Positions 1 to 64,000 of a stretch of DNA of 64,000 bases are shown here, piece by piece. The position numbers and the translations under genes were made by a program. The notes beneath the pieces were generated by a model that was not told the DNA's origin, made no database searches, and saw nothing but the letters and a program-made list of their open reading frames with translations. The DNA lies in the IMG/VR virus record IMGVR_UViG_3300028783_000001, positions 1 to 64,000 of that record. One strand, given 5' to 3'. The first letter of the stretch is position 1, and each line of letters starts with the position of its first letter. This DNA comes from a virus.

Positions 1-1
1 G

Positions 2-307
2 AAACGCAAAGAAGCCACCAAGTTGCAAGTCGGTGCAATCATCAACGTGTCATGGCTCGACGCGCGCGACGAGATCGGCATCATCGTTGAGAGGTACTTG
101 ACCGCGAAGGGCGTGGTGACGGGGTTCGAGGTCCTCTTCAAGAAGAGGATGTGCGACGTCGAGTTCGCCCAGATAACCGGGGTCGCGCGGGAGCCGCTCA
201 ACTGGGAGCACTTCGAGGACGCGATGGAGTCGGAGGAAGGCAATATCGCGGATGAACGCAAGCGCTTCATGAAGCACGCCGCGAAGCGCGGTCGTAGGGC
301 GGCCTGA
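2..307 (+). CDS. hypothetical protein, 5' end outside the window
   Basis: The frame is open from the first bases of the window, so the true start probably lies upstream; the first possible internal start is a TTG at 23 with no clear ribosome binding site. The visible part is about 100 residues, mixed charge, ending in a Lys/Arg-rich stretch. I do not recognise the family. A GC-rich hairpin follows the stop. Confidence 0.6.
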   Translation, partial: KRKEATKLQVGAIINVSWLDARDEIGIIVERYLTAKGVVTGFEVLFKKRMCDVEFAQITGVAREPLNWEHFEDAMESEEGNIADERKRFMKHAAKRGRRAA

Positions 308-315
308 CGAACGCG

Positions 316-336
316 GGCGGCGCGCGACGCGCCGCC
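316..336 (+). terminator. GC-rich hairpin without T-tract
   Basis: Perfect 9-bp stem GGCGGCGCG / CGCGCCGCC around a 3-base loop, just after the first gene. There is no run of T behind it, so it may be a weak terminator or an mRNA-stabilising hairpin. Confidence 0.4.
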
Positions 337-356
337 AGACTCAAGGAGAAACGAAT

Positions 357-377
357 ATGACCCTAACCAAGATCTAA
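357..377 (+). CDS. six-residue mini-ORF (possible leader peptide)
   Basis: ATG followed by five codons and TAA (peptide MTLTKI). It is preceded at ideal spacing by AAGGAGA, as strong a ribosome binding site as any in the window, and ends 15 bases before the start of the next gene. It could be a translational-coupling leader, or the remnant of a gene whose body was lost. Expression is not shown by the sequence. Confidence 0.25.
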   Translation: MTLTKI

Positions 378-391
378 CTCAAGGGGCGAAT

Positions 392-715
392 ATGAAAAAC
401 TCAATCTTAAACCAGTTGAAGTCTGGTTACCATAGCATCAACCTCGTTACCAACAATGAGGACGACATCAACCGCCTTGTTAGGCGTTTCATCAAGGCGG
501 GGGCAACGGTCGTCGTTATGCCAGACGATCAGGCCGACTACGAGATGATCGTCTATTACACGACGGAGCAGGCTCTAGACGTGGCCAAGGTCGTCATCAA
601 CGACGGCAACGAAGGATGGAATCCTTACGGACCTTCCATCGACAATCCTCAGGCGCTAGCCTACTATTCTGAGGAAGACGTGTTGCTTCTCCAGCTCGCC
701 GGTATGATCAAGTAG
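392..715 (+). CDS. hypothetical protein, 107 aa
   Basis: Starts at ATG behind AGGGG. Soluble, with alternating hydrophobic strands and helices (a segment near residues 40-70 reads like beta-alpha-beta) and an acidic C-terminal third. It is the first gene of a run with short gaps leading into the DUF6011-like gene. Family not recognised. Confidence 0.75.
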   Translation: MKNSILNQLKSGYHSINLVTNNEDDINRLVRRFIKAGATVVVMPDDQADYEMIVYYTTEQALDVAKVVINDGNEGWNPYGPSIDNPQALAYYSEEDVLLLQLAGMIK

Positions 716-731
716 GGATTAGGAGAAGACA

Positions 732-1364
732 ATGATCACGCGTAGTGATAAGGAACAGGTCGACTTCTTGCAGACAAACATAAATAAGCTACCGCTCAAT
801 GACCGCAACTTTGCCGGATGCGTGGTCGAGGGAGCCAATGCAAAGATTCGCCGCATTGGGTTTGCCACCGAGAAGCAGCGAGCGTGCATCGACAAGCTGG
901 TTGCTCGGATTGAGACGCCAGTTCCGGTGGAGAACGAGCGCGTCAAGACTGAGGTTGGCAACCTGGCGCGTCTGCTAGAGATGTTTGACAAGGCGCAGGA
1001 TAACATCAAAAATCCCGCCATCAACATCGAGTTGGCCGGTCGCAGCATTAAGCTGACCCTCGCCAGCTCCACCGCGCCCGTTCCTGGATCGATATACGTC
1101 GTGGAGGACAACAAGTGGTGGTACGGACGCATCCTCCGCGACGGAAAGTTTGAGGCGTCACCGCGTTACCCTACACCCGATGGGTTGGTCGACTCGCTGA
1201 TCGAGTTTGCGAGTGATCCCGCAAGGATTGCCAGCGAGCATGGTCGCAAGACTGGTAACTGCTGCTTCTGCAGTCGTGACCTAACCGACAAGCGTTCGAC
1301 GTTGGTTGGGTATGGTCCCATATGCGCAACAAGGTTTGGCCTGCCGTGGGGTGAGGTCGTCTAG
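732..1364 (+). CDS. DUF6011-like zinc-binding protein
   Basis: 210 residues behind AGGAGA. The C-terminus carries a compact cysteine motif, GNCCFCSRDLTD followed by a GYGPICATRFG segment, which is the signature I associate with the DUF6011 domain of phage and actinobacterial proteins (two Cys pairs, a conserved G-x-GP-x-C). The N-terminal 160 residues look partly helical with a strand-rich middle. The domain probably binds one zinc ion; the biochemical role of the family is not known to me. Confidence 0.7.
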   Translation: MITRSDKEQVDFLQTNINKLPLNDRNFAGCVVEGANAKIRRIGFATEKQRACIDKLVARIETPVPVENERVKTEVGNLARLLEMFDKAQDNIKNPAINIELAGRSIKLTLASSTAPVPGSIYVVEDNKWWYGRILRDGKFEASPRYPTPDGLVDSLIEFASDPARIASEHGRKTGNCCFCSRDLTDKRSTLVGYGPICATRFGLPWGEVV

Positions 1365-1374
1365 GGAGAACCAC

Positions 1375-1656
1375 ATGAAGGTCATTGCGTGCGATGAGGT
1401 AGCAAAGATCGTAAGCGAGTTGTCTGATCGTGAGATAATAACGCAGGAAATCCTCGATTATTATAACGGTGGATCCCTTCATGGAAGGAAGGTGGAAGAC
1501 GCGATAAGAGCTGCGCTTGGTGAGGTGATCTACGAAGCCGCATATAGGAGCGGTGCCGTAATTGACACTCTATATGCAAAGTACCAAGGGCAACCATCAA
1601 TCAAGATCCTCTACAAGGTGTACTCATTTGACGGCGTGCAATCCGCAATAGCGTAG
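1375..1656 (+). CDS. hypothetical protein, 93 aa
   Basis: I choose the ATG at 1375, preceded by GGGAG at good spacing; an upstream in-frame start would overlap the previous gene by about 60 bases. Helical in the first half, short strands at the end. No recognised family. A TGAGTAAA motif follows directly after the stop. Confidence 0.7.
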   Translation: MKVIACDEVAKIVSELSDREIITQEILDYYNGGSLHGRKVEDAIRAALGEVIYEAAYRSGAVIDTLYAKYQGQPSIKILYKVYSFDGVQSAIA

Positions 1657-1660
1657 CCTC

Positions 1661-1670
1661 TGAGTAAAAT
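1661..1670 (+). promoter_or_regulatory. TGAGTAAA-type motif (variant)
   Basis: TGAGTAAAAT, five bases after a stop codon and 53 bases before the start at 1714. One of 18 copies of TGAGTAAA in the window. A hairpin follows at 1676. Confidence 0.5.
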
Positions 1671-1675
1671 ATAAG

Positions 1676-1696
1676 GGAGGCGCAGGGCGCGCCTCC
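1676..1696 (+). terminator. hairpin after the motif
   Basis: 8-bp stem GGAGGCGC / GCGCCTCC with a 5-base loop and no T-tract. It lies between the TGAGTAAA motif and the next gene, an arrangement that recurs several times in the window. Confidence 0.4.
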
Positions 1697-1713
1697 AACT
1701 CTGGAGAAACGTA

Positions 1714-1974
1714 ATGAGCAGTAGGCCACGTGCTGGGCGGGTCAATGGGCAGGTAACGCCGCGTAAGGGAGGCGGCTACAACGACCATCGGACTGTTGAC
1801 GAGTCGGTTTTAGTCTGCGATCCTGAGGTTGCTCGTATAGCTGCAATCCTCGTTCGCCAGACTAACAACAAACGCCTCGTGCCTTTTGTCAAGGCTGAAA
1901 AGCCTGCGCCAAAGCGGCGTCAGATGCCAAGCCTGCCACACTTCAAGTGTCTCGAAAAGCCTGTAACTACATAG
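1714..1974 (+). CDS. hypothetical basic protein, 86 aa
   Basis: ATG behind TGGAGA. Rich in Arg, Lys, Gly and Pro, especially in the first 25 and last 30 residues, which suggests a disordered nucleic-acid-binding protein. First gene after the hairpin at 1676. Family not recognised. Confidence 0.65.
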   Translation: MSSRPRAGRVNGQVTPRKGGGYNDHRTVDESVLVCDPEVARIAAILVRQTNNKRLVPFVKAEKPAPKRRQMPSLPHFKCLEKPVTT

Positions 1975-1985
1975 GGGAAGCGACC

Positions 1986-2195
1986 ATGTACCAACTTACC
2001 TCTGCCGACTACAATCGTATTAAGAGTGACGAATCTGCGTTTGCATGTGGAATGTCCCTGGAGGAGGCACGTGATTTAATCGACAACCTGCCTCATCTCT
2101 TCGACGAGTTTACGACGGCGATGGATGAGGCACAAGGTGCCGTCCATTCGAAGTCGACCGACGTTGCATACGTCGTTATTCGTATCACGCGTTGA
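1986..2195 (+). CDS. hypothetical protein, 69 aa
   Basis: The ATG at 1986 has AGGGGA upstream at good spacing and clears the previous gene; the longer reading from 1947 would overlap it. Small, helical, acidic in the middle. Unknown family. Confidence 0.65.
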   Translation: MYQLTSADYNRIKSDESAFACGMSLEEARDLIDNLPHLFDEFTTAMDEAQGAVHSKSTDVAYVVIRITR

Positions 2196-2229
2196 ATTCA
2201 GACCAAACTTAAATGGACAGGAGACTAGC

Positions 2230-3120
2230 ATGAAAACCAATACAAACGGAAACGTCGTCGAAATCCTGGAAGTGTCCAATGCCTCGAAGGTTAGGGCAGC
2301 GATACTGTCCGATTTTCGCGATAAGGAGTTTACGGTGCGCGACTTAATGGGTGCCGCCAGCACTCCAGAGAATGCGACGTCGGCGTTTGTGAGCCGGCTC
2401 GCCGCTCGCGGTGCCCTGGAGGTTCCGCGCCAGGTCGGCCACCGGTTCTTCTACCGCGTTGTGGACACCGCGATGATCGAGGCCATAACGTCAAAGGGTT
2501 CGCGTGTCGGCTATAGCAGCGAGCAGCCGCCGAAGCGGCGCTTCAAGCAGAGACTCGTCGCAAACAAGTCGCGCCTAACCAAGGAGCCGTTGAATCATCA
2601 CGACGGCGACACTGCACAGCGTGTCCGTGACATAATTCTTCGCGAGTTTGTCGACGCTCGGTTTACCGTGGTCGATATCGCCGACGCTCTTGGAATTATG
2701 GCTGATAAGTCGATCAAGCCGGTTGGTGCGGCGATGTCAAATCTCCTTACCTCTGGTGCCCTGGAGAAGATTGGTGAGACGAAGAATCACGCCTTCATTC
2801 TCAAGGTTGCCAACGCTGCTCTTATAAAGCAGCCAATCCCACGTCAGACTCCGGCGCGCGCGCCGCGTCTGTCGGCCGAGTTTATTGATGAACTCAACGA
2901 TAATACATATCTGGAACCGCCGAATCGTGAGTATGAGGAAACAGAGCATGCTATCGACCAATCCAAACTACGCGAGCATCTCAAGGTTGAGACTAGCGCA
3001 GCACCGTTGCTAGTCAACGAACTGATCGACCTGGCGATCTGTATTGAGCATGAGGGCATGACGCGCACGGCATGCATTACGCTGATCGAGCTTGCTGCCA
3101 AGGCGATGAAGCAGATCTAA
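2230..3120 (+). CDS. tandem winged-helix-like DNA-binding protein
   Basis: 296 residues from the ATG behind AGGAGA. Two similar segments of about 60 residues are visible: residues 15-75 and about 135-200. Each begins with a V-R-x-x-I-L helix, continues with FTV and a short helix-turn-helix-like run, then a 'GALE' turn and a strand (FFYRV, AFILKV). This pattern suggests two winged-helix domains from an internal duplication, joined by a basic linker, with an acidic helical tail. It is probably a phage transcription or DNA-binding regulator; the exact family is not recognised. A similar C-terminal unit occurs in the gene at 30346. Confidence 0.65.
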   Translation: MKTNTNGNVVEILEVSNASKVRAAILSDFRDKEFTVRDLMGAASTPENATSAFVSRLAARGALEVPRQVGHRFFYRVVDTAMIEAITSKGSRVGYSSEQPPKRRFKQRLVANKSRLTKEPLNHHDGDTAQRVRDIILREFVDARFTVVDIADALGIMADKSIKPVGAAMSNLLTSGALEKIGETKNHAFILKVANAALIKQPIPRQTPARAPRLSAEFIDELNDNTYLEPPNREYEETEHAIDQSKLREHLKVETSAAPLLVNELIDLAICIEHEGMTRTACITLIELAAKAMKQI

Positions 3121-3131
3121 CGGAGGTTAAA

Positions 3132-3296
3132 GTGAAGCAGCCAATTAGCGATACTACGGGCCGTGGGAAGATGTCGGCGCAGGCTGCCGTCGGCTACCAC
3201 AACTACGAAGATGAGGACAGCCGCAAGACTAAATGGCGGCGTCCTCAAAAACGACCATCGAAGGTGAAGACGCTACGTCACCGATACGGAAGATAA
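3132..3296 (+). CDS. small basic protein, 54 aa (GTG start)
   Basis: GTG start at 3132 with GGAGG five bases upstream. Extremely rich in Lys and Arg in the second half, likely disordered. No family recognised. Confidence 0.6.
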   Translation: MKQPISDTTGRGKMSAQAAVGYHNYEDEDSRKTKWRRPQKRPSKVKTLRHRYGR

Positions 3297-3306
3297 GGGG
3301 AACGTG

Positions 3307-3714
3307 ATGGCAACGTCTAAGGCAAGAGCCGCCCGCCGTGCGGCTGTAGCGAGTGGTGATTATAGCAAGCAGTACAATAATGCAGCTAGGAGGATTGGCG
3401 CTCAAACCAAGCAGCAGTTCGATGTTGAAATTGACGCTGCCCTTCAGCGTAGCAAAGCACGGATGCAACTTCCGACGAGCTACGATCCTGAGCTGATCGG
3501 TACGTTGAATGAGCCGGTGCTAGATGACGACTATTCCGTTTACGGCTGTTACATGTATGTCGTGGATGGGCGCGTTACCTGCAGCGATGTGTTTGGTTCG
3601 GTGCGCACGCTCAAACGTTGTGAGCTTCAGAAGGGCCTTAGCGCAGACGAGGTGAGGCGTTGCGACATATACGGCCGCGCGGACCGCGACCTGCTCCAGG
3701 GCTTCAAGGTGTAA
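3307..3714 (+). CDS. hypothetical protein, 135 aa
   Basis: ATG at 3307 behind AAGGGG; an in-frame GTG immediately precedes it. Basic Ala/Arg-rich N-terminus (first 20 residues), then a mixed alpha/beta body with several Cys (about residues 80, 87 and 102). Unknown family. Confidence 0.7.
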   Translation: MATSKARAARRAAVASGDYSKQYNNAARRIGAQTKQQFDVEIDAALQRSKARMQLPTSYDPELIGTLNEPVLDDDYSVYGCYMYVVDGRVTCSDVFGSVRTLKRCELQKGLSADEVRRCDIYGRADRDLLQGFKV

Positions 3715-3724
3715 GGGAACCGCG

Positions 3725-3814
3725 ATGAGCAAAAAATCTAATAAAAGATGGCGAACCTATCGCCATCTTAGGTGGATGATCTGGATTGAGCGTCGGACCG
3801 GCAAGCGCCAATAG
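3725..3814 (+). CDS. arginine/tryptophan-rich micropeptide, 29 aa
   Basis: Starts at ATG behind AAGGGA and fills the gap between two larger genes. About 40% Arg/Lys with three Trp, net charge strongly positive. Such a peptide could bind RNA or membranes; function unknown. Confidence 0.5.
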   Translation: MSKKSNKRWRTYRHLRWMIWIERRTGKRQ

Positions 3815-3820
3815 GGGACA

Positions 3821-4144
3821 ATGATGACAAAGGTTGAACCGGATCACATCCGCGAGGTAGAAGTGGACATGGAGAAGATACGACGTCAGCGTGAGCCCTT
3901 CAATCAAGCATGTCGCGACCTTGGTGACATTGGCTGTGGACTCAATTCTCTGGCCATCTCCTGTTATCGGGTTGGTTTGAGCGCGATGGCTGAGGAGTTG
4001 GATTTCTGTGCAAAGGATCTTCAGCGCCTCCTCAAGGCGTTTACGGATCACGACGCAAACGTCGCCAACGAGAGGTTTAAGGCGGCGCAGCAAGCTACTG
4101 GCAATATGATGTCAGTGTTGCTTCACTCAACCGCAAACAAGTAG
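3821..4144 (+). CDS. helical hypothetical protein, 107 aa
   Basis: Double ATG behind AGGGGA. Almost entirely helical with heptad-like spacing in residues 8-60 and 60-100, suggesting a small helical bundle or coiled coil. No recognised family. Confidence 0.7.
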   Translation: MMTKVEPDHIREVEVDMEKIRRQREPFNQACRDLGDIGCGLNSLAISCYRVGLSAMAEELDFCAKDLQRLLKAFTDHDANVANERFKAAQQATGNMMSVLLHSTANK

Positions 4145-4153
4145 GAGACGAAC

Positions 4154-4585
4154 ATGTGTGCTGATGTAACTGGCCCAATAGCGTCGCTTCCTGGGTCGAG
4201 CCATTGTACTCCTGAAGGAACGATGTGCGACAACCACCCTGATCGGCCCGCTACTGTTCGCATGCAGGGCGAGACTGACAGCTTTGGTTCCGAGATGCAT
4301 GACCTCTGCGCCGAGTGCACAGAGAAGGCGCGGGAGGAACCTCACTATATCGGCACGTGCGATTGGTGTTCGGCGAGCGAGGTAGTGCTCAACCCCCGTC
4401 GCGACTACGAGGAGGGAATGGCAGGCCGCGTCTATTACGTATGTCAGCCCTGTATCACCAGATCAAACGCCAGGATCGCAGCGGAGTTTGATGATGATGA
4501 TAACGGTTACGATGACGGCCCCGACTACGACTATGAAGACGAGTGGGATGAGCCGCCGGACGACCTTCCTGAGAAGGAGGGTTGA
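4154..4585 (+). CDS. zinc-finger protein with acidic tail
   Basis: 143 residues behind AGGAGA. CxxH/CxxC-type pairs are visible (CDNH near 24, CAEC near 54, CDWC near 72, CQPC near 99), enough for two zinc sites. The last 30 residues are almost all Asp/Glu with Tyr. This layout (zinc ribbons followed by a polyacidic tail) is common in phage proteins of unknown role. Its stop lies beside the start of the next gene, which also has an acidic tail. Confidence 0.65.
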   Translation: MCADVTGPIASLPGSSHCTPEGTMCDNHPDRPATVRMQGETDSFGSEMHDLCAECTEKAREEPHYIGTCDWCSASEVVLNPRRDYEEGMAGRVYYVCQPCITRSNARIAAEFDDDDNGYDDGPDYDYEDEWDEPPDDLPEKEG

Positions 4586-4588
4586 GTG

Positions 4589-5083
4589 ATGATCGAGCCT
4601 TGGATGTGGAGTTTTCCTCCTGATGATGGAATCGTTAGGATTCGGATGCTCAAAACGCGCAAGCCAAGCGGACCCTACTTCTTAAAGTGGAAAGGACTAA
4701 ACATGATCACCGGTATCGAGTTTATGGGCTTCGACTTTGTTGTAGATGTCTACTACAAGGTCACGAGCAAGGGCGGCAAGGAAACCTACTCAATATATGG
4801 GTGGGACCCTGCCGATGGACCGGAGTTTGAGATCATGGAGATTAACATGTGGCGCGACGAGCCTACCTGCCGCGCCACGTCTAAGACTCCGATGTTCGCA
4901 GCTACTGGTGAGCTATTCAACGTGCTTGCTAATCTAGCTGCGATTCGCAATGCCGTGGAGCAGGACATAATCGACGGTGGTTTAGATGACTATGACGATG
5001 ATGATTATCAGCGCCGCCGCGATGATAAAAACGACGCCGACTTGCAGCGTGGATATGCTAGTCAACGTGGCTGGGGTGAGTGA
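4589..5083 (+). CDS. hypothetical protein with acidic C-terminus, 164 aa
   Basis: The ATG at 4589 follows a strong GGAGGG that lies inside the end of the previous gene, so the two are translationally coupled. Strand-rich N-terminal two thirds; residues about 132-150 are a D/Y run. No family recognised. Confidence 0.7.
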   Translation: MIEPWMWSFPPDDGIVRIRMLKTRKPSGPYFLKWKGLNMITGIEFMGFDFVVDVYYKVTSKGGKETYSIYGWDPADGPEFEIMEINMWRDEPTCRATSKTPMFAATGELFNVLANLAAIRNAVEQDIIDGGLDDYDDDDYQRRRDDKNDADLQRGYASQRGWGE

Positions 5084-5110
5084 ACCACTACTCAATGGAG
5101 ATTGAAAACG

Positions 5111-5632
5111 ATGAAAATGTTTGAGCGCTACAATGGATTCCCCAAGGGAGCAATCCAAACTTCTGATGAGCTGAAATCTTTAATCGTACGGGCTATTCAA
5201 TACGACGAACAGTATGTATATGCCGTCGCCCAGCTTGGTCGTATTGAGACCTACGCAATTACATCGGATAGCAAATACACGGTCAATACCAACATTGAAA
5301 GTTCTTTATGTATAGGCCCTGCCTTCAACTCAGTCTCATGTGTTCATGTTTACGATGACGGTCATCGCCACAATTACAAGATATTGATGGGGTCATACAA
5401 CGTCGATAATACCGACGTGTGTGGTTGTGCTCATCGATTGTTTGGCAATCTGAGCGATGCTAATGCTTATAGCAATACCGTCAGAGACGACGCCGAATAC
5501 GTTGAAGCAGTTCGGCAGCACGTCGCTGACTGCGCTATTATGCACCATAGCTACGGTATGTATGACTACGAATATGATGATTACGGTGATACTGAGGCGG
5601 GAAGATTCCGACTACGAGTTGCGTGGCAATAG
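5111..5632 (+). CDS. hypothetical protein, 173 aa
   Basis: I prefer the ATG at 5111 (GGAG at 5097) over the TTG at 5102. Mixed alpha/beta, many Tyr and Asp at the C-terminus. The coding sequence is AT-richer than its neighbours in the first 300 bases. Family not recognised. Confidence 0.7.
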   Translation: MKMFERYNGFPKGAIQTSDELKSLIVRAIQYDEQYVYAVAQLGRIETYAITSDSKYTVNTNIESSLCIGPAFNSVSCVHVYDDGHRHNYKILMGSYNVDNTDVCGCAHRLFGNLSDANAYSNTVRDDAEYVEAVRQHVADCAIMHHSYGMYDYEYDDYGDTEAGRFRLRVAWQ

Positions 5633-5651
5633 ATTCTGATCTGCTACACGG

Positions 5652-5661
5652 TGAGTAAACA
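5652..5661 (+). promoter_or_regulatory. TGAGTAAA-type motif (variant)
   Basis: TGAGTAAACA in the 62-base gap before the small membrane protein gene at 5695. Confidence 0.45.
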
Positions 5662-5694
5662 GTACTTGCGGAAATTCCCACAAGGAGTGAAACC

Positions 5695-5808
5695 ATGACG
5701 CCTCTCATAGTCATCACGCTTGGAGCCATTGCGGGGTTCGCCACAAAACTGCTAGTCGGTGCCAAGCAGCCAATCCCGGTTCGTATATGCAAGCAAACGC
5801 GGAGATGA
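5695..5808 (+). CDS. single-pass membrane micropeptide, 37 aa
   Basis: ATG behind AAGGAG. Residues 3-22 are continuously hydrophobic (one transmembrane helix), followed by a basic tail. Overlapping codon use and spacing fit a real gene. Function unknown. Confidence 0.55.
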   Translation: MTPLIVITLGAIAGFATKLLVGAKQPIPVRICKQTRR

Positions 5809-5811
5809 GTA

Positions 5812-5925
5812 ATGTGGAACTGTAATTGGTACTATCCTAAGATGTCGTATAGAAGCTCCTCTTTCAAAGAGGGTGTGTTCACAAAGCGCAAGACACGACG
5901 CTTTCTTGCTAAGATTTTTGCTTGA
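5812..5925 (+). CDS. basic aromatic micropeptide, 37 aa
   Basis: ATG three bases after the previous stop; GGAGA of the preceding reading frame serves as ribosome binding site. N-terminal Trp/Tyr-rich part, C-terminal Lys/Arg-rich part. Not recognised. Confidence 0.45.
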   Translation: MWNCNWYYPKMSYRSSSFKEGVFTKRKTRRFLAKIFA

Positions 5926-5945
5926 TACCAAACCAGGAGCGCAAG

Positions 5946-6161
5946 GTGACTGCAAGATTCCCACACGTGATAGTCGACCTCCACAACGACCGCAAGCCCT
6001 TCTCTATCATGGGCCGCGTATGTTCCGCCTTAAATGAGGCGAAGATTCACCAGCAGGAGGTGAAGCGGTTCAGAGCTGCCGTAAGTTGCGTTAGCTCCTA
6101 CGACGACGCCATTGAAATCGTCGGGCAGTGGGTATCCATCGCGTCGACTTCGAAGGCATAA
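5946..6161 (+). CDS. hypothetical protein, 71 aa (GTG start)
   Basis: I choose the GTG at 5946 because AGGAG stands seven bases upstream; an alternative TTG at 5922 lacks a site. Helical, with no recognised domain. Confidence 0.6.
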   Translation: MTARFPHVIVDLHNDRKPFSIMGRVCSALNEAKIHQQEVKRFRAAVSCVSSYDDAIEIVGQWVSIASTSKA

Positions 6162-6173
6162 GGGAGGATAGAG

Positions 6174-6548
6174 ATGATTGGGTTTAATGGTTTTTCGGTT
6201 CGGGAGTGCGTTACCACCGACTTTGGGTTTGGTGTTCATACCTGGCGGGTTCCATCTATGCCGATGTATGCATACCTAGACGGTACATCTAGGCTGCTAC
6301 CGGAGGTTCACGTCGCCTCCAAGATTTCAGCTGCAGATGTCCTGGCAATCGTGAAGGAGTTTGCGACTAAGGCGGCAGCAGCCAACCCGCTGCATTCGAT
6401 AAACGTCTTTGTCAGAGACAGCGACGTAAACGAGAGTCGATCCGCAGACCCATCAAACAACGTCTGGTGGATCACGGTAACAATCGTGCTGTCAAAGCCA
6501 GCAAACGTGCTGGTAACTACCGACGGCACAAACTTTGTCAGGCTATAA
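6174..6548 (+). CDS. hypothetical protein, 124 aa
   Basis: ATG behind GGGAGG. Alternating strands and one long helix near residues 50-70; the last 30 residues are hydrophobic strands. Soluble. Unknown family. Confidence 0.7.
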   Translation: MIGFNGFSVRECVTTDFGFGVHTWRVPSMPMYAYLDGTSRLLPEVHVASKISAADVLAIVKEFATKAAAANPLHSINVFVRDSDVNESRSADPSNNVWWITVTIVLSKPANVLVTTDGTNFVRL

Positions 6549-6559
6549 AGGAGAATGCC

Positions 6560-6907
6560 ATGAAAATCTTAAAGACTTCGGCCCTTGCCGCCGTTGCCTT
6601 CGCTACCTCGCTGGTATCGTGTGGTGCCGAACCCATATCCTGCAACCGATCCGACGCCGTTGCTCGGTTTACCGACGTCCTAAACGGACCCGACTTTGCA
6701 ATGATGCGCGCTATTGGTGGCGTCACCGAGAAGGTTCGTATTGATCAGATTCGCACGATAGCAACCGACTTTCCACCAAACGGCGTGTCGTGCGTTGCTA
6801 GGATGATTGCTGTTCGTGGGCCAAACGGCACGACCTATCACCAGATTCCATACGCCCTACAGATGCTCGACGATGGCAGCGACTTCGTTGTCGAGTATGG
6901 CCGCTAA
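6560..6907 (+). CDS. secreted or lipoprotein-like small protein, 115 aa
   Basis: ATG behind AAGGAGA. Residues 1-20 form a typical signal peptide (MKILK, hydrophobic Ala-rich core) ending in LVSC at the processing region, which fits a lipobox with Cys21 as the lipidated residue; signal peptidase I cleavage is the alternative. The mature part has three Cys including the lipobox and a C-terminal strand-rich half. A periplasmic phage lipoprotein could act in superinfection exclusion or lysis, but nothing here proves that. Confidence 0.6.
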   Translation: MKILKTSALAAVAFATSLVSCGAEPISCNRSDAVARFTDVLNGPDFAMMRAIGGVTEKVRIDQIRTIATDFPPNGVSCVARMIAVRGPNGTTYHQIPYALQMLDDGSDFVVEYGR

Positions 6908-6930
6908 CAATCAGCAAAGGGAAAACTAAG

Positions 6931-7371
6931 ATGACCGACTCTCTCGTCAGGCTCGATCCGACGCCGGTGAACAACGTAATCCGACAGTTTCTGGATTTCA
7001 TCCAGGATGCAAGCACCCGTATCAAGTGGATCAGCGGTCCCACGCTCGGCGTGCTCTTGCGGAAGACCCAGCGACAGGGTAGCTACGACGGGTGGGACCC
7101 TCGTAATAAAGACTGGGAGCCCGCTCTGGACATCGCAGATATTTCTGTTCAACCAGACAATCTGGGCCTGATCGCCCTGACGGAGTTTATCGACTTCGTG
7201 GAGGCTCACTCACCATTTCGACAAATTTATATCGAGGATGTTGCCACAGCCGATCAGGCGCAGCTGTTATTTGTCGAGCGAGGCTACCGTCGGGTAAGCT
7301 GGATGATCCCTAGCTCAGACCCTCAGCAGGAAAATACGTGTTCGATGGTGAAGTTTTTGTATGACAGATAG
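6931..7371 (+). CDS. possible GNAT-like acetyltransferase fold protein, 146 aa
   Basis: ATG behind AAAGGGA. The C-terminal 50 residues resemble the end of GNAT acetyltransferases: a strand (IYIEDV), helix with AQLLFVERGYRRV and a final strand. The acetyl-CoA loop (Q/RxxGxG/A) is not clearly present, so activity is doubtful. Treat as a weak structural guess. Confidence 0.45.
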   Translation: MTDSLVRLDPTPVNNVIRQFLDFIQDASTRIKWISGPTLGVLLRKTQRQGSYDGWDPRNKDWEPALDIADISVQPDNLGLIALTEFIDFVEAHSPFRQIYIEDVATADQAQLLFVERGYRRVSWMIPSSDPQQENTCSMVKFLYDR

Positions 7372-7410
7372 ACGTGGGCGCGGGGGCGTAGCGTTGGTGG
7401 AGTAGGTAAG

Positions 7411-8160
7411 ATGGAAAAGGCCACACAGAAGACCGTCAAGCTAAACATGGGGCTCACACACGAGGGTAAAAGTGTCGATCTGCTCGTTAAGATTGACGCC
7501 ACCGTGCTGGGCTACCTGTGCGTTCATCCGTCCTGCGAGTTGGTTGGTAATGAAGTCGTTACCACGGATACGTGGACGGTATCCCACCTCGCCACAGGCA
7601 GAGGTGCTTGTGGTAGGCAGACGTTTCAGAGTAGGGCACAGGCAGTGAAGTTTATGCGTCTGCTGGAACCACTCAGCCCACTATGGCGTGGGGACAATCA
7701 GTACCGCATCGCGGCGAATACCGTAAACCTGTATCAGGCGGCAGTAATTTCAATGCGCGCCCGCGACCCAGAATACTCGACCCACGTATGGATGCCGGTT
7801 CGTGGTGACAAGGTAATAGTGATCACTACCAGTAGAGTGTTGCGTACTCGTACCGCAGCCGTGCACCGAGTAACCGGAAACGATGAAGATGAGGTTCGTA
7901 TAGACGACCTGGTATTTCACCGTTCCCCAACCGGGGCGTGGAGGGCAGCGCAGCAGAAGGACGCCACAGTAGCGCTCATTCCATACTCCACGGCAAACGT
8001 TCAGAGATTCATGAAGGAGAAGCCTAATGTCAACCACAACGGACCACCGACGCCGCCCTCTCACCGTAGACCGCCAAACTCCTCGCCAAGATCCCCGCAA
8101 GGAAAAGCCTCGCGCGGATCGAAGACCGGACCCTCGCGCCACCGTAGAAAGCACGGATGA
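7411..8160 (+). CDS. hypothetical protein, 249 aa, low-complexity tail
   Basis: ATG behind TGGAG. Residues 1-200 are strand-rich and ordered; the last 45 are a Pro/Ser/Arg/Gly-rich tail. That tail is encoded by the same 134 bases that encode the N-terminus of the next gene in another frame, so its composition may be a by-product of the overlap. Family not recognised. Confidence 0.65.
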   Translation: MEKATQKTVKLNMGLTHEGKSVDLLVKIDATVLGYLCVHPSCELVGNEVVTTDTWTVSHLATGRGACGRQTFQSRAQAVKFMRLLEPLSPLWRGDNQYRIAANTVNLYQAAVISMRARDPEYSTHVWMPVRGDKVIVITTSRVLRTRTAAVHRVTGNDEDEVRIDDLVFHRSPTGAWRAAQQKDATVALIPYSTANVQRFMKEKPNVNHNGPPTPPSHRRPPNSSPRSPQGKASRGSKTGPSRHRRKHG

Positions 8161-8368
8161 AGGAATCCTAATCCTTCAGAAGAGTGACAAGGTGGAGATT
8201 CGTGCTGAGCTTTCCGACTTCACCGGAAAACCAATGATCAGCGTGCGGGAGTGGGTGAAGAAGGGTGATGGATTTATTCGCACTAGCAAGGGGTTCATGA
8301 TTGATCCCGGCGAGGCCATCGAGTTTTGCGACGCGCTCCGTAGCGTCGTCGTCAGTCTCACCGATTAG
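8027..8368 (+). CDS. PC4-like single-stranded DNA-binding protein
   Basis: 113 residues, ATG behind GGAGAAG. Residues about 52-113 match the transcriptional coactivator p15/PC4 fold: a strand KVEIRAEL, GKPMISVREW, a turn with GFIRTSKGFMI, then the closing helix. PC4 proteins dimerise and bind ssDNA; phage and bacterial versions are thought to act in replication, recombination or transcription. The first 45 residues are a disordered Arg/Pro-rich tail. The gene overlaps the previous one by 134 bases in a different frame. Confidence 0.7.
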   Translation: MSTTTDHRRRPLTVDRQTPRQDPRKEKPRADRRPDPRATVESTDEGILILQKSDKVEIRAELSDFTGKPMISVREWVKKGDGFIRTSKGFMIDPGEAIEFCDALRSVVVSLTD

Positions 8369-8379
8369 GAGGATAGGCA

Positions 8380-8589
8380 ATGGCTAACAAGCCCCACACA
8401 AACAAATACATATATGATCTCCTACTCCAAAGGCTGATGAAGGCGGACGACTTTCCGAGCTGCACCTATGGCGACTTGAAGAATTTTATGATGAAGCACG
8501 GACTCGTAATCGTCGGTGAGCAGTATCACAGCGACCTATGTGATTTAAAGCGCTCAGTAGTTAGGATTCACGAGCTGATCCAGGACTGA
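8380..8589 (+). CDS. hypothetical protein, 69 aa
   Basis: ATG behind AGGAGG. Small helical protein, no recognised family. Its TGA stop is the first three bases of a TGAGTAAA motif. Confidence 0.65.
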   Translation: MANKPHTNKYIYDLLLQRLMKADDFPSCTYGDLKNFMMKHGLVIVGEQYHSDLCDLKRSVVRIHELIQD

Positions 8590-8596
8590 GTAAAGG
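8587..8596 (+). promoter_or_regulatory. TGAGTAAA-type motif overlapping a stop codon
   Basis: TGAGTAAAGG; the TGA is the stop of the preceding gene. The next start is at 8704, with two hairpins between. Confidence 0.45.
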
Positions 8597-8639
8597 GATA
8601 CGTAGCGAGACCGTCCTCCCACGGTCGCTGCGTCTGACC

Positions 8640-8685
8640 GAGGCGTGTGGGTATCCCCCTTCCCACACGCCTCAGTTTTTCGTTT
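8640..8685 (+). terminator. intrinsic terminator
   Basis: 12-bp perfect stem GAGGCGTGTGGG / CCCACACGCCTC with a 10-base loop, followed by AGTTTTTCGTTTTT. A smaller hairpin (GACCGT / ACGGTC) precedes it. This is one of the most convincing terminators in the window. Confidence 0.75.
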
Positions 8686-8703
8686 TTGAAATGGAGAGAC
8701 TCA

Positions 8704-9007
8704 ATGAAACTGTTCATATGGACTGGTGGTGGTGGCGGGTACAGTGATGGTATGGTAGTAGTGCTAGCACCCGACCTACAACCAGCTCGTCGAGCTAGTT
8801 TTGGTATTCGACGACTTAAGAATCACAGCTCGCTTAAAACGCTGGAGCGAGCTAGTAGCTAGTGATTTTAAGATCGTGTCACGATGTGTAATCGAGCTGT
8901 CAGATTTTGTTGTGTACCGACCTTATAGTGGAATACCCGACGTTCTTATTAAGAACCGCAATAGCTGGACTGGTTTTGTCTCGCGCATCTGCCCAGACGG
9001 GAAATAA
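8704..9007 (+). pseudogene. gene in two frames (candidate +1 frameshift)
   Basis: ATG at 8704 behind GGAGAG begins a frame reading MKLFIWTG...VVVLAP and running to a stop at 8860-8862. From about 8768 the +1 frame continues with a coherent protein-like sequence (TYNQLVELVLVF, then helices, ending ICPDGK at 9007) that has no start of its own with a ribosome site. Switching frame at the run GCA-CCC-GAC around 8767-8776 gives one protein of about 101 residues. Either a single-base indel (mutation or sequencing error) or programmed +1 slippage on CCC-G would explain it. Function unknown. Confidence 0.5.
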
Positions 9008-9012
9008 TCCGA

Positions 9013-9022
9013 TGAGTAAATA
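9013..9022 (+). promoter_or_regulatory. TGAGTAAATA motif
   Basis: Exact ten-base copy, 49 bases before the dCTP deaminase start and directly followed by a hairpin. Confidence 0.6.
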
Positions 9023-9058
9023 ACCTCCAGAAAGGGACCGTTCCCTCTGGAGGTTTTT
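9023..9058 (+). terminator. hairpin with T-tract, covers the dcd ribosome site
   Basis: CCTCCAG..AGGGA pairs with TCCCT..CTGGAGG and is followed by TTTTTGTT, so it has the form of an intrinsic terminator. Its 3' arm contains GGAGG, the likely ribosome binding site of dcd at 9062. The hairpin could therefore terminate read-through, mask translation initiation, or both. Confidence 0.65.
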
Positions 9059-9061
9059 GTT

Positions 9062-9622
9062 ATGACGGTGTTGAGTGCACAGACTATCAGGAAGATTCGA
9101 CCAGTAGAGCCTTTCCACGAGAGGTCGGTTGTCTGCGGCATGAGCTTTGGGCTCAGTAGCTGCGGATATGATATACGAATTGCAGAGACCATCGTATTGC
9201 GTCCCGGTGAGTTTGCATTGGCATCCTCAATCGAGAAGTTTGACATTCCAGACGACGTATGCGCAGAGCTGAAGGATAAGAGCACGCTAGTACGCCGTGG
9301 CCTTGCAGTCCAGAATACAATTTTAGAGCCTGGCTGGCGAGGATACCTCACACTAGAACTTACAAACCACGCAAACCCAACCAGACGCTGGTGGCATTTT
9401 TGGCGCTGGCGCGAGTGGTATCGCAAAGACCCTCTTCGACCTGAGGGAACTATAGTCTTGTTGGCCGGAATGCCAATTGCTCAGGCGGTGTTCCATCCCT
9501 TGGATGAGCCGACCGATCAACCATACGAGTCTGGTAAGTATCAGGACCAGAAGCGTGGTCCACAGGCAGCTCTTTATGAAGATGAGAGTATGGTGTTCAG
9601 CGGGGGCCGCGACCATGGTTGA
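9062..9622 (+). CDS. dcd: dCTP deaminase
   Basis: 186 residues. Converts dCTP to dUTP and so feeds dTMP synthesis in the cytoplasm; phages use it to rebalance pyrimidine pools. Visible Dcd/dUTPase-fold motifs: CGYDIRIA near residue 37, DKSTLVRRG near 78-86, EPGWRGYLTLEL near 93-104, MPIAQAVF near 139-146 and the C-terminal GKYQDQKRGP. A roughly 25-residue insertion rich in Trp/Arg lies after LTLEL, longer than in typical enzymes. The sequence does not tell mono-functional Dcd from a bifunctional dCTP deaminase/dUTPase. The start is fixed by GGAGG in the preceding hairpin. It fits the nearby kinase-like and ThyX genes. Confidence 0.88.
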   Translation: MTVLSAQTIRKIRPVEPFHERSVVCGMSFGLSSCGYDIRIAETIVLRPGEFALASSIEKFDIPDDVCAELKDKSTLVRRGLAVQNTILEPGWRGYLTLELTNHANPTRRWWHFWRWREWYRKDPLRPEGTIVLLAGMPIAQAVFHPLDEPTDQPYESGKYQDQKRGPQAALYEDESMVFSGGRDHG

Positions 9623-9950
9623 CATACTATCCGACCGGGTGGTTCGAAGTAGGAAGCTGCATGTGTGCGACCAGTGCGGACGTCTGATCGGTGTTGGAGA
9701 AACCTACCGGCGTCGGGTTTACAAGGACGGCGACATTTGTACATACAAAGCACACGTAGACTGCGACGACGCCGCGCAGGAGATGTTTGACCGGGCAAAC
9801 TTATATTCTAATGAATATATGTGCCTTCAAAACTACATAGATGTATCCGATTCGGGATGGCTCTGGTCAGAGTTTCCAGACGTCGCCGAACGGCTACAGC
9901 TTTCCAGCCCATCGTGGTTTGAGATATGGAGACGTGGTTATGGGTGGTAA
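9615..9950 (+). CDS. zinc-finger-like protein, 111 aa
   Basis: The ATG at 9615 overlaps the end of dcd by 8 bases; GGGGG lies upstream. N-terminal half has CDQC, then a H-x-DC pair (HVDCDD near 49), a plausible single zinc site. C-terminal half is helical with several Trp. No family recognised. Confidence 0.6.
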   Translation: MVDILSDRVVRSRKLHVCDQCGRLIGVGETYRRRVYKDGDICTYKAHVDCDDAAQEMFDRANLYSNEYMCLQNYIDVSDSGWLWSEFPDVAERLQLSSPSWFEIWRRGYGW

Positions 9951-9996
9951 GATTTCCGCACTAGAGCAGCTAAGCCAGCCAAAGAATGAAGGATAG
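9940..9996 (+). CDS. possible 18-aa peptide
   Basis: ATG behind GGAG, overlapping the previous stop by 11 bases. Too short for confidence, but it fills the only gap before the kinase-like gene. Confidence 0.25.
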   Translation: MGGKISALEQLSQPKNEG

Positions 9997-10001
9997 TTAA
10001 A

Positions 10002-11591
10002 ATGAAGTTTCGTGGAATAGCGTTGTGCGGGCTAACGCACGCCGGCAAATCTGAATGTGCACGATTCTTGGAAGCTAATTTCAGGATGAAGAAGGTGCAT
10101 GTAAAGATCCTACTGGGCGAGATGATCGCTCCGCTTCTGATCAGGCTTGGTGTAGACATCGACGACATCCCTTCCTATGTATTTGGCGACAAGATCGATG
10201 AGCCGCTTCCAGGTGATCCGTTGCTGACAACGCGCGTATTGCTACAAGCCCAGGGCTGCGGCTTCCTGGATGAGCTTCCAGATCCGATGATCGCGCAGCG
10301 CCTAGTTGTCAATGAGGTCGGTGCGGGAATCCCCGTCGTCGTGGAGAGTGTACGCTACGCTCGCGAGGCAGAGTGGCTGAGAGCAAACGGCTTCCTACTC
10401 GTGCGAATCATTCGTCCTAGCTACCTGTCAAATGCTCCCGGCATGGATCACAAATCGGAGCACGACCAGATCTTCAGCGTCGACTACACGATTGCAAATG
10501 ACGGCACACTTAGTCAGCTGCTCGACGCCATAAGCACGATTGCTACAACCTGCGGGTTTGAGCCGATTGCAGCCTGTTCACGAGTCCCACGATTGGTGCT
10601 TGTCAACGGCAGGCCACGCGTTGGCAAGGACACGTTTGTCGAGTATGCAACGAGTTATATTCGGCGTAGATTCAACTGGCCAACCGATGTCTACAGCTCT
10701 ATCGATCCAGTCCGTGAGGCCCTGAAGGCAATCAACGTCGACGTCTCCGCAAAGGACGCTAAGGACCGCGACCTCTTGTCAGAGATGGGTGCGGCGCTTG
10801 AAAAGCACTGCGGCTTCCGGTCCTTTAGGACGATGCAGGTAATTCAGAGCACCTTTTTCGCAAACGGAACGGCCTTCGTCTACGTTCGCGAAGCCTACAT
10901 GATGGACAAGATTGAGCAGCAGATACACAAAGCCGCCATGGCGGGATTATTGCCGCACGTCCTAGTATCCAAGTTGTGGGTCACACGCATGCGTGCAACC
11001 GACCTACCTCAGCCTACGAACCACAGTGACGACATCGACGGTACCGAGGTTGAGTATGATTGGCAGGTAGTAAATAACGGTACGCTAGACGACTTGCGGG
11101 AGTTGGCGATCCGCTTTGTCGACGCATTGCTTTCCGGTAGGGAGAGTGGCTACTTCACACCTCTACACAGCCCTGGCACACTCGCGGACACTGGAATGTG
11201 TCCAGCTATATCAAACCATGCGAAAGCACCAGTGAATGAAGTCGTAAACGTAGATTACGATCTTGCTGGTTTTCTTGCGGAGGTCAAGGAAATGTTCAAT
11301 GATGACGTGGAGCACGAAGTTGTAGATCCGACAGCGGCTAATGCTGAGAAGCTCATGAACAACGTAGGGGATGACGCAATCTTCGACAAACCCTTCTATG
11401 GTGACGACTATTTACTGGCAGTCAAGACAGCGTTGGATGAGAAGCGTCACAGGGTAGAGGATACCATCAATAGAGTAGAAGACGTTGCCTTCAGCACGCA
11501 GCCAGCAGAGAAGAGGAAGAAGGAAAAACGTGATCCATTTACCACGTACATCCGTAGCTGGTATCGTGGTTTTGGTGGATTTGGTTGGTAA
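10002..11591 (+). CDS. tandem P-loop kinase-like protein (dNMP-kinase type)
   Basis: 529 residues, ATG behind AAGGA. Two nucleotide-kinase-like P-loops are visible: GLTHAGKS at residues 9-16 and GRPRVGKDT from residue 203. Each is followed by a helix and by hydrophobic strands, and each half has a 'W/YxxNxGTL' segment (residues about 165 and 350) that in deoxynucleoside monophosphate kinases precedes the last helix. I infer an internal duplication of a dNMP/adenylate-kinase-like domain. The last 150 residues are an acidic then basic extension with no recognised domain. Location beside dcd and thyX supports a role in dNTP supply; the substrate cannot be read from sequence. Known phage dNMP kinases are about half this length. 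Confidence 0.65.
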   Translation: MKFRGIALCGLTHAGKSECARFLEANFRMKKVHVKILLGEMIAPLLIRLGVDIDDIPSYVFGDKIDEPLPGDPLLTTRVLLQAQGCGFLDELPDPMIAQRLVVNEVGAGIPVVVESVRYAREAEWLRANGFLLVRIIRPSYLSNAPGMDHKSEHDQIFSVDYTIANDGTLSQLLDAISTIATTCGFEPIAACSRVPRLVLVNGRPRVGKDTFVEYATSYIRRRFNWPTDVYSSIDPVREALKAINVDVSAKDAKDRDLLSEMGAALEKHCGFRSFRTMQVIQSTFFANGTAFVYVREAYMMDKIEQQIHKAAMAGLLPHVLVSKLWVTRMRATDLPQPTNHSDDIDGTEVEYDWQVVNNGTLDDLRELAIRFVDALLSGRESGYFTPLHSPGTLADTGMCPAISNHAKAPVNEVVNVDYDLAGFLAEVKEMFNDDVEHEVVDPTAANAEKLMNNVGDDAIFDKPFYGDDYLLAVKTALDEKRHRVEDTINRVEDVAFSTQPAEKRKKEKRDPFTTYIRSWYRGFGGFGW

Positions 11592-11606
11592 TCAAGGAGA
11601 CTAGGG

Positions 11607-12668
11607 ATGATAATACAACCGAGTAAGGAAGCCATTCTCAAAGCCGCTGCGGCTATCAACAGCACAAAGGATGTGCGTGGTAGGATGTTATCACAGGACG
11701 CTATTAAGACCATATTAGAAGCGGCATACGCCGTCGATGGGGAAAACAATCTTAGCACTGCGGCTATAAAGGAGAGCGTTTTTAAACCTAGCGCAGAGGG
11801 TATCCGTGCAGCAACTAAAATCTTGGGCGACCATGGATGGTACTCCCTATCGTACAATTACAATGCGATGGATGAGGCACTTACGAAGGCTTATGAAACC
11901 GACCTTGCTGAGCCGATTCGATTTACGACGGACGGTGGGACTCACTACTCCGTCACGGTCGATCAGTTTAAGCGTCGGCTCTCTCTATTCGAGAGCGATA
12001 TCGCTTCATTAATCCGTCAGCGCGATGAAGCGGTTAAGGACAATGCCGGCTTACGCAGCAGGCTTTTTCAGCAGAAGCTTGAGAGCGAGACCGGTGGTGA
12101 TCATCACCTACAGCATGTAATCGCAACCTATAAGGCAACGCAGGAACGGCTTCAGAAGAGGGTTGCCGAACTGGAAGAGTCGCTCGATGAAGCGGCGCGT
12201 AAGGCTAGCGCAAATGCTAGTGTTACCAGATCCTTTATACTGTCAATCGACACGGCGCATCGTGTCATAGGGGACCTGCGCGAGCAGGTTACTGGGATTA
12301 CAATGGATCGCGATGGAGCGCGAGCCGTGGTGGCCGGATTAAACCGGGATATAGACTCGTTGAAGAAGCAGGTTGCCGATCTCACCGCTACAGCATACAA
12401 AGGTGTCAACCACACGATCTGCGCCGCTGAGGTATCGGGGACCAAGAATGGTCACTCATGGTTTGTCCGTGAGAGCATCGCTCGCCTTGAACGTGCTCGG
12501 TGGTATGTCGATAAGCATACCAAGAGAGTGATCGACTTCATTAACGGTAATTATTACTGCGAATGGACGGTATCGAGCTATGCCCGTGAGCCGATAGTGG
12601 TTGTGGGTCCAAGTGATGAGTATTGTTTGCAAAAGTTGTGCGACTATCTAATTCTAAAGGGGTATTGA
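11607..12668 (+). CDS. coiled-coil protein, 353 aa
   Basis: ATG behind AAGGAGA. Residues about 115-265 show continuous heptad-like patterns (long coiled coil), flanked by an N-terminal helical domain and a C-terminal mixed domain of about 80 residues. Could be structural or a DNA-handling accessory; not recognised. Its stop overlaps the next start. Confidence 0.7.
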   Translation: MIIQPSKEAILKAAAAINSTKDVRGRMLSQDAIKTILEAAYAVDGENNLSTAAIKESVFKPSAEGIRAATKILGDHGWYSLSYNYNAMDEALTKAYETDLAEPIRFTTDGGTHYSVTVDQFKRRLSLFESDIASLIRQRDEAVKDNAGLRSRLFQQKLESETGGDHHLQHVIATYKATQERLQKRVAELEESLDEAARKASANASVTRSFILSIDTAHRVIGDLREQVTGITMDRDGARAVVAGLNRDIDSLKKQVADLTATAYKGVNHTICAAEVSGTKNGHSWFVRESIARLERARWYVDKHTKRVIDFINGNYYCEWTVSSYAREPIVVVGPSDEYCLQKLCDYLILKGY

Positions 12669-12895
12669 TGTCACAGCCAAATCACCACTCAATCGCTGAG
12701 GCGGTGGCCAACACCGCCTCAGGAATGATAGTCTCATTCGTGGCCGCCTACTATGTGTTTCCAATGGTAGGGGTTGCGATTAACGCTGGGCAAAATGCGG
12801 TGTTGACCGTCGTGTTTACCCTAATCTCGCTGATTCGCACCTATGCGTTTCGGCGTCTGTTTAATCGTCTTCACCAACAGGGATGGTGGCAGTAA
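12668..12895 (+). CDS. DUF7220-like two-helix membrane protein
   Basis: 75 residues; the ATG overlaps the previous stop and AAAGGGG is upstream. Pattern matches small phage membrane proteins I know as DUF7220: 'IAEAVANT', a first membrane helix, an 'I-N-A-G-Q-N' turn, a second helix and 'R-T-Y-A-F-R-R-L-F-N-R'. Function unknown; inner membrane expected. Confidence 0.7.
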   Translation: MSQPNHHSIAEAVANTASGMIVSFVAAYYVFPMVGVAINAGQNAVLTVVFTLISLIRTYAFRRLFNRLHQQGWWQ

Positions 12896-12904
12896 GGAGT
12901 CGGC

Positions 12905-13216
12905 ATGAAGAGCTTATTTATGATCACCGTTACAGAGCCTAGATTCACCGTCGCGGTTGGGATGTCCGTGGCGTCTAAGTTTGGCGCGAGCATGCTGCAT
13001 ATAAATAGCCTCACGTGGATTGTAGGTGTTGATGATCTAGAGTGCAACGACATCTCCTACTCACTCGGACTATTAAAACGCGCGGGAAGAACCCAGATAA
13101 AGGAAATTACATATCCAAGTGCACTTGTTATGCGGGTATCATCATATTTCGGCCGCGCCAATCCCAACGTGTGGGAATCGCTAAAATCAATGTCTGGCTG
13201 GGAGCTGGAAAAATGA
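12905..13216 (+). CDS. hypothetical protein, 103 aa
   Basis: ATG behind AAGGAG. Soluble alpha/beta protein; overlaps the next gene by ATGA. Unknown family. Confidence 0.65.
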   Translation: MKSLFMITVTEPRFTVAVGMSVASKFGASMLHINSLTWIVGVDDLECNDISYSLGLLKRAGRTQIKEITYPSALVMRVSSYFGRANPNVWESLKSMSGWELEK

Positions 13217-13566
13217 GCAACGAGATTGATGAGAACACGCCACCCGGAACCGATATTGTATGTATCCGTGAGATTAAGGTAGGGAGCCTAGCTGGAAATC
13301 CGCCGCGACCTACGGTCGGCGCATACTACACAATTAGCCAGGTGACCTTAGCGTCTCGGGGGTTCGGCCCACAAGGAGTCGTAATCTTTCTAGGAGAGTT
13401 GCCGCCCCACATAACTACCATATATGGGCAACCCTGTCGCATCGGATACGACGCTCGCGACTTCCGCCGCCTTGACAAGTGGGTCGCCAAGTTGGCGCAG
13501 ACGTCCAATCTATTTGTTCGTGCAGAGCAGGGTATCGATATTGATACTTTGGTAGACATAACGTGA
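13213..13566 (+). CDS. hypothetical protein, 117 aa
   Basis: Starts in the ATGA overlap with the previous gene (GGAGCTGGAA upstream). Residues 20-80 are strand-rich and read like a small beta-barrel (SH3-like): VCIREIKVG, YYTISQV, GVVIFLGEL. Unknown role. Confidence 0.65.
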   Translation: MSNEIDENTPPGTDIVCIREIKVGSLAGNPPRPTVGAYYTISQVTLASRGFGPQGVVIFLGELPPHITTIYGQPCRIGYDARDFRRLDKWVAKLAQTSNLFVRAEQGIDIDTLVDIT

Positions 13567-13573
13567 GGCTAAC

Positions 13574-13855
13574 ATGGCAGACAGGACGAAGGATCAGATA
13601 CTAGACCAGGCTGTATATGCCATTGCGAGTCTGCACCGGCACTATGGACCAGGCTTAACAGCAGAGGGTCTACAGCACGTTAGGAAGCTATTGTCTGAGA
13701 TTGGCTTCTGTACCGACTCCTGTTACCGGGTCGACGTATACGATGACGATCCGCTTGCAGACTTCTACCAGCGGATTGTCCAGCCAGGTGGATGGGATAA
13801 TTTAGACTACGATGACACCATCGCTAGAAGCATGCCAGGATATGAAGGGTATTAA
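13574..13855 (+). CDS. hypothetical acidic protein, 93 aa
   Basis: ATG behind GAGG. N-terminal helices, C-terminal acidic tail. Ends one base before the ThyX start, so probably co-translated with it. Confidence 0.65.
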   Translation: MADRTKDQILDQAVYAIASLHRHYGPGLTAEGLQHVRKLLSEIGFCTDSCYRVDVYDDDPLADFYQRIVQPGGWDNLDYDDTIARSMPGYEGY

Positions 13856-13856
13856 C

Positions 13857-15299
13857 ATGAGCTATGTGGATAGGGTTAATGTGCGGTTGCTTCCGCCGGA
13901 GATTCGGGGTGAACCAGAAGCTCAAGCCATGTTGGGAGCATTCTGGTCACGTAGTCAGATGCCAATAGAGGAGAGATTAAAGACGTTTGATGATATATCA
14001 GATCTTAAGAATAAGTTGCAGCATATTGTAGTTGGATATGGTCATTCCAGTTTATTAGACATGGCAAACGTAGCAATCTTCATCGAGCGCATTCCAATTC
14101 TCGCGGCAGTAGCCATCGAGAACCACGCGATGTTTGCTGGTCAAGAGACTAGTACGCGCTATGTGGACTGGGGCACGGAGGAGTTTATCAATCCTTTCGC
14201 TGAGGTCGGAACCGACTGGTTGGCAGACGAGGGTGGGGTCGCGCGTACCTTGCACGTTTTGCACAAGTATTTGCGCGAGACTTATGTCGCAGTCGCAGAG
14301 GGCATGTTTAAGCGGCTCTGGAATAGCAGTGGTGGTTTAATCGCTGCTGATGAAACCGATGGTGGGATTGATCCTGCTGCAGCCAAGCGGGCGATGAAGG
14401 CGCGAGCCTTCGACGTCGCACGTGGGTTCCTTCCCGCCGCTGCGGTTACAAACGTCTGTTGGAGCGGTCGCCTAAGCTCAATCCTCGCGCACCTATCCGT
14501 GCTTCTTATTCATCCAGACCACACAATCGTGGACATCGCTCGCAAGATTCATACCGTCTTGCACGACGCCTTCCCGAAGGTCGTGCCGGTCGACATGCGC
14601 AGCGAAGACGCCAAATATGCAGAGGCGTATTGGTTTGGCCCGATGTCCACGATGGGTGCGCTGGAGCCTGCACTACTTACAATGACGGGCGACGACCTGA
14701 ATCGGTACGGCACTACCTATAAGCGTCAGCGCAAGGAGCGTGTTCCTCCGAGCATTGGTGCAAGGGTCGACGTCATGATCCAGTCGTGGATCGACTACGG
14801 ATCGTTTCGCGACCTGAATAGGCACCGCGTCGGTTACAAGGACGTCTACCCACCAGACCTCGTCGCCGACATCCATCCCTGGTATATTGAGATGGCTGGC
14901 GACTCGCTTCCTGCAGACTTCACAAACACGCTCAAGCACCTGCAGAACAGGTTCAGCGATGCCTACTTCGAGGCTAGCAGGGACATCGACAAGTACTACC
15001 CCGACTATGTGCGTTACGAAAACATGCTGGCCTACGGCGCACCGCTTGGCGTTTTGGTGCCAGTAAACTACAAGATGGATCTTGCGCAGTACATCTACCT
15101 CGTTGAGTTGCGCAGCGGTATCGATGTCCATCCGACGCTGCGCAAGATGATCCACGAGGCCCACGCCGACTTCAAAAACTTCCACAGCAAGGGAATCAAT
15201 ATCCAGATTCATGCCGACGAGCGACCTGATCCTGGATTCAACGGCTTCATGCTCTCGCGCGGCGGTCAGACAATCCTCATAGGAGGGCAAGCCATATAG
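13857..15299 (+). CDS. thyX: FAD-dependent thymidylate synthase ThyX, long two-domain form
   Basis: 480 residues, about twice the usual ThyX length. ThyX makes dTMP from dUMP with methylene-tetrahydrofolate, FAD and NADPH. Residues 60-105 align without gaps to the ThyX signature region (GHSSLLDM...ETSTRYVDW): the ExSxRY end is kept (97-102) but the RHR triad is N-H-A (89-91). Residues 310-330 hold an intact RHR (322-324) without the SxRY end, and residues about 410-430 (ELRSG...HPTLR) look like the normal C-terminal substrate-binding helix. I infer two diverged ThyX-like domains that together supply one active site. The ATG at 13857 has AAGGG upstream. Because it is unusual, another pyrimidine C5 chemistry is possible. 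Confidence 0.8.
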   Translation: MSYVDRVNVRLLPPEIRGEPEAQAMLGAFWSRSQMPIEERLKTFDDISDLKNKLQHIVVGYGHSSLLDMANVAIFIERIPILAAVAIENHAMFAGQETSTRYVDWGTEEFINPFAEVGTDWLADEGGVARTLHVLHKYLRETYVAVAEGMFKRLWNSSGGLIAADETDGGIDPAAAKRAMKARAFDVARGFLPAAAVTNVCWSGRLSSILAHLSVLLIHPDHTIVDIARKIHTVLHDAFPKVVPVDMRSEDAKYAEAYWFGPMSTMGALEPALLTMTGDDLNRYGTTYKRQRKERVPPSIGARVDVMIQSWIDYGSFRDLNRHRVGYKDVYPPDLVADIHPWYIEMAGDSLPADFTNTLKHLQNRFSDAYFEASRDIDKYYPDYVRYENMLAYGAPLGVLVPVNYKMDLAQYIYLVELRSGIDVHPTLRKMIHEAHADFKNFHSKGINIQIHADERPDPGFNGFMLSRGGQTILIGGQAI

Positions 15300-15310
15300 C
15301 AAACGGCTAG

Positions 15311-15320
15311 TGAGTAAATA
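15311..15320 (+). promoter_or_regulatory. TGAGTAAATA motif
   Basis: Exact copy, 45 bases before the RNA ligase start and followed by a hairpin. Confidence 0.6.
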
Positions 15321-15322
15321 CA

Positions 15323-15346
15323 CCCGGCAGGGCAATTCCTGCCGGG
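15323..15346 (+). terminator. hairpin covering the RNA ligase ribosome site
   Basis: 9-bp perfect stem CCCGGCAGG / CCTGCCGGG with a 6-base loop. No T-tract. Its 3' arm abuts GGGAGA, the ribosome binding site for the start at 15356, so it may modulate translation. Confidence 0.5.
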
Positions 15347-15355
15347 AGAATAATC

Positions 15356-16471
15356 ATGAACGACGCTGTAATTGAAGACCTCCAGTGCGACCGCGCCCTC
15401 GCAAGCGTTCGTCGCATTGACAGGGTAGTCCCCCACCCAGACGCGGACCTGCTCGACCTCGCTATCATTGGCGGCTGGCAGTGCGTTACGCAGAAGAGCA
15501 ACAACTTCAAGGAGGGTGATCTCGTCTGCTACTTTGAGATTGATTCATTCTTACCAATCGAAGATCAGTGGGAGTGGTTACGGAAGTCAAGCTACCGCAA
15601 GATGGGTGGGCGTGAAGGATTCCGCATCAAGACGATTAAGCTGCGTAAGGAGCTATCGCAGGGCCTGATCATGCCGCTGGAGGAGATTGGCTTTATTTAT
15701 GATCACTCAGATGCAAAATGGTATTCTAGCCCAGAGCACGCTGCTAGCGTTTTAGAAGGTGATGATCTTACATCCTACCTTGGCGTCGTCAAGTGGGACC
15801 CGCCGCTTCCGGCCTGTCTTGGTGGAGTAGCACGCGGCAACTTCCCCACCTTCATTAAGAGGACTGACCAGAGCCGCGTGCAAAACCTCTCGCGCTACCT
15901 AGACTTCCACAGTGAGCGAGAATTTGAGGTCACGCTAAAGCTCGACGGATCATCGTGTACGGTGTATAGCTGCCCAGACGACGTCGTTCCAAGGCAGGGC
16001 GTCTGCTCGCGCAACCTCGATCTGGTTGAGACGGACGGCAACTCATTTTGGCAGATCGTGCGTCAGACCCAGCTGCTAGAGGCGATGCACCATGTTGGTG
16101 GAACCTACGCCATCCAGGGCGAGCTAATGGGTCCTGGAATCCAGAAGAATCCAGAGAATTTGCCGGCGCTGGCTCTCTACGTATTCGACGTCTACGCCAT
16201 CGATACGTGCCGCTACCTCAACCCACATGAGCGTCGCGACTACCTGGCGCAGCTTATGGAGCAGGGAGCAACGGTAGACGAGGCACCGGTCATTATCTCA
16301 GCCACTACGCTAAAGCCCTACGGGAGCATTGCTGGCCTACTCGCTCACGCCGCAGCTATTCCGTCAATCAACAATAAGATTGCTGAAGGTGCTGTGTGGA
16401 AGAGCTGCTCCGGTGATCGATTCTCGTTTAAGGTGATCTCGAACAAATATCTGCTCAAGGAGAAGGACTGA
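15356..16471 (+). CDS. RNA ligase, DRB0094 (Rnl5) family
   Basis: 371 residues. ATP-dependent ligase that joins or repairs broken RNA. The N-terminal 110 residues form the tRNA-binding/OB-like domain of DRB0094-type ligases (DRALASVRRI, 'HPDAD.L..A.I.GWQCV', 'GDLVCYFEIDS'). Ligase motif I is KLDGSS from Lys195, preceded by an EVTLK strand; GVCSRNLDL is the Ia/III region, IQGELMGPGIQ motif IIIa-like, and EGAVWK near the C-terminus motif IV/V-like. The phage could use it to reseal tRNAs cut by host anticodon nucleases. TGAGTAAATA and a hairpin precede it. Confidence 0.85.
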   Translation: MNDAVIEDLQCDRALASVRRIDRVVPHPDADLLDLAIIGGWQCVTQKSNNFKEGDLVCYFEIDSFLPIEDQWEWLRKSSYRKMGGREGFRIKTIKLRKELSQGLIMPLEEIGFIYDHSDAKWYSSPEHAASVLEGDDLTSYLGVVKWDPPLPACLGGVARGNFPTFIKRTDQSRVQNLSRYLDFHSEREFEVTLKLDGSSCTVYSCPDDVVPRQGVCSRNLDLVETDGNSFWQIVRQTQLLEAMHHVGGTYAIQGELMGPGIQKNPENLPALALYVFDVYAIDTCRYLNPHERRDYLAQLMEQGATVDEAPVIISATTLKPYGSIAGLLAHAAAIPSINNKIAEGAVWKSCSGDRFSFKVISNKYLLKEKD

Positions 16472-16890
16472 TGTTTTCTTTCCAAAAACGAGCCTATAAG
16501 TGGTTGCTTGCTGCCTTCGGTGGTGAACACAACGCTCACAGCTCAGCGGATGATCCGCTGAGCTACGTCGACGGTATTGCCGAGCGAATCCACCGACACT
16601 GGGAAGAGTCGCTTGAGCTAGGTCAGTCACTTGGTGGAACGGCTGAGGAGGCCCACCAGCTTGTCGACTACGTGTTTAGCAGACCCGCTGGTGAGCCCTA
16701 CCAAGAGGTTGGTGGAACCATCGTTACACTAGCTCTGCTATGCGAGGTAGCTCATATCAATATGGAACTCGCTGCAGAGGAGGAACTAGATCGCGTGTGG
16801 GACAAGATTGAGATTATCCGGGCAAAGCGCAATAGCAAGCCAGACCTCGGCCCACTACCAGGCTTTACAATCGAGGGAGATTACATCTAA
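16471..16890 (+). CDS. MazG-like nucleotide pyrophosphohydrolase (putative)
   Basis: 139 residues; ATG overlaps the previous stop, AAGGAGA upstream. Residues 25-110 look like an all-alpha MazG/phage diphosphohydrolase: EESLELGQSLGG, then EEAHQLVDYVF and a helix with EVGGTIVTLALLCE, ending RVWDKIEIIRAKR. Acidic side chains for Mg2+ are placed as expected. MazG-like enzymes cut (d)NTPs to monophosphates. The substrate cannot be read, but a dNTP role fits ThyX, dcd and the modification island. Confidence 0.6.
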   Translation: MFSFQKRAYKWLLAAFGGEHNAHSSADDPLSYVDGIAERIHRHWEESLELGQSLGGTAEEAHQLVDYVFSRPAGEPYQEVGGTIVTLALLCEVAHINMELAAEEELDRVWDKIEIIRAKRNSKPDLGPLPGFTIEGDYI

Positions 16891-17129
16891 TGCCTCGCGC
16901 TACGATGAGGATCGACATTCCCTATGGGATGAGTACCGACGTCGCCATAGCCTACGTTAAAAACGAGATGTATGATCGTGGCTACCCAGCCTCGTCGTGC
17001 AAGCCCTCTCTGGTAGAGGAAGAATGTATCCGCAACTCCCTGGGAGAGATTACCCAGCTGATGATTGCCTACGATGCAATGGAGAGCGATTTAGATGCGG
17101 AGATTCTCAGTCCCAAACTCCCAGAGTGA
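16890..17129 (+). CDS. hypothetical protein, 79 aa
   Basis: Start overlaps the previous stop by one base. 'MRIDIPYGMSTDVAIAYVKNEMYDRGYPAS' resembles the start of the gene at 17304 (strand, helix, 'R..GLPA'), so the two may be diverged paralogues. Acidic C-terminus. Confidence 0.6.
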   Translation: MPRATMRIDIPYGMSTDVAIAYVKNEMYDRGYPASSCKPSLVEEECIRNSLGEITQLMIAYDAMESDLDAEILSPKLPE

Positions 17130-17316
17130 TGGAAGCAACCATCGTTCCGGCGACAGCAACTGTCCCCAGTGTTGGGACGGTCATCCGCACAAGTGTAAGT
17201 GTGGCGGGTTAATCCACTGCGAGTATGATGGTGAAGATCCCGATGGATTATACCGCCTTGCGTGCGTGTGCGACGTATGCGGACCAGACTACGAGGAGGA
17301 AGAATGCACACCGTGA
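17095..17316 (+). CDS. cysteine-rich zinc-binding protein, 73 aa
   Basis: ATG inside the end of the previous gene, with GGAGAG nine bases upstream. Cysteine pattern CPQC...CKC...C then CVCDVC suggests two zinc sites. Overlap of 35 bases is large for this window, so the start could be later. Confidence 0.55.
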   Translation: MRRFSVPNSQSDGSNHRSGDSNCPQCWDGHPHKCKCGGLIHCEYDGEDPDGLYRLACVCDVCGPDYEEEECTP

Positions 17317-17504
17317 TGATAGTCGTCCCAGACTTTCTCACACCGGAGGATGCAGTATCTCATATCCGCAATGAGATTCGAAAGCTTGGCCTACCAGCAG
17401 ACCTATATCCAATAGAGGCCCTTGCGCTAGATGCAACGGCATTCTCGTTTACCTATCACCCGTCACGATCCGACGTTCAGGTGATAATCAACCGACCAAT
17501 TTGA
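17304..17504 (+). CDS. hypothetical protein, 66 aa
   Basis: ATG behind GGAGGA, overlapping the previous stop by 13 bases. Strand, helix, then strands; weak similarity to the gene at 16890. Unknown. Confidence 0.6.
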   Translation: MHTVMIVVPDFLTPEDAVSHIRNEIRKLGLPADLYPIEALALDATAFSFTYHPSRSDVQVIINRPI

Positions 17505-17529
17505 AACATGTTACCAATGGAGTGAAACT

Positions 17530-17871
17530 ATGTTTGACCAATATCGTGTAAAGATCGGCCAGAGCCTGCCTAAGTTTGTCTTTGCCTTTTTACCGGATAG
17601 CGTAGAGGCTTGGCTCCTTGCACCACCAGTGACGCCAAAGCCCATGAGCCCGTCAGCATGGTTGCTGATCGCGTCAATCGTCTTGACCGCTATGTTCATC
17701 AGTCCAAACGGTGGGCTAGCGCTCCTGATCGTCATGCCAATCAACGTCATCATCCTGATCGCGGCACGACTGGCTGCAAGACATGAAGCTCGCGTTGAGG
17801 CTGGTCACGTGACTCGCGGCTATGTGCCCACTACCCCAGTTGCCGCTGGGCAACCCAAACGATGGTTCTAA
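17530..17871 (+). CDS. two-helix membrane protein, 113 aa
   Basis: ATG behind TGGAG. Two hydrophobic segments (about residues 44-62 and 65-82) joined by a short 'SPNGG' turn; basic C-terminus likely cytoplasmic. Function unknown. Confidence 0.65.
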   Translation: MFDQYRVKIGQSLPKFVFAFLPDSVEAWLLAPPVTPKPMSPSAWLLIASIVLTAMFISPNGGLALLIVMPINVIILIAARLAARHEARVEAGHVTRGYVPTTPVAAGQPKRWF

Positions 17872-17887
17872 TTATAGGAGAGAGTGC

Positions 17888-18115
17888 GTGAATAAAGACG
17901 TGAAATTTGGGGAGCTGCGCGTTGGTGACGGAGTCGAGTTTTTGACTTCACCATTGCGTGCAGCTCCCATGAATGGGGTAGTTTCGTTGCTAAATGCCTC
18001 GACGCTTACATTTGAGGCCGCTGATGGTGCAAAGGTGAGTCTACGCCGCGCTTCGCTGGTATTAGAGAAGCGCACCCGCCTTGGCAATGGTCATTCAAAT
18101 TGGCTGTTTGAGTGA
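17888..18115 (+). CDS. hypothetical protein, 75 aa (GTG start)
   Basis: GTG at 17888 behind AGGAGAGA. 'KFGELRVGDGVEFLT' and 'GVVSLLNASTLTFEAADG' read as a small SH3-like beta barrel. Not assigned to a family. Confidence 0.6.
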   Translation: MNKDVKFGELRVGDGVEFLTSPLRAAPMNGVVSLLNASTLTFEAADGAKVSLRRASLVLEKRTRLGNGHSNWLFE

Positions 18116-18124
18116 GGGTAGAAG

Positions 18125-18322
18125 ATGTGTGAGTATGACGAATCTTTAGATGAATTACCAAATATCCATGAGGTATGGGCTGGAATGACTGCTCATTGGG
18201 AGGTATGGGACACGTCGCCATTGATAACTCTTTGGTGTGTGGGTAAGGGGAGGTGGCCTGTATGGTGGAATTATGTTGTCCTACCTCAAGCACCAAAGTC
18301 GGCTACTCAAGGGAGCATGTGA
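18125..18322 (+). CDS. hypothetical tryptophan-rich protein, 65 aa
   Basis: ATG behind GAGGG/TAGAAG. Acidic N-terminus and six Trp in residues 18-50. Overlaps the next start by one base. Unknown. Confidence 0.55.
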   Translation: MCEYDESLDELPNIHEVWAGMTAHWEVWDTSPLITLWCVGKGRWPVWWNYVVLPQAPKSATQGSM

Positions 18323-18738
18323 TGTGGTATCAATTGACGATCCTCAGACCGTTGGCAGACCACCACACACTAGACGTGGACGCCGACTACTGGTTGCGAA
18401 ACGTAAATATACCACTCGCGCCCTTCTTTATCATATTTGAGTCGGTAACTGCTGACCCACGATACATTGGAAACGATGCTTACCTGCGGAGTAGGCTCTA
18501 CGATTATACAGAGCGTAGACTATTCAACATGATCAGCCGTGATGAATTGAGCGACGGCAACGCTGTGTGCGACTCAACGAACAATACTCCGAATCTGATA
18601 GAGTCGGGCAACGTGATGCTAGAGGTCCACATGAGAGCATCTCCTTCGATTGAATACGGCAGACTCCGCATGACATTATTCGATCCGTCACTGGCTCAGA
18701 AACCGATAGTGGAGACTCATCATGATCAAAATTCTTGA
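18322..18738 (+). CDS. hypothetical protein, 138 aa
   Basis: ATG behind AAGGGAG in the TGATG overlap. Strand-rich ends with a helical middle; unknown. Overlaps the HD gene by 17 bases. Confidence 0.6.
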   Translation: MWYQLTILRPLADHHTLDVDADYWLRNVNIPLAPFFIIFESVTADPRYIGNDAYLRSRLYDYTERRLFNMISRDELSDGNAVCDSTNNTPNLIESGNVMLEVHMRASPSIEYGRLRMTLFDPSLAQKPIVETHHDQNS

Positions 18739-19456
18739 GGGCACCGATCCGATTAGCTCGCTGGCTGAGGCGAGCGATGCAACCTGGTTCATTCCTCACG
18801 TAGAGGGATCTGACAAGGTTTTATGTCTGATGCTAGGCATGAGCAATATGTTTGGCAATATCTCCATCGCCAAAAGCGACCGGCGTCACGTGTTTCCGCG
18901 CCATTACCATGGGCCAAGACACGTCGGCCGCATGTGGCAGGAGTACATCGCCATCGAGCGTGGGGACACCTACTACACCCAATACCGATCTCGCGAGATG
19001 AGAGACACTGTAGCCTACTTCGCATGGTATCACGACGCTGCCCTATGTGCCGGACCTGCTGGTCAGAGTGAGCATCTATCGGCCATGTGCTTTTCAGAGA
19101 CGATGGCCACTAGCCCTGATTGCCTGGAACCGAAGCTAGCCCATACCGTGACGCAAGCAATCCTCTACACAGCCCAGCACACCAGTTACATGCCCTGGCT
19201 AAGCGACTCCATTAAGCTGCTTCTCGACCTCGACCTTGCAGAGCTAGGCACCGACCGCTACACGATAAACGGTGAGCTGATTCGTAAGGAGTATGACTAC
19301 GTCGATCACATGACGTTTGTACATGGACGCATCAAGTTTTTGCAAGCAATGCTAGCGCGGGAGAAGATTTATTATAATCCCTGCTTTGCAGACCGTGAAG
19401 GCCGTGCTCGCGAAAATATCCAAGCCGACCTAAACCTACTTGGTTATGTACCGTGA
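18722..19456 (+). CDS. HD-superfamily metal-dependent hydrolase (COG4339-like)
   Basis: 244 residues. HD-domain motifs are in order: YHGPRHVGRM (first His), WYHDAAL (HD pair), SEHLSAMCFSETM, TQAILYTAQH, LDLDLAELG and IRKEYDYV with a final ARENI. This is the pattern I associate with predicted metal-dependent HD proteins of COG4339. Biochemical substrate is unknown; relatives of HD proteins hydrolyse nucleotides. Nearby nucleotide genes make a nucleotide substrate plausible. Confidence 0.7.
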   Translation: MIKILEGTDPISSLAEASDATWFIPHVEGSDKVLCLMLGMSNMFGNISIAKSDRRHVFPRHYHGPRHVGRMWQEYIAIERGDTYYTQYRSREMRDTVAYFAWYHDAALCAGPAGQSEHLSAMCFSETMATSPDCLEPKLAHTVTQAILYTAQHTSYMPWLSDSIKLLLDLDLAELGTDRYTINGELIRKEYDYVDHMTFVHGRIKFLQAMLAREKIYYNPCFADREGRARENIQADLNLLGYVP

Positions 19457-19761
19457 AATACGATCCAAGTCTGTTGCCGACCGACCAGCGAGCCGCCTTA
19501 GTTGCGCGGCTCGCTATGTTGAATCCAACTCAGCAGCTTGACCTGCTAGAGCGTCTAGGGCGTCAGCCCTACCTCTACTACGTCGTCCGTATGAAGAACC
19601 GGCGTGCGGCTCGCTATGACCGAGATGAAGTGCTGGCGATGCGCGCAGTTAGTGGATCGACCATCGTTGGTGTAAAAAGTGATGGAGTAAAAATGGTAAC
19701 GTATAGAGCCCGCGACGGTGCGTGGTTTCCCGTCACTGGTGTTCGGAGAGCCATTACATGA
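19453..19761 (+). CDS. hypothetical protein, 102 aa (paralogue of next gene)
   Basis: GTG start in an overlap with the previous stop. From 'LLERLGRQPYLYYVVRMKN' onward it closely parallels the gene at 19758 (LLDRLSRQPYVLYVVQVGS-like), with a shared 'RYDRDEVLAM' and 'G.S..GV..DG.K...YRA'. A tandem duplication is the simplest explanation. Unknown function. Confidence 0.65.
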   Translation: MKYDPSLLPTDQRAALVARLAMLNPTQQLDLLERLGRQPYLYYVVRMKNRRAARYDRDEVLAMRAVSGSTIVGVKSDGVKMVTYRARDGAWFPVTGVRRAIT

Positions 19762-20198
19762 CTGAAATTATGATGAACCCCTACGCGCAACTTGCTAAGC
19801 AGGCTCGTGCGCTACTGCGCCTGGAGTTGGAATTTTCTCCAGAGGAGCGGGCCAAATCTTCGTGGTTGTCTCAGATTGAGTTTTGTGGAACCAAGATTGT
19901 CCTCGGCAAGGGCGGCGCAAACACCCTATTCTATTCACTGGGCAACGGCGAGCGTCAGATCGGCTACCCAAACGTTGTGGTCGACATGCTCGACAGGCTG
20001 TCGCGTCAGCCATACGTGCTCTACGTCGTTCAGGTCGGCAGCAAGCACGCAACTCGCTTCGACAGGGACCAGGCTCTCGCATTCAAGCCGGTTGCCGGTG
20101 CAAGTATCTTTGGAGTAGCTTTAGACGGATCGAAGCACCCAGCCTATCGTGCTAAGAGCGCGTTGTCTGGATCCAGAAAATGGATGGCCGTAAAGTGA
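19758..20198 (+). CDS. hypothetical protein, 146 aa (paralogue of previous gene)
   Basis: Starts in the ATGA overlap with the previous gene. It has an N-terminal extension of about 60 residues and the shared C-terminal unit described for 19453. Its last 19 bases overlap the methyltransferase gene. Confidence 0.65.
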   Translation: MTEIMMNPYAQLAKQARALLRLELEFSPEERAKSSWLSQIEFCGTKIVLGKGGANTLFYSLGNGERQIGYPNVVVDMLDRLSRQPYVLYVVQVGSKHATRFDRDQALAFKPVAGASIFGVALDGSKHPAYRAKSALSGSRKWMAVK

Positions 20199-20809
20199 GG
20201 GACCTGACCTCCTTCATTAAGATGTCCGGCGGGCATTCGTCAGCAGATCACATGCGCGAGCGCGTAGCTGTTCTCGACGGGTTCCACACGCCGCGCGAGG
20301 CAGTCGTAGCTCTGATGAAATGCGAGCAAATCCACGACAACGTGTGGGAGCCGGCCAACGGTTTTTCCCGTATCTCCAGAGTGCTCCGTGAGTATGGTCT
20401 GCGTGTAGCCACAAGCGACATCCATCGGTGGCACTCCGGTACAAAGGTTGAACGAGCGTTTGCCGACTTCAGCGACCTGCCAAGTCCGTTTCGTCGGAAT
20501 GGGTGCGATATCATAACAAATCCTCCATTCGTTCGGGCGCAAGAGTTTGTCGAACACTCCATGGACCTTCTGCACGACGGTGGCCGATTGTGTCTCCTGC
20601 TCAGGCTCCAGTTCCTAGAGGGTAACAAGCGCGCAGATATGTTTAAGAAGTATCCTCCTCTCCGGGTGCATGTATTCTCCTACCGTCTACCGCGCATGCA
20701 CCGCTTCCTCTATCGAGGCCCGCAGGGAGGTAGCACGATTGCATTTGCATGGTTCGTTTGGAGTAAGGGGTACAAAGGCCCCACTGAAATTAAATGGATA
20801 ACGCGATGA
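20180..20809 (+). CDS. DNA adenine-N6-type methyltransferase (NPPF)
   Basis: 209 residues. Motif IV is NPPF (residues about 114-117) in 'CDIITNPPFVRAQEF', as in N6-adenine methyltransferases; motif I is degenerate ('VWEPANGFSRIS', where G-x-G would be expected), with an acidic D in 'VATSDIHRW'. After it come helix and strand elements (GGRLCLLLRLQFL). It is small and has no separate target-recognition domain. Such proteins in phages can methylate phage DNA; because motif I is unusual, inactivity is possible. First gene of the probable DNA-modification island. Confidence 0.7.
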   Translation: MDGRKVRDLTSFIKMSGGHSSADHMRERVAVLDGFHTPREAVVALMKCEQIHDNVWEPANGFSRISRVLREYGLRVATSDIHRWHSGTKVERAFADFSDLPSPFRRNGCDIITNPPFVRAQEFVEHSMDLLHDGGRLCLLLRLQFLEGNKRADMFKKYPPLRVHVFSYRLPRMHRFLYRGPQGGSTIAFAWFVWSKGYKGPTEIKWITR

Positions 20810-21237
20810 CCACCAGAGCCAGACGGCGTCGCATCGACGCTACCTTGCACGAAAACCCCCGCGCCGTCGATGCCCCAAACCACCTTCCAGACGTAGACGC
20901 TCCGCGCGTGCTAGACTTTGTGCGTGAGCTCACGAGCTTACTGGTTGGTGAGGTCGCCCCAACCCAGCCTCTCATGCTAGATATCCTGAATCGGATGAAG
21001 CGCATGCATCTAGGCGCGCTCGGTGTAGATCCGGTAGATGAAACCAACGTGGAGATTACCGTTGGATTGAATTTACGTGGCTGCGAGGCATTTGATCGCG
21101 TGTGGGGCGTTGGCCTCTCACCAAGCCCTTCCGTTTCGCGCAAGCGTATCCTAGATGGGGATGAGGATCTTCAGTTTGAGCAGTTAGTGCGCGCGACAGT
21201 TTCTGTATCTACGACGACGATAAAGTATGAATCATGA
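20794..21237 (+). CDS. hypothetical protein, 147 aa
   Basis: ATG within the end of the methyltransferase gene (16-base overlap) and stop overlapping the next methyltransferase by ATGA, so the three are translationally linked. Helical N-terminal half with basic first 15 residues. Function unknown; position suggests an accessory role in modification. Confidence 0.6.
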   Translation: MDNAMTTRARRRRIDATLHENPRAVDAPNHLPDVDAPRVLDFVRELTSLLVGEVAPTQPLMLDILNRMKRMHLGALGVDPVDETNVEITVGLNLRGCEAFDRVWGVGLSPSPSVSRKRILDGDEDLQFEQLVRATVSVSTTTIKYES

Positions 21238-22031
21238 AATCTGTTTTGATTGGCGACCAGCGAGTCGTCTTAGGGGATTGCATTGAAGGTATGGGACTGA
21301 TGCGCGCTGGCAACGTCGACGTCATTACCACCTCCCCACCATACAACATTGGTATGGATTATAGCAAGCATAAAGACCGCATGGATGATAGTGCCTACCT
21401 TTCCTGGATGGGAGATGTCGCAGCCGCCTGCCGTCGCGTGTTGAAGCCGGGAGGCTCCATCTTCCTAAACGTCGGCAGCAACGGAACGCGGCCCTGGACG
21501 GCAATAGACGTTGCATGCGCGTTTCGCAAATACCTCGTCCTACAGAATATTATCGTATGGGTAAAGAGCGTAGCCATCGGAGACCGCACGCACGGGCACT
21601 TCCGTCCGATAACATCGAAGCGCTACCTCAATGGTTGCCACGAGATGATCTACCACTTCAGCCTAGATGGAAATGTCGAGCTAGATAGGCTGGCAATCGG
21701 CGTTCCTTACACGGGCGAGCGTAATCCCAGTCGGTTTGGTCATGGTAGGCAGACTCACTGTCGCGGCAACACCTGGCACATCGGCTATGAGACTGTTCAT
21801 TATAATGAACAGCGATTCAACCATCCAGCGGCCTTCCCACTAACGCTTCCATACACGTGCATGAGATTGCATGGGGGTAAAGGACTACGCGTGTTGGACC
21901 CGTTTCTGGGAACCGGCACGACGCTTCTTGCCTCAGCGATGCTAGGCCACCGAGGAGTTGGGTTTGATGTAGATCCTGCATACGCACGGACAGCGGTTAG
22001 CCGCCTCCGGTCACTAAGCTCCAAAACGTAG
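21234..22031 (+). CDS. DNA methyltransferase (SPPY, N4-cytosine/N6-adenine type)
   Basis: 265 residues. Motif IV is TSPPYN (about residues 34-39) and motif I at the C-terminal side is DPFLGTGTT followed by GVGFDVD, the order of the beta class of type II methyltransferases. No partner endonuclease gene is adjacent. It could be an orphan methyltransferase protecting phage DNA; alternatively it may install a base modification that is elaborated by the sugar genes that follow. Confidence 0.85.
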   Translation: MKSVLIGDQRVVLGDCIEGMGLMRAGNVDVITTSPPYNIGMDYSKHKDRMDDSAYLSWMGDVAAACRRVLKPGGSIFLNVGSNGTRPWTAIDVACAFRKYLVLQNIIVWVKSVAIGDRTHGHFRPITSKRYLNGCHEMIYHFSLDGNVELDRLAIGVPYTGERNPSRFGHGRQTHCRGNTWHIGYETVHYNEQRFNHPAAFPLTLPYTCMRLHGGKGLRVLDPFLGTGTTLLASAMLGHRGVGFDVDPAYARTAVSRLRSLSSKT

Positions 22032-22045
22032 GAATGGGTATCATC

Positions 22046-22822
22046 ATGGGAATACCAGTGATCATTCTAGCAGGTGGGTTGGGTACGAGGTTGTCTGAAG
22101 AGACCTCAGTGCGACCGAAGCCAATGGTTGAGATTGGCGGTATGCCGATTCTCTGGCATATAATGAAGATGTACTCCGCTCACGGCTTCAATGATTTTGT
22201 GATATGCTTGGGCTACAAGGGTTATCTAATAAAGGAGTTTTTCTCAAATTATTATCTACATATGTCCGACGTCACTTTCGATATGAAGACGGGTGCGATG
22301 GAGATTCATCGTAGCTACACCGAACCTTGGCGCGTTACGCTAGTGGACACAGGCGACCAAACCCAGACGGGCGGCCGTCTCAAGCGTGCACTGGATTATG
22401 TTAAGAATGAAGAGGTGTTTGCGCTCACCTACGGCGACGGACTCTCGAACATCGACCTTACTGCGGAGCTGGCTTTTCACAAAGCGCACGGTAAGCTCGC
22501 AACGGTCGCCGCTGTTCGCCCAACAACGCGCTTTGGTGCTATGACACTAGACGGGGAAAGAGTGATCGAGTTTGCCGAAAAACCAGTAGCAGAAGCGAGC
22601 TGGGTTAGCGGTGGATTCTTTTTCCTCTCTCCCAAGGTTGGTGAACTTATCGAAGACGACTCCACGATATGGGAGCGTGGCCCAGCAATTGCGCTTGCAT
22701 TAAAGAACGAATTACGTGCCTTCGAACATGACGGATTTTGGCAGCCAATGGATAATCTTCGAGACCAACAGCTTCTGGATTTCCTATGGAAGTCGGGCAA
22801 CCCACCCTGGAAGGTATGGTGA
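22046..22822 (+). CDS. rfbF: glucose-1-phosphate cytidylyltransferase-like
   Basis: About 258 residues. Makes CDP-glucose from CTP and glucose-1-phosphate. Family features: LAGGLGTRL near the N-terminus, 'SVRPKPMVEIGG' for the nucleotide loop, 'WHIMKMYSAHGFNDF', and the acid 'YGDGLSNIDL' for Mg2+. I prefer the ATG at 22046 because the family normally starts a few residues before the glycine-rich loop; an earlier ATG at 22034 sits directly on AGGA. Together with the next three genes it can build a CDP-deoxysugar. Confidence 0.85.
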   Translation: MGIPVIILAGGLGTRLSEETSVRPKPMVEIGGMPILWHIMKMYSAHGFNDFVICLGYKGYLIKEFFSNYYLHMSDVTFDMKTGAMEIHRSYTEPWRVTLVDTGDQTQTGGRLKRALDYVKNEEVFALTYGDGLSNIDLTAELAFHKAHGKLATVAAVRPTTRFGAMTLDGERVIEFAEKPVAEASWVSGGFFFLSPKVGELIEDDSTIWERGPAIALALKNELRAFEHDGFWQPMDNLRDQQLLDFLWKSGNPPWKVW

Positions 22823-22825
22823 ATT

Positions 22826-23875
22826 ATGCGCATCCTCATAACGGGTAATATGGGCTATGTAGGTTCGGTGCTTACACGTCATCTGCGCCGCGTCTCGGAA
22901 TCGACTTATATCGCAGGATACGACTCAGGTTTTTTCGCTCACTGTCTCACTACAACAAGTGAGCTCCCTGAGCGCTTCCTGGATGTACAACGATTCGGCG
23001 ACGTGCGATCCGTGATAAGTGCAAGCATGCTCCACGGCTTCGACGCTGTAGTTCATCTAGCGGCAGTATCAAACGATCCAATGGGCAACCGATTCGAGGC
23101 GGTGACCGATGAGATCAATCACCGCGCGAGCGTCGCACTAGCTGAGGCAGCCGCAGCGGCCGGTGTTAAAAACTTCGTCTTTGCGTCGAGCTGTAGTGTA
23201 TATGGCTTTGCAGAGGATGGCCATGCTCGTAGTGAGGAAGATACACTAAACCCACTAACGGCCTACGCGCGTTCGAAGATTGCTACCGAGGAGTCGCTTA
23301 AGAATATCAATCTCAATGGTATGACGGTAACGGCGTTGCGCTTCGCCACCGCATGTGGGATGTCTGATCGTCTGCGTCTTGATCTTGTGTTAAACGACTT
23401 CGTTGCCTGTGCGCTAGCGTCCGGTGAGATAACCGTGATGAGCGATGGTACCCCATGGAGACCTCTTATCGAAGTGCGCGATATGGCGCGGGCTATTGAG
23501 TGGTCAATCGCGCGACCTGCCGACAACGGCGGGCAGTTTTTAGTGGTGAACGCTGGCTCCAACAGTTGGAACCTTCAAGTAAAGGATCTAGCCCAGAGCG
23601 TCGCTGGTGTGGTCGGTAACACGACGGTGTCGATCAATACCGACGCACCACCTGACAAGCGTTCATATGAGGTCAACTTCGGTCTGTTCGAAAAATTAGC
23701 GCCCAACCACCAGCCATTGCAAACGCTCGATTCCACTATCACTAGATTGCGGGACGGGTTACGTGCGATAAACTTCAATGATCCAAACTTCCGACAGTCG
23801 CAACTCATCCGGCTAAGAGCACTAGAGAAGCATATGCTCGATGGACGGTTAACTGCCAATCTTCGCTGGGTGTAA
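22826..23875 (+). CDS. extended SDR, NAD-dependent sugar epimerase/dehydratase
   Basis: 349 residues. N-terminal Rossmann GNMGYVGS (7-14), then 'HLAAVSNDP' and the active-site pair S-S-C-S with YARSK (YxxxK). The 'LRFATACGMSDRLRLDL' and 'DGTPWRPLIEVRDM' segments are typical of the sugar-nucleotide SDRs found next to cytidylyltransferases. It may act as the 4,6-dehydratase or a C4/C2 epimerase on the CDP-sugar; the exact step cannot be fixed from sequence. Ribosome site is weak, so it is probably coupled to rfbF, four bases upstream. Confidence 0.8.
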   Translation: MRILITGNMGYVGSVLTRHLRRVSESTYIAGYDSGFFAHCLTTTSELPERFLDVQRFGDVRSVISASMLHGFDAVVHLAAVSNDPMGNRFEAVTDEINHRASVALAEAAAAAGVKNFVFASSCSVYGFAEDGHARSEEDTLNPLTAYARSKIATEESLKNINLNGMTVTALRFATACGMSDRLRLDLVLNDFVACALASGEITVMSDGTPWRPLIEVRDMARAIEWSIARPADNGGQFLVVNAGSNSWNLQVKDLAQSVAGVVGNTTVSINTDAPPDKRSYEVNFGLFEKLAPNHQPLQTLDSTITRLRDGLRAINFNDPNFRQSQLIRLRALEKHMLDGRLTANLRWV

Positions 23876-23894
23876 ACAGCTAGGGACTACATCA

Positions 23895-24452
23895 ATGATC
23901 TTTCACGATACACCGATACACGACGCCCGCCTTATCGAACTTGAGCGGCGAGGTGATGATCGCGGCTTCTTCGCTCGACTCTATTGCGAAGACGAATTTG
24001 CGGCTGAGGGGCTGGAGACGCACTTTGTTCAAGCAAACAATTCCTTCTCCCAGGTGAGAGGCACGCTTCGGGGAATGCACTACCAGTTACCACCATCTGC
24101 AGAAGTTAAAATCGTGCGCGCCATCAAGGGTGCCTTGTGGGACTGCATTGCAGATCTACGGCCCGATTCGCCTACATTCGGTGAATGGTTTGGAACGGAA
24201 TTAAACGACGAAAACCGTCGAATGCTATATGTTCCTCGTGGTGTAGCCCATGGGTTTCTGACGCTCACCGATAACACTGAGGCACTCTACCTAGTGAGCG
24301 ACTTCTACAACGCAGAGGCTGAGCGTGGCCTACGTTTTGATGATCCTTGGCTCAACATCAAATGGCCTACCGTTCCTGTGGAAATTTCCCATAAGGATAG
24401 AAGCTGGCCCGACTTCGATGCAAGCCGTGCGTGGGTAAAGGAAGGGCAATAA
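23895..24452 (+). CDS. rfbC: dTDP-4-dehydrorhamnose 3,5-epimerase-like
   Basis: 185 residues, the normal length for RmlC-type cupins. Conserved features: 'DDRGFFARLY', 'VQANNSFSQ', 'GTLRGMHYQ' with catalytic His62, 'VPRGVAHGFLTL', and the end 'GLRFDDPWLNIKWP'. Epimerises a 4-keto-6-deoxy sugar nucleotide at C3/C5, here presumably a CDP-linked one because of the adjacent cytidylyltransferase. Confidence 0.85.
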   Translation: MIFHDTPIHDARLIELERRGDDRGFFARLYCEDEFAAEGLETHFVQANNSFSQVRGTLRGMHYQLPPSAEVKIVRAIKGALWDCIADLRPDSPTFGEWFGTELNDENRRMLYVPRGVAHGFLTLTDNTEALYLVSDFYNAEAERGLRFDDPWLNIKWPTVPVEISHKDRSWPDFDASRAWVKEGQ

Positions 24453-24453
24453 G

Positions 24454-25398
24454 ATGACCCAGAAGATTTTGGTAACTGGCGCGCGCGGCTATCTCGGCGG
24501 ACGTCTGGTGAAGTACCTAGTCTCCCGTGGAAAAAGTGTGGTCGGTAGCACCAGAGCGTGGGGGATAAGCAATCCTCATGAATGGCCAGATTGCGTTCCT
24601 CTCGTCACTATCAATCCTACAGATAGCCCTCTCGTGACGAGAACCTTATTGGAAGGCATTGACTGTATATACCACCTCTCTGCAGCAAACGCAGCGCGTT
24701 CGTCACGGGATCCAGACGCGGCCTTATTTGAGACTGCTACCGGAACCAGACGTCTGATCGGAGCGGCAATTCTCGCAGGGGTGAAGCGATTCATCTTCAT
24801 TTCACCGATTCAAGTTTACGGAAACCCTCTATTTGGTGAGATCACAGAGAGCACTATTCCGAAACCAACCAACCCATACGCGATTACCCATCTAGCTGGT
24901 GAGCATTTTGCGCTAGCAGCCTCTAACCGAATCGACGTTACGGTAGTTCGGCTGTCCAATGGAACAGGAACTCCTGCGTGGCTCGACGGTGATCATTGGA
25001 TGCTAGCTGGAAACGATTTTGCTCGGCAGGCTGTTGAGACTGGTGAGATTGTTGTCAATGCACCAGGGCAGTGGCGAGATTTCATAGCTCTTTCAGACGT
25101 CTGTAGGGCGCTGTGTACCCTTTCGGAAAAGACGGGAATCAGCGTGTTAAATTTGAGTAGCGGAAAGGCGAGCCGCCTTGGTGATCTAGCTGCGTTAACA
25201 GCGTCGGTCGCGAGCCTGCTACTGGGAAAGCAAATTCTCGTCAACGGTCCAGGCGATCTTGGTGACTCCATACCACCGTTTCATATCTCCACCGAATTGC
25301 TAACCTCTCTTGGGTCTGTTCGGTTTATTCCATCAGGGGATGAGGCGTTGGAGTTGGAGCAGGCTGTAACAATTCAGAGGTTAATACACAGGAGATGA
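24454..25398 (+). CDS. SDR, NAD-dependent sugar epimerase/reductase
   Basis: 314 residues. GARGYLGG Rossmann loop (residues 8-15), 'IYHLSAANAARSSRDP', then a Thr/Ser-Pro segment 'FISPIQVYG' and YAITH where YxxxK would be: the lysine is replaced by H (YAITHLAGE), so catalysis may differ. Likely the 4-keto reductase or final epimerase of the sugar cassette. Start follows AAGGG. Confidence 0.75.
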   Translation: MTQKILVTGARGYLGGRLVKYLVSRGKSVVGSTRAWGISNPHEWPDCVPLVTINPTDSPLVTRTLLEGIDCIYHLSAANAARSSRDPDAALFETATGTRRLIGAAILAGVKRFIFISPIQVYGNPLFGEITESTIPKPTNPYAITHLAGEHFALAASNRIDVTVVRLSNGTGTPAWLDGDHWMLAGNDFARQAVETGEIVVNAPGQWRDFIALSDVCRALCTLSEKTGISVLNLSSGKASRLGDLAALTASVASLLLGKQILVNGPGDLGDSIPPFHISTELLTSLGSVRFIPSGDEALELEQAVTIQRLIHRR

Positions 25399-25402
25399 TG
25401 AA

Positions 25403-26188
25403 GTGAAGAAGGAACTTACAATAGCGGACCTACGCCCCGCCGCATACAACCCACGCCTCATTACACCTACCCAGAAGCTGGCCCTCCGTGATAGCTACCT
25501 CAAGTATGGGGATCTTAGTGGTATCACTTTCAATACGACGACCGGCAACCTTGTTGGTGGGCATCAGCGCTGCGAGTTGTTCAAGAAGAGTTCACGTGTC
25601 GTTCGCAATGCCCACAAAGATTCGATGGGAACCGTTGCCGTTGGGCATGTTGAGGTACCCGGCAAAGACGGTAAGACGCTAAAGATTCCATACCGAGAGG
25701 TCGCATGGACTGTAGACGTCGAGATGGCTGCTAATATCGCAGCAAACGCCGCTGGCGGTAGCTTCGACCAGGTGAAGCTCGGTAAGATCATCAAGCGCCT
25801 GGAGAAGCATAAGTTTCCCATTGAGTCGATTCCCATCGATTCCATAGAGCTATCCCGTGCTATACGAACATTCGAGTATTTGAATAGGGACAACGACAAG
25901 ACGGTACCTGTAAGCGGACATCTTCGCCGTATAGCAAAAGCCGATATGAGCGAGCATTGGCAAGGAATGCCAGAATACGAACACAAAGATATGATGGCTC
26001 ACCGCAAGATAATCGTAAACTTCGCGTCCGACGACGACGTAGCTAAGTTTGCTGCTAGGATCGGCCAGAAGATTGGACCTAATGAACGCAGCATCTGGTT
26101 TCCACCAGCCCGTATCGACACTTACGCTGATAAATGTTACACTGCTCAGCCTGCGGTGAGACGAGTAGCAAGTCGCAAGCAGGGATAA
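25403..26188 (+). CDS. ParB-like N-terminal domain protein
   Basis: 261 residues, GTG start behind AGGAGA. The first 90 residues match the ParB/Srx-like fold used by phage DNA-modification proteins: 'ADLRPAAYNPRLI', 'SYLKYGDLSGITFN' and 'TGNLVGGHQRCELF' (the GGHQR signature). The C-terminal part (about 185-245) has a strand/helix unit with 'DDVAKFAARIG' and 'SIWFPPARIDTYA' not known to me by name. ParB-like domains often sit beside methyltransferases and hypermodification enzymes in phages, in agreement with this island. Confidence 0.75.
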   Translation: MKKELTIADLRPAAYNPRLITPTQKLALRDSYLKYGDLSGITFNTTTGNLVGGHQRCELFKKSSRVVRNAHKDSMGTVAVGHVEVPGKDGKTLKIPYREVAWTVDVEMAANIAANAAGGSFDQVKLGKIIKRLEKHKFPIESIPIDSIELSRAIRTFEYLNRDNDKTVPVSGHLRRIAKADMSEHWQGMPEYEHKDMMAHRKIIVNFASDDDVAKFAARIGQKIGPNERSIWFPPARIDTYADKCYTAQPAVRRVASRKQG

Positions 26189-26192
26189 GGCC

Positions 26193-27131
26193 ATGGCGTC
26201 ACCACAATTTCCAATCTACATTTGCAGCAAGGGCCGTTCCCAGTATGGGCACACGATGCATGCGCTCGACCAGATGGGCGTACCTTACCGCATCATAGTG
26301 GATAAGTCTGACTACAGGGCGTACGCCAATGTGTTTGGAGCGAAGCGCATACTCGTACTAGATAGCTTCTATGAGCGCGAGTATGAGACGTGCGACGACC
26401 TGGGCATGTCGAAGTCGCTAGGCCCTGGGCCGAAGCGCAACTTTGCGTGGGACCACGCGATAGATGAAGGCCACGCATGGCACTGGATCATTGACGATAA
26501 TATCGCCGGCTTCTTTCGCTTCAACCTAAACCTAAAGACCCCTGTTGGTGACGGCACCATCCTCAGGTGCATGGAAGACTTCGTACTGCGTTACGAAAAT
26601 GTTGGAATGGCCGGCCCAAACTACTTCATGTTCGTGTCGCGCAAGTCGGCAACTCAGCCGCCGTTCGTCCTCAACACGCGCATCTACTCCTGCAACCTAA
26701 TCCGCAATGACCTACCTCTATCGTGGAGGTGCCGCTACAACGAGGATACCGACATATCGCTGCAGGTGCTCAAGTCGGGTTGGTGTACGGTTTTGTTCAA
26801 CGCCTTCCTGCAAGAGAAGCTGCCCACGCAGACTGTGCCGGGCGGGAACACCGCCGACTTCTATGTCAAGGAAGGCACGCGAGAGAAGTCGAAGATGCTA
26901 TGCCGTATGCACCCTGATGTTACCGAGTTGGTGGATAGGTTTGGGCGCGATCACCACTACGTGGATTACAGTGGGTTCCGCACGCCGCTCATATTCAAGA
27001 AGGATCAGCAGATTTCGGGTGTAAACAACTATGGTATGACACGTATCCACGTTGACCGTTCCCTACGCCGTTCCCTGGGAGATGCTATGCGCTCAGGCAG
27101 ACAGAAGGTCAAGGATTCCAAGGCCAGCTAG
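26193..27131 (+). CDS. TET-associated-type glycosyltransferase (DNA base glycosylation)
   Basis: 312 residues. A GT-A-like fold with the features I associate with TET/JBP-associated glycosyltransferases of phages: 'YICSKGRSQY' at the start, 'MGVPYRIIVDKSDYRAY', 'GPGPKRNFAWDHAI' and the nucleotide-sugar metal motif 'WIIDDNIAGFF' (DDN at 101-103), later 'YNEDTDISLQVLKSGW'. Such enzymes add sugars to modified bases in phage DNA. Here it follows the sugar genes and ParB-like gene, so I infer that the deoxysugar is transferred to a modified base. No TET oxidase is in this window. Confidence 0.75.
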   Translation: MASPQFPIYICSKGRSQYGHTMHALDQMGVPYRIIVDKSDYRAYANVFGAKRILVLDSFYEREYETCDDLGMSKSLGPGPKRNFAWDHAIDEGHAWHWIIDDNIAGFFRFNLNLKTPVGDGTILRCMEDFVLRYENVGMAGPNYFMFVSRKSATQPPFVLNTRIYSCNLIRNDLPLSWRCRYNEDTDISLQVLKSGWCTVLFNAFLQEKLPTQTVPGGNTADFYVKEGTREKSKMLCRMHPDVTELVDRFGRDHHYVDYSGFRTPLIFKKDQQISGVNNYGMTRIHVDRSLRRSLGDAMRSGRQKVKDSKAS

Positions 27132-27152
27132 CTCCTGTGGATGCCCAGGAAT

Positions 27153-27171
27153 CCAGGGGTTTACCCCTAGG
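27153..27171 (+). terminator. weak hairpin after the glycosyltransferase
   Basis: AGGGG-TTTA-CCCCT stem extended by flanking bases, 24 bases after the stop, with no T-tract. It would end the modification operon if functional. Confidence 0.35.
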
Positions 27172-27192
27172 TGAAAATAGCTGAAAATTCGC

Positions 27193-27221
27193 TTGACATC
27201 CGGGCTAGGGTATGTTATTCT
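27193..27221 (+). promoter_or_regulatory. sigma70-like promoter
   Basis: TTGACA at 27193, exactly 17 bases, TATTCT at 27216, in an AT-rich context upstream. It drives the gene at 27270, which is followed by a strong terminator, giving a one-gene unit. Confidence 0.75.
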
Positions 27222-27269
27222 AGGCTTAGAGGCTAAGGAAGCCTTCCACCTAGAACCCAGGAGATTAAC

Positions 27270-27557
27270 ATGAAAACTTCCGCCCTTGCTCGTACCGTCG
27301 CTCCTGCTGCCAAGCGCGCCAAGGTTCCTGCTACCAAGCAGGTCGCTACCAAGCACAAGATCGAATCGATCTATCGCAAGGAGTCGCTGCTGGACCAAGC
27401 CCTTCGGCTCCTTACTCGCAAGAACGGCGCGACGAAGGAAGATTTGACCGCCATCTCTTGGGCATACGGCCTGCTCTATCGTATTCGCCAAAACTACAAG
27501 GTCGTGTCGGAAGGTGATCGTGGGAGCCTCGTCTATCACGTCGCCAAGCAGCTCTAA
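27270..27557 (+). CDS. basic winged-helix-like protein, 95 aa
   Basis: ATG behind AGGAG. The first 30 residues are a Lys/Ala/Pro-rich histone-like tail; residues 35-95 suggest a winged helix: 'LDQALRLLTRKNGATKEDLTAIS', a recognition-like helix, and a final 'KVVSEGDRGSLVYHV' wing (similar in style to DUF3489 proteins). Its own promoter and terminator point to high-level early expression of a DNA-binding protein. Confidence 0.65.
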   Translation: MKTSALARTVAPAAKRAKVPATKQVATKHKIESIYRKESLLDQALRLLTRKNGATKEDLTAISWAYGLLYRIRQNYKVVSEGDRGSLVYHVAKQL

Positions 27558-27570
27558 CCGAATCGAGCAA

Positions 27571-27605
27571 AAGGCGGGTGCAGATATCTGCACCCGCCTT
27601 TTCTA
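27571..27605 (+). terminator. strong intrinsic terminator
   Basis: A perfect 30-base palindrome (AAGGCGGGTGCAGAT and its complement) followed by TTTCT; no mismatch. Symmetrical A/T flanks mean it could also work on the other strand. Confidence 0.8.
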
Positions 27606-27654
27606 TGTCCCCAGTCGGCTCAAAACCGACCACCACCGACAACACCAAAAAACA

Positions 27655-27686
27655 CCTCTAGAATTAGTTTTCGAGAGGCGTTTTCT
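27655..27686 (+). terminator. second hairpin with T-rich flank
   Basis: CCTCT..GAA / TTC..AGAGG stem with one mismatch, followed by CGTTTTCTCT. Together with the preceding terminator it isolates the promoter at 27732 from upstream transcription. Confidence 0.45.
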
Positions 27687-27731
27687 CTACATTTTGCTAG
27701 GGAAAATCGTTCTACTTTTGTTCCTTTGAGC

Positions 27732-27760
27732 TGGACAACGGCTCGGAAATAGCGTATTCT
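27732..27760 (+). promoter_or_regulatory. sigma70-like promoter
   Basis: TGGACA at 27732, 17 bases, TATTCT at 27755. The -10 and the spacing are identical to the promoter at 27193. First gene downstream starts at 27805. Confidence 0.65.
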
Positions 27761-27804
27761 ATAGAAGCGGGAATCCCCTAAAACGAAGCGAAACGAGGGA
27801 GACA

Positions 27805-28086
27805 ATGATGCTCAAGGAAGATACGAGAATCGGGACGATGTGGATGCACACGTCTAAGGCTATAGCGCGAGGTGAGCCTGCTGAACGACTCTTCGCAGTC
27901 GTCGCTGTAGATGGTCCCCACTTGATAACGTGGAAGCACAGTCTCCGTCCGGATGGAAACGTTTATCACATCGGTCGCCAAGAGGTAATGTCGCGGGATG
28001 ATCCGCGACTCTTCGAAGCGCGTTCGCCAAACGGCGCGACGCCAACAGCGATGTTCAAACCCGACTCGCTATATCGCAAGCTGTAG
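27805..28086 (+). CDS. hypothetical protein, 93 aa
   Basis: Double ATG behind CGAGGGA. Strand-rich with a central 'ERLFAVVAVDGPHLITWK'. First gene of the second promoter unit. Unknown family. Confidence 0.65.
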   Translation: MMLKEDTRIGTMWMHTSKAIARGEPAERLFAVVAVDGPHLITWKHSLRPDGNVYHIGRQEVMSRDDPRLFEARSPNGATPTAMFKPDSLYRKL

Positions 28087-28095
28087 GAGGAAGCG

Positions 28096-28332
28096 ATGAC
28101 AAAGATAACGGTTATTTTTCGCGGCAAGGCTGGTGACAAGCGTGACCACGAATGCGCCGCAATCTTCAAGAAGCACAGCGGCACGTGCAACGGCGGTGGG
28201 ACCTATCTCGGTGAGAAGCCAGAACGCGACCTCGACTACTCAGTACCTTACAGCAAGGCCGAGGCGTGCATGGATGAGCTGCGAGCCGCAGGCTTCAGCC
28301 CGGACGTAGAACTCGAAGATGGGGAAGGGTGA
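28096..28332 (+). CDS. hypothetical protein, 78 aa
   Basis: ATG behind AGGAGGA. Beta-alpha-beta small protein with two Cys, ending acidic; stop overlaps next start (TGATG). Unknown. Confidence 0.6.
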   Translation: MTKITVIFRGKAGDKRDHECAAIFKKHSGTCNGGGTYLGEKPERDLDYSVPYSKAEACMDELRAAGFSPDVELEDGEG

Positions 28333-28592
28333 TGAAGTCGCCGTTCAATCCGACCAAGCACGCCGCGCTGTTGGCGCAGGGATTCGTCCATACTCATTAC
28401 GAAGCCGACTATCATGACGACGGCGATGCTGAGAGCGGTCCGCACCTAGCGGGAGATCCTGGATTCGATGCGTATCGCAGCGAGAATGAGCTCATCATCA
28501 TTGATGAGGATGGAACGCTCGTATCACGCGAGCCCATCGATCTAGAGTTTGAAGCATGGGTCGACAAGATGGCAAGTGAGATTTACAAGTGA
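28332..28592 (+). CDS. hypothetical acidic protein, 86 aa
   Basis: ATG at 28332 after GGGAAGGG. Strongly acidic, helical at the C-terminus. Unknown. Confidence 0.6.
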   Translation: MKSPFNPTKHAALLAQGFVHTHYEADYHDDGDAESGPHLAGDPGFDAYRSENELIIIDEDGTLVSREPIDLEFEAWVDKMASEIYK

Positions 28593-28615
28593 GATTTAAT
28601 CGAGGAGGATCGAAA

Positions 28616-28732
28616 ATGTGCTATTGGGTTGCTTACTATCGCGGTAAATTTCACTATATCCATTATGGTGAAATATGGCAAACCCCAGTATGGGCATCAG
28701 AGTGGATAGTTCCTGGAACTTTGAAACTTTGA
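28616..28732 (+). CDS. aromatic micropeptide, 38 aa
   Basis: ATG behind AGGAGG. Five Tyr and four Trp in 38 residues. AT-rich coding sequence. Function unknown. Confidence 0.5.
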   Translation: MCYWVAYYRGKFHYIHYGEIWQTPVWASEWIVPGTLKL

Positions 28733-28791
28733 ACGGACGAAATGGTGTGAGTCTCTGAGCAACAGAGGCATTAAAACTAAGGAGAAGTCAC

Positions 28792-28863
28792 ATGGGACCT
28801 GAATACGCCGTTACCGCCGCCATCTCGCTCTTAGCGGTAGTACTCCTGTTCGCTTTGATCTAG
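28792..28863 (+). CDS. single-pass membrane micropeptide, 23 aa
   Basis: ATG behind AAGGAGA. Residues 5-23 form a continuous hydrophobic helix. Could be a small membrane-active or regulatory peptide; no family. Confidence 0.5.
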   Translation: MGPEYAVTAAISLLAVVLLFALI

Positions 28864-28897
28864 GGGAACAGACAATACAAACTCAAGGAACATCGTC

Positions 28898-29275
28898 ATG
28901 AAAACTTTGATAGCTGCCTCACTAATCGCTACCATGATTGGCGTCACGCCAGCCCATGCGTGGACGCGCGACTTCAAGTTTATCAACAACACCTCTTATG
29001 ACATCGGCGTGGTTGGCTTCAAGACGCACAGCGATCTTAAGTGGAACCCCGTCGATGGTTCGCAAATCCCCGCCGGAAATTCGACCAACATAAAATTCAA
29101 AAAGGTTGGGCCATGTCACCTGGACATGAAGGTCGTGTTTGGGGAGCACGACAGCGCGGAGTTTACCGACATAAACTTCTGCTCTACCAGTAGGATCACC
29201 CTCCAGGCAAATTCGGACGGGTCGCTATACATCGACGGTCATGATGGACCGGACGATGATCAGGGAGGAAAATAA
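28898..29275 (+). CDS. secreted protein with signal peptide, 125 aa
   Basis: ATG behind AAGGAA. A signal peptide with a clear AHA|W cleavage after residue 21. The mature domain is strand-rich (FKFINNTSYDIGVVGFKTH) with two Cys near the middle and end (GPCHL, FCSTS) that could form a disulphide, and a Gly/Asp tail. Expected in the periplasm. Stop overlaps the next start by one base. Confidence 0.65.
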   Translation: MKTLIAASLIATMIGVTPAHAWTRDFKFINNTSYDIGVVGFKTHSDLKWNPVDGSQIPAGNSTNIKFKKVGPCHLDMKVVFGEHDSAEFTDINFCSTSRITLQANSDGSLYIDGHDGPDDDQGGK

Positions 29276-29493
29276 TGGCACCACGTAAGCGTAGGAGCAA
29301 GGCCGAAAAGCAGGCGACTGAAACGGTCAAGCGAATATACCAGGAGCATTGCGGCTTCATCCCCATCGGCGTCTTCGACATCAGCAAGGTGCTGGAGGTG
29401 GGTGAGGCTAGCGTGCTCGCAGGGGATAGCGAGGACGTGACGCGCCGCAAGATTGTTGCGTTTGTTGAAGAGATTAGAAAGGACAAGCCGTGA
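29275..29493 (+). CDS. hypothetical basic protein, 72 aa
   Basis: ATG within the previous stop (TAATG), preceded by GGGAGG. Lys/Arg-rich N-terminal 15 residues and helices after. Unknown; overlaps the next gene by GTGA. Confidence 0.6.
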   Translation: MAPRKRRSKAEKQATETVKRIYQEHCGFIPIGVFDISKVLEVGEASVLAGDSEDVTRRKIVAFVEEIRKDKP

Positions 29494-29663
29494 CGATATC
29501 AGCATCTCGCCACAGACGTCACGTGTTGATCTCATATACACGAGTCGTTCGTGCAATGATGAACGAGGAGCGGTCAGCGATAGCAAGTTGCCGTCTGCTG
29601 AGAGAATCGCAGCGCTGGATGGCTGACCTGCGTAGGTGCCGAGACGGCCTAGAAGACCGTTAG
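29490..29663 (+). CDS. hypothetical basic helical protein, 57 aa (GTG start)
   Basis: GTG in a four-base overlap with the previous gene. Arg-rich (about a quarter of residues) and helical: 'RRHVLISYTRVVRAMMNEERS' and following. Codon composition like its neighbours. Not recognised. Confidence 0.5.
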   Translation: MTISASRHRRHVLISYTRVVRAMMNEERSAIASCRLLRESQRWMADLRRCRDGLEDR

Positions 29664-29721
29664 TCTAGACACCATCGGTAAATAAACTAGGTAAGATCAC
29701 AAACCAAAAGGAACATGTAAC

Positions 29722-30291
29722 ATGAAGACCACCACCCGTCGTCCCGCTCCCGCTGCTCCGAGCAGCGTCTCTGCCCCGCCGCGCCCCGCGTCGCGCAATG
29801 CAGCACCGGCTCCCGTCAGCAGAAAGGCTGCTCAGAAGATCGCTGATCGCCACGCCCCACGTGTCAAGGTTGTCACCGGTCGCCCTGTTAAGACTACCCC
29901 TACTACGCGCGGCCGCGTGAAGGCAAAGGTTGCGCGCGTTCGTCCGCCGCTGGAGCTGACGCCCGTTCGCAACGTCATGAATAAGACGGAGCTGCTCCAG
30001 TACATCGTCGACCAGGTTGGACTGGAGCACGTTACCGTTCGCGACATGAAGAAGATTTACGAGGTCCTGGTGGAAACGATACTGGGCTCGCTCGCGCCCA
30101 AGGGTGCGGGAGAGTTTGTGCTTCCTGGAATCGTCAAATTTATGAACGTGAAAAAGCCTGCGACGAAGGGTGGCAAGAAGGCCACCTCACCGTTCACCGG
30201 TGAGGAATATATCACGAAGGCGAAACCTGCGACCATCAAGGTGAAGGCCCGCACGCTAAGCATGGTCAAGCGCGCCGCGACTGGTCAGTGA
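29722..30291 (+). CDS. HU-family DNA-binding protein with long basic tail
   Basis: 189 residues, ATG behind AAAGGAA. The first 95 residues are a Pro/Ala/Lys/Arg-rich disordered tail reminiscent of histone tails. Residues 96-189 carry an HU/IHF fold: 'MNKTELLQYIVDQVG', helix 'VRDMKKIYEVLVETILGSL', then 'GEFVLPGIVKFMNVKKPA' (the beta-arm base) and 'ARTLSMVKRA'. HU-like proteins bend and compact DNA. A transcription terminator-like hairpin follows at 30299. Confidence 0.85.
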   Translation: MKTTTRRPAPAAPSSVSAPPRPASRNAAPAPVSRKAAQKIADRHAPRVKVVTGRPVKTTPTTRGRVKAKVARVRPPLELTPVRNVMNKTELLQYIVDQVGLEHVTVRDMKKIYEVLVETILGSLAPKGAGEFVLPGIVKFMNVKKPATKGGKKATSPFTGEEYITKAKPATIKVKARTLSMVKRAATGQ

Positions 30292-30298
30292 TAGCAGG

Positions 30299-30323
30299 AG
30301 GCGTGGGTCTAGGACCCACGCCT
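30299..30323 (+). terminator. hairpin after the HU gene
   Basis: 10-bp perfect stem AGGCGTGGGT / ACCCACGCCT with a 5-base loop. No clear T-tract. Confidence 0.5.
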
Positions 30324-30345
30324 GCAATTCAAAGGGGGAATGTAG

Positions 30346-30774
30346 ATGACAAACTCAACTGCCCTTGCCTACCGCGAGGTGATACGCGACATGAAGGAAC
30401 AAGTCGAGTCGATGTTGAGTGCGATTGCATTCAACGAGTCGATGCTCTCTCAGCTAGAGGCCAACGAATCAGAGACTGGGAACAACAGCGTAACTACGCT
30501 CCACGAAGATGATCTGGCACCGGAGGTGTTCAAGGGTAGCTCAGCTCAGCTTCAGCTTCGGGATCTGATTGTCGATACTATCGAAGCCAACGTCGACAAC
30601 TCCGTGAAGTTTACCGTCCGTGAGATCACCAAGTTGGTGATCTCACCAAAATACGCGTATTCGGCCGCGCTCCAGCAATCGGTTCGCATCATCCTAGAGA
30701 ACCTGGTTGAAATCGGATGGCTGATGCGAACCAAGCAGGATTCTGGGCGAGTCTACTACAACTTAAGGAGATGA
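30346..30774 (+). CDS. helical plus winged-helix-like protein, 142 aa
   Basis: ATG behind AAGGGGG. N-terminal 45 residues are a coiled-coil helix. Residues 60-142 resemble a winged helix: 'LRDLIVDTIEANV', 'KFTVREITKLVIS', 'QQSVRIILENLVEIGWLMR', wing 'SGRVYYNLRR'. Similar in plan to the repeats of the gene at 2230. Probable phage transcription regulator. Confidence 0.6.
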   Translation: MTNSTALAYREVIRDMKEQVESMLSAIAFNESMLSQLEANESETGNNSVTTLHEDDLAPEVFKGSSAQLQLRDLIVDTIEANVDNSVKFTVREITKLVISPKYAYSAALQQSVRIILENLVEIGWLMRTKQDSGRVYYNLRR

Positions 30775-30777
30775 TCC

Positions 30778-31563
30778 ATGTCATCGAAGATAGCTTATGA
30801 GAGATATGCCGACGCGCCGTTGGTTCGTGGTGGGAAAGCCGACTTTGACTCCCTACGAGCCAAGGGATGGGTCATCAACAGCGACTACATGTGGTCGCGC
30901 AGGATAAAGAAGACCGATCCACCCTACTTCACGATCGACGCAAACGTCGGTGGGGGAAACAGCAATCCGAGTCATGGTGCTAAATTCTGGTGCTTCAGGA
31001 CAGCAGCCTACGCGCTCCGCTTTGAACGTGGAGCCTTTAGTGGACTTGGCTGGTTTGACACCGAGCGGATGACGGCATGGCAGGGTGGCGTTTACTGCGG
31101 CCACTACGTCATGGTCGGAAAACGCGTCATGGGTACGATGCACGCTGTCGATCCCTCTTTTAGAGATTGGCGAATATTCAACGTGGCCCTTGTTGGTGTA
31201 AAGGGTGAACATCAGTTCCGACTCCAGGTTGGCTCTGGATCGTTTGCGGTTCCGATTGATCCACCCAAGCCAATGAAAGCAGAGAAGGAACCGGTGGCGG
31301 TGTCCAAACACACATCACCAGATCGCGATATGTATATCGCCGGCTATAAGCAGGGCTTCCGTGACGCGATGGAGCTCAGCGGCAATGTCTGGAATAGGAG
31401 CGCGGAGGCGGCGGCAAAACTTCAGATGCCTCAGATGATGGAAATCATCAATAAGCACCCCAAGATTCGGGCCTCAAAGAAGGGTCCAGTCGCCCCGGCA
31501 GCAAAGGCCAAAACCGAGGCGGAGGCCGATCATTCGGCACTTGACAAGCAGCAAAAAGTCTGA
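30778..31563 (+). CDS. hypothetical protein, 261 aa
   Basis: ATG behind AAGGAGA. Mixed fold with a repeated aromatic pattern (residues 1-150), then a helix (YKQGFRDAMELSGN) and a Lys/Ala-rich disordered tail of 60 residues. No family recognised. The promoter at 31541 lies inside its last codons. Confidence 0.65.
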   Translation: MSSKIAYERYADAPLVRGGKADFDSLRAKGWVINSDYMWSRRIKKTDPPYFTIDANVGGGNSNPSHGAKFWCFRTAAYALRFERGAFSGLGWFDTERMTAWQGGVYCGHYVMVGKRVMGTMHAVDPSFRDWRIFNVALVGVKGEHQFRLQVGSGSFAVPIDPPKPMKAEKEPVAVSKHTSPDRDMYIAGYKQGFRDAMELSGNVWNRSAEAAAKLQMPQMMEIINKHPKIRASKKGPVAPAAKAKTEAEADHSALDKQQKV

Positions 31564-31569
31564 TACACT
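31541..31569 (+). promoter_or_regulatory. sigma70-like promoter
   Basis: TTGACA at 31541, 17 bases, TACACT at 31564. Sits at the end of the previous gene and just before the hairpin at 31573 and the gene at 31629. Confidence 0.65.
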
Positions 31570-31572
31570 AAA

Positions 31573-31597
31573 CCCAAGGAAGTCCGACTTCCTTGGG
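31573..31597 (+). promoter_or_regulatory. hairpin at the transcript start
   Basis: Perfect 11-bp stem CCCAAGGAAGT / ACTTCCTTGGG with a 3-base loop located at or just after the expected transcription start of the 31541 promoter. Such 5'-end hairpins can protect mRNA from decay; no T-tract follows. Confidence 0.45.
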
Positions 31598-31628
31598 TGA
31601 ACTAATCCAACCAAATAGGGGAATTTCA

Positions 31629-32267
31629 ATGTCTAGCAAAAAGCAACAACTCGCGATTATCCACTCGATCCCGGATGAGTACCTCGACCGCGCTATCAAG
31701 GCTGCGGCCAAGATTTTCAGTTTCGATGACGTGTCTGTAGATTTTGCTCTGGAGCACAACCGTCCGAAGAAGCTGCGATTCCTGAGCGTCGTCCCAGACG
31801 TTGACGATCCGGCGAAGAATGAACGCTTCTTCAAAGTGGTGTCCAAGTTTGTCGATACCGCTGCTGAAGATACGCCCGCGCCGCGCCGGGCTGCCGCCAA
31901 AGCCGCTGCTCCGGCGAAGCGTACCCGTGAGACGGAAGCCGAAGTAGGCACCGGCAAGATTGTAATTGCTGCTGACGCAGAGAAGTTGGCTGAAGCATTG
32001 GCTCCTAACAAAGCGCTTGCAACCAAGGGTGCTACTATTCTCTGCACACGCGGAACGTGGAGCGCTGAAGCCGTTCAGGGTAAGGGCGTCATCATCAAGG
32101 GCATCGGCTCCAGCAATATTGCTGGACCGTTGGGTTATCTGCGCAACCGACTTGGTGGAACGCCGTTCCTGCGCAAGGCTCGCGTTTACGTCGAGCTTAC
32201 GGAAGCTCACGCGGCTCGCGCAGGGTTGACTCTGGCCAAGGACGGAACCTACATGATTGAGGAGTAA
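31629..32267 (+). CDS. hypothetical protein, 212 aa
   Basis: ATG at 31629 behind AGGGGAA. N-terminal domain (1-75) and C-terminal domain (110-212) linked by an Ala/Pro/Lys/Arg-rich hinge. The C-terminal part includes 'KGVIIKGIGSSNIAGPLGYLRNRLGG'. The strong promoter and terminator pair make it a single-gene unit, suggesting high expression. Family not recognised. Confidence 0.65.
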   Translation: MSSKKQQLAIIHSIPDEYLDRAIKAAAKIFSFDDVSVDFALEHNRPKKLRFLSVVPDVDDPAKNERFFKVVSKFVDTAAEDTPAPRRAAAKAAAPAKRTRETEAEVGTGKIVIAADAEKLAEALAPNKALATKGATILCTRGTWSAEAVQGKGVIIKGIGSSNIAGPLGYLRNRLGGTPFLRKARVYVELTEAHAARAGLTLAKDGTYMIEE

Positions 32268-32271
32268 CAAC

Positions 32272-32281
32272 TGAGTAAAGA
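32272..32281 (+). promoter_or_regulatory. TGAGTAAA-type motif (variant)
   Basis: TGAGTAAAGA, six bases after the stop, directly before a terminator; the next gene starts at 32339. Confidence 0.45.
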
Positions 32282-32282
32282 A

Positions 32283-32314
32283 AAGAGCCGGGCAGATAAT
32301 GCCCGGCTCTTTTC
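32283..32314 (+). terminator. intrinsic terminator
   Basis: 12-bp perfect stem AAGAGCCGGGCA / TGCCCGGCTCTT with a 5-base loop, ending in TTTT. Confidence 0.75.
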
Positions 32315-32338
32315 GCACGTCGAAGTTGGGGAAACATA

Positions 32339-32524
32339 ATGGGCATTCACGAACCGAGCAGCCAGCTGATCAAAGCGGTGGAAGATAGGTATATTCATGA
32401 ATGGGATAATGGTCATCAGCCTGAGCTCATACGTTGGATGATCAAGACGATTGATGATGAGCGCCGTCGCGAGCAGGCCGCTCACTCTAAGCGCGCCAAG
32501 CCAGCGGCTTGCATTAAATCCTGA
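32339..32524 (+). CDS. hypothetical helical protein, 61 aa
   Basis: ATG behind GGGGAAAC. Helical, basic C-terminus. Ends 13 bases before the DNA ligase start. Unknown. Confidence 0.6.
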   Translation: MGIHEPSSQLIKAVEDRYIHEWDNGHQPELIRWMIKTIDDERRREQAAHSKRAKPAACIKS

Positions 32525-32537
32525 TGGAGGTAGAGAC

Positions 32538-34868
32538 GTGAAACAGCCGATGCCTGTAAAGACAGGTTCCGCGCGTAAGCTAGTGGCGAAGCCCTTTTTG
32601 GCAAAGGTTGTGACCAGGCTCACGCCGAAGCAGGTTGCCGCGCTCGTTCAGTTAGGTGAAAAGGGCGTTGTAGCTCTGCTTCGCAAATACGACGACGCCT
32701 ACTACAACAAGGAAGCGCCGTTGGTCGAAGACTCGCGCTACGACGCCATTCGCGAGTGGTTCGCAGAGACCTATCCTCGCAACTCCTACAACGCAAGTGT
32801 TGGAGCACCGCTTCCAGCCAAAATTCAAAAGGAAGAGTTGCCCATCATGATGGGCAGCCTCGGCAAGTTGCGGCCGGCAGATGTTGCCGGCTGGATGCGC
32901 GACGTCGAGAAGGTAATTCCTCAGCCGCATGGTTGGATGCTTCAGCCGAAGTTTGACGGCAGTAGCGTGCTTCTGAAGTACGTGCCGGGAAAGACGGGGC
33001 TCACGTTGGCGAAGGCGTGGCGTCGCGGCAATGGTGACGTTGGTGGTGATGTTACTGCTACAGCGAGGCTCGTACAAGGCGTGCGCCGTGTATTGAACGC
33101 TGCAAGTAGCGTCGACCCAAAGGGCACCTACCTTGTCCGTGTCGAGGTTGTGATGCACCGCTCAATCTTCGACACCTACTATGGAGCAAACGCGCCGAAG
33201 GCTGCTGAGGACACTGACAAACTCGGTAAGGTATACACCGATCCGAGGTCGCTGTGCAATGGCCTCCTCAATCGCATGGATGCTAAGGCTTCCGCAGTAC
33301 AGCTTGGTCGCTGTACGGCCATCGCCTACTACATATTCCGGTGGAATGGGAAAACCTGGGTTCGTCCCACCAACGCTTCCCAGGAACAGCTCCAGCTAAC
33401 CCAGCTGGGGTTTACGACGGGGATGAATCCCACTCGCTATACTGCTGGGCACTTCAAACTGGCCAAGTGGGCTAAGGATGGTGACCTGCCGATGAGCCGT
33501 ATGCTCCCGGCCCATTCAATCGATGGGAATATCGGAAGCCTGTGCAAGTTTGACAAGACGCCGACGATTGCTGAGATTGTCGAGCGTCTGAACACGATCA
33601 AGCGCTCTATCGACGTTCCAATCGATGGGCTCGTGATCCAGCCAATGCTAAACGCGCCCTTCCAGAAGAAGGGAGACCACTTGGCGAAGCATCCATTCTT
33701 CGTCAAGTCGATCAAGCTAGACGCGCACGAACAAGATCACGTTGATACCAAGGCCGGCGTTATCAACGCCGACATATCCAAGCGTGGGTTGCTGAAGCCC
33801 GTTCTCGAACTGAACCCGCCGGTAATGTTTGGTGGCGTCGAGGTTACAAACGTCACGCTAAACAACTTCGCTCATGTGGTCAAGTGGGGGCTCCGGCCAG
33901 GTAGGCCGGTGCGCATCGTCCGAAGCGGCGACGTCATACCGCGCCTGGTTGCGGTGTTCGACAAGGGCAAGTGGATGCCGCTGCAGCTTCGTAAGACAAC
34001 CAAGATGGGTGACGGCATGGAGGCGTCGCGCATAGTTGCCCTACCAGGGATCAGCGATCCCAAGATTGCAGCGTCGCTGCCGAAGGTGTGTCCCGCGTGC
34101 AAGACGAAGCTCACGTGGACCAAGACGAATGGTAAGCAGATCGACCTCTGCTGTACAAACGTTAAATGCCCCGGTCGCCACGGTCAAGCGGTGGTGAGCT
34201 TCTTCCGCACGCTCGGTATCGAAGACGTAGCGGGCGCGACGATCAACGACATGGTCGCGGACGGCATGAATACGGTTCAGAAGATCCTGCGTGGCGCGAC
34301 CGCTGAGCGCCTCGCGAAGTTGGAAAGGTATGGAGAGAAGAAGGCTAAGACCGTGTCGGTAGCGATTGCTGGAATCCTAAAAAATAAGCCGTTGGCGAAG
34401 GTGATGCACGCGAGCGGCATATTCAGCTCACCGACTTTCTCTATGGGCGAAACAAGGCTGCAAGCAATCGTCGACGGTGTTGGCGCAGGCAAGATTGCCC
34501 GTGAAAGCGACATGATAATCCGTCGTAAGCTGGCGACGCTGAAAGGTCTCGGCCCTTCTGGAATCGATCTCTTCATCCAGAAGCTGGGGGAGTGGCGTAA
34601 GTTTTACGATACGATCAAGGATTTACACACAGAGAGCAGCGGCCCCAAGACGTTGAAGGGCATCACGGCGTGCTTCACCGGGTTCCGCTCACCGGAGATG
34701 GAGGGCTATATCATGTCTCGTGGCGGTCGCGTGGCCGGCATGAGCAAGCTGGTATCAGTTCTTTTTGCAGCATCATCTTCGAAGAAGACGGCCAAGGCTG
34801 ACGAGTATGGAATCCCAGTCGTAACTGAAGGCAAGGCTTGGGAGTGGCTGAAAGAGAGGGGAGGCTAA
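32538..34868 (+). CDS. ligA: NAD-dependent DNA ligase
   Basis: 776 residues, GTG start with GGAGG upstream. Seals nicks in dsDNA using NAD+. Visible order: N-terminal Ia-like helical region with 'YDDAYYN' and 'DSRYDAI'; motif I KFDGSS with Lys138; 'RRGNGDVGGDVT' (motif III region); OB-type strands 'VEVTNVTLNNF' and 'RIVRSGDVIPRLVAV'; a Cys4 zinc finger (CPAC...C..C); helix-hairpin-helix-like segments; and a C-terminal BRCT domain (TLKGITACFTGFR onward). The length is slightly above bacterial LigA. Phages more often carry ATP-dependent ligases. Because it uses NAD+, it links to the NAD salvage genes at 61-64 kb. Confidence 0.88.
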   Translation: MKQPMPVKTGSARKLVAKPFLAKVVTRLTPKQVAALVQLGEKGVVALLRKYDDAYYNKEAPLVEDSRYDAIREWFAETYPRNSYNASVGAPLPAKIQKEELPIMMGSLGKLRPADVAGWMRDVEKVIPQPHGWMLQPKFDGSSVLLKYVPGKTGLTLAKAWRRGNGDVGGDVTATARLVQGVRRVLNAASSVDPKGTYLVRVEVVMHRSIFDTYYGANAPKAAEDTDKLGKVYTDPRSLCNGLLNRMDAKASAVQLGRCTAIAYYIFRWNGKTWVRPTNASQEQLQLTQLGFTTGMNPTRYTAGHFKLAKWAKDGDLPMSRMLPAHSIDGNIGSLCKFDKTPTIAEIVERLNTIKRSIDVPIDGLVIQPMLNAPFQKKGDHLAKHPFFVKSIKLDAHEQDHVDTKAGVINADISKRGLLKPVLELNPPVMFGGVEVTNVTLNNFAHVVKWGLRPGRPVRIVRSGDVIPRLVAVFDKGKWMPLQLRKTTKMGDGMEASRIVALPGISDPKIAASLPKVCPACKTKLTWTKTNGKQIDLCCTNVKCPGRHGQAVVSFFRTLGIEDVAGATINDMVADGMNTVQKILRGATAERLAKLERYGEKKAKTVSVAIAGILKNKPLAKVMHASGIFSSPTFSMGETRLQAIVDGVGAGKIARESDMIIRRKLATLKGLGPSGIDLFIQKLGEWRKFYDTIKDLHTESSGPKTLKGITACFTGFRSPEMEGYIMSRGGRVAGMSKLVSVLFAASSSKKTAKADEYGIPVVTEGKAWEWLKERGG

Positions 34869-34869
34869 C

Positions 34870-35061
34870 ATGGGTGGTCGATTCTTCTTCTACTACCGTC
34901 ACCGCGGTGTGATGTGTTACTGCTATACCGACGACAACGACAACTACATACCAAGCTGCGTTTGGTGGATAATCCCCGGTCTGGCGGAGATGGATGCCGC
35001 CGCCGAGGATCGGGCCAACCATGAGTGGAAGCGTATGAAGGGAGAGAAGTTATGCGCCTAA
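34870..35061 (+). CDS. hypothetical aromatic protein, 63 aa
   Basis: ATG two bases after the ligase stop, AGGGGAGG upstream. Tyr/Trp/Cys-rich first half, helical second half. Overlaps the next gene by 10 bases. Confidence 0.55.
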   Translation: MGGRFFFYYRHRGVMCYCYTDDNDNYIPSCVWWIIPGLAEMDAAAEDRANHEWKRMKGEKLCA

Positions 35062-35288
35062 CGCTGAAGAAGGGTGAGAAGGTTGAGATTACGCTAGACG
35101 ATACCGACGGCGTATTCACCTTCACGTATGGAACCGATGGTCCATCGGGAGAACATACGTATTTTGTCCGCGTAGAATGCGACATTCCCGATGACAAGGG
35201 GCGTGAGGGAGTACTCTACGAGGAGACTGGGCCTTCGTTTCGTATTTTTCCGTTCAGTATTTTTCCGTTCAATTGGCGCGGAGAATAA
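35052..35288 (+). CDS. hypothetical strand-rich protein, 78 aa
   Basis: ATG at 35052 behind GGGAGAGAAG. 'LTLKKGEKVEITLDD' and 'VFTFTYGTDGPSGEHTYFVRVECD' give a beta-sandwich-like pattern. The last 15 residues repeat the unit RIFPFS/SIFPFN. Unknown. Confidence 0.6.
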   Translation: MRLTLKKGEKVEITLDDTDGVFTFTYGTDGPSGEHTYFVRVECDIPDDKGREGVLYEETGPSFRIFPFSIFPFNWRGE

Positions 35289-35290
35289 CA

Positions 35291-35566
35291 ATGTTTGACA
35301 AGGCAAGAATGCTGGTAGGAACGCTGTTAGCGTGGGTTGGCTTTAGGATCATGCCAGCTCCGATGAGCGACATAGCTGCGCTCATGTCGATTCCGATGGA
35401 AATCCTAAACGCGATGGAGCGAGGGCGCACATTTGGAGTCGTGACGATTCCGTGGGGCGAGTTGGAGCCGTCTAAGCGAATGAGCGATGCCGCTACCGAC
35501 GCCCTCAGACAGGAGCGGCATTATATCGAGTCTGAAATTCGGCTACGTGAATCTGGAGAGAAGTGA
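35291..35566 (+). CDS. hypothetical protein, 91 aa
   Basis: ATG at 35291 behind CGGAGA. N-terminal hydrophobic segment (residues 5-25, possible membrane-associated helix), then helices. Unknown. Confidence 0.6.
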   Translation: MFDKARMLVGTLLAWVGFRIMPAPMSDIAALMSIPMEILNAMERGRTFGVVTIPWGELEPSKRMSDAATDALRQERHYIESEIRLRESGEK

Positions 35567-35832
35567 TGAAGCTAATCGTTCAAGAGCCTACTAATACGCC
35601 GCAGCGCAGGGTCTGGATAATCTCCCCAGAAGAGCTGAAGGGCATTCTCATCGACGCCATCGATAAGGACGGTCGCCTGTTTGGCGACTGCGACGATCAC
35701 TCCAACATCAAGGTGAGCGCGCTATCAGGCGCATATGGAGAGCTACTCCGGGTTCAGGTAATCGCTGATGACGTCAACCTTGACTGGGTAGATGTTAAAC
35801 CTGTACCACGCTCGTTTCATGGACTAGGCTAA
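35566..35832 (+). CDS. hypothetical protein, 88 aa (source of a local duplication)
   Basis: ATG in the TGATG overlap with the previous gene. The segment encoding residues 50-74 is copied exactly at 35941-36015. Alternating strands. Unknown family. Confidence 0.65.
   Translation: MKLIVQEPTNTPQRRVWIISPEELKGILIDAIDKDGRLFGDCDDHSNIKVSALSGAYGELLRVQVIADDVNLDWVDVKPVPRSFHGLG
35714..35788 (+). repeat. 75-bp exact direct repeat, copy 1
   Basis: Begins TGAGCGCGCT and ends TTGACTGGG; identical to 35941-36015, 227 bases downstream. Lies in frame inside the gene at 35566. Confidence 0.9.
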
Positions 35833-35853
35833 ACTTCAGCTGGAGGGAGATAG

Positions 35854-35943
35854 ATGTTGACTGAAGCTTTATGGCAGCTATTAGGCGTAGTAGTATTCTT
35901 TCTCCTAGCAGTAGTAGTGCTGAAAATCGGAGATAGGAAATGA
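35854..35943 (+). CDS. single-pass membrane micropeptide, 29 aa
   Basis: ATG behind GGAGGGA. Residues 8-25 form a hydrophobic helix rich in Val/Leu/Phe, then a short basic tail. Its stop overlaps the start of the next small ORF. Confidence 0.5.
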   Translation: MLTEALWQLLGVVVFFLLAVVVLKIGDRK

Positions 35944-36041
35944 GCGCGCTATCAGGCGCATATGGAGAGCTACTCCGGGTTCAGGTAATCGCTGATGACG
36001 TCAACCTTGACTGGGCCGAGGTAAAGGGAGGGAGTAAATGA
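35940..36041 (+). CDS. duplicate fragment ORF, 33 aa
   Basis: ATG in an ATGA overlap, behind GGAGATAGG. Encodes the same 25 residues as part of the gene at 35566, now starting with ATG where the parent has GTG, followed by eight new residues. Either a truncated paralogue that is translated or just scar from the duplication. Confidence 0.4.
   Translation: MSALSGAYGELLRVQVIADDVNLDWAEVKGGSK
35941..36015 (+). repeat. 75-bp exact direct repeat, copy 2
   Basis: Identical to 35714-35788. No mismatch across 75 bases shows that the duplication is recent or held by gene conversion. Confidence 0.9.
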
Positions 36042-36301
36042 AGATTATCAAGCTGAGAAGCAATCGAACCGAGAGGTTTATCTGGATTCCCATCTCAGAG
36101 GTTGGGGTATTTTACGGCACCTCGCCGCGAGGCGAATCTGTCTCGACGACAATTCACTCCCGCAATGACGATTTCACCGTACGGGAGACCCCAGAGCAGA
36201 TCATCTTGCTGATAGCCAGAGCGGCCGATTACGACCGCACCACTGTGGTCGTCAGTATCGACGTTGGTGACGGAAGTGAGATAAAGGTAGACTGCTATTG
36301 A
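36038..36301 (+). CDS. hypothetical protein, 87 aa
   Basis: ATG overlapping the previous stop; GGGAGGGAG upstream. Similar opening to 35566 ('KIIKLRSN...RFIWIPISE' against 'KLIVQEP...RVWIISPEE'), so these may be paralogues. Strand-rich. Confidence 0.6.
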   Translation: MKIIKLRSNRTERFIWIPISEVGVFYGTSPRGESVSTTIHSRNDDFTVRETPEQIILLIARAADYDRTTVVVSIDVGDGSEIKVDCY

Positions 36302-36311
36302 TGAGTAAATG
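36302..36311 (+). promoter_or_regulatory. TGAGTAAA-type motif (variant)
   Basis: TGAGTAAATG immediately after a stop codon; next gene starts at 36330. Confidence 0.5.
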
Positions 36312-36329
36312 GGCGGTAGGAGATTCAAT

Positions 36330-36791
36330 ATGAAAAGCATACGGCAAACGTTGGTCGACCAATATCGAAAGATTGATCCATCGCTGTCCGAGCGTGACGC
36401 CAACAATCGAGTTACCGACTTTGGCATAATCACGGGTACGGCAAACGAGCGGCAGAAGCGCTTTCTGAGCCTGGTTTCCGACGCGGCAAACCTAGCGCTA
36501 GCCGAGCGTGTTGTGCAGGCGATGCAGCAGATCATGCCTCCTGAGCGCATCTACTCACGTGATCTTGCGGTTTTGATGTTGATCATCATTAACATCATGC
36601 TCAAGGTGGAGGACGATAAGCAAGACACCTTCCTGGAGGATTATTTCCAGGCGACATCAATGATGCTGCGCCTCTCTCGGTTGGAGGATGACAAGCCAAT
36701 CGATCCTGGCGTAGAGGAGCGAGCCCACAAGGCTGCGTCCGACATGGACGATATCCTGAAGTGGTTTCCTCACGCCAAGGCCGATGAGTAA
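36330..36791 (+). CDS. helical hypothetical protein, 153 aa
   Basis: ATG at 36330 behind AGGAGA. All-alpha, with four to five helices. Unknown. Its stop overlaps TGAGTAAATA. Confidence 0.65.
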   Translation: MKSIRQTLVDQYRKIDPSLSERDANNRVTDFGIITGTANERQKRFLSLVSDAANLALAERVVQAMQQIMPPERIYSRDLAVLMLIIINIMLKVEDDKQDTFLEDYFQATSMMLRLSRLEDDKPIDPGVEERAHKAASDMDDILKWFPHAKADE

Positions 36792-36794
36792 ATA
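36785..36794 (+). promoter_or_regulatory. TGAGTAAATA motif overlapping a gene end
   Basis: Exact copy containing the TAA stop of the preceding gene; a second, partial copy (GAGAGTAAATAG) is at 36862. The next confident gene starts at 36885. Confidence 0.6.
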
Positions 36795-36884
36795 ACCAAA
36801 GCAAAGGGCTGTGGCGCGGGTTAACATGTCGCGGGCGGCAGAGGTAATACGCATAACTGAGGAGAGTAAATAGGGAGGGTAGTC

Positions 36885-37085
36885 ATGACCTACGCTCAAG
36901 CGGAGCAAACCGTGTTTGCGAAGTTTAAGGAGATTGTAACTGAGCCGGTCAGCAAGTATGGATTCGGCGACGTAGGCGACGTGCTCATAGAGTTTTTGTG
37001 CGGACGCATTGGCCCGCGCGACGCCATTGAGCAAATGGAAGAGTTGCGACAGTTTTACGCCCGGAGAGGATTCTTACCGGACTGA
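36885..37085 (+). CDS. hypothetical protein, 66 aa
   Basis: ATG behind GGGAGGG. Helical. Its TGA stop is the first part of the next TGAGTAAATA motif. Unknown. Confidence 0.6.
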   Translation: MTYAQAEQTVFAKFKEIVTEPVSKYGFGDVGDVLIEFLCGRIGPRDAIEQMEELRQFYARRGFLPD

Positions 37086-37092
37086 GTAAATA
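37083..37092 (+). promoter_or_regulatory. TGAGTAAATA motif on a stop codon
   Basis: Exact copy; TGA is the stop codon of the preceding gene. A hairpin and the TerB-like gene follow. Confidence 0.6.
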
Positions 37093-37111
37093 AACTCGCG
37101 TAAGAGATTCG

Positions 37112-37135
37112 GCACGGGAACCGGCCCGACCGTGC
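37112..37135 (+). other. hairpin in the leader of the TerB-like gene
   Basis: GCACGG / CCGTGC stem with a 12-base GC-rich loop that can fold further. No T-tract. Confidence 0.35.
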
Positions 37136-37166
37136 TGCATATACCAGGGTCATAGCAAAGGGAAAA

Positions 37167-37631
37167 ATGAACATGGGTTTCTTTGACAACTTCTTCGGTA
37201 GCGCGAAACGCACTATCGCAGTCTACACCAACGACTACACCTTCCTGCATGCGGCTACCGCTGCTGCAGCGTTGGTCATCAATGCCGACGGCGTGGTCGA
37301 GAAGGCCGAGGTCGATTCGGCCCTGGAGGGTTTGCTCAACAATGAGATTCTCAAGGGCTCGTTTAAGAGCCTGGAGATTTCATCGTCGCTGACGGAGGCC
37401 ATCGGCCGGTCAAAGACTCGCTCCGGCAAGGTGGTTCTGAACCGTCAGCTGGAAGACCTCGCGGATCGTCCCGAAACGCAGCGCCAGGACGTGTTCCTGA
37501 TCGCCGCCGACGTTGGTGATACTGACAAGGAAACTGACGACCAACCCGGTATCGGCACCGCCGAACTAGCCGTTTTGAACGCCGTCGGCAAGCTGCTCGG
37601 CCTCGACGCTAACAAGCTTCTCGCTGCCTAA
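37167..37631 (+). CDS. terB: TerB-like (tellurite resistance) protein
   Basis: 154 residues (a second ATG at 37173 is possible); AAAGGGAA upstream. TerB-fold features: 'ATAAAALVINADGVVEKAEVDSA' with the DG-x-V-x-x-x-E metal-like site, 'DRPETQRQDVFLIAADVGDTD' and a final 'TAELAVLNAVGKLLGLDANKLL'. TerB-type domains occur with TerC membrane proteins in stress and phage-defence-related Ter systems. The adjacent TerC-like gene supports the call. Confidence 0.75.
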   Translation: MNMGFFDNFFGSAKRTIAVYTNDYTFLHAATAAAALVINADGVVEKAEVDSALEGLLNNEILKGSFKSLEISSSLTEAIGRSKTRSGKVVLNRQLEDLADRPETQRQDVFLIAADVGDTDKETDDQPGIGTAELAVLNAVGKLLGLDANKLLAA

Positions 37632-37648
37632 CAGGGAGTGAGGTAGGG

Positions 37649-37748
37649 AGTCGAGCGGCGTTGGTGATGGCGTCTCATTTAGGTGAGCGTGAGCCTTGAG
37701 TGATCGGGTTTTATGGTGCCGCTCGACTTTCCTTAAACTGGAGACGCC
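37649..37748 (+). promoter_or_regulatory. structured leader of terC (possible RNA switch)
   Basis: Four segments in the order A-B-A'-B': A AGTCGAGCGGC (37649-37659) pairs with A' (37718-37728) over 11 bp; B GGCGTCTC (37669-37676) pairs with B' GAGACGCC (37741-37748). The order means a pseudoknot if both form. B' covers the terC ribosome site (GGAG at 37740-37743). A competing stem CTCA / TGAG inside the loop would release B'. Canonical yybP-ykoY boxes are not evident. Confidence 0.5.
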
Positions 37749-37750
37749 TT

Positions 37751-38401
37751 ATGTTCCACACTCTAATGCTACTCATCGCAATCGTTTGGATTAACCTACT
37801 GTTATCTGGTGACAACGCGATCGTCATAAGCATGGCGTGCAGGAATATTCCTCTAGAGCAGCGGAGGGTGGGGATTGGTATTGGCGCTGGCGTCGCCGTT
37901 GCCCTACGACTCGTGCTCCTGTTCGCGGCGTCGTGGGTCCTACTTGTTCCAGGAGTTAAGTTGGCTTGTGGAGCCTTCCTCTTCTGGGTGGCGCTTGGTA
38001 TGCTACCCACGGGCGTTGAGGAACCTGTAGATGTATCGAAGGCACCTGGCAAGCTGCTAGCTGCGGTATGGACGGTGGCCATCGCAGACGTTACGATGAG
38101 CACCGACAACGTCGCTGCCGTCGCAGCAATCGCCAGCGGCAATTACACGCTGCTGGTGATCGGCATGCTGATCAGCATTCCGTTTGTCGTGATTGGCGCA
38201 ACGCTAATCTCGAAGGTGCTGGAGTTGTTTCCGATAATGGTTGTCGCTGGTGCAGCCCTTCTGGGCTACCTTGCGGCGACTACACTAGCGAGCGATCCGC
38301 TCGTCGCCATACCTTCTCCGTACTCAGTATTTAGCGGACTGGTAATCGCGGCAATCTTCGCAATGCTTGGCTTCCACCGACAATTGGTGCTGAGTAAATA
38401 G
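37751..38401 (+). CDS. terC: TerC-family integral membrane protein
   Basis: 216 residues, about seven hydrophobic segments. TerC signatures are visible: 'LLSGDNAIVISMACRN' in the first helix and 'MSTDNVAAVAAIASG' in the middle, both with the conserved Asp-Asn pair for metal transport. TerC/Alx/YkoY proteins export metal ions such as Mn2+ or give tellurite resistance; location is the host inner membrane. I use the ATG at 37751 because GGAG precedes it. It ends inside a TGAGTAAATA motif. Confidence 0.85.
   Translation: MFHTLMLLIAIVWINLLLSGDNAIVISMACRNIPLEQRRVGIGIGAGVAVALRLVLLFAASWVLLVPGVKLACGAFLFWVALGMLPTGVEEPVDVSKAPGKLLAAVWTVAIADVTMSTDNVAAVAAIASGNYTLLVIGMLISIPFVVIGATLISKVLELFPIMVVAGAALLGYLAATTLASDPLVAIPSPYSVFSGLVIAAIFAMLGFHRQLVLSK
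38391..38400 (+). promoter_or_regulatory. TGAGTAAATA motif overlapping the terC end
   Basis: Exact copy; the terC codons CTG-AGT-AAA-TAG run through it. Next gene starts at 38481. Confidence 0.6.
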
Positions 38402-38424
38402 GGGTTCTAGAATTAGTCGCAGGG

Positions 38425-38460
38425 ATGACCCTACCTGGACTGATACGTCAACAGGGTCAT
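38425..38460 (+). other. hairpin in the leader of the gene at 38481
   Basis: ATGACCCT (38425-38432) pairs perfectly with AGGGTCAT (38453-38460) around a 20-base loop. No T-tract. Regulatory role unknown. Confidence 0.35.
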
Positions 38461-38480
38461 TACGAAAAAGGGAATGTAAC

Positions 38481-38882
38481 ATGACTGGCAAGAATCACAG
38501 CAACGATCACGTCGCTCCTCCGGCCACCACCGAGACTCCGGTGACGGAAACTCCGGTCGAGGTCGTGCAGACGGCACAGACCGAAACGCAGCCGACGGCT
38601 GAGGCAACCACAACCGAGGTTCCGGTTACTGGTCCGGTGCCGGACGAAACGATTGCCCAGGCGACGGCTGAGACGATTAAGGTCACGCTGATTGGCGCGC
38701 TCGATGCGCTCTATGAGGGACCTGCCGGCAAGACTCTCAAGGACATGATCCCTGAGCTCGCCGGCACGAAGAAGTATCAGGCGCGCGAAATCATCGACGG
38801 CAAGGCGAAGATGATCAGCCAAGTCGTTCCTTGGATGCACTCTGCCACGATCAAGACGGTTGAGCACGCAGTTCACGGGTAG
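38481..38882 (+). CDS. Thr/Pro-rich plus helical protein, 133 aa
   Basis: ATG behind AAGGGAA. Residues 10-60 are Thr/Glu/Val/Pro-rich and disordered; the remainder is helical and ends in a single Gly. It is directly upstream of the E2-like/E1-like pair, so I considered a ubiquitin-like modifier, but no beta-grasp pattern or Gly-Gly end is visible. Function unknown. Confidence 0.6.
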   Translation: MTGKNHSNDHVAPPATTETPVTETPVEVVQTAQTETQPTAEATTTEVPVTGPVPDETIAQATAETIKVTLIGALDALYEGPAGKTLKDMIPELAGTKKYQAREIIDGKAKMISQVVPWMHSATIKTVEHAVHG

Positions 38883-38909
38883 TCGTGATTGCAATTAGGT
38901 AAGTAGCGT

Positions 38910-38945
38910 AGCGTCGTGGGATTCTGTCCCACGACGCTTTCATCG
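38910..38945 (+). terminator. intrinsic terminator-like hairpin
   Basis: 12-bp perfect stem AGCGTCGTGGGA / TCCCACGACGCT with a 5-base loop and a short T-rich tail (TTCATCGTTT). Confidence 0.55.
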
Positions 38946-38961
38946 TTTCAAGGGGAACACC

Positions 38962-40473
38962 ATGGCTACTAGAAAACCAAGAGCTGCCGCCGCCGCACTC
39001 GAGATACCGCTCTACTTTAGAGATGGCTCGCTTAGAGTTCTTTCTGCAGAAAGAATTTGTGAGAGGGATAGGCCCGAATTTTTGATGATCATGAGTGCCC
39101 TCGGTATCGCGCCGATGAGCTACGAGAGTGCACAGAAGCTAATGGGTAGCGACGAAGATTCTGATGATGCAGCCCACTATAAGTCTAAGCGGCGTAAGCC
39201 AAAGCAGGAAGCTACCCTCGGTGATATCCTTGCACGCGCCCTAAACTCTAGTGATGGTACAGGTTCGGGTGGTGTAGAAGACACGACCGCAATCGTCGTG
39301 GACATCGCAAACGCGGCGACTTCTAAGCCAGTCAAGGTTGAAAAGCCTAGCGCCTACTATCCCGTATATCGATTTCATCGTGAGGCAATAAACCTCTCAT
39401 ATAGCCATATGGAGATTCTTAACTGTAACTTCGTGAAAGACTTAATCGCAAACGGTACCTACCTAATCCATACTCATGACAGGTACATTCGCGCAACGAC
39501 TCTTGAGGAGATTTCCGACGTCGAGACGCTTACACGGCTATCGCAGAAGATCTTTGACTGCAACCGCAGCTTCGATATGAAGCGCTACGACTACCTCCGC
39601 ACGCTAGTGTTTACGAGCGTCGTGGTTGATGGGGTTCACTGTAACAAGCGTCCCTTGGAGCTGCCAGCTGGCTGGCGTATTATTCCTGCATCTGAGATTG
39701 GGGATAAGCACGCTGATGATGTCCTATACGTCAACGTGGGTGGTCGTACCCTCTACTTTGCTGGCCTCAGATCGCGTTCACAGGCCAGAGCCATGATTAC
39801 CGATATCGTGCTAAACCATAATATCAGGTCGGAAGAGTTTGCGGCCATATGGGCCGGTGAAACGCTAAAGTCGATAGCGGACGAGCTGGCGTCTGCCGTA
39901 TGGCGTAGGAAAGACTATCTGCAGAAGATGCAGATAGAGGTAATATCAGAATCGCGCCTCAAAAAGATGCACGACATGTTGAAGACGGGTGGTTCAGCAT
40001 GGGTTACCAGCATGGTCGAGCAGCTGATGAACGCCGGGTTTGCGAGCAGTAGGTTCGTAGCCGCCGGCATCATCATGACCACGGGGGACATGTACATAAA
40101 TATCGGCGATCACGAGACTGAGCGAGAGACTCGTTATATCGGAAAGTATGAGGTCATTCTGGGAATGTCCAAGTCGGTGGCAATTCGCAATATCGCCAGC
40201 CCACGGAAGGGAGTTAATCACCCGGTGTTCGACGACGACAATTGCCTCGGTGGGTTTGGTGAGATCCTCACGAGGTGCTTCAGGACCGACGACTACCTAA
40301 CGCTTGGCCTATCGATCCTGGCAATGATCCAGCACTTCAATCCAAGCTATCTGGAAAATTTCAAGGAGTGGCCTTCGGAGATTCCTGCCGAGACATACGT
40401 GTGTAAGATACACACGCTTTACGGTGAAAGCGTTGAAGATTATAGTGGTGATGAAGAGGAAGACGAGGGGTGA
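38962..40473 (+). CDS. E2-like (UBC-fold) conjugating-enzyme domain protein
   Basis: 503 residues, ATG behind AAGGGG. The C-terminal 110 residues show an E2-like core: strands 'RYIGKYEVILG', then NHP (419-421) and eight residues after His420 the Cys428 in 'DDDNCLGGFGEIL', followed by two helices ('DDYLTLGLSILAMIQHFNP'). This is the HPx...xC plan of ubiquitin-conjugating and bacterial E2-like enzymes. Residues 130-330 are a separate mixed domain not recognised; residues 70-125 are disordered and the C-terminus is acidic. The E1-like gene 57 bases downstream strongly supports the reading. Known bacterial relatives occur in PRTRC-type and CBASS-type cassettes. Confidence 0.65.
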   Translation: MATRKPRAAAAALEIPLYFRDGSLRVLSAERICERDRPEFLMIMSALGIAPMSYESAQKLMGSDEDSDDAAHYKSKRRKPKQEATLGDILARALNSSDGTGSGGVEDTTAIVVDIANAATSKPVKVEKPSAYYPVYRFHREAINLSYSHMEILNCNFVKDLIANGTYLIHTHDRYIRATTLEEISDVETLTRLSQKIFDCNRSFDMKRYDYLRTLVFTSVVVDGVHCNKRPLELPAGWRIIPASEIGDKHADDVLYVNVGGRTLYFAGLRSRSQARAMITDIVLNHNIRSEEFAAIWAGETLKSIADELASAVWRRKDYLQKMQIEVISESRLKKMHDMLKTGGSAWVTSMVEQLMNAGFASSRFVAAGIIMTTGDMYINIGDHETERETRYIGKYEVILGMSKSVAIRNIASPRKGVNHPVFDDDNCLGGFGEILTRCFRTDDYLTLGLSILAMIQHFNPSYLENFKEWPSEIPAETYVCKIHTLYGESVEDYSGDEEEDEG

Positions 40474-40485
40474 TAGGGGCTCATG

Positions 40486-40511
40486 AGCCGTGTGGGACGT
40501 CCCACACGGCT
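40486..40511 (+). terminator. palindromic hairpin between the E2-like and E1-like genes
   Basis: Perfect 26-base palindrome AGCCGTGTGGGAC and its complement, no T-tract. It may set the ratio of the two products or mark an mRNA end. Confidence 0.45.
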
Positions 40512-40530
40512 AGACTCATAGGGAAACGAC

Positions 40531-41244
40531 ATGACATACGATCTTAGTAGGATTCGGCACGTGGTCGACGCTGACAAGTTTGATGGTGGGATAGCCGTCG
40601 TCGGCTGCGGTGCAATTGGTTCCCGTGTTGCTCACCTCTTATGCGACATGGGGTTTGGGGAAAAGTTGTGCCTCTATGATCCCGATGTGGTGGAGATGCA
40701 CAACTTGGCGTCGGCCACCTACGAGCTGTCTGATATTAGAACGTCAAGCCCTTACCCGAAGGTTGCCGCGCTTCGCTATCAACTGGAGCGCAAGTGGGGT
40801 GAGCCCATACGCTACTCAAATACGATGAGGATAACGCGTCGAGGCCAGTGTGGTCATAAAACGGTATTCACCTGCCTCGATAGTATGGCCGAGCGAAAGA
40901 AGGTGATGGGAACCGCTCTATTCCTTGATGGCCACGCGAAGTGGGTCTACGACGCCCGCATCACAGCTACGACTATCTTCGCCATCGGGTATGACATAAC
41001 GGACCCCAAGCAGCACCGCCATTACATGGAGGAGTTGTATGACGACCCGGATCCAGCGCAGGACGCTCAGATGGGCGGCTGCAATCAGAAAACGAGCGTT
41101 GCCTCGACGGCAGCCATCGCGGCCTCTCTCGTCGTGCAGCTGTTCATGAACCACGTGAACAAGGTCGACGGGCCAAATGAAATCGTCGTCTCATTACGTG
41201 ATTGGACGATGGATGCGCGTTTCTATGAAAAGACGCCTGAGTAA
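40531..41244 (+). CDS. E1-like ThiF/MoeB-family adenylyltransferase
   Basis: 237 residues, ATG behind AGGGAAAC. ATP-binding loop GCGAIG (25-30), then 'KLCLYDPDVVEMHNLASATYE' with the acidic residue and D-x-V-x-x-x-N-L of E1 enzymes, 'CLDSMAERK', and the catalytic Cys184 in 'GGCNQKTSVASTAA'. E1 enzymes adenylate the C-terminal Gly of a ubiquitin-like protein and pass it to the catalytic Cys, then to an E2. The gene pairs with the E2-like gene upstream. No ubiquitin-like protein or JAB protease is apparent nearby. It ends in a TGAGTAAATA motif. Confidence 0.85.
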   Translation: MTYDLSRIRHVVDADKFDGGIAVVGCGAIGSRVAHLLCDMGFGEKLCLYDPDVVEMHNLASATYELSDIRTSSPYPKVAALRYQLERKWGEPIRYSNTMRITRRGQCGHKTVFTCLDSMAERKKVMGTALFLDGHAKWVYDARITATTIFAIGYDITDPKQHRHYMEELYDDPDPAQDAQMGGCNQKTSVASTAAIAASLVVQLFMNHVNKVDGPNEIVVSLRDWTMDARFYEKTPE

Positions 41245-41247
41245 ATA
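41238..41247 (+). promoter_or_regulatory. TGAGTAAATA motif overlapping the E1-like gene end
   Basis: Exact copy containing the TAA stop; 27 bases before the homing endonuclease start. Confidence 0.6.
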
Positions 41248-41264
41248 AGTAATAAGAGGTCGAA

Positions 41265-42266
41265 ATGAAACAGCCAATCCCATTCAAAGTTGGACGTTTC
41301 TATGTTTACGTCCAGTATCGTGATGCAGCCATGAGGACTCCCTTCTATGTTGGTAAGGGCAAAGATCGTCGGTGGGAATATCATGAATGGCGCGCGGCAT
41401 CGACCAAACACAGATCGCATCACTTGAACATCATCCGGCAGTTCCAGCGTGAGGGACTGCCGGTCCCCAAGAGGAAGGTCAAGACTGGTCTGACTGAGCA
41501 ACAGGCTTTTGATTTGGAGGTCATGCTGATCGCTAAGTACGGGATTGAGCGTGATGGTGGTTTATTAGTGAATGAATCGTATGGTGGCGATGGTGGAACT
41601 ACCGGATATGTGCATACGCGTAAATCGAGGAAAAAGATTGGTGCTGCATCAAAAGTGAATCATGCTAATCCAGCGACGAAGGCAAAGCATGCGGCATCAT
41701 CAAGAGCTGCCCACGCACGACCAGACGTAAAGGAAAAGCATCGTGCGGCGACTAAGGCAGCTCTTGCTCGACCAGAAGTAAAGAAGCGGCATATGGCGGG
41801 TAGCAAAGCAGTTATGTCGAGTGCTAAGATGCGAATTAGGACTGGCAGGGCTTCCAGAATTTCATGGGCACGACCAGAGGTTAAAGCCAAACGTCGTGCG
41901 ACTGATGCTTTACCAGAGACAAAACGAAGACGGAGCGAGGCGTCAAGAACTGCATTAGCACAACCTGGTGCAAGGAAAAAACAGCATGATGGGTTAGTGA
42001 AATGGTGGGCACGCAGGCGCGGTAAAAATAAGGAGAGACGCGATGAGAGACCTCAAGGAATGCCTGCAGGGCAACGTCACCTTTGTGGGGTATCGCAAAG
42101 GGATTCTTATATATACAAATGCTCCAATGGCTTTCTATTTGAAGTGCCGACCAGCGAAACAGGCGACGCCACCTTTCAGGCGACGGAGCGGGCTATGCTG
42201 CTCATGAATTGGATCAAGGCCGGCATCGCCTACATCGCGAAGCAGGGCGGCGAACTAAACGGGTAG
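41265..42266 (+). CDS. GIY-YIG homing endonuclease with NUMOD repeats
   Basis: 333 residues in this frame. The N-terminal 90 residues form a GIY-YIG-like nuclease: 'FYVYVQYRDA' (degenerate GIY), 'PFYVGKGKDRRWEYH' (YIG-like, GKG), and 'AFDLEVMLIAKYG' with the catalytic Glu. Then come at least five Lys/Arg/Ala-rich copies of a NUMOD3-like unit ('...ARPEVKxKHRAA...'), probably reading DNA. Such enzymes are mobile and insert beside genes they cut. The last 75 residues are not part of it but the downstream gene read in another frame (see 42043). Confidence 0.75.
   Translation: MKQPIPFKVGRFYVYVQYRDAAMRTPFYVGKGKDRRWEYHEWRAASTKHRSHHLNIIRQFQREGLPVPKRKVKTGLTEQQAFDLEVMLIAKYGIERDGGLLVNESYGGDGGTTGYVHTRKSRKKIGAASKVNHANPATKAKHAASSRAAHARPDVKEKHRAATKAALARPEVKKRHMAGSKAVMSSAKMRIRTGRASRISWARPEVKAKRRATDALPETKRRRSEASRTALAQPGARKKQHDGLVKWWARRRGKNKERRDERPQGMPAGQRHLCGVSQRDSYIYKCSNGFLFEVPTSETGDATFQATERAMLLMNWIKAGIAYIAKQGGELNG
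42043..42266 (+). pseudogene. small gene disrupted at a TA repeat (or fused to the endonuclease)
   Basis: ATG at 42043 with AAGGAGA upstream begins a frame that ends after 54 codons at 42207. Up to residue 24 ('VTFVGYRKGILIY') it looks like a real protein, then turns into random sequence at TATATATA (about 42108-42117). The endonuclease frame takes over there with a coherent 'KCSNGFLFEV...ERAMLLMNWIKAGIAYIA' to 42266. Removing one TA joins both halves into a 73-residue protein. This points to a 2-bp TA gain in the repeat. Confidence 0.55.
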
Positions 42267-42275
42267 GAGGATGCT

Positions 42276-42458
42276 ATGAGAGAAGATGTAACCGATGCGA
42301 TCTCCAAGGTCGCAAGCGCCTTCGAGGACGGACTGGATGCGGCCAAGAAGGATGCGAGAGGCGATTACTCGTACTACGAAGGCCCGATGGTCGCTGCAAG
42401 ACTTAAGTTTAGGGACGCGCTCGCCGAACTGGTGGAGGCGATTCTAGGGGAGGAGTGA
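42276..42458 (+). CDS. hypothetical acidic helical protein, 60 aa
   Basis: ATG behind AGGAGG. Helical. Stop overlaps the next start (TGATG). Unknown. Confidence 0.6.
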   Translation: MREDVTDAISKVASAFEDGLDAAKKDARGDYSYYEGPMVAARLKFRDALAELVEAILGEE

Positions 42459-42706
42459 TGGAAAACGTACGAGACGTGATACAGCCACGGGAGCTGGAAA
42501 ATGATGTGGACAGCTACTGGAAGTCAATGTCAGCACGAGACACTGATGACATGTTCTCCTTGGCTTACCAATGGCAGGATAAGCCACACCGCCACGTGTA
42601 CAACCTGATCGCCTACATTCTGTGGCTGGAAGCAAAGCTTGGTATCGGGTTGATGGAAGAGCACGACCCGACGCTCAGGAGTCCAACAGAGGATGAGCTG
42701 CAATGA
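42458..42706 (+). CDS. hypothetical protein, 82 aa
   Basis: ATG at 42458 behind GGGGAGGAG, overlapping the previous stop. Helical acidic protein. Overlaps the next gene by ATGA. Confidence 0.65.
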   Translation: MENVRDVIQPRELENDVDSYWKSMSARDTDDMFSLAYQWQDKPHRHVYNLIAYILWLEAKLGIGLMEEHDPTLRSPTEDELQ

Positions 42707-43050
42707 GCGAGATCGTAGACAGGCTGTTGGCTGCGTGCCACGGACATCCCAACGCGGAGATACCATGGCCGCACCGGCCACTACACAGGGCTCGCGAGGA
42801 GATTGAGCGGCTGGAGGGAATCAATGAGACGCATCGTCGTGCGCAGGGATACCTATACGTCGGAATTGACGGCAAGGTGGTAAAGGCGCGTGACCTGGAG
42901 GATGCGCTAATTGAAGCCCGCGCTCGGATCGCTGAACTAGAAGCCAGGCTTGTAGGCATGCAGACGGGGATTCGCTTATATTCGCGAGATAAGCTAGAGG
43001 AAATCCTGGCTTGCACTGAAAGGTGCATATCACGAGAGGCTGAGTTATGA
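42703..43050 (+). CDS. hypothetical coiled-coil protein, 115 aa
   Basis: Starts and ends in ATGA overlaps. Residues 60-85 show heptads ('LEDALIEARARIAELEARL'). The style resembles phage 'ead/Ea22-like' small helical proteins but no family is claimed. Confidence 0.65.
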   Translation: MSEIVDRLLAACHGHPNAEIPWPHRPLHRAREEIERLEGINETHRRAQGYLYVGIDGKVVKARDLEDALIEARARIAELEARLVGMQTGIRLYSRDKLEEILACTERCISREAEL

Positions 43051-43478
43051 AGATTACACCAGAGATGATTAGCGAGATGGTCCAAGTGCTTCGTCTTATA
43101 GACGAAGGATTCCTTGTGCAAAAGCCCTTTCGTGAGAGGGCGTTGGAGACGGCAAAGGAGTTGCAAAAGCTGATATCGTGGAGCGACAACGCTACGGTAA
43201 TCGACCTTGAGGATTCTCCGGTGGACCCGTTGTCCGACCCACCAACCTACGACGACGTGTATATCACCACCGAGTATCGCAAGCGAATGGCGCTGAAGGA
43301 TTTGCCATACGGCTATCGCGTCACGTGCGACGTTCATTCGGGTTGGCAGGTATGGCTAACTGGTCCTTATGATAACCAGCTAATCGGCGGTGAGCATGCG
43401 GCATTTAACAAGGGAATCCGCATCGATGTATATGGCTTTGTCATATGCGACTCGCTGAGGGAGAAGAGCGATGGGTGA
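43047..43478 (+). CDS. hypothetical protein, 143 aa
   Basis: Start in an ATGA overlap. Helical first 45 residues, acidic linker, then a mixed C-terminal part with several aromatic residues. Unknown. Confidence 0.65.
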   Translation: MKITPEMISEMVQVLRLIDEGFLVQKPFRERALETAKELQKLISWSDNATVIDLEDSPVDPLSDPPTYDDVYITTEYRKRMALKDLPYGYRVTCDVHSGWQVWLTGPYDNQLIGGEHAAFNKGIRIDVYGFVICDSLREKSDG

Positions 43479-43518
43479 GATTGTGTTTATCAACGGCAAA
43501 CATAAGGGTCACGCATGA
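43471..43518 (+). CDS. possible 15-aa peptide
   Basis: ATG behind AGGGAGAAG, overlapping the previous stop and the next start. May simply couple translation across genes. Confidence 0.25.
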   Translation: MGEIVFINGKHKGHA

Positions 43519-43637
43519 CGGATGACCAGCTTGGTGTAATACTCTGGGCTTTGATTGTCGTGCTAGTTGCGCTTCCGTGCAAGTATGACCCGGAAATTCG
43601 CCTCAAGGAGTGGGTAACGAAAAGGAGCAAGCAATGA
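43515..43637 (+). CDS. single-pass membrane protein, 40 aa
   Basis: ATG in an ATGA overlap with the 15-codon ORF; AAGGGT upstream. Residues 5-22 hydrophobic, then a basic helix. Function unknown. Confidence 0.45.
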   Translation: MTDDQLGVILWALIVVLVALPCKYDPEIRLKEWVTKRSKQ

Positions 43638-43765
43638 CAATTACAAAATGGGAATACACGTATTGCCATCAAGATCAATTATCGGAATATGGTAGCCGTG
43701 GGTGGGAGGGCTACTCGCGAGACTCCAACTGCATCTATCTCAAACGTCCGATCCAGGGGGCATAG
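43634..43765 (+). CDS. DUF4177/DUF1737-like small protein, 43 aa
   Basis: Start in an ATGA overlap; AAAGGAG upstream. Contains 'KWEYTYCHQDQLSEYGSRGW' and a final 'YLKRP', the pattern of the small DUF4177/DUF1737 family (K-W-E-Y ... L-N-x-x-G-x-x-G-W). Function unknown for the family. Confidence 0.55.
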   Translation: MTITKWEYTYCHQDQLSEYGSRGWEGYSRDSNCIYLKRPIQGA

Positions 43766-44106
43766 GGCTCGACTACATCGACCTTCACGTCAAGCCCGAA
43801 GAGGCGACCGCCATTCGCAAGGCCCTGCTAACCACAGGTTGGGGTTCGGAGTTTGTAACGCACTGGCCCAATACCGGCCTGACGCAGTATCGATTAACGC
43901 GCCTGCCGCAGATGGCGCAGGCATACAATGAAGGGGCGATCAAGATGACGACCAAGACGGAAACTACGAGTGCAACAACAAAGCTGTGCAACACGGTTGA
44001 CATCGTCTCTGCGATGATAGCAGCTGGCTGGATTCATTCAAATACGACAAACGACCATGTCTCTGGTACTCAGACAACCTACTTCGTACGTGTGGTGCCG
44101 GCATGA
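43702..44106 (+). CDS. hypothetical protein, up to 134 aa, start uncertain
   Basis: The frame is convincing from about 43766 ('GLDYIDLHVKPEEATAIRKAL' region) to the end, but no good start is visible: the GTG at 43702 lies inside the previous gene without a ribosome site, and the ATG at 43945 (GGGG upstream) would cut off the conserved-looking first part. A frameshift or an unseen start may be involved. Unknown family. Confidence 0.5.
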   Translation: MGGLLARLQLHLSQTSDPGGIGLDYIDLHVKPEEATAIRKALLTTGWGSEFVTHWPNTGLTQYRLTRLPQMAQAYNEGAIKMTTKTETTSATTKLCNTVDIVSAMIAAGWIHSNTTNDHVSGTQTTYFVRVVPA

Positions 44107-44909
44107 AATTCTTGATGGTCAACCCATCATACTTCGACGTCACGTATTCGATTAACCGGTGGATGCCAGACAACATCGGTCGCGTCGACACCGTAGAATC
44201 CGTATCGCAGTGGATGAAACTGCACGACTTCATAAGCAGCCACGCCGAGGTTACGACAATCCCCGGCGAACAGGGACTACCTGACATGGTGTTCAGCGCC
44301 AACGCTGGATTCGTCTTAGACGGTCTTGCCACAGTGTCAAACTTCAAGTGCGTGGAGCGGGAACGTGAGGAGGGATTCTTCGCAAACTGGTTCAGTAACA
44401 ACGTTGACTGTGCGATGCACATGCGCGTTCCATTCGAGGGAGCCGGTGACGCCCTGTGGGATGAATACAGTCGTTTAACGTGGTGCGGATACGGGTTTCG
44501 CTCCGACGCGCTCGCACGGACAATACTAGGTACGCGATACGGAATTAATGTTGTGTCACTCGGTCTCATAGATCCACGCTTCTATCACCTCGACACCTGC
44601 CTGTGTCCGCTATCGTCTGGGCATGTAGTCTACTATCCTGGTGCCTTTGATGCGCCGTCTCTTCTAGAGATTCGTGAGCGCGTCGAACCCTCGATGAGAA
44701 TTGAAGTCTACGAGCATGAGGCTCGCAACTTCGCATGCAATGGCGTCGAGGTGGGTGGTTACTACGTTGCCCACCGGCTATCGGATAGCCTACAGCGCCG
44801 GCTGTGCGACGCGGGCTATAAACCAATCGAACTTGAGCTGGGAGAGTTTATGAAGTCTGGGGGTTCAGCGAAGTGTCTGACCCTGCGTCTTGACTACGTT
44901 AGTGCGTGA
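44103..44909 (+). CDS. DDAH/arginine-deiminase-superfamily amidinohydrolase
   Basis: 268 residues, ATGA overlap with the previous gene. Motifs of the guanidino-group-modifying superfamily are in order: 'DMVFSANAGFV' near 61-71, 'FEGAGDAL' 111-118, 'GYGFRSD' 129-135, 'YHLDTCL' with His162 and Asp164, and the nucleophile region 'SGGSAKCLTL' with Cys258. Members hydrolyse dimethylarginine or arginine, or transfer amidino groups. In a phage it could alter host arginine metabolism or act on modified arginines; the substrate cannot be read. Ends in a TGAGTAAATA motif. Confidence 0.75.
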   Translation: MKFLMVNPSYFDVTYSINRWMPDNIGRVDTVESVSQWMKLHDFISSHAEVTTIPGEQGLPDMVFSANAGFVLDGLATVSNFKCVEREREEGFFANWFSNNVDCAMHMRVPFEGAGDALWDEYSRLTWCGYGFRSDALARTILGTRYGINVVSLGLIDPRFYHLDTCLCPLSSGHVVYYPGAFDAPSLLEIRERVEPSMRIEVYEHEARNFACNGVEVGGYYVAHRLSDSLQRRLCDAGYKPIELELGEFMKSGGSAKCLTLRLDYVSA

Positions 44910-44916
44910 GTAAATA
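44907..44916 (+). promoter_or_regulatory. TGAGTAAATA motif on a stop codon
   Basis: Exact copy; TGA is the stop of the amidinohydrolase gene, and the next start is 30 bases on. Confidence 0.6.
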
Positions 44917-44936
44917 AGAAGCGAAGGGAGACCATC

Positions 44937-45233
44937 ATGAGTGATTCCGAATACCAGGTTGGTGGCGAGGTTACAATCCGAGCCACGATTCGTCAGGTCG
45001 ATAATGGTACAGATGAGCCAATCCGTATTGATCACGGGGGTTGGATTCTGGCCAAAGATATCGTCTCTTACACGCCCGCACCAAAACCGTTTAGGCACGG
45101 CGACCCAGTAATCGCCGACGGCACAGAGCACTATGAGTTCATCGAACTTCGTGACGACCTCGCCATCCTGTGGTCACCTGCGAGAAGGGTGGCACAACAG
45201 TACCACATTACGCGGATCAAGCACAAGGGTTAG
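44937..45233 (+). CDS. hypothetical protein, 98 aa
   Basis: ATG behind GAAGGGAGA. Strand-rich; 'VGGEVTIRATIRQVDNG' and 'HYEFIELRDDLAILWS' suggest a small beta-barrel. Unknown. Confidence 0.65.
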   Translation: MSDSEYQVGGEVTIRATIRQVDNGTDEPIRIDHGGWILAKDIVSYTPAPKPFRHGDPVIADGTEHYEFIELRDDLAILWSPARRVAQQYHITRIKHKG

Positions 45234-45238
45234 TGGTA

Positions 45239-45661
45239 ATGAAACAGACTGATGATGTTCGCCACCTAATTCGTGAACTGCGCAGCGCGTCGTGGCGCAA
45301 GAAGCCATCGGGATTTACGATGCGCAGATCAGCATCCATGCTGGAGACGCTGCACGACGAGCTGAGCTTTGGAGACCGCTACGCAGGAGACTGTGACGCC
45401 GGACAGCAGGCATTCTATGAGGATCAGATAACAAACCTTGAGGAGCAGGTTGAAGGAATAAGTGTTGATAATCTCCGCTTAGAGAAGCAGCTAGAGCATC
45501 GATTGAAGGAGATTGACGACCTAAACGCGATCATCGCAGCAAACTCGAAGGTCTACAATGAGAGCCTACTTCGTCTGGAGAATAGGGTAGCAGAGCTTCA
45601 CGGCCAGTTAACCGCATCAATCGTAGCTCACATCGACACAAAACTTGGAGACTCCACATGA
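45239..45661 (+). CDS. coiled-coil protein, 140 aa
   Basis: ATG at 45239, six bases after the previous stop. Residues 60-125 form a long coiled coil. Overlaps the next gene by ATGA. Confidence 0.65.
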   Translation: MKQTDDVRHLIRELRSASWRKKPSGFTMRRSASMLETLHDELSFGDRYAGDCDAGQQAFYEDQITNLEEQVEGISVDNLRLEKQLEHRLKEIDDLNAIIAANSKVYNESLLRLENRVAELHGQLTASIVAHIDTKLGDST

Positions 45662-46497
45662 CCCTATCAATCAACCACCTAACGATCATGATGAACCGCG
45701 CCGTCGACATGCTGACGGTGGAGCTGGGTGAAGGGCGGCTCGTCGTCGCCAAGGAATCGTCAGATGAAGGTTTCGATGACAAGGACGTTGGTGCAGAGGA
45801 TGCTTACCGTCCACTAGATATCGACGATGATACCTTGGTTAACTGCGGACCTATCGCCGTCGCCATCGAGGCGGTGATGGATACCATGCTAAACCTCCTG
45901 GGGACAAACTCTCACGAGAAGCGCCTCATGGTTGCCGGAACGCTACTCGCATCTGTGGCGGTAGAGGCTACTGCGCCAGTAGATGGTGGTGGCGACTTCA
46001 GGACGTCGGCCTACAATCTCGGTGAGATTGATCCAAACAACGTGTTTGATAAGTCTTGCATCCTGGGCGTCGCCGCCCTAACGGTGGGAATCGCCAAGGG
46101 CATCGGTGACCTCATGGATAACAACGAGGAGTTGGAAGACGATCTGGACGCAGAAGGCCGCTCACTAGATGATCCCGACTACGACCACCGCGGTGGGGAG
46201 CTCATCGAGGATGAGGATGAAGATGAAGATCTGCGGGCGTTTCAGGCAGCTTCGGCCGACTGGGATGCTAAGAATGAGTTGCCTCCTGGTGGACACGATG
46301 GGCTAAGCATCGACGAGTGGATCGCTCGTGGCGGCTCAGAAGAATATGAGGACGATGGTAACCAGGTTGACGACGAGATGATCTGGGATCATACTCCCGG
46401 TAAGTTCTTTGCACCGGCGGGAGCACCACGCGGCGTGCTCGCACCTGAAACCGGAGCCGAGCATACGATATCGATGGACGACATTCCAACCAAATGA
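45658..46497 (+). CDS. hypothetical acidic protein, 279 aa
   Basis: Start in an ATGA overlap. Helical first 160 residues including a hydrophobic Ala/Val-rich core, then a strongly acidic region (about 160-205) and a disordered tail. Family not recognised. Confidence 0.65.
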   Translation: MTLSINHLTIMMNRAVDMLTVELGEGRLVVAKESSDEGFDDKDVGAEDAYRPLDIDDDTLVNCGPIAVAIEAVMDTMLNLLGTNSHEKRLMVAGTLLASVAVEATAPVDGGGDFRTSAYNLGEIDPNNVFDKSCILGVAALTVGIAKGIGDLMDNNEELEDDLDAEGRSLDDPDYDHRGGELIEDEDEDEDLRAFQAASADWDAKNELPPGGHDGLSIDEWIARGGSEEYEDDGNQVDDEMIWDHTPGKFFAPAGAPRGVLAPETGAEHTISMDDIPTK

Positions 46498-47003
46498 TGG
46501 AGGCCGCAATGGAGTTTGGTTATGTGCCGCGACTAAGGTTTAATAGCAGCGACCTCGTCGGTGTCAAGGTACTGAATGGTGAGGAAGACCGGCGCAAGCG
46601 TTCGTGTATTGGATTCGAGTGGACGTTGAGCTGCGTGCGTGGAGTCTTGCCTGCTGGCGCAAGACTCCAAACCTATACCGCTCCATGGCGTCGTGGTTTT
46701 AGGCCACGCAAACCGAAGCCAGTAAAGCAGGATACTCAGAAGTCGCTTAGGGCGGCTCCACTAGATAGACCTATTCGCCCAACGGTGGTTAAGCAGCGTG
46801 CCCCAACATGCGTTCGTTATGCCGTTCCAGTAGACGGTGGGTGCGTCTATGCCGAGGCGCACAAGCTGCGTAGGTTTCAGTTTAATCCTGAAACCGGACT
46901 GAGGGAGGTAGCTAAGTGGGCTCGCTCGCGCGGCTCTAAGTGGGAGGTGTCGCTGACCAAGGGCGACGACTCGAAAGAGATTCACTACAAGTATGGAGAG
47001 TGA
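46494..47003 (+). CDS. hypothetical basic protein, up to 169 aa
   Basis: Overlaps the previous gene by ATGA; an ATG at 46509 has a better ribosome site (GGAGG) and gives 164 residues. Lys/Arg-rich middle (residues 55-105), C-terminal strands. Possibly nucleic-acid-binding. Unknown. Confidence 0.6.
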   Translation: MMEAAMEFGYVPRLRFNSSDLVGVKVLNGEEDRRKRSCIGFEWTLSCVRGVLPAGARLQTYTAPWRRGFRPRKPKPVKQDTQKSLRAAPLDRPIRPTVVKQRAPTCVRYAVPVDGGCVYAEAHKLRRFQFNPETGLREVAKWARSRGSKWEVSLTKGDDSKEIHYKYGE

Positions 47004-47004
47004 C

Positions 47005-47331
47005 ATGGCAAACGAGAACACGGTAAGGGTGCTAGACATCGACGTCGCCCACGACCTAGACGAAGATGAATCCGAGGTCATCGTCTTGCTGGGACGCCTC
47101 CTGGGAACAGGTACCTTCGACCACGAAAATGAAGCGGAAGATGAGCTCAGCTTCTACGACTTCGTTCCTGCTGATGGAGTCCCACTGCCAGCGGGCTACC
47201 TAACTATTAACCTCGACTCTGGGGAGATGCGCGTTGACCTACGCCGGCAGGTCAAGCTGTTTCAAGACGCCGTTGACATGCTCAAGGACCTGCCGAGGTA
47301 TGTGCCTGTGCAAAACGACAATGGAAACTGA
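47005..47331 (+). CDS. hypothetical acidic protein, 108 aa
   Basis: ATG at 47005 behind GGAGAG. Very acidic N-terminal half. Contains the peptide 'DLRRQVKLF', which recurs at the start of the gp47-like gene because of a shared DNA segment (see repeat). Confidence 0.65.
   Translation: MANENTVRVLDIDVAHDLDEDESEVIVLLGRLLGTGTFDHENEAEDELSFYDFVPADGVPLPAGYLTINLDSGEMRVDLRRQVKLFQDAVDMLKDLPRYVPVQNDNGN
47238..47262 (+). repeat. 25-bp direct repeat, copy 1
   Basis: Runs from CCTACGCCGGCAG to GCTGTTT; identical to 47468-47492, 230 bases away. It encodes LRRQVKLF in both genes in the same relative frame. Confidence 0.85.
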
Positions 47332-47335
47332 TTGG

Positions 47336-47345
47336 TGAGTAAATA
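47336..47345 (+). promoter_or_regulatory. TGAGTAAATA motif
   Basis: Exact copy four bases after a stop codon, followed directly by a terminator-like hairpin and the gp47-like gene. Confidence 0.6.
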
Positions 47346-47380
47346 AGGGAGTGGCCAGCAAGACGGCCCTCCCTTTTTCT
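47345..47380 (+). terminator. intrinsic terminator
   Basis: AAGGGAG-T-GGCC / GGCC-CTCCCTT stem with an 8-base loop and TTTTTCT behind it. Confidence 0.65.
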
Positions 47381-47399
47381 GTATCTGGAGATGGCCTTA

Positions 47400-48407
47400 A
47401 TGAAATTCGGTCTAATTGGCGACTTGCATTTGGGAAAGCTCGATAAGCTGATGGGCCAAGGCGTTGGCCTACGCCGGCAGGTCAAGCTGTTTAAGACCCA
47501 GATTGGAATGCTTCAAGCGCGAGGCATACGTCACGCCGTGTTGCTCGGTGATCTATACGACGACCCCTACCCCACGCAGGAGCTTCTGATCACCCTGCTA
47601 AAGCTGCTATCTGATAGTAGCATGAGCTTCCTTGTCTATCATGGTAATCACGATTGGGATGACGCCGAACACAACTCGCTCAAGCTTCTGCGGGAGCTAC
47701 CGTCGGCGGGAGCCCTCACAAACGTGACCTTCATATCGACTCCGCAGGTGGTTGAGTGGTGCGGCATGCGCCTGTTTGTTATGCCGTGGGCTCCTCGTTA
47801 TGCTCCCATCAAGGAGCGCGTCGACCTAGTTTTGTTTCACGGCGACTTGATTGGTGCCAAGCGTGACACGGGCATGGTGATTCCAGACGGTGAGGGAATC
47901 CCACGCTCATTCTTCCGAGGAATGCCAGCCGTGTCAGGTCACCTTCACTCTCCTCAGCGGATCGGCAATATCTACTTCCCAGGAACAGCTGCACAGCTGT
48001 CGTTTGGTGAGCGACCGGAGAAGCGTATCTGGTTTGGCGAAAAGACGAGCGCTGGTGTGCGCCTCACAAACGTCGCGTTTGAACCACCTTGGCGTTTGGA
48101 AACTGCCGTCTACAATGAGGATGATCCACCAGCCTGCGACGTTCCCGGCACGCTATACAGCCTAGACATCTCCAAGGGGCGTCCTGGTCCACGTTGGCTC
48201 GAAAGCCACCCCCTCGTGAAGAAGACGAAGGGCAGCGACCGTAAGATTCAGGCAGCGTTGACTGAGAAGGTGGCTGAGCTTACGACTGCGCCAGTTGGCG
48301 ATGCGAGCGACCGTGAACTACTGCTCAAGTGGCTTCGCCTCAATACCTCTCTTGACAAGGTTCAGCGAGCGCGTGGAGTAAAAATAGATCGGGAGCTAGG
48401 AGCATGA
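47400..48407 (+). CDS. SbcD/Mre11-like nuclease subunit (T4 gp47-like)
   Basis: 335 residues. I choose the ATG at 47400 (GGAG nine bases upstream). Metallophosphoesterase motifs in order: DLHLGK (I), GDLYDD (II), YHGNHDW (III), FHGDL (IV), SGHLHSP (V). T4 gp47 and bacterial SbcD form a nuclease with an SMC-like ATPase (gp46/SbcC), which is not in this window. Role: end processing in recombination-dependent replication. Confidence 0.85.
   Translation: MKFGLIGDLHLGKLDKLMGQGVGLRRQVKLFKTQIGMLQARGIRHAVLLGDLYDDPYPTQELLITLLKLLSDSSMSFLVYHGNHDWDDAEHNSLKLLRELPSAGALTNVTFISTPQVVEWCGMRLFVMPWAPRYAPIKERVDLVLFHGDLIGAKRDTGMVIPDGEGIPRSFFRGMPAVSGHLHSPQRIGNIYFPGTAAQLSFGERPEKRIWFGEKTSAGVRLTNVAFEPPWRLETAVYNEDDPPACDVPGTLYSLDISKGRPGPRWLESHPLVKKTKGSDRKIQAALTEKVAELTTAPVGDASDRELLLKWLRLNTSLDKVQRARGVKIDRELGA
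47468..47492 (+). repeat. 25-bp direct repeat, copy 2
   Basis: Identical to 47238-47262 and flanked by further partial matches (GCGTTG before, AAGA after). Lies in the N-terminal part of the gp47-like gene. Confidence 0.85.
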
Positions 48408-48940
48408 TACCTGAAATGGATAGACGTAGCCTACTGAAGCTATTCGCGATAACACCGGTAGTTGGAATCGTTCCGCTGCCTGCAGCGGTCGTGCAAGTTG
48501 CGCCTGAGACCTGCCAGGTGATGACAGGAAGCCGTAGTTTAGTTACAATCCTAACGAACAAGGGGTTCCAAGCGATGCTCAATGCGATAGGAGGTGGGCC
48601 GTCTATAGCCATTGACAGGGTTGCTTACGGAACCGAGGGTGGCTACCACCCTCGCGTAACAGACATCGACGTCGATGGTCGTATCCACTCAATAACGTCG
48701 GGCAACGTTGCCTACTCGATCATCGATGAGAACACGTTGGGTTTTCGCTGCATTCTCGATGAGACGGAAGGCGACTTCATGGTGGGCAACGTTGGCCTAT
48801 TCTCTGGAGACGCTCTACTGATCAAGTCGGTTCTACCAAAGGCGCGGTGGAAGCACGCAGCCAATCCTCCTGGCATCGTGGGAAACCGTCGCGAGTTTAA
48901 TGTGATTCTCAGTATCCCAGTCATGGGGCCAATAACATGA
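48404..48940 (+). CDS. phage tail-collar/fibre-like domain with twin-arginine-like leader
   Basis: 178 residues, ATGA overlap. Residues 7-35 read 'RRSLLKLFAI' and then a hydrophobic stretch ending Ala-Ala, like a Tat signal peptide. The rest ('ILTNKGFQAMLNAIGGG', 'IAIDRVAYG', 'MVGNVGLFSGDALL') matches the plan of DUF3751-type N-terminal domains of tail fibres. The combination is odd: fibres are not normally exported. Either the leader is coincidental or this is a secreted derivative. Confidence 0.5.
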   Translation: MIPEMDRRSLLKLFAITPVVGIVPLPAAVVQVAPETCQVMTGSRSLVTILTNKGFQAMLNAIGGGPSIAIDRVAYGTEGGYHPRVTDIDVDGRIHSITSGNVAYSIIDENTLGFRCILDETEGDFMVGNVGLFSGDALLIKSVLPKARWKHAANPPGIVGNRREFNVILSIPVMGPIT

Positions 48941-49254
48941 GCAAGGAGGCTATACGCGGCCCGCGTTATTACGCAGAAGATGGTGAGTGGTATGATACGT
49001 GGTTAGAGGCTAGGGAGGTCACAAGGCGCGTTCGCGAGAGCAATGCTCTTAGTGCCCAGGCGAGAGCAATCCTCTTTCCTAAAGAGTTTGCAGCTGAGAC
49101 TCGCGTTCGGCGGTTTGAGGAGTTGGACTGCTGCCTCCGGTTGCTGCAGGATTTGCTATTCCTGCATCCACTCGACAATGTAGTGAGTAAAGATGTAGAC
49201 GAGGTGATTGCCTTCGTTGGAGAATTGAGGGAAGCAGAAAATGGCAGCGATTGA
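48937..49254 (+). CDS. hypothetical helical protein, 105 aa
   Basis: Start in an ATGA overlap. Helical with a basic middle. A TGAGTAAAGA motif lies within its last quarter. Unknown. Confidence 0.65.
   Translation: MSKEAIRGPRYYAEDGEWYDTWLEAREVTRRVRESNALSAQARAILFPKEFAAETRVRRFEELDCCLRLLQDLLFLHPLDNVVSKDVDEVIAFVGELREAENGSD
49184..49193 (+). promoter_or_regulatory. TGAGTAAA-type motif inside a gene (variant)
   Basis: TGAGTAAAGA, 57 bases before the start of the gene at 49241. Confidence 0.4.
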
Positions 49255-49510
49255 GATGATGAACGGCGGCGACGGCATCGACCACGACGCCCAGTACCGA
49301 CTGCGGAGGGAGGGCTTTGCCTACGTTGGGAGGCTTCTGCGTCACCTGCAGCGCAACGTCCCCATGCACGAGGTCGACAAGTGCACGCGTGAGCACGTGC
49401 AAGTTGCTCTAGACTTCCTCAAGCGGGTTGAGACAAACGACTTCCTGTTCGAACGCGATACCAACTATGTTGAAAGCTTCACGGGAGACTACGGCGATGC
49501 CAAAAACTAA
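49241..49510 (+). CDS. hypothetical protein, 89 aa
   Basis: ATG behind GAGGGA, overlapping the previous gene by 14 bases. Helical; 'FAYVGRLLRHLQRNVPMHEVD' region. Unknown. Confidence 0.6.
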   Translation: MAAIEMMNGGDGIDHDAQYRLRREGFAYVGRLLRHLQRNVPMHEVDKCTREHVQVALDFLKRVETNDFLFERDTNYVESFTGDYGDAKN

Positions 49511-49709
49511 AGAGCAGTATGAAGCGTGCCAGGAGGAGATTCGCGCGGTATGCGAACGCCATGGAATTTGGATTGTAGGCACATGTGATAACGAGGGAAT
49601 CTACGGTGAGATTTCAATGTTCGACCCACTAGATTCGGCGGGCCACTATTCTAGTATGAAAGACGAAGCCTTCAACTGGCAGATTGACCATCAGGGAGAA
49701 AGCAGATGA
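49497..49709 (+). CDS. hypothetical protein, 70 aa
   Basis: ATG at 49497 overlapping the previous gene by 14 bases, GGGAGA upstream. Helix then strands ('GIWIVGTC...GIYGEISMFDP'). Unknown. Confidence 0.55.
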   Translation: MPKTKEQYEACQEEIRAVCERHGIWIVGTCDNEGIYGEISMFDPLDSAGHYSSMKDEAFNWQIDHQGESR

Positions 49710-49969
49710 GCCGAGAGCTAAGTCTTAAACTGCCTGAATTTTCATCAGTTGTGGCGATTCGGGAGATCGAGGAGAATGACATAGTAATCCCAATAGGGAC
49801 GCGCGGCTGCATCGTAGACGTTCGCCCCACGCACTACAACGTCGAGTGGATGCATCCGGTTCATTGCGTTACGACTGCATCCGAGGACGACGTGGAACAA
49901 GACGACCCATGTCCACATGAGAAGCGCGGTATTGGTGCCGAAGCTGTGATGGAAGATGAAGATGGCTGA
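49706..49969 (+). CDS. small SH3-like protein (DUF4926-like), 87 aa
   Basis: Start in an ATGA overlap. 'SVVAIREIEENDIVIPIGTRG' then 'CIVDVRPTHYNVEW' is the pattern of small SH3-like DUF4926 proteins. Acidic C-terminus. Function unknown. Confidence 0.5.
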   Translation: MSRELSLKLPEFSSVVAIREIEENDIVIPIGTRGCIVDVRPTHYNVEWMHPVHCVTTASEDDVEQDDPCPHEKRGIGAEAVMEDEDG

Positions 49970-50981
49970 CAATGAGGAGCTGGTTGCGTTGTTGCAAACG
50001 CTCCCAGACGACTTCAGAGTCGACGTTCGTAGTGGCGCAGTTTGGATGCGGTGCCCAAACCCAGACCACATTCAGACTGGCCGCTCGCCACCTTTTAAGG
50101 TCACCACAGAGATTGGCCCCTACGTCGGCACCTCACATTGCTTCGGCTGCTCCGCCGGCGGTGGAATAAAGAAGACGATGGAGATGCTAGGACTATCCAT
50201 CGCAAATGGCATGCGTCCAAATGCTCCTTATGACGTCTTCAACGATGGTGATATTGCCCAGCTCTCCGGGCGGGTAGCGCAGCAGATGCCGCTTACCGAG
50301 GAATGGCCGACGGACGCAGACTGGCGGGGAGTCCGTGCGCAGTTGGTGCACGACGTTGGTGGTAGGATGCTTATAGCTGGAGACGGCTATGAGCCGCTGC
50401 TCATCCTCCCAGTCGTCATGCGAGGGAGGCAGCTAGGTTATGTGAAGTGTAAGGTGCGTAAGGATAAAGACTTCAACTACGTCAATGCCGGTTCCAAGTG
50501 GGCCGGCGATGCGCTCTATCCATACGACTATGTTCGTAAGATGCTAGACGACGCAGGCGGTCCTCGCGTTGCGGCAGTTGTCGAGGGCTGCCGTGATGCC
50601 CTGGTAACCATCCAAAACGGTCTACCGGCACTCGCAACGCTAGGCGCGACGAACTGGACTCCAAAGTGTGTAAGTGCAATCAAGGCGCTGGGACTAGATA
50701 CGCTCATCTGCCTTGCAGACCCAGACGACGCAGGTGACATCCTCGCAGGAAACGTCTACAACGATTTGAAGAACCACACAACGGTCAAGGTCGTGAAGCT
50801 ACCGTCTAAGATTATTGAGACAGAGAATGGGCCGAAGCGCGTCAAGGTGCTCGATGCCGCCGACCTAAACTCGCGGCAGCTACAGAAGGTACTTAGTAAA
50901 CTGGGGATAGAGATGAGGTGTTATCATGAGGGTCGTGATTCCAGAGTCGATAACCGACGACGAGCTAATCGGTTGGATTAA
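49962..50981 (+). CDS. DNA primase (CHC2 zinc finger plus TOPRIM)
   Basis: 339 residues from the ATG at 49962 (an ATG at 49956 is also possible). N-terminal zinc finger CPNPDH...HCFGCSAGG, as in DnaG and phage primases; then a TOPRIM-like segment with 'VAAVVEGCRDALV' (acidic Glu) and 'LICLADPDDAGD' (D-x-D). Makes RNA primers for lagging-strand synthesis, probably with a replicative helicase encoded elsewhere. The C-terminal 18 residues overlap the next gene by 56 bases. Confidence 0.8.
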   Translation: MADNEELVALLQTLPDDFRVDVRSGAVWMRCPNPDHIQTGRSPPFKVTTEIGPYVGTSHCFGCSAGGGIKKTMEMLGLSIANGMRPNAPYDVFNDGDIAQLSGRVAQQMPLTEEWPTDADWRGVRAQLVHDVGGRMLIAGDGYEPLLILPVVMRGRQLGYVKCKVRKDKDFNYVNAGSKWAGDALYPYDYVRKMLDDAGGPRVAAVVEGCRDALVTIQNGLPALATLGATNWTPKCVSAIKALGLDTLICLADPDDAGDILAGNVYNDLKNHTTVKVVKLPSKIIETENGPKRVKVLDAADLNSRQLQKVLSKLGIEMRCYHEGRDSRVDNRRRANRLD

Positions 50982-51351
50982 GGGCTACTTCGCACCATCT
51001 GGTGTGCTGGGTGACATTGGTGATCGTCTGGATGTTGGACGCGGCGATCAAAACAACTTCCCCTACTATCACGGTTTTGCCCTAATTGTCCCAGAGGGTG
51101 GAATCTCTCTGGATGAGATTGTGGAATGCACCCGGTCATCATTCCTGCGGCCAAAGGGGAAAACGCTTGTTGAGCGTGGTCGTGAATGGCGGAAGAAGAG
51201 CGACAGTTGGAATGAAGATGAAAACAATTTAATAAACGACCTCGTCGACGAGCTGGAGCGACTGCAGGAGTTTGAGCGTCTGCGGCTAGCTGAAGACCGT
51301 AGCCGAATACTCAGCGACGAATACCGTCGCCCTTTTGGAGGATCTAGGTAA
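50926..51351 (+). CDS. hypothetical protein, 141 aa
   Basis: ATG at 50926 inside the primase gene end; GGGGATAGAGATGAGG upstream contains an adequate site. Alpha/beta with an Arg/Glu-rich helical C-terminus. Unknown. Confidence 0.65.
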   Translation: MRVVIPESITDDELIGWIKGYFAPSGVLGDIGDRLDVGRGDQNNFPYYHGFALIVPEGGISLDEIVECTRSSFLRPKGKTLVERGREWRKKSDSWNEDENNLINDLVDELERLQEFERLRLAEDRSRILSDEYRRPFGGSR

Positions 51352-51352
51352 C

Positions 51353-51583
51353 ATGACGACGATGGTGTTCAATAGGGCTGGGACTGTACTAGTGGTAGAA
51401 GAAGTTGAAGCTGTTGGTCCGGTAAAGAGCAACGGTAGCTACGGCTACACGTTTGACATCCACATGAAATCGGGTAACACCTTCGTTTCTAGAACGGACC
51501 CTGGAACAGGTTGCGTCGAACGCATCAATACAATGCGCGATACACTAATCAAAATTTTGAATGGAGGGGGAGACCCATCATGA
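51353..51583 (+). CDS. hypothetical protein, 76 aa
   Basis: ATG at 51353 behind GGAGGAT, one base after the previous stop. Strand-rich. Overlaps the next start by ATGA. Confidence 0.6.
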   Translation: MTTMVFNRAGTVLVVEEVEAVGPVKSNGSYGYTFDIHMKSGNTFVSRTDPGTGCVERINTMRDTLIKILNGGGDPS

Positions 51584-51687
51584 TAACAACGCGCTTATGG
51601 TTTATAGTGATTGGAGCTGGCCTAACGGTAGGGGTGGTAATTGGCTGGGCAATGGTCGCTGTGATCAACTATCTATTTGGAGGATGA
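51580..51687 (+). CDS. single-pass membrane protein, 35 aa
   Basis: Start in an ATGA overlap, GGAGGGGGA upstream. Almost wholly hydrophobic from residue 7 to 30. First of three consecutive membrane proteins. Confidence 0.5.
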   Translation: MITTRLWFIVIGAGLTVGVVIGWAMVAVINYLFGG

Positions 51688-51688
51688 G

Positions 51689-51799
51689 ATGAAAAAGATT
51701 TTAGCCTACTGGTTGCCAATTGGTATCGGGTTGTTCGCCGTGTTAATCGCGTTGGGGATGTTTGCCGACGTGCTTGCTTTTGTCTCAGGGAGGCGGTGA
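51689..51799 (+). CDS. single-pass membrane protein, 36 aa
   Basis: ATG one base after the previous stop; GGAGGATGA upstream. Hydrophobic residues 4-32, Arg-Arg end. Stop overlaps next start (TGATG). Confidence 0.5.
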   Translation: MKKILAYWLPIGIGLFAVLIALGMFADVLAFVSGRR

Positions 51800-52023
51800 T
51801 GGGGTGGAAGGAAGACTCTCGTCCTTCGCGCGCCTGGAGCCGCAAGGTGGACAGGTATTGCAGCTACTTTGGATTGGCCTTTTTTCTATGGGCGCTGGCG
51901 TCGTGGGGAACATTTATCATCCACACGATTCGGGCTCACGAGTGGTTGTTGCTCATCGCTGGATCTATCGTTGGCCCTGTCGGCATGATCTACGGCACGG
52001 GCCTGTGGTTCAACGCTTGGTAG
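51799..52023 (+). CDS. two-helix membrane protein, 74 aa
   Basis: ATG at 51799 behind GGGAGGCGG. Basic N-terminus, then two membrane helices (about 23-43 and 49-68). The three adjacent membrane genes may act together, for example in lysis or superinfection exclusion, but no holin or antiholin family is recognised. Confidence 0.6.
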   Translation: MGWKEDSRPSRAWSRKVDRYCSYFGLAFFLWALASWGTFIIHTIRAHEWLLLIAGSIVGPVGMIYGTGLWFNAW

Positions 52024-52033
52024 GAGACATTTG

Positions 52034-52210
52034 ATGAGCAGGGCCATGGATAAAAAGCGGCGTGTCGCTCGGCGCAAGCGGTGGTTTGCCCGTCACAATG
52101 CCTTCGGCAACAGCGAAGTTGAGCAGGCACCCGACTACACCAACGTCATCAGGATCGACGAACGTAGGAGGCTCACATGCGTGAGAAATACTGGGAGTAT
52201 TGGTGGATGA
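52034..52210 (+). CDS. small basic protein, 58 aa
   Basis: ATG behind AGGAGA. Residues 5-25 are very basic ('KKRRVARRKRWFARH'). No family recognised. Confidence 0.5.
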   Translation: MSRAMDKKRRVARRKRWFARHNAFGNSEVEQAPDYTNVIRIDERRRLTCVRNTGSIGG

Positions 52211-52239
52211 TCGTAGATCGCATTGCGCCCTTGCCGTAG
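52177..52239 (+). CDS. possible 20-aa Trp/Tyr-rich peptide
   Basis: ATG behind AGGAGG inside the end of the previous gene. Contains four Trp and two Tyr. Weak candidate. Confidence 0.3.
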   Translation: MREKYWEYWWMIVDRIAPLP

Positions 52240-52273
52240 CTCACCTATTGGAACGTAATGTAGGAGTTTTCAA

Positions 52274-52717
52274 ATGAAACGCCACAAGTCAAAGTTGAAC
52301 TGGTCTGCTGTTCACGGTCTTATCGACTCAGACATCTCTCAGAGTATTGAGATTGCGCGTAAGTACTCATTTGTCGACACGCCAGACGTTCGGCTCTGTG
52401 TCAGCGACGGTTCGCTGATCGAGTTTACGGCTACTGATAAGATTCGAATTGTCGAGGAGCCAGACAAGCAGTCAATAGTTTATATAAACCTCCATCCCGG
52501 CAATGTGCGGGACATCCTGATCGGTAAGATTGTCGCGCACTATGAGTCAGAGCTTGCTCAGCTCCGCGCCTTCAACGCCGACCTGCAGGCATCAAGCTCT
52601 GGGTTGAAGTTTCGAAACGACTCACTTTCTCACCTAGTATCTACGCTAGAGGCGCGCCGCAATCACAAACGAAAACCCAAGCAGCTACCACTACCGTTAG
52701 ATACAAACGACGAATAA
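52274..52717 (+). CDS. hypothetical protein, 147 aa
   Basis: ATG behind AGGAG. N-terminal mixed fold, then a helix (residues 90-135, coiled-coil-like) and a Lys-rich end. Unknown. Confidence 0.65.
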   Translation: MKRHKSKLNWSAVHGLIDSDISQSIEIARKYSFVDTPDVRLCVSDGSLIEFTATDKIRIVEEPDKQSIVYINLHPGNVRDILIGKIVAHYESELAQLRAFNADLQASSSGLKFRNDSLSHLVSTLEARRNHKRKPKQLPLPLDTNDE

Positions 52718-52729
52718 TGAGGAGCCAAT

Positions 52730-52978
52730 ATGTCAGGCATACCTGGGTTTAACATGGCCGACGTGCCAGATTCATTTCAGGCATTTATCAAGATTGAGAC
52801 TGGTCAACCAGACTTCGTCGGGATGACCGTATGCGGCGCAGGTGGTGCGCCAATCTACTCCTACATCCAGATGCGGGAGGAGGGGATGAGGATAATCAGC
52901 GACCAGATACTAACCTGGCTAGCAGAGTGCGATCGCGCGCGGGAGCTTGCCGCAGCCACGAATGTAATAGAGGTATAG
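52730..52978 (+). CDS. hypothetical protein, 82 aa
   Basis: ATG behind GAGGAG. Alpha/beta; unknown. Confidence 0.6.
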   Translation: MSGIPGFNMADVPDSFQAFIKIETGQPDFVGMTVCGAGGAPIYSYIQMREEGMRIISDQILTWLAECDRARELAAATNVIEV

Positions 52979-52987
52979 GAGAGTCAC

Positions 52988-53701
52988 ATGGGTGGATTTT
53001 TTGGACCGTTTGGCGACCGTGCTGCAGAGCTTGAAAAGATTAGCGGAACGGTGGATCCTGAGAGCGATGAGGCTCGGATAGCCAGACTCGTTGCTGATGC
53101 TGAGAAGGAGGTGCTAGCCAGCTACGATCTATGGCTCGTGAGGGCTAGGTCGGAGCACAAGCTTCAGTCATATGGCTTTCTGTTTGAATGCACGCGCTGG
53201 GGTAATTTCCTAAACCTTAGAGTGATGCGCGGAGGCAATCCTGATGGAAAGCGTAGGTTTGCTACCACGATCAATATGGGCCTTGTTACCGAGATTCGCC
53301 TCGTCGAGGGACACCCGGCTGACACTGAGGGCAAGGTAGACTACCAGCTAAGGATTGGAGCTACGTGGTATGTTGACTCCCTCGTGAATATTTCCGATGT
53401 TACCGAACGTAGCTTTTTCTACAGCTCGCAGCCGCCAATCCCGATGGGTGGTCAGCATTCCATCAACGGTAGCGGAGGCTACGCCGGTGGTGGTGGGGCG
53501 GCTGGGCACTTCCATGGTTATCCGACGATCACCGTCGGCCCTAGCCCAGCACCTATCGTCCATACCACTACACCGTTTCCAAGGTTTGCTTATGATGACT
53601 ACATCGAGTTTGTCGGCGTTGGGCGGCTCTACACGCCAGCCGGATTAGGAGCGGCGGTGCTTGAACAGATTCACCTGGAGCTAGATAAAAATAGTAGGTG
53701 A
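52988..53701 (+). CDS. hypothetical protein with glycine-rich loop, 237 aa
   Basis: ATG behind AGGAGAG. Ordered N-terminal 145 residues and C-terminal 50 residues separated by a Gly/Pro/His-rich segment (about 158-195). The stop region carries a TGAGTAAAAT motif. Family not recognised; could be a virion or assembly protein by its composition. Confidence 0.6.
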   Translation: MGGFFGPFGDRAAELEKISGTVDPESDEARIARLVADAEKEVLASYDLWLVRARSEHKLQSYGFLFECTRWGNFLNLRVMRGGNPDGKRRFATTINMGLVTEIRLVEGHPADTEGKVDYQLRIGATWYVDSLVNISDVTERSFFYSSQPPIPMGGQHSINGSGGYAGGGGAAGHFHGYPTITVGPSPAPIVHTTTPFPRFAYDDYIEFVGVGRLYTPAGLGAAVLEQIHLELDKNSR

Positions 53702-53708
53702 GTAAAAT
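53699..53708 (+). promoter_or_regulatory. TGAGTAAA-type motif on a stop codon (variant)
   Basis: TGAGTAAAAT; the TGA is the stop of the preceding gene. 33 bases before the start of the DNA polymerase gene. Confidence 0.5.
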
Positions 53709-53731
53709 AGGTTTGAAAGACGGTGACGTTC

Positions 53732-55705
53732 ATGAAGTTTTTTACACGAGTTGGAGATGAAGACGGTGCCTACCTGCAGCACGATGATCCTGATGGGGAT
53801 TGCGTGCTGCTCGTAGTTACGTCGGGTGATAAGTCGGGTAGTCCGCTGTCAGGCTACGCCGAGGCCCTACTCACAAACGTCTTTGTCAAGACGGTTCCAA
53901 TACTGGGTGCCTGGAAGCGCATCGTTGTCGCAACTGCTGGAACTAGCATCGGTAAGCTAGTCAAGCAGCATGGAGCCGATCACATAATGCTGATGGGAAA
54001 GCAGTTTTCTCAAGTCTTAATCAAGCCGTCTGGTCTGAGACCAGAAACCAACATGCTCGGCATTCTTGTCAACCACCAAAACAGGCGCTGGATCGTCACA
54101 CCGGCGCTGTCGGTCTACGGCATTGGCAAGGAGGCCAAGGGCATCTATGCAGCGATGCTCGGACACTTGTACAGGCACCTTGAGTTGTTGCGTGTTGGTC
54201 TAATCGGTTGGAAGGACCCAGCGGCTCCGTGCGAGTGTCGTATGGTTCGCAACAGTGATGACTGGGACGAGCTTCGTGAGCTGTTGGAGACAAAGCGGCT
54301 GGTCGCGATAGATACCGAGACAAACAACCTAGAGCGCATAAACAACACAGTCTTGATGGTCCAGTTTGGCTTCGACGGTCGCACGGGGTGGGTATTGCCC
54401 GTCGACCACTCTGGATCAACACTCCCACGAGACGTGCTCGACGCCGCACTAGAGTGGCTAACCGACTACTTCGAACGTGGCCGTCCTTCCACGCACGTCT
54501 ACGTAAATGCCAAGTTTGATTTGCACCAGCTCATTTCGCTAATGAAGCTGCGTTGGTATAATCACAACGTGTTCGACGTTCAGGCAGCAGCATTCAATCT
54601 TGATGAGATGCAGCAGGGTAGGTTCCTAATCGGTTACGCCAAGAAGGAAGAGACGTGGGCACTCGGTCGGCTATGCATCGAGGCCGGCATGCCTCACTAC
54701 CAAAATACGGAGATTGGTAAGGGTGATCGTGGTAGGCTAGCAGCACTTGATATTGAACTGGTCGCGAAGTATGGCGCCGTCGACGTTGTGCTCCCGATTC
54801 GCCTCATGCGGATGCAACTGGCTCTTGCCAAGTGGAGGTCGGAGCACTTCCACGGCCACCCCTACACTAAGTTTGCGCAGGCAGTGATCCAGGTCGATGG
54901 CGTTAAGATCATTCAATTCGTGGCAATGGAGCGCAACGGGCTACTGGTCGACCGTAAGTATGTAGTATCACTACAGGGTCCAAACTCTCCAATCTTGAAA
55001 GAAATTCGCGACGCTACTGCGAAGTTTCTCAGCTTCCCAGAGATTTCCACGACAAACGCCAAGCTACTGAGCAGCCGCAACGTGAGATCGCGTTCGCTGT
55101 TTGGGGCGAAGGGCTCGCAGTCGATGGTGTTTGATCCGGGTAAGCCGGCTCATCAGCAGATGCTATTCTTCGACGTCGCGAAGCTGTCTCCGGTCAATGA
55201 GACCAAGACGGGGTTGCCCAGCATAGACGACAAGTTTAAGGCGAAGTATAAGACTACCCCACTCGTCGCAGCGTTTGCAAACCTCGATGAAGCCAAGAAG
55301 ATGCACTCGACGTTTATTGCCGGGTACTATAAGATTCTCATCGGCAATCCAGACAATAAGGATGGCTGCCTACGAACCGAGTTTGGGTACCTAAACGTGA
55401 AGACCGGCCGGTGTTCAGCCTCGTGGACTCCTTGCCTTACTAAGAAAGGTACGGTCCAGATAAAGGATATCATTCCAGGTGATGAAGTATGGACTCATAA
55501 GAATCGTTGGCGCAAGGTAACTCATGTATGGAAGAAGGGAATCCAACCAATGCTTACAATTATGATGGCTGACGGAACTACATTTACAGGAACTCCTAAT
55601 CATCGGGTTTTAGATGCTGATAGTCGATGGGTATCTCTTAAAGATGTGCAGGAAGCGTTGAACGCTGCTAAAACTTCCGAGAATTTTGGTACCCCAGAGA
55701 AGTAA
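53732..55705 (+). CDS. polA: DNA polymerase I, N-terminal part, fused to N-intein
   Basis: 657 residues from the ATG at 53732 (ribosome site weak; a GTG at 53723 is the alternative). Residues about 190-390 form the 3'-5' exonuclease domain ('LVAIDTETNN', 'VYVNAKFDLHQL', 'KYGAVDVVLPI'). The polymerase domain begins after it and runs to 'TGRCSASWTP', the conserved TGR(L)SS region of family A. There the extein ends and an intein starts at Cys (nucleotide 55433): 'CLTKKGTVQIKDIIPGDEVW' with block B 'GTPNHRVL', then a stop after 90 intein residues. The remainder of the polymerase is in the next gene. Confidence 0.85.
   Translation: MKFFTRVGDEDGAYLQHDDPDGDCVLLVVTSGDKSGSPLSGYAEALLTNVFVKTVPILGAWKRIVVATAGTSIGKLVKQHGADHIMLMGKQFSQVLIKPSGLRPETNMLGILVNHQNRRWIVTPALSVYGIGKEAKGIYAAMLGHLYRHLELLRVGLIGWKDPAAPCECRMVRNSDDWDELRELLETKRLVAIDTETNNLERINNTVLMVQFGFDGRTGWVLPVDHSGSTLPRDVLDAALEWLTDYFERGRPSTHVYVNAKFDLHQLISLMKLRWYNHNVFDVQAAAFNLDEMQQGRFLIGYAKKEETWALGRLCIEAGMPHYQNTEIGKGDRGRLAALDIELVAKYGAVDVVLPIRLMRMQLALAKWRSEHFHGHPYTKFAQAVIQVDGVKIIQFVAMERNGLLVDRKYVVSLQGPNSPILKEIRDATAKFLSFPEISTTNAKLLSSRNVRSRSLFGAKGSQSMVFDPGKPAHQQMLFFDVAKLSPVNETKTGLPSIDDKFKAKYKTTPLVAAFANLDEAKKMHSTFIAGYYKILIGNPDNKDGCLRTEFGYLNVKTGRCSASWTPCLTKKGTVQIKDIIPGDEVWTHKNRWRKVTHVWKKGIQPMLTIMMADGTTFTGTPNHRVLDADSRWVSLKDVQEALNAAKTSENFGTPEK
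55433..55702 (+). other. N-terminal half of a split intein
   Basis: 90 residues from Cys1. Block A (C-L-x..., GD at 17-18) and block B (T-P-N-H) are present. No endonuclease domain. This stretch is AT-richer than the polymerase sequence around it, consistent with separate origin. Confidence 0.8.
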
Positions 55706-55786
55706 ATTACCTGCTCCCCTCCCTTAGTCGTCGGTAGTAGGGTGATAAATCTTCTACCTGTACCAATGACGTGAACAGGAGGCAAC
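55706..55786 (+). other. 81-base gap between polymerase halves
   Basis: Contains no ORF of note; ends in AGGAGG, the ribosome site for the second half. I see no tRNA-like or group I intron core in it. Confidence 0.6.
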
Positions 55787-55915
55787 ATGAAGTTAATGAC
55801 ACCCAATGGTCCGATGGAAGTTATCAGTGTGAAGCCGGCAGGTATTCACGAGGTTTTTGACATTACCGTGGACGAGGATGCGAGTTTCCTATCAGCTAAC
55901 GTGTTCTCACACAAC
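55787..55915 (+). other. C-terminal half of the split intein
   Basis: 43 residues ending His-Asn before Ser. Together with the N-half it forms a mini-intein of about 133 residues without endonuclease. Confidence 0.8.
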
Positions 55916-57145
55916 TCGGGGAGCAGCAATCCAAACCTGCAGAACCAGATCAGCCGCAACAAGGTGCGGGCTAAGATTGTCAAGCGGCAGTTTGTTGCGC
56001 GCAAGGGTCGGCTGATAATCAAAGACGATTACGGGGCTCACGAGGTACGTGGTTGGGGCATCGCCTCAAACGATCCCAAGATTGGTGAGACATTTTGGAA
56101 GGGGATGCAGCTGCGCCTGCGCTACGAGGCGCAGCTAACCATTCCAGCTGTAAAGGTTGAGTGGTGGGCTAAGCAGCTGCAGGCAGCCGACGTTCATTAC
56201 CAAAATTACGGTATCATACACAAGGTCGATCCACTCACGGTAACGAAGCCACAACGAGATAGTATTAAGTCGGTGATCTTTGGTGTTACCTATGGAAAAG
56301 GTATCCCGTCGTTGGCGCGTGATATCGGTGTAGACGAAGCAGAAGCGCAGCGAATCCACAACCTGATATTCAAGAAGACATTTGCCGTTGGCGGTAGGTG
56401 GTTGGAGACGCTGCAGGAGAGCGCCCGCGAACACCTAGTGGCAAAGAACCTTCTCGGTGGAACGCGCCACCTCTGGGGTCATCTACATACCGAACGGCGC
56501 GTCCATGGTAGCGAGGATCGTAGGACGCCAAATAGCGTGATTCAGGGACCGTCATCAAACCTCGGCTTTCGTGGAAGCTACGAGACTCGCAAGTTGGCGT
56601 GGGAGATGTTTGAGAGTCGCGACATCAACCTAGACTACGCCCAGTGCAATGCAGTGCACGACTCAAACGAGAGCGAGGGTAGTATCGTAAACATACCACT
56701 ACTCGTCTACCTACGCTATCACGGTGCTACTACCATGCTGCACCGGTGGGTCCGCGACGTGTTTGATCAGACGGTCATAGTCGGTTACGAGATTGACTGC
56801 GAGATTGGCGGGTCGCTGGCTACTATGATGAAGTCGCCCAGATGGGACTCGCAGGTTGCCGCAATTAGAGCGGGCATCGAGTGGGTAAATAAGGAGCTGG
56901 GGTGGGACTTGGATGTTGAAGCCTACATGAAGATTGTGGAGCACAACGCCAAGATCATCCATGCAATCCGCCGGCGTGAGATTGTTCGACAGCTCAAGGC
57001 TGGTGAGCAGACAAACTTCTATATGGAGATGACCGCCGACAACTGCCTTTCATATGATCTTATATTCACAGCTCCTCCTGAAAAGGTTAAATCCGCAGTG
57101 AGTAAAGAACCTAGCAAGGCGCTCATGCGGGAGTTGGCGCGCTGA
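55787..57145 (+). CDS. polA: DNA polymerase I, C-terminal part, fused to C-intein
   Basis: 452 residues, ATG behind AGGAGG. Residues 1-43 are the C-intein, ending 'FSHN' before Ser44 (the +1 nucleophile), with 'VFDITVDEDASFLSANVFSHN' as blocks F and G. From Ser44 the polymerase resumes in phase with the family-A order: 'SSNPNLQNQ', motif A 'IIKDDYGAHEVR', motif B 'RDSIKSVIFGVTYGKG' (R-x3-K-x3-F-G-x2-Y-G) and motif C 'NAVHDSNE' (HD-S replaces HDE). Protein splicing in trans would yield one active enzyme of about 976 residues. A TGAGTAAAGA motif lies near the 3' end. Confidence 0.85.
   Translation: MKLMTPNGPMEVISVKPAGIHEVFDITVDEDASFLSANVFSHNSGSSNPNLQNQISRNKVRAKIVKRQFVARKGRLIIKDDYGAHEVRGWGIASNDPKIGETFWKGMQLRLRYEAQLTIPAVKVEWWAKQLQAADVHYQNYGIIHKVDPLTVTKPQRDSIKSVIFGVTYGKGIPSLARDIGVDEAEAQRIHNLIFKKTFAVGGRWLETLQESAREHLVAKNLLGGTRHLWGHLHTERRVHGSEDRRTPNSVIQGPSSNLGFRGSYETRKLAWEMFESRDINLDYAQCNAVHDSNESEGSIVNIPLLVYLRYHGATTMLHRWVRDVFDQTVIVGYEIDCEIGGSLATMMKSPRWDSQVAAIRAGIEWVNKELGWDLDVEAYMKIVEHNAKIIHAIRRREIVRQLKAGEQTNFYMEMTADNCLSYDLIFTAPPEKVKSAVSKEPSKALMRELAR
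57099..57108 (+). promoter_or_regulatory. TGAGTAAA-type motif near a gene end (variant)
   Basis: TGAGTAAAGA inside the polymerase gene end, 101 bases before the gene at 57200. Confidence 0.4.
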
Positions 57146-57199
57146 CATGTTCAGTCAGACAACACAAACAGTATGAGCGAAGGAGCTTAGGGAGCCGGC

Positions 57200-57439
57200 A
57201 TGACCTGGAAGATTAGCATAAAGATTGAATCCAGCACCTTTGCTGGTGTGGTAAGGAGTGCTAGAATGGGTCTAGAGCATGTAGTTAGAGCCAAGTCGGT
57301 TAGGGACATTCCTCTAGGCTATGGGTGGTGTGGTGCTGATGAAGGAAGCTTATCAGTATCACTTACTACCCCAACACAGGAACGTATCAAGCTTCTGCGA
57401 TCTGAGGCAGACGCGCTCGAAGCAGGGGAGCAGTCATGA
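57200..57439 (+). CDS. hypothetical protein, 79 aa
   Basis: ATG behind AGGGAG. Strand-rich first half, helical end. Overlaps the next gene by ATGA. Unknown. Confidence 0.6.
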   Translation: MTWKISIKIESSTFAGVVRSARMGLEHVVRAKSVRDIPLGYGWCGADEGSLSVSLTTPTQERIKLLRSEADALEAGEQS

Positions 57440-57858
57440 CGCGTGAAGAGTGGATCATAGCGAATCCGTGGATCGATCCGACACTGGGTTATCGAAACGA
57501 TACCTTGTTACCAGGTATTACCAAGCGTTATCACCATGTAGCCGTTCACACGGCTGGCTCGCATAAGAGCATGCCCTTTATGGAGGTATGCCATTCTAAT
57601 CACCTCGATCACGTAGATGACCGCGACTGGAAACTGTTTGCGATAAACTACGAGGGTAGCGTCGGCGGTCGCGACTACGTGTGGGGAATGTTTGTCTGCG
57701 GTATTGGTGCATTCAACGTGATGGTTCCGCTAGAGAACGTGCGCGAACTGCTACCACACGAGCGTGAGGCATGGTCCAAGCAAACGCTCGGAATGTATAG
57801 CGGTTTTGGGGGCGATTTGTCCTACACGCTACCGTCTGGCGTCAAGGGAGTCGGTTAA
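57436..57858 (+). CDS. hypothetical protein, 140 aa
   Basis: Start in an ATGA overlap. Mixed fold with several His in residues 32-60. Unknown family. Confidence 0.65.
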   Translation: MTREEWIIANPWIDPTLGYRNDTLLPGITKRYHHVAVHTAGSHKSMPFMEVCHSNHLDHVDDRDWKLFAINYEGSVGGRDYVWGMFVCGIGAFNVMVPLENVRELLPHEREAWSKQTLGMYSGFGGDLSYTLPSGVKGVG

Positions 57859-57865
57859 ATTGCGG

Positions 57866-57875
57866 TGAGTAAAGG
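57866..57875 (+). promoter_or_regulatory. TGAGTAAA-type motif (variant)
   Basis: TGAGTAAAGG, 43 bases before the helicase gene. Confidence 0.45.
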
Positions 57876-57908
57876 TTGGTCAGATATAGGACAACCGGGG
57901 GATTGTTA

Positions 57909-59153
57909 ATGAAGCTCAGTGGAGAGCAAACTCAGGTGTTGAAGCACCTACTGACGCAGACGACGGGTAGCTATCTCATAACCGGAAATGCAGGTTGCGG
58001 TAAAACTACACTTGCTGCTTACCTCGTGAGCCGTTTTCTTCGTAAAAACTCGCAGGTGCTGGTGATGTGTCCGACGCACCAGGCCAAGCAGCAATTCTCA
58101 AACAGGCTAGGCGAGCACAAGAATCTAAACCTCATCACGGTCGCCAAGTTTTTAGGCCAACGCCCGATAGTCGACAAGGCTAGCGGGCGTCTAACGTTTA
58201 CCTCTGGTGGTGGAACTGAGGAGACCGACTATCAGCTGATCGTGGTCGACGAGACGTCGATGGTCGGTGAGTATGAGTTGATGGAGATTGCTCGCGCCGC
58301 GATGCACTCGCTCGTCGTCTTCCTGGGCGACTTCGCCCAGTTGCGTCCCGTCATGAAGCGACAGGGAGACGCCTACACGCGTCTCCACACATTTCGCTTA
58401 GTAGAGCAGCACCGCAACCAAAACGCCATACTCGCCCTCTGCAATCGCGTCCGCGTGGGAGTTGATTATCCCCATACCAGCAACGGAATGATCCGCGTTC
58501 ACCGCGACCGGCGTAGCATGGTTCGCGACTTCCTACACGCGCTAACTACGGCAAAAGATCCGCTGGACGTCTGCTACCTCACATACCGCAACGCGCTCGT
58601 CAACCAGGTGCGCATGCTGGCACACCGTCGTTTGTATGGGGACGCCGTGTTCGCCGTAGGCCAGCAGCTGAGGCTCGACCAGATGTGTGCTGCGGGTTAC
58701 AACGGCAGCATCGTTTGCGTCGAGCAGGTTGGTCGCGTGAAGACGCGGGTGATCGACGGTGAGAAGTTTGAGGTGTATCCGCTTCGCGTGTTCAATCCTG
58801 ATACCGAGATTACCTACACGATCTACGCCGCTGGGATGAGCGAGCAGGCCAGGCAGGGAGCGCTGATCGAACGCCTATACGAGGCTAGCGCCAAGGCGTT
58901 TGCTCGCGACAAGGATGCGTGGAGGGAGGCGCGGAACGAGCTAGAGTTGGCCGAGACTATGGTGCGCCACTCTAGCCCATTCGTAGGCACTGTTCACAAG
59001 TCACAGGGACGGTCCATTGGTAGCGTGTTCGTCGATACGCTCGACATAAGCACGGGATCAGACAAGCGGCGTCTGCTCTATGTAGGCTACTCCCGCGCGT
59101 CACGCAGGCTGCATACGATTGCGGTCCCACTTAAGAAGCGGAGGGGAGCATGA
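57909..59153 (+). CDS. dda: SF1B DNA helicase (Dda/RecD2-like)
   Basis: 414 residues from the ATG at 57909 (GGGGGATT upstream). Helicase motifs: Walker A 'TGNAGCGKTT', 'VMCPTHQAKQQF' (Ia), Walker B-like 'LIVVDETSMV', 'LGDFAQLRPV' (III), 'LVEQHRNQ' (IV), 'VGTVHKSQGRS' (V) and 'YVGYSRASRRLH' (VI). T4 Dda of this class unwinds DNA 5'-3' in origin activation and strand clearing. Adjacent to the polymerase, which supports a replication role. Overlaps the next gene by ATGA. Confidence 0.85.
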   Translation: MKLSGEQTQVLKHLLTQTTGSYLITGNAGCGKTTLAAYLVSRFLRKNSQVLVMCPTHQAKQQFSNRLGEHKNLNLITVAKFLGQRPIVDKASGRLTFTSGGGTEETDYQLIVVDETSMVGEYELMEIARAAMHSLVVFLGDFAQLRPVMKRQGDAYTRLHTFRLVEQHRNQNAILALCNRVRVGVDYPHTSNGMIRVHRDRRSMVRDFLHALTTAKDPLDVCYLTYRNALVNQVRMLAHRRLYGDAVFAVGQQLRLDQMCAAGYNGSIVCVEQVGRVKTRVIDGEKFEVYPLRVFNPDTEITYTIYAAGMSEQARQGALIERLYEASAKAFARDKDAWREARNELELAETMVRHSSPFVGTVHKSQGRSIGSVFVDTLDISTGSDKRRLLYVGYSRASRRLHTIAVPLKKRRGA

Positions 59154-59926
59154 AGATCATCGGCGGAACCGACTACTACGACGTGGCCCTCGCTACCGGA
59201 CACGACGATAATATCGTCTTCATCCGCCAGGGGATCAAGGCCGGCTTGTATGGAATCTTTGACATAAACGCAATCCCATACGACCCACCTGAACTGGGTG
59301 AGCCTAAGTGGGGTTTAGATACCAAACCGCTGGGAAGCAAATACAACCGATGGCGTTACAACAACCGCTCGTGGGAATTTTCCTATAAGAGCGGTCGAAT
59401 TATTTTGTCCAAGGTGGTGGTATGGTTTTGTGGAACGCGTCACGGTGGAATACGTTGGACCTATTCGGACAGTTATACGACGTTGCGTTCACCTGATGAT
59501 CCCCTGACTCACAACCAAGTATTTTGGTCGCACCAACTTCTCTTGGACAGTCTAGCTAAGGCAGGCTTTGAACCTCAAACGACCGGTGACTGGCGCAGCA
59601 ACGATTCATCTGCGTCATCCTTGGAAAAGCATTTTACCAACACAGGTAAGCAAGTTGTCTACGACTGGTTGGTGGAAAGCAAATATGCTATAGCGGTTCG
59701 CGACGATCCGAGGATTGGCTGGATCATAAATGCCGACGTGTTGAAGCATGTGCAGTTTCAGCGCAAGCTAGATGCGTGGCAAGCATTTCAAGAGCTGTCA
59801 ATATTTGTCGGCAATCTTGCAACCAATGAGAATAGGATGGTGGAGATTACAGACCCTAAGATTAAGATTGCCAAGCACGGCTTTGACAAGTGGAGCTTTA
59901 GGAAGATGCCGGCAGTGAGTAAATAA
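59150..59926 (+). CDS. hypothetical protein, 258 aa
   Basis: Start in an ATGA overlap. Contains several Trp and a C-terminal helical region; no domain recognised. Ends inside a TGAGTAAATA motif. Confidence 0.65.
   Translation: MKIIGGTDYYDVALATGHDDNIVFIRQGIKAGLYGIFDINAIPYDPPELGEPKWGLDTKPLGSKYNRWRYNNRSWEFSYKSGRIILSKVVVWFCGTRHGGIRWTYSDSYTTLRSPDDPLTHNQVFWSHQLLLDSLAKAGFEPQTTGDWRSNDSSASSLEKHFTNTGKQVVYDWLVESKYAIAVRDDPRIGWIINADVLKHVQFQRKLDAWQAFQELSIFVGNLATNENRMVEITDPKIKIAKHGFDKWSFRKMPAVSK
59916..59925 (+). promoter_or_regulatory. TGAGTAAATA motif overlapping a gene end
   Basis: Exact copy running through the codons GTG-AGT-AAA-TAA; 22 bases before the next start, the shortest distance seen. Confidence 0.6.
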
Positions 59927-59937
59927 GGGGTGTGCTA

Positions 59938-60228
59938 ATGGCTAAGGGCAAAGCAGAGGACAAGAGACCAATCTTATTCAAGCAGGTGTATGATGCATTT
60001 GGTGGCCGTAGCCCTGGTGGTTATGGCCGCGACGTCGATGGGGAGCACGTTTTGTTCCTTGAGCGGGACATGCTGCACTTCTGTCCCGACTACCAGTCCG
60101 TAGTGGATTCGTTGAATGCAATGGAGCTCACTAGTTGCGCACGGGTTGAGGTGGTTGAGGAAATTTGGCTGGGTAAATCTAGGTTGTGTGGTCGAGAATC
60201 ACTGGAGCAGAACAATGACAAAACTTGA
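59938..60228 (+). CDS. hypothetical protein, 96 aa
   Basis: ATG at 59938 behind AAGGGG. Basic N-terminus, alpha/beta body. Overlaps the next gene by 14 bases. Confidence 0.6.
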   Translation: MAKGKAEDKRPILFKQVYDAFGGRSPGGYGRDVDGEHVLFLERDMLHFCPDYQSVVDSLNAMELTSCARVEVVEEIWLGKSRLCGRESLEQNNDKT

Positions 60229-60592
60229 TGTCGATATTAACGCGCTCGACAAGTGCATCATTCACTGGAAGGAAAATGAGGTAGCGAAGACAATTGGTGA
60301 TACCAATATAGGTTCTGATGGGTGTGCCTTGTGTTCCATCTACAACCTCGATTGGAGTAACGACTGTCGTGGTTGTCCCATCAAGGCAAAGACTGGTCTT
60401 TATACTTGTTTAGGTACGCCATACGATAGCGTATCTAATATGATGGATCTCTGGTTTTATAGCATAGACACCGGTAAGTGGTACGCACCGATTGAGCAGC
60501 GCTTCCGGCGGTGGAAGTTTAACCAAGCCGCCAAGAAGTTTCGCAAGTGGCTGCAGGCGCTGAGGTTAGAGCTGGTTACGCACCATGGATGA
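60215..60592 (+). CDS. cysteine-cluster protein, 125 aa
   Basis: ATG at 60215 behind TGGAG. A cluster of Cys around residues 40-70 ('CALCSIYN', 'CRGCPI', 'TGLYTCLGTPY') suggests one or two zinc sites; this layout recurs in small phage proteins of unknown role. Basic helical C-terminus. Confidence 0.6.
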   Translation: MTKLDVDINALDKCIIHWKENEVAKTIGDTNIGSDGCALCSIYNLDWSNDCRGCPIKAKTGLYTCLGTPYDSVSNMMDLWFYSIDTGKWYAPIEQRFRRWKFNQAAKKFRKWLQALRLELVTHHG

Positions 60593-60731
60593 CCCAGATA
60601 GACTCAACCGAGTCCACGTTGTGACCGTGCGAGGTCACGGTGACAAATTCTTCGTCTACCTGAACGATGGTTCTTCCGTCGCTTGGGAGGTTTGGATCAC
60701 ACTTAGCGAAGCAGAGCGAAGGAGTCAGTGA
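60585..60731 (+). CDS. hypothetical protein, 48 aa
   Basis: ATG overlapping the previous gene by 8 bases. Strands 'VHVVTVRGHGDKFFVYLNDG' then a helix. Stop overlaps the next start. Confidence 0.5.
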   Translation: MDDPDRLNRVHVVTVRGHGDKFFVYLNDGSSVAWEVWITLSEAERRSQ

Positions 60732-60832
60732 TGACGATATTACAACTGATACAGGCCCACCCAGACGTAGGAAGCCTCGATTCCTGGTGGCTCGTGGTGG
60801 CGGTTTTCCTTATAGCCGTGATAGCGAGGTAG
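60731..60832 (+). CDS. single-pass membrane peptide, 33 aa
   Basis: ATG in a TGATG overlap, AAGGAG upstream. Hydrophobic residues 18-32. Unknown. Confidence 0.45.
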   Translation: MTILQLIQAHPDVGSLDSWWLVVAVFLIAVIAR

Positions 60833-60835
60833 GTG

Positions 60836-61093
60836 ATGAGGCTGATCAGCAAACCGCGCCGGATCGTTACGGAGATTGCACCGGGCTGGTCCGGTAGGGC
60901 CTACTGGGCCGACGTTATCATCGACTCGGAGGACGCCTCGCTGGAGCTTGGGCATCAGTATTCAGCCTTACTAATCAATGGGCTGCACATTGTTGGCGTG
61001 TTTCCGTTGGAGATGGTCCCTCGCAGTCCGCTTCACTCCAAGAGGGACTGCTACCGATGTGCCGTAAACTTCGTAGAGGAGGTTGGAAAATGA
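60836..61093 (+). CDS. hypothetical protein, 85 aa
   Basis: ATG at 60836 just after the previous stop. Strands and helices; unknown. Overlaps the macro-domain gene by ATGA. Confidence 0.6.
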   Translation: MRLISKPRRIVTEIAPGWSGRAYWADVIIDSEDASLELGHQYSALLINGLHIVGVFPLEMVPRSPLHSKRDCYRCAVNFVEEVGK

Positions 61094-61536
61094 TAACGTA
61101 TAAGAGGGGCGATGTTACAAACGCGAGTGAGCAGCTAATCGTGCATGGCTGCAACGCGCAGGGCGTGATGGGATCGGGGGTTGCGCTAGCGATTAGACGC
61201 AAGTGGCCATGGGTCTACGACGCGTATGCTCAGCTGCAGCCACCAATCCGACTGGGCCACGTGCAGTTTATCGAGACGAAGCCTAATTCCAGCCAGTATG
61301 TGGGCAACGCAATCACTCAGGAGTATTATGGCAAGAGTGGCACGCGCTTTGTGTCCTACGATGCCATTGACGAGTGCATGCAGCGGGTTCACCTATTCCT
61401 ATACGACAACGAACTAATCGACTCGGTTGCGATGCCGAAGATTGGAGCTGGGCTAGGTGGTGGTGACTGGGGTGTAATCGAGGCTATCATCAAGGACCGC
61501 CTCGCTGATCACAACGTTTCCATCTATGAGCTTTAG
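61090..61536 (+). CDS. macro-domain protein (ADP-ribose binding/processing)
   Basis: 148 residues, ATGA overlap with the previous gene; GGAGG upstream. Macro-domain signatures: 'YKRGDVTNASEQLIVHGCNAQGVMGSGVALAI' (Asn in GCN, Gly-rich loop) in the first 40 residues and 'MPKIGAGLGGGDW' later. Macro domains bind ADP-ribose and may remove it from proteins, nucleic acids or phosphates. Located directly before the NAD-related genes, it may clear ADP-ribose species made by host defences. Confidence 0.85.
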   Translation: MITYKRGDVTNASEQLIVHGCNAQGVMGSGVALAIRRKWPWVYDAYAQLQPPIRLGHVQFIETKPNSSQYVGNAITQEYYGKSGTRFVSYDAIDECMQRVHLFLYDNELIDSVAMPKIGAGLGGGDWGVIEAIIKDRLADHNVSIYEL

Positions 61537-61545
61537 GGGAACACC

Positions 61546-62430
61546 ATGCCGATACTGAATCTAACCGAGGGCTTCGCGCCATACGGCAAAGAGCCTAAGA
61601 TGAATACGATTGGCCTATCACGCAACAAAATCTTCTCTGGTGGTGAGATCGACGTTGCGTTGGACACGGCTATTCCGCACGATAACGTGATGATTACCAC
61701 ACGCCTTGTAAACAGCGACGACGTGATGCAATTGCTAATGGCGACCGACGCCCTACGGCGGCGGGGCGCGAAAAACATAAACGTCTTCTTTCCATACTGT
61801 CCGTATGCACGGCAGGACCGCGTATGTGGGCACGGTGAAGCATTCTCGCTGGAGGTGTTCGCCAAGCTGATCAACGCACAAAACTACCAGAGCGTCACAG
61901 TGTTCGACACTCACTCCGCAGTAGCGACGTCGCTAATCAACAACTGCAAAAACATATCTCCTGCGGGGTTTGCATCGAGTATCATCAACAGTTACTATGG
62001 TACGTTGGAAGACAAACCTGCAGAGTCCGACTACTTCTTGATCGCACCAGACTCTGGCGCCGCCAAGAAGGTTCAGGCCGTATGGGATATGACCGACTGT
62101 GAAAATCCTCCTGTCGTCTTCTTTAAGAAGCGTGGGATTGGTGGTCAGATTGATAGCATTGAAACGTCGTTGCATTCAATGTTTGGTAAGGATGCATGGA
62201 TTGTCGACGACATCTGCGATGGTGGACGGACGTTTATTGCGCTTACCAAGAAGCTGAAGGAGATGAACGTAGGTAACGTGTTTCTAATCGTATCGCACGG
62301 CATCTTCTCGTATGGTACCAAGTGCTTGGAAGACGCCGGCATCGAACATGTGTGGACTACGGATAGCTTCCCAGAAAAAGCTAGTGACTACGACCTCATT
62401 ACTCGCATGTCACTCAGCGACCTTATCTAA
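61546..62430 (+). CDS. PRPP-synthetase-like protein (possible ADPR-PP synthetase)
   Basis: 294 residues, ATG behind AGGGGA. Ribose-phosphate pyrophosphokinase plan: 'FFPYCPYARQDRVCGHGEAF' (flexible ATP loop), 'TVFDTHSA' and a C-terminal PRPP loop 'AWIVDDICDGGRTF'. Also 'IAPDSGAAKKVQAV'. Canonical product is PRPP. In the NARP1 pathway of phages a Prs homologue (Adps) instead makes ADP-ribose-pyrophosphate from ADP-ribose. The NAMPT-like gene 11 bases downstream favours that reading, but sequence alone cannot separate the two substrates. Confidence 0.8.
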   Translation: MPILNLTEGFAPYGKEPKMNTIGLSRNKIFSGGEIDVALDTAIPHDNVMITTRLVNSDDVMQLLMATDALRRRGAKNINVFFPYCPYARQDRVCGHGEAFSLEVFAKLINAQNYQSVTVFDTHSAVATSLINNCKNISPAGFASSIINSYYGTLEDKPAESDYFLIAPDSGAAKKVQAVWDMTDCENPPVVFFKKRGIGGQIDSIETSLHSMFGKDAWIVDDICDGGRTFIALTKKLKEMNVGNVFLIVSHGIFSYGTKCLEDAGIEHVWTTDSFPEKASDYDLITRMSLSDLI

Positions 62431-62441
62431 AGGATCATCCA

Positions 62442-64000
62442 ATGAGATACCTTCCCGTCAAGCAATACGACTTCCAGAATCCTGGCCTCCACGTTGATGG
62501 CTACAAGACTGGGCATATCAACCAGTTTCCAGACAACACCACTTTCTGCTATTCAAACTTCACGCCGCGCAGCACGAAGCACCTTGCGACGCTAGACGAC
62601 TTCGACGACCGCATCGTCTTCTTCGGGCTCAATGGGCTGATCCAGTGGTACCTCATCAACGAGTGGAACGATAAGTTTTTCAACCGACCAGTTGAGGCCG
62701 TCGTTAGCCTCTACCAAAAGACGATGGACGACTACCTCGGACCTGGAATCGTTGGAACGGATCACATCCGCGCGCTACATGAGCTGGGCTACCTACCGAT
62801 CCTCATCAAGGCATTGCCGGAAGGCTCGCGCGTAAACGTTCGCGTGGCGATGTGGACGATCCAGAATACGCTACCGGAGTTTTTCTGGCTCACGAATTAC
62901 CTGGAGACGCAGCTGTCGGCACAGTTCTGGAAGTCGCCCACGACCGCCACCACGGCGTTTGAGTTTAAGCGGCTGTTCATCCGCTACGCCCACCAAACTG
63001 GCGTACCGGTGGACTCTGTTGACGGACAGCTAGTGTTTAGCGACGTGCAGGGTCACGACTTCGCCATGCGTGGAATGTCCGGATGCACCGACGCCATCAT
63101 GCAGGCGGCGGCGCATCTGACGTCTCACCACGGCACCGATACCGTTCCGGCGATCCTCTACATCAAGGAGCTGTATGGGGACGACTCGTTTGTTGGCTGC
63201 TCGGTTCCTGCAACAGAGCACGCCGTCATGTGCATGGGCGGTAAGGACGATGAGGTCCACACAATCTACCGGCTTATTGCGGAAATCTATCCGAAGGGAA
63301 TCGTCAGCATCGTTTCCGATACCTGGGACTTCTGGAACACGTTGTGCAATACGACTAAGCTGCTCAAGCCAGAGATCATGGCTCGCGATGGCAAGGTTGT
63401 GTTTCGCCCAGACTCCGGCAATCCCGCTGACATAATCTGCGGAACTGCGCGGAGCATGGATTACTGCGGGAGCGTCCGCGACGCCTGCTCGGAAGCAAGG
63501 TATGCAGGAGTTGGCGTCTTCACTTATGGTGGAGCCTACTACGAGGTATGTGAATCACTGGCAGTGGCCCCCCATGGAGCATTTACGGTAGATGGGCTGT
63601 CCTATCTGCGCGTCGAACCAACTCCTGAGATGATGGGTGCTGTGCAGGTTTTGTGGGACAACTTCGGCGGAACCGAGACCGACAAAGGCTTCAAGGTGCT
63701 AGATTCACACGTTGGCCTAATCTACGGTGACTCAATAAACCTCAAGGTCGCAGAGGACATCTTCCAGCGGTTGATCACCAAGGGCTTCGCATCAAACAAC
63801 ATCGTGTTTGGCGTCGGCTCGTTCACCTACCAGTTTGTCACGCGCGATACGATTGGGTCTGCCATCAAAGCCACATACGGATGCGTCAACGGCGAATACC
63901 GTGAGCTGTTCAAAGATCCGAAGACAGACAACGGTGTGAAGAAGAGTGCACGCGGCCTGATCCGAATCGAGGGCAACGACGAAGATGGTTTCACCCAGTT
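62442..64000 (+). CDS. NAMPT-like nicotinamide phosphoribosyltransferase (possible Namat), 3' end outside
   Basis: Starts at ATG behind AAAGGA and is open to the window end (519 codons visible). Signature segments: 'HVDGYKTGHINQFPDN', 'QGHDFAMRGMSG', 'HHGTDTVPAIL', 'VSDTWDFWNTL', 'RPDSGNPAD' (PRPP-binding site) and 'VFGVGSFTYQF'. NAMPT joins nicotinamide with PRPP to give NMN. In NARP1 the homologue Namat joins ADPR-PP with nicotinamide to give NAD+ directly. The adjacent Prs-like and macro genes support an NAD+ rebuilding unit. It exceeds the usual 490 residues. Confidence 0.85.
   Translation, partial: MRYLPVKQYDFQNPGLHVDGYKTGHINQFPDNTTFCYSNFTPRSTKHLATLDDFDDRIVFFGLNGLIQWYLINEWNDKFFNRPVEAVVSLYQKTMDDYLGPGIVGTDHIRALHELGYLPILIKALPEGSRVNVRVAMWTIQNTLPEFFWLTNYLETQLSAQFWKSPTTATTAFEFKRLFIRYAHQTGVPVDSVDGQLVFSDVQGHDFAMRGMSGCTDAIMQAAAHLTSHHGTDTVPAILYIKELYGDDSFVGCSVPATEHAVMCMGGKDDEVHTIYRLIAEIYPKGIVSIVSDTWDFWNTLCNTTKLLKPEIMARDGKVVFRPDSGNPADIICGTARSMDYCGSVRDACSEARYAGVGVFTYGGAYYEVCESLAVAPHGAFTVDGLSYLRVEPTPEMMGAVQVLWDNFGGTETDKGFKVLDSHVGLIYGDSINLKVAEDIFQRLITKGFASNNIVFGVGSFTYQFVTRDTIGSAIKATYGCVNGEYRELFKDPKTDNGVKKSARGLIRIEGNDEDGFTQ

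Follow-up and report, generated by a model that had tools for sequence, protein, structure and literature searches.

Bacterial ubiquitin-like conjugation is known chiefly as an anti-phage weapon. According to Iyer et al. (2006; PMC1779556), bacterial operons of types 6a-6e, including the PRTRC-like type 6d, bring together an E1, an E2-like protein, a modifier and a JAB in one operon; from phages, only the modifier and JAB of lambda and T1 tail assembly are reported there. The Bil system (BilABCD) is a four-part cascade of E1, E2, modifier and JAB, in which BilD combines a pair of adenylation domains with a Cys domain and BilB has a CEHH motif (PMC11354881). A literature search, with preprints and most subscription journals outside its reach, yielded no description of a phage-encoded E1-E2-JAB system.

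The DNA analysed here, referred to as the window, comprises the first 64 kb of the 168,737-bp IMG/VR virus record IMGVR_UViG_3300028783_000001. Three consecutive genes in it (Table 1) are read here as a phage-encoded ubiquitin-like conjugation cascade leading from a modifier to the E1 and on to the E2, probably one-way, and we give this reading a probability of roughly 0.7. The E2-like and E1 ORFs had already been proposed in a preliminary description of this DNA. They were confirmed as two genes 57 nt apart, each preceded by a GGG(G)AA-type ribosome-binding site. A perfect hairpin lies in each of the two intergenic stretches. The one between the modifier and E2 genes is possibly a partial terminator or processing site, and if both hairpins act in this way, output would fall from modifier to E2 to E1. 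Immediately 5' of the module are TerB-like and TerC/YjbE-like genes (window 37167-38401), and a GIY-YIG homing-endonuclease-like gene (41265-42266) starts 20 nt past the E1 gene.

Table 1. Coordinates of the proposed conjugation genes and associated features in the window
Feature	Position	Strand	Basis
Probable ubiquitin-like modifier, 133 aa	38481..38882	+	Position, build, Xanthomonas-phage counterpart
Perfect 12-bp hairpin, modifier/E2 intergenic	38910..38938	+	Inverted repeat; stretch fold z -4.5
E2-like (UBC-like) protein, 503 aa	38962..40473	+	Leave-out profile, AlphaFold2 model, VIA-align
His420-Pro421, E2 HP motif	40219..40224	+	Conservation in aligned relatives
Cys428, proposed E2 catalytic cysteine	40243..40245	+	Invariant, 30 aligned relatives
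Perfect 13-bp hairpin, E2/E1 intergenic	40486..40511	+	Inverted repeat; fold z -4.0
ThiF-type E1-like adenylyltransferase, 237 aa, single adenylation domain	40531..41244	+	PF00899
Cys184, proposed E1 catalytic cysteine	41080..41082	+	Invariant, 74/74 phage relatives

The pair had been likened at the outset to the bacterial PRTRC, CBASS and Bil-type systems. As to the general kind of system this likeness stands, but it does not extend to membership in any of the three. The window E1 scores 19.3 bits with the NCBIfam model PRTRC_ThiF, far below the cut-off of 144.75, and the two neighbours scanned, the modifier and E2 genes, gave no match to the NCBIfam PRTRC models. With the 6A-MBL model, the E1 likewise stays below the threshold (36 vs 320 bits). 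Type II CBASS (Cap2/Cap3) has the E1 and E2 chemistry in common with the window pair. However, Cap2 is a fused E1-E2 encoded beside a nucleotidyltransferase, whereas the window has one gene for the E1 and another for the E2. Of the window E1, PADLOC E1-E2 models cover the nucleotide-binding part alone; none of them matches the E2, and no CD-NTase or CBASS gene was found among ten scanned neighbours. Compared with Bil, the window E1 consists of a single domain, and its E2 has a His before the Cys and lacks the CEHH motif (C428 and E434 are followed by L436 and R441). By the models, motifs and neighbours scanned, the window system is not PRTRC, CBASS or Bil. What we rate as new is a separate phage-borne family with a JAMM-less branch; the chemistry and the logic are known.

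The 237-aa protein belongs to the ThiF family (PF00899, 7.2e-13), with the nucleotide loop GCGAIGS at residues 25-31. Across 74 phage relatives Cys184 is invariant, as are Gly25, Gly27, Gly30, Asp50, Asn58, Asp117 and Arg143, so that the ATP loop and the catalytic-type cysteine read from the sequence beforehand are both borne out. The protein shares 33% identity with the E1 of Xanthomonas phage PhiXhv-12 and sits on a long branch of the E1 tree.

When used as a query, this E1 matched the Xanthomonas phages PhiXhv-12, -15 and -16 and Erwinia phage Ep032. The gene family was opened via such E1 searches alone: the 503-aa protein has no Pfam, NCBIfam family or significant PHROG match, and direct searches with it returned no relatives because its sequence is too divergent. 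An 892-aa upstream protein of the PhiXhv phages has the core of the window E2, YIGxY..AIRNIAxP..HP..CLGxF. Viral contigs searched with a profile of these E1s then gave at least 222 relatives, from which 80 loci were kept, and the E2-like neighbour family was traced by iterated HMM searching. Among 84 phage loci, the E2 is found in 65, a JAMM gene in 76 and both in 61, and the usual gene order is modifier - E2 - JAMM - E1. One full set (locus L082) consists of a 71-aa modifier ending in VRGG, a 206-aa E2 with HPHVRDGRPCLG, a 197-aa JAMM protein and a 221-aa E1. A 428-aa protein upstream of E1 and JAMM in locus L001 was considered as an E2 and rejected, as pairwise and profile comparison both spoke against it.

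The assignment of the window protein to this E2 family was evaluated with a leave-out profile, built without the proteins of the window, PhiXhv, Ep032 and L005. It recognised the window protein with 25.5 bits (E 3e-6), the best of 1,000 shuffles reaching 8.9 bits, and ranked it first of the 1,064 ORFs of the record (E 6.6e-7; runner-up 0.0057). An alignment-based genome search overlooked the window E2, and the full HMM recovered it. Neither Cys428 nor the Pro of the HP motif varies in 30 aligned E2 relatives, and the His of this motif and the Gly after the Cys are conserved in at least 90% of the members; the spacing of eight residues between His420 and Cys428 is as first described. When the family profile was compared to PDB sequences, 57 of the 60 best matches were named E2 enzymes, mainly eukaryotic, and the matches align across the HPN..C region, each of them weak (best E 0.04). 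Three of the 30 family members touched PF00179 (UQ_con; best 0.005), and the Pfam prokaryotic E2 models were not matched by the phage E2s at E<=0.1. In the phage E2s, the likeness to the eukaryotic HPN..C active site is greater than that to any named prokaryotic E2 family of Pfam.

Regarding its build, the 503-aa protein has an N-terminal region (residues 1 to ~300), a helical/coiled-coil linker, a UBC-like domain (~345-475) and an acidic C-terminal tail. An AlphaFold2 model of residues 308-503, made from an alignment that left out two rows from the phages collection, has a pLDDT of 76.8 and a pTM of 0.64. In order, it predicts two helices, the first of which is long, then a beta meander and, past the HP..C loop, two more helices. 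The VIA-align neighbours of the model are mostly UBC/RWD folds with modest Z scores: the Knl1 RWD (6.4, the highest), UFC1 (6.1), a Plasmodium E2 (5.6) and bacterial E2s (5.2 and 4.0). Foldseek gave no significant match for the model in PDB and BFVD (best E 0.6). With moderate confidence, the C-terminal domain is predicted to have a UBC-like topology. Both this topology and the conservation of Cys428 in homologues, on which the preliminary description had staked its reading, held up. The phage-encoded pair of ubiquitin-like conjugation that it proposed is supported by the Pfam match of the E1 and the leave-out profile of the E2, and the E2 assignment is strong by sequence context and moderate by structure. 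In four other loci, L002 (3187-5865), L045, L049 and L025, the E2 genes end Cys-rich and zinc-ribbon-like; these ends are perhaps built-in ligase or target-binding parts.

Relatives of the module are spread over dozens of phage lineages, and what reads as a full cascade occurs in groups as different as the large Xanthomonas phages, the Flavobacterium phages and the crAss-like phages of the gut. Closest in layout to the window are PhiXhv-12 (PV764601, 227.6 kb) and Ep032, which have the same order modifier - E2 - E1, no JAMM gene, the same E2 core and a low-complexity modifier tail. The PhiXhv-12 E2 differs in its length of 892 aa and its Cys-rich ends, and the modifier of this phage ends in GG, whereas that of the window ends in HG. 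In PhiXhv-12 and Ep032 these genes are annotated as thiamine biosynthesis or hypothetical and nothing else. Likewise, in the Flavobacterium Fpv phages and the crAss-like Steigviridae, an E1 labelled thiamine biosynthesis protein or ThiF adjoins a JAMM gene. For the phage E1s, the "thiamine biosynthesis" label is misleading. The E2 match in three named phages is weak or absent (one of three, 0.009). The sets of IMG/VR contigs, Flavobacterium phages and Steigviridae have the E1 family of the window and mostly its E2 family too; unlike the window, they carry a JAMM gene and most of their modifiers run past the last Gly. A scan of ~85,000 species genomes for the JAMM pattern of one subgroup yielded no more than three contigs, all from MAGs and 6 to 30 kb long, and each of them has the full modifier-E2-JAMM-E1 set. 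These are possibly phage contigs, and the outcome, for the one JAMM subgroup scanned, is in line with a viral home of the module.

According to the preliminary description, no modifier was evident and the system might be minimal or novel. The first statement is probably wrong, and a minimal system of two genes is improbable, given the gene at 38481-38882, which sits where nearly every relative has its modifier gene. Its 133-aa product has a low-complexity N-terminal tail (residues 1 to ~60; 80% A, T, E, P, V, Q) and a C-terminal domain of ~70 aa that ends in His-Gly. The PhiXhv-12 counterpart (140 aa) has the same place and two-part build and ends in KASGG. A global alignment of the two C-terminal domains gave a z of 4.9, with none of 2,000 shuffles as good; by chance, one other ORF of the 117 in the window aligned similarly well to the PhiXhv-12 modifier. 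A structure model of the 133-aa protein, of low confidence (pLDDT 52), shows the order beta-beta-alpha-beta-beta, and its neighbours are mostly ubiquitins (Z <= 4.2).

In at least 41 other loci, short genes beside the E2 encode a ThiS/MoaD/SAMP-like domain, and the phage modifier profile matches SAMP2 (7e-9), MoaD and ThiS in the PDB. Many phage modifiers end in GG or in GG plus 1-3 residues. Among the closest relatives, clear GG-ended modifiers are found before the E2 (PhiXhv-12) or after the E1 (L005). Profile comparison supports the PhiXhv and L005 modifiers (pairwise E ~5e-4, and 1.4e-4 with the window added), and the window modifier alone is marginal (14.1, against a shuffle mean of 9.1 and maximum of 13.6; n=60). 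A leave-out phage modifier HMM misses the window protein (0.4 to 4.3 bits, within the shuffle range), and for this reason the claim is lowered: based on position and the Xanthomonas-phage counterpart, 38481-38882 is a probable ubiquitin-like modifier. No ORF of the record convincingly outscored it in this role. At L005:6715-7458, L058:3444 and L123:7225-7665, the encoded modifiers have a double beta-grasp build reminiscent of polyubiquitin or ISG15.

A deconjugase, which was not evident at first sight either, is indeed missing from the virus's own record: neither the JAMM HMM, run on the 168.7 kb of this possibly incomplete record, nor Pfam models found a JAMM protein. The HMM gave no match in the complete 227.6-kb PhiXhv-12 genome, and as a sensitivity control 60 loci not used in its training were scanned, of which it recognised 53. 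The motif E, HxH, S, D is kept in all aligned members of the JAMM set. Because the JAMM is missing from both the record and the complete PhiXhv-12 genome, the window is filed as a JAMM-less branch and not as a full member of the modifier-E2-JAMM-E1 module. Within the stretches examined, E2-bearing loci without a JAMM gene are only those of the window, PhiXhv-12, Ep032 and L005, which form one clade on the E1 tree (support 95/90). The modifier ends exactly in Gly in all three JAMM-less sets compared, versus six of 41 JAMM-bearing sets; the three lineages are related and therefore represent one event, not three. In most JAMM-bearing sets, one to several residues follow the last Gly of the modifier or its end is not GG. 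On the simplest reading, the JAMM would mature the modifier precursor and strip the modifier from its targets, and the clade would have lost it after its modifier became ready-made. Taken as a whole, we consider it an even bet that phages own a widespread and anciently diversified cascade, nearly confined to viral contigs, which became one-way in the clade of the window through JAMM loss and a mature modifier.

In the proposed cascade, the E1 would adenylate the C-terminal Gly of the modifier, which would then be held as a thioester on Cys184 and handed to Cys428 in the UBC-like domain of the E2. The E2 would attach the modifier to target proteins at their amino groups, presumably those of lysines, and the large N-terminal region of the E2 perhaps selects the substrate. 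As the Gly is exposed at translation and no JAMM is encoded, maturation would be unneeded and tagging probably irreversible. Across phages, the genes that recur beside the module serve replication, encoding DnaB helicases, a primase, exonucleases, a DNA polymerase and ParB-like proteins. In PhiXhv-12 it is placed between DNA ligase and topoisomerase genes, and in crAss-like phages between those for a DNA primase and a uracil-DNA glycosylase. Action early or during phage replication is therefore the likeliest setting. If active, the module would be a new viral means to reprogramme cells or to shield the phage's own proteins. Cultured carriers exist, which opens the question to direct tests.

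A ThiF-type E1 and a small protein might also supply a thiocarboxylate destined for a tRNA, a cofactor or a modified nucleotide; ThiF/ThiS, MoeB/MoaD and CysO/Mec+ work in this manner, and the E2-like domain would then be an accessory. The nearest sequences to the phage modifier family, i.e. SAMP2, MoaD and ThiS, agree with such a role, and phages do modify nucleic acids, the window itself containing a DNA-sugar gene set. However, most loci link the E1 to a UBC-like partner with an invariant Cys, which would be superfluous for a sulfur carrier. The window E1 is also devoid of CxxC pairs, which bind zinc in ThiF and MoeB, and no cofactor or thiolation gene is found among the recurrent neighbours. 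We regard sulfur transfer as quite unlikely. A non-catalytic UBC-like domain, serving for binding like RWD or UEV domains while the E1 alone transfers the modifier, seems highly improbable. Transfer by an E1 only does exist in the archaeal SAMP and Urm1 pathways, and non-catalytic RWD-fold chains rank level with E2s in VIA-align, but RWD domains lack a cysteine such as Cys428, which is invariant across very divergent members.

Unlikely, too, is that the E1 and E2 use a modifier from the host or from another part of the phage genome and so, for example, jam or hijack a ubiquitin-like defence of the host, with 38481-38882 being unrelated. This would explain why the modifier profile misses the protein, and countering host defence was the idea of the preliminary description itself, conjugation systems being known host defences. 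On the other side stand the position of the gene, the counterpart in PhiXhv-12 with its same build and GG end, and the lack of a convincingly better ORF in the record. Moreover, relatives in hosts as unlike one another as Bacteroides, Flavobacterium and Xanthomonas bring their own modifiers or full sets. A cascade supplied with the phage's own modifier is the reading we prefer.

Several other genes were observed beside the module or in the window. In one gut-phage clade, a reverse transcriptase with the motifs QG..SP and YADD/FADD adjoins the module, and 13 of 70 scanned neighbours match RVT_1 / phrog_1423. These genes encode ~310-420 aa and lie downstream of or near the E1 in L006, L007, L008, L010, L011, L014, L019, L024, L027, L029, L031, L033, L059 and L083. 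A diversity-generating retroelement was considered for these reverse transcriptases and rejected, as their motif is QG..SP and not SQ. Directly after the complete set of L082 (L082:7227-9758), a ClpB/ClpC-like AAA+ unfoldase of 843 aa with a Cys-rich N-terminus is encoded, a possible case of coupled tagging and unfolding. Within the window, genes for a nucleotide-sugar epimerase, a dTDP-4-dehydrorhamnose 3,5-epimerase and an NAD-dependent epimerase are followed by a TET-associated glycosyltransferase gene (PF20691, 5e-38). Together, these genes (22826-27131) are likely a DNA-base glycosylation set. The family A DNA polymerase (53723-57145) is split between two ORFs with 81 nt between them, one coding for the exonuclease and the other for the polymerase part, and a dimethylarginine dimethylaminohydrolase-like gene (PF19420, 2e-8) is present at 44103-44909.

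What the first reader, a model, noticed from the sequence alone, without database searches (positions are those of the whole stretch)
53732..57145. DNA polymerase I split in two genes by a split intein
The family-A polymerase breaks at the conserved TGR..SS-PNLQN site. The first gene ends in a 90-residue N-intein (Cys1, block B TPNH); after an 81-base gap the second gene opens with its own AGGAGG and a 43-residue C-intein ending HN before Ser. Exteins join in phase. Naturally split inteins are rare and active replication polymerases that need trans-splicing rarer; the absence of an endonuclease between the halves suggests the split is a stable form. It also gives the phage a control point: polymerase appears only after both halves meet.
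Basis: partly seen in the sequence, partly recalled or inferred. Interest (0 to 1): 0.85.

Follow-up and report, generated by a model that had tools for sequence, protein, structure and literature searches.

The report
Phage DNA polymerase split by intein
A virus of bacteria carries its only detected copying enzyme as two separate genes whose products appear to find each other and join themselves with a self-splicing protein tag; this trick is known from other polymerases, but it is not described for this polymerase family at this site in the sources searched here.

Summary
Two adjacent + strand genes encode the exonuclease half and the polymerase half of a family-A DNA polymerase. The first ends in an N-intein, the second begins with a C-intein. 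The halves are separated by 81 bases with no ORF, with in-frame TAA and TGA stops and an AGGAGG before the second ATG. One correction: Cys1 is the Cys directly after TGR (55412), not the one seven residues later. The N-intein is therefore 97 aa, the C-intein 43 aa, and the spliced product 972 aa (969 from the ATG), not 976. Joined this way, TGR|SGSSNPNLQN aligns without a gap to intein-free relatives. AlphaFold of the halves read as one chain gives a confident intein fold with a disordered linker. All class-1 splicing residues are present.

Best reading: a canonical naturally split intein that rebuilds PolA by trans-splicing, probably from a mobile intein that lost its endonuclease. The 'control point' idea has no support. 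Split inteins in phage replicative polymerases are known (PolB: Aes123, MIJ3, OarG). This is a new member, in PolA, at a site not interrupted by an intein in 147 related loci. Related phages carry intron-like insertions six codons downstream, so the motif looks like a shared target.

The parts
53723..55705 (+). Gene 1: PolA N-half plus N-intein, 660 aa from GTG (657 from ATG 53732); weak ribosome-binding site
   Evidence: Pfam DNA_pol_A_exo1 3e-8
53723..55411 (+). N-extein (563 aa): 3'-5' exonuclease domain and start of polymerase domain, ending ...VKTGR
   Evidence: exonuclease D197/E199 invariant in the 27-row alignment
55412..55702 (+). N-intein, 97 aa: Cys1, block B TPNH; lower G+C at third positions (0.36) than the exteins (0.63-0.64)
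55703..55786 (+). TAA stop plus 81-base gap: second in-frame stop TGA at 55772-55774, AGGAGG at 55777-55782; no ORF, promoter, terminator or Rfam match
55787..57145 (+). Gene 2: C-intein plus PolA C-half, 452 aa
   Evidence: Pfam DNA_pol_A 7e-23
55787..55915 (+). C-intein, 43 aa: block F EVFDITVDEDASF, block G VFSHN
55916..57142 (+). C-extein (409 aa) starting at nucleophile Ser+1 (SGSSNPNLQN); polymerase motifs A, B and C (VHDS)

Best explanation
A canonical, naturally split class-1 intein interrupts the phage's only detected replicative DNA polymerase (family A) at TGR|S. The two genes are translated separately. The 97-aa and 43-aa intein parts bind, fold into one Hint domain and splice in trans through Cys1, Ser+1 and the terminal Asn. 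The product is a 969-972 aa exonuclease-polymerase. The split probably arose from a contiguous mobile intein that lost its endonuclease and acquired stops plus a ribosome-binding site at the usual endonuclease position. Anatomy and fold are shown by computation; splicing activity and origin are inferred.
For: Gapless extein junction against intein-free relatives (132 of 147 related loci read uninterrupted TGR there). The catalytic residues and block order match contiguous inteins, with Cys1 aligned. AlphaFold of both halves with the 28-residue read-through: pLDDT about 97 in the intein, mostly below 50 in the linker. Foldseek: NpuDnaE TM 0.81 at 2.0 A, gp41-1 TM 0.87, normalised to the target. 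The split point and sizes match the common natural split at the endonuclease site, about 100 + 40 aa (PMC11923092). Polymerase and exonuclease catalytic residues are invariant. No other PolA and no PolB or PolC was detected in the 168.7-kb record. Intein third-position G+C of 0.42 lies below every extein stretch of equal length (minimum 0.55), so the insertion looks foreign.
Against: There is a single metagenomic record and no close relative, so selection on the split form cannot be measured. Intein position 2 is Ser where F/L/V is usual, position 8 is Cys where V/I is usual, and block F lacks its His. The EBPR siphovirus intein also lacks that His. No activity data exist.
Confidence: 0.88

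Rival explanations
1. The split is a sequencing or assembly error in a contiguous cis-splicing intein gene.
For: Both halves share a frame, and this is one metagenomic contig.
Against: Two separate in-frame stops and a well-placed AGGAGG would all have to be errors. The intervening 28 codons have no intein-like structure (mostly pLDDT below 50).
Confidence: 0.04
2. The intein is inactive, and the two proteins form a non-covalent two-part polymerase or a decayed gene.
For: Atypical residues at intein positions 2 and 8. Some natural split inteins splice poorly (PMC11923092).
Against: All nucleophiles and the His/Asn are kept, and the fold is predicted with confidence. The polymerase motifs are intact. 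The break is inside a motif near the active site, where an unspliced C-half would carry 43 extra residues.
Confidence: 0.06
3. The split serves regulation: polymerase appears only when both halves meet.
For: Separate ribosome-binding sites of different apparent strength.
Against: Same strand, 81 bases apart, no promoter or terminator between, so the halves are probably co-transcribed. Two other inteins in the same record fit ordinary selfish-element turnover.
Confidence: 0.08

Closest known systems
Aes123 PolB1 split intein (T4-like phages of Aeromonas salmonicida; PMC11923092)
   Same: Naturally split intein (120 + 39 aa) in a phage replicative DNA polymerase, split near the usual endonuclease site
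   Different: Family-B polymerase; cysteine-less intein (Ser1). Here family A and Cys1
MIJ3 jumbo-phage split PolB (PMC6892783)
   Same: Phage polymerase gene split by a split intein
   Different: Family B, and an HNH endonuclease gene lies between the halves; here the 81-base gap has none
Cyanobacterial DnaE split intein (Npu/Ssp)
   Same: Replicative polymerase restored by trans-splicing; fold match; similar fragment sizes
   Different: Cellular PolIII alpha subunit with halves far apart on the chromosome (PMC7765530)
Contiguous intein in EBPR siphovirus 2 methylase (L075)
   Same: Very similar N-intein sequence (LTKRG..I..VIVGDEVLTHKARWRRVT); helps fix Cys1
   Different: Contiguous, long insert between splicing blocks, different host gene
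Contiguous mini-intein in PolA of L052
   Same: Intein in a related phage PolA
   Different: Inserted at motif A (AHEVR|C), unsplit

Membership tests
Naturally split class-1 intein | N-terminal nucleophile Cys1/Ser1 at the N-junction | tested here: met
   C564 aligns with Cys1 of other inteins
Naturally split class-1 intein | Block B TxxH | tested here: met
   TPNH, His at intein position 64
Naturally split class-1 intein | C-terminal His-Asn and Ser/Thr/Cys at +1 | tested here: met
   VFSHN|S
Naturally split class-1 intein | Parts on separate genes that assemble into one Hint fold | tested here: met
   Separate ORFs; AlphaFold and Foldseek, modelled as one read-through chain, not as a dimer
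Naturally split class-1 intein | Trans-splicing activity | not testable with these tools
   Needs co-expression
Fractured-gene arrangement with free-standing endonuclease | Endonuclease gene between the halves | tested here: not met
   81-base gap without an ORF; the only HNH_3 match in the record lies inside another intein
Family-A DNA polymerase | Exonuclease and polymerase motifs, Klenow fold | tested here: met
   Pfam, invariant residues, Foldseek Klenow E=3e-22

The most novel reading that the evidence does not exclude
This is the first described family-A DNA polymerase that needs protein trans-splicing. Its TGR..PNLQ motif is a shared target for unrelated splicing elements: a split intein here, and group I intron-like insertions, some with HNH genes, six codons downstream in related jumbo phages.
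Probability: 0.45. Interest if true: 0.5.

Novelty: new member of a known kind. Interest (0 to 1): 0.42.

Why it matters
It extends trans-spliced replicative polymerases to family A. It offers a Cys1/Ser+1 split intein with standard fragment sizes that could be tested as a protein-joining tool. It also adds an intein site beside an intron site in the same polymerase motif, which bears on how homing elements pick targets. It does not change the picture of how split inteins work.

Tried and rejected
Stop-codon read-through giving a cis precursor: two stops and a separate AGGAGG make it unlikely. RNA intron at the gap: no Rfam match. Regulatory hairpin in the gap: fold z-score -0.5. Single-protein searches of IMG/VR for close relatives found none, nor did an alignment search of genome contigs. 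A full-length read-through model folds the polymerase, but its intein part has low confidence for want of aligned inteins. The held paper library gave no family-A split-intein polymerase; that library is partial, and the key 'fractured genes' paper is not held.

Full report
What is there. The window is the first 64 kb of a 168,737-base IMG/VR virus record. On the + strand, gene 1 (53723 GTG or 53732 ATG to 55705) carries a 3'-5' exonuclease domain (Pfam 3e-8) and ends in an intein-like stretch. Gene 2 (55787-57145) begins with 43 intein-like residues and continues into DNA_pol_A (7e-23). The two genes are in the same frame. The 81 bases between them hold a second in-frame stop (TGA 55772-55774) and AGGAGG (55777-55782) four bases before the ATG. 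The gap has no ORF, promoter-like or terminator-like site, Rfam match or unusual fold.

Where the intein ends lie. Two cysteines could be Cys1. With C564 the exteins join as VKTGR|SGSSNPNLQN, which aligns without a gap to intein-free relatives: PaBG TGRTSAKKPSLHQ, RHph_I42 TGRSSTTSPS, Yoloswag TGRTSASDPNLQQ. With C571 a seven-residue insertion would remain in one of the most conserved motifs of the family. Alignment with contiguous inteins (SCTP-2, Lak-A1, EBPR siphovirus 2, L052 and about a dozen IMG/VR loci) puts Cys1 at C564 and mostly V/I at the place of C571. A profile of other inteins starts at C564 at model position 1. The N-intein is therefore 97 aa and the product 972 aa (969 from the ATG).

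Is it an intein, and is it complete? Cys1, TPNH, terminal HN and Ser+1 are present. Read as one chain (TAA=Q, TGA=W, used only as a device), the two halves fold at pLDDT about 97, while most of the 28-residue linker is below 50. Solved inteins match: NpuDnaE TM 0.81 at 2.0 A, gp41-1 TM 0.87. The 97 + 43 split is the common natural split point, the endonuclease site (PMC11923092).

Is the polymerase intact? The catalytic residues of exonuclease and polymerase are invariant between the window and 26 relatives. The HDS form of motif C is shared by the relatives. The full-length model matches Klenow fragment, E=3e-22. No second PolA and no PolB or PolC were detected in the record, though the record may be incomplete. 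A primase (49956) and an AAA_30/RecD-like helicase (57876) flank the pair.

Relatives. Two IMG/VR scans with polymerase alignments, plus three phage genomes, gave 147 PolA loci; many contigs were fetched twice, and there are 68 distinct junction contexts. 132 read TGR uninterrupted and three more read THR uninterrupted. Five contigs carry an insertion after TGRTSASDP or TGRTSASNP, six codons downstream. One of these matches group I introns at full length (L063, E=4e-6, below the curated cut-off), another matches weakly (L068, E=0.015), and L058 has no Rfam match but encodes an HNH_3 protein. One contig has a contiguous mini-intein at motif A (L052). None has an intein at TGR|S. The closest polymerases are only about 35% identical, so no fused or intein-free allele from a near relative is available.

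Origin and role. Third-position G+C of the intein (0.42) lies below every extein stretch of the same length (0.55-0.74), which suggests an insertion. The same record holds two more inteins: an HNH-bearing one inside a protein of unassigned function (105137-106171) and one in a helicase-like protein. The simplest history is a mobile intein that lost its endonuclease and then broke at that position. The review PMC7765530 states the same route in general. That the break serves control of replication is not supported by anything found.

Novelty. Phage replicative polymerases with split inteins are known in family B (Aes123, PMC11923092; MIJ3, PMC6892783; OarG from a metagenome, PMC10189870), and DnaE in cyanobacteria is the classic case. 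Family A with a split at TGR|S was not found in the sources searched, but those sources are partial. I therefore file it as a new member of a known kind.

Noticed in passing
window 61057-64000: Macro-domain protein, PRPP-synthetase-like protein and NAPRTase/NAMPT-like protein in a row: an NAD-salvage cassette that could counter NAD-depleting defence.
   Followed up: no
L001 (G000:C1:105137-106171, -): Contiguous 353-aa intein with an HNH domain (Pfam 1e-7) inside a protein of unassigned function.
   Followed up: partly
L003 (G000:C1:154708-157839, -): Contiguous intein in a helicase-like protein with a possible Zn-finger and nuclease-like middle part.
   Followed up: partly
L058, L060, L063, L068, L071 near 6120-7300: Insertions at TGRTSAS[DN]P|NLQ in jumbo-phage PolA; L063 matches group I introns (E=4e-6) and L058 encodes an HNH_3 protein.
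   Followed up: partly
window 55412-55423: Intein residues 1-4 (CSAS) resemble the native TSAS that follows TGR in relatives; chance or a relic of the interrupted extein.
   Followed up: no
window 41265-42266: Protein with a weak LEM-3-like GIY-YIG match (below cut-off).
   Followed up: no
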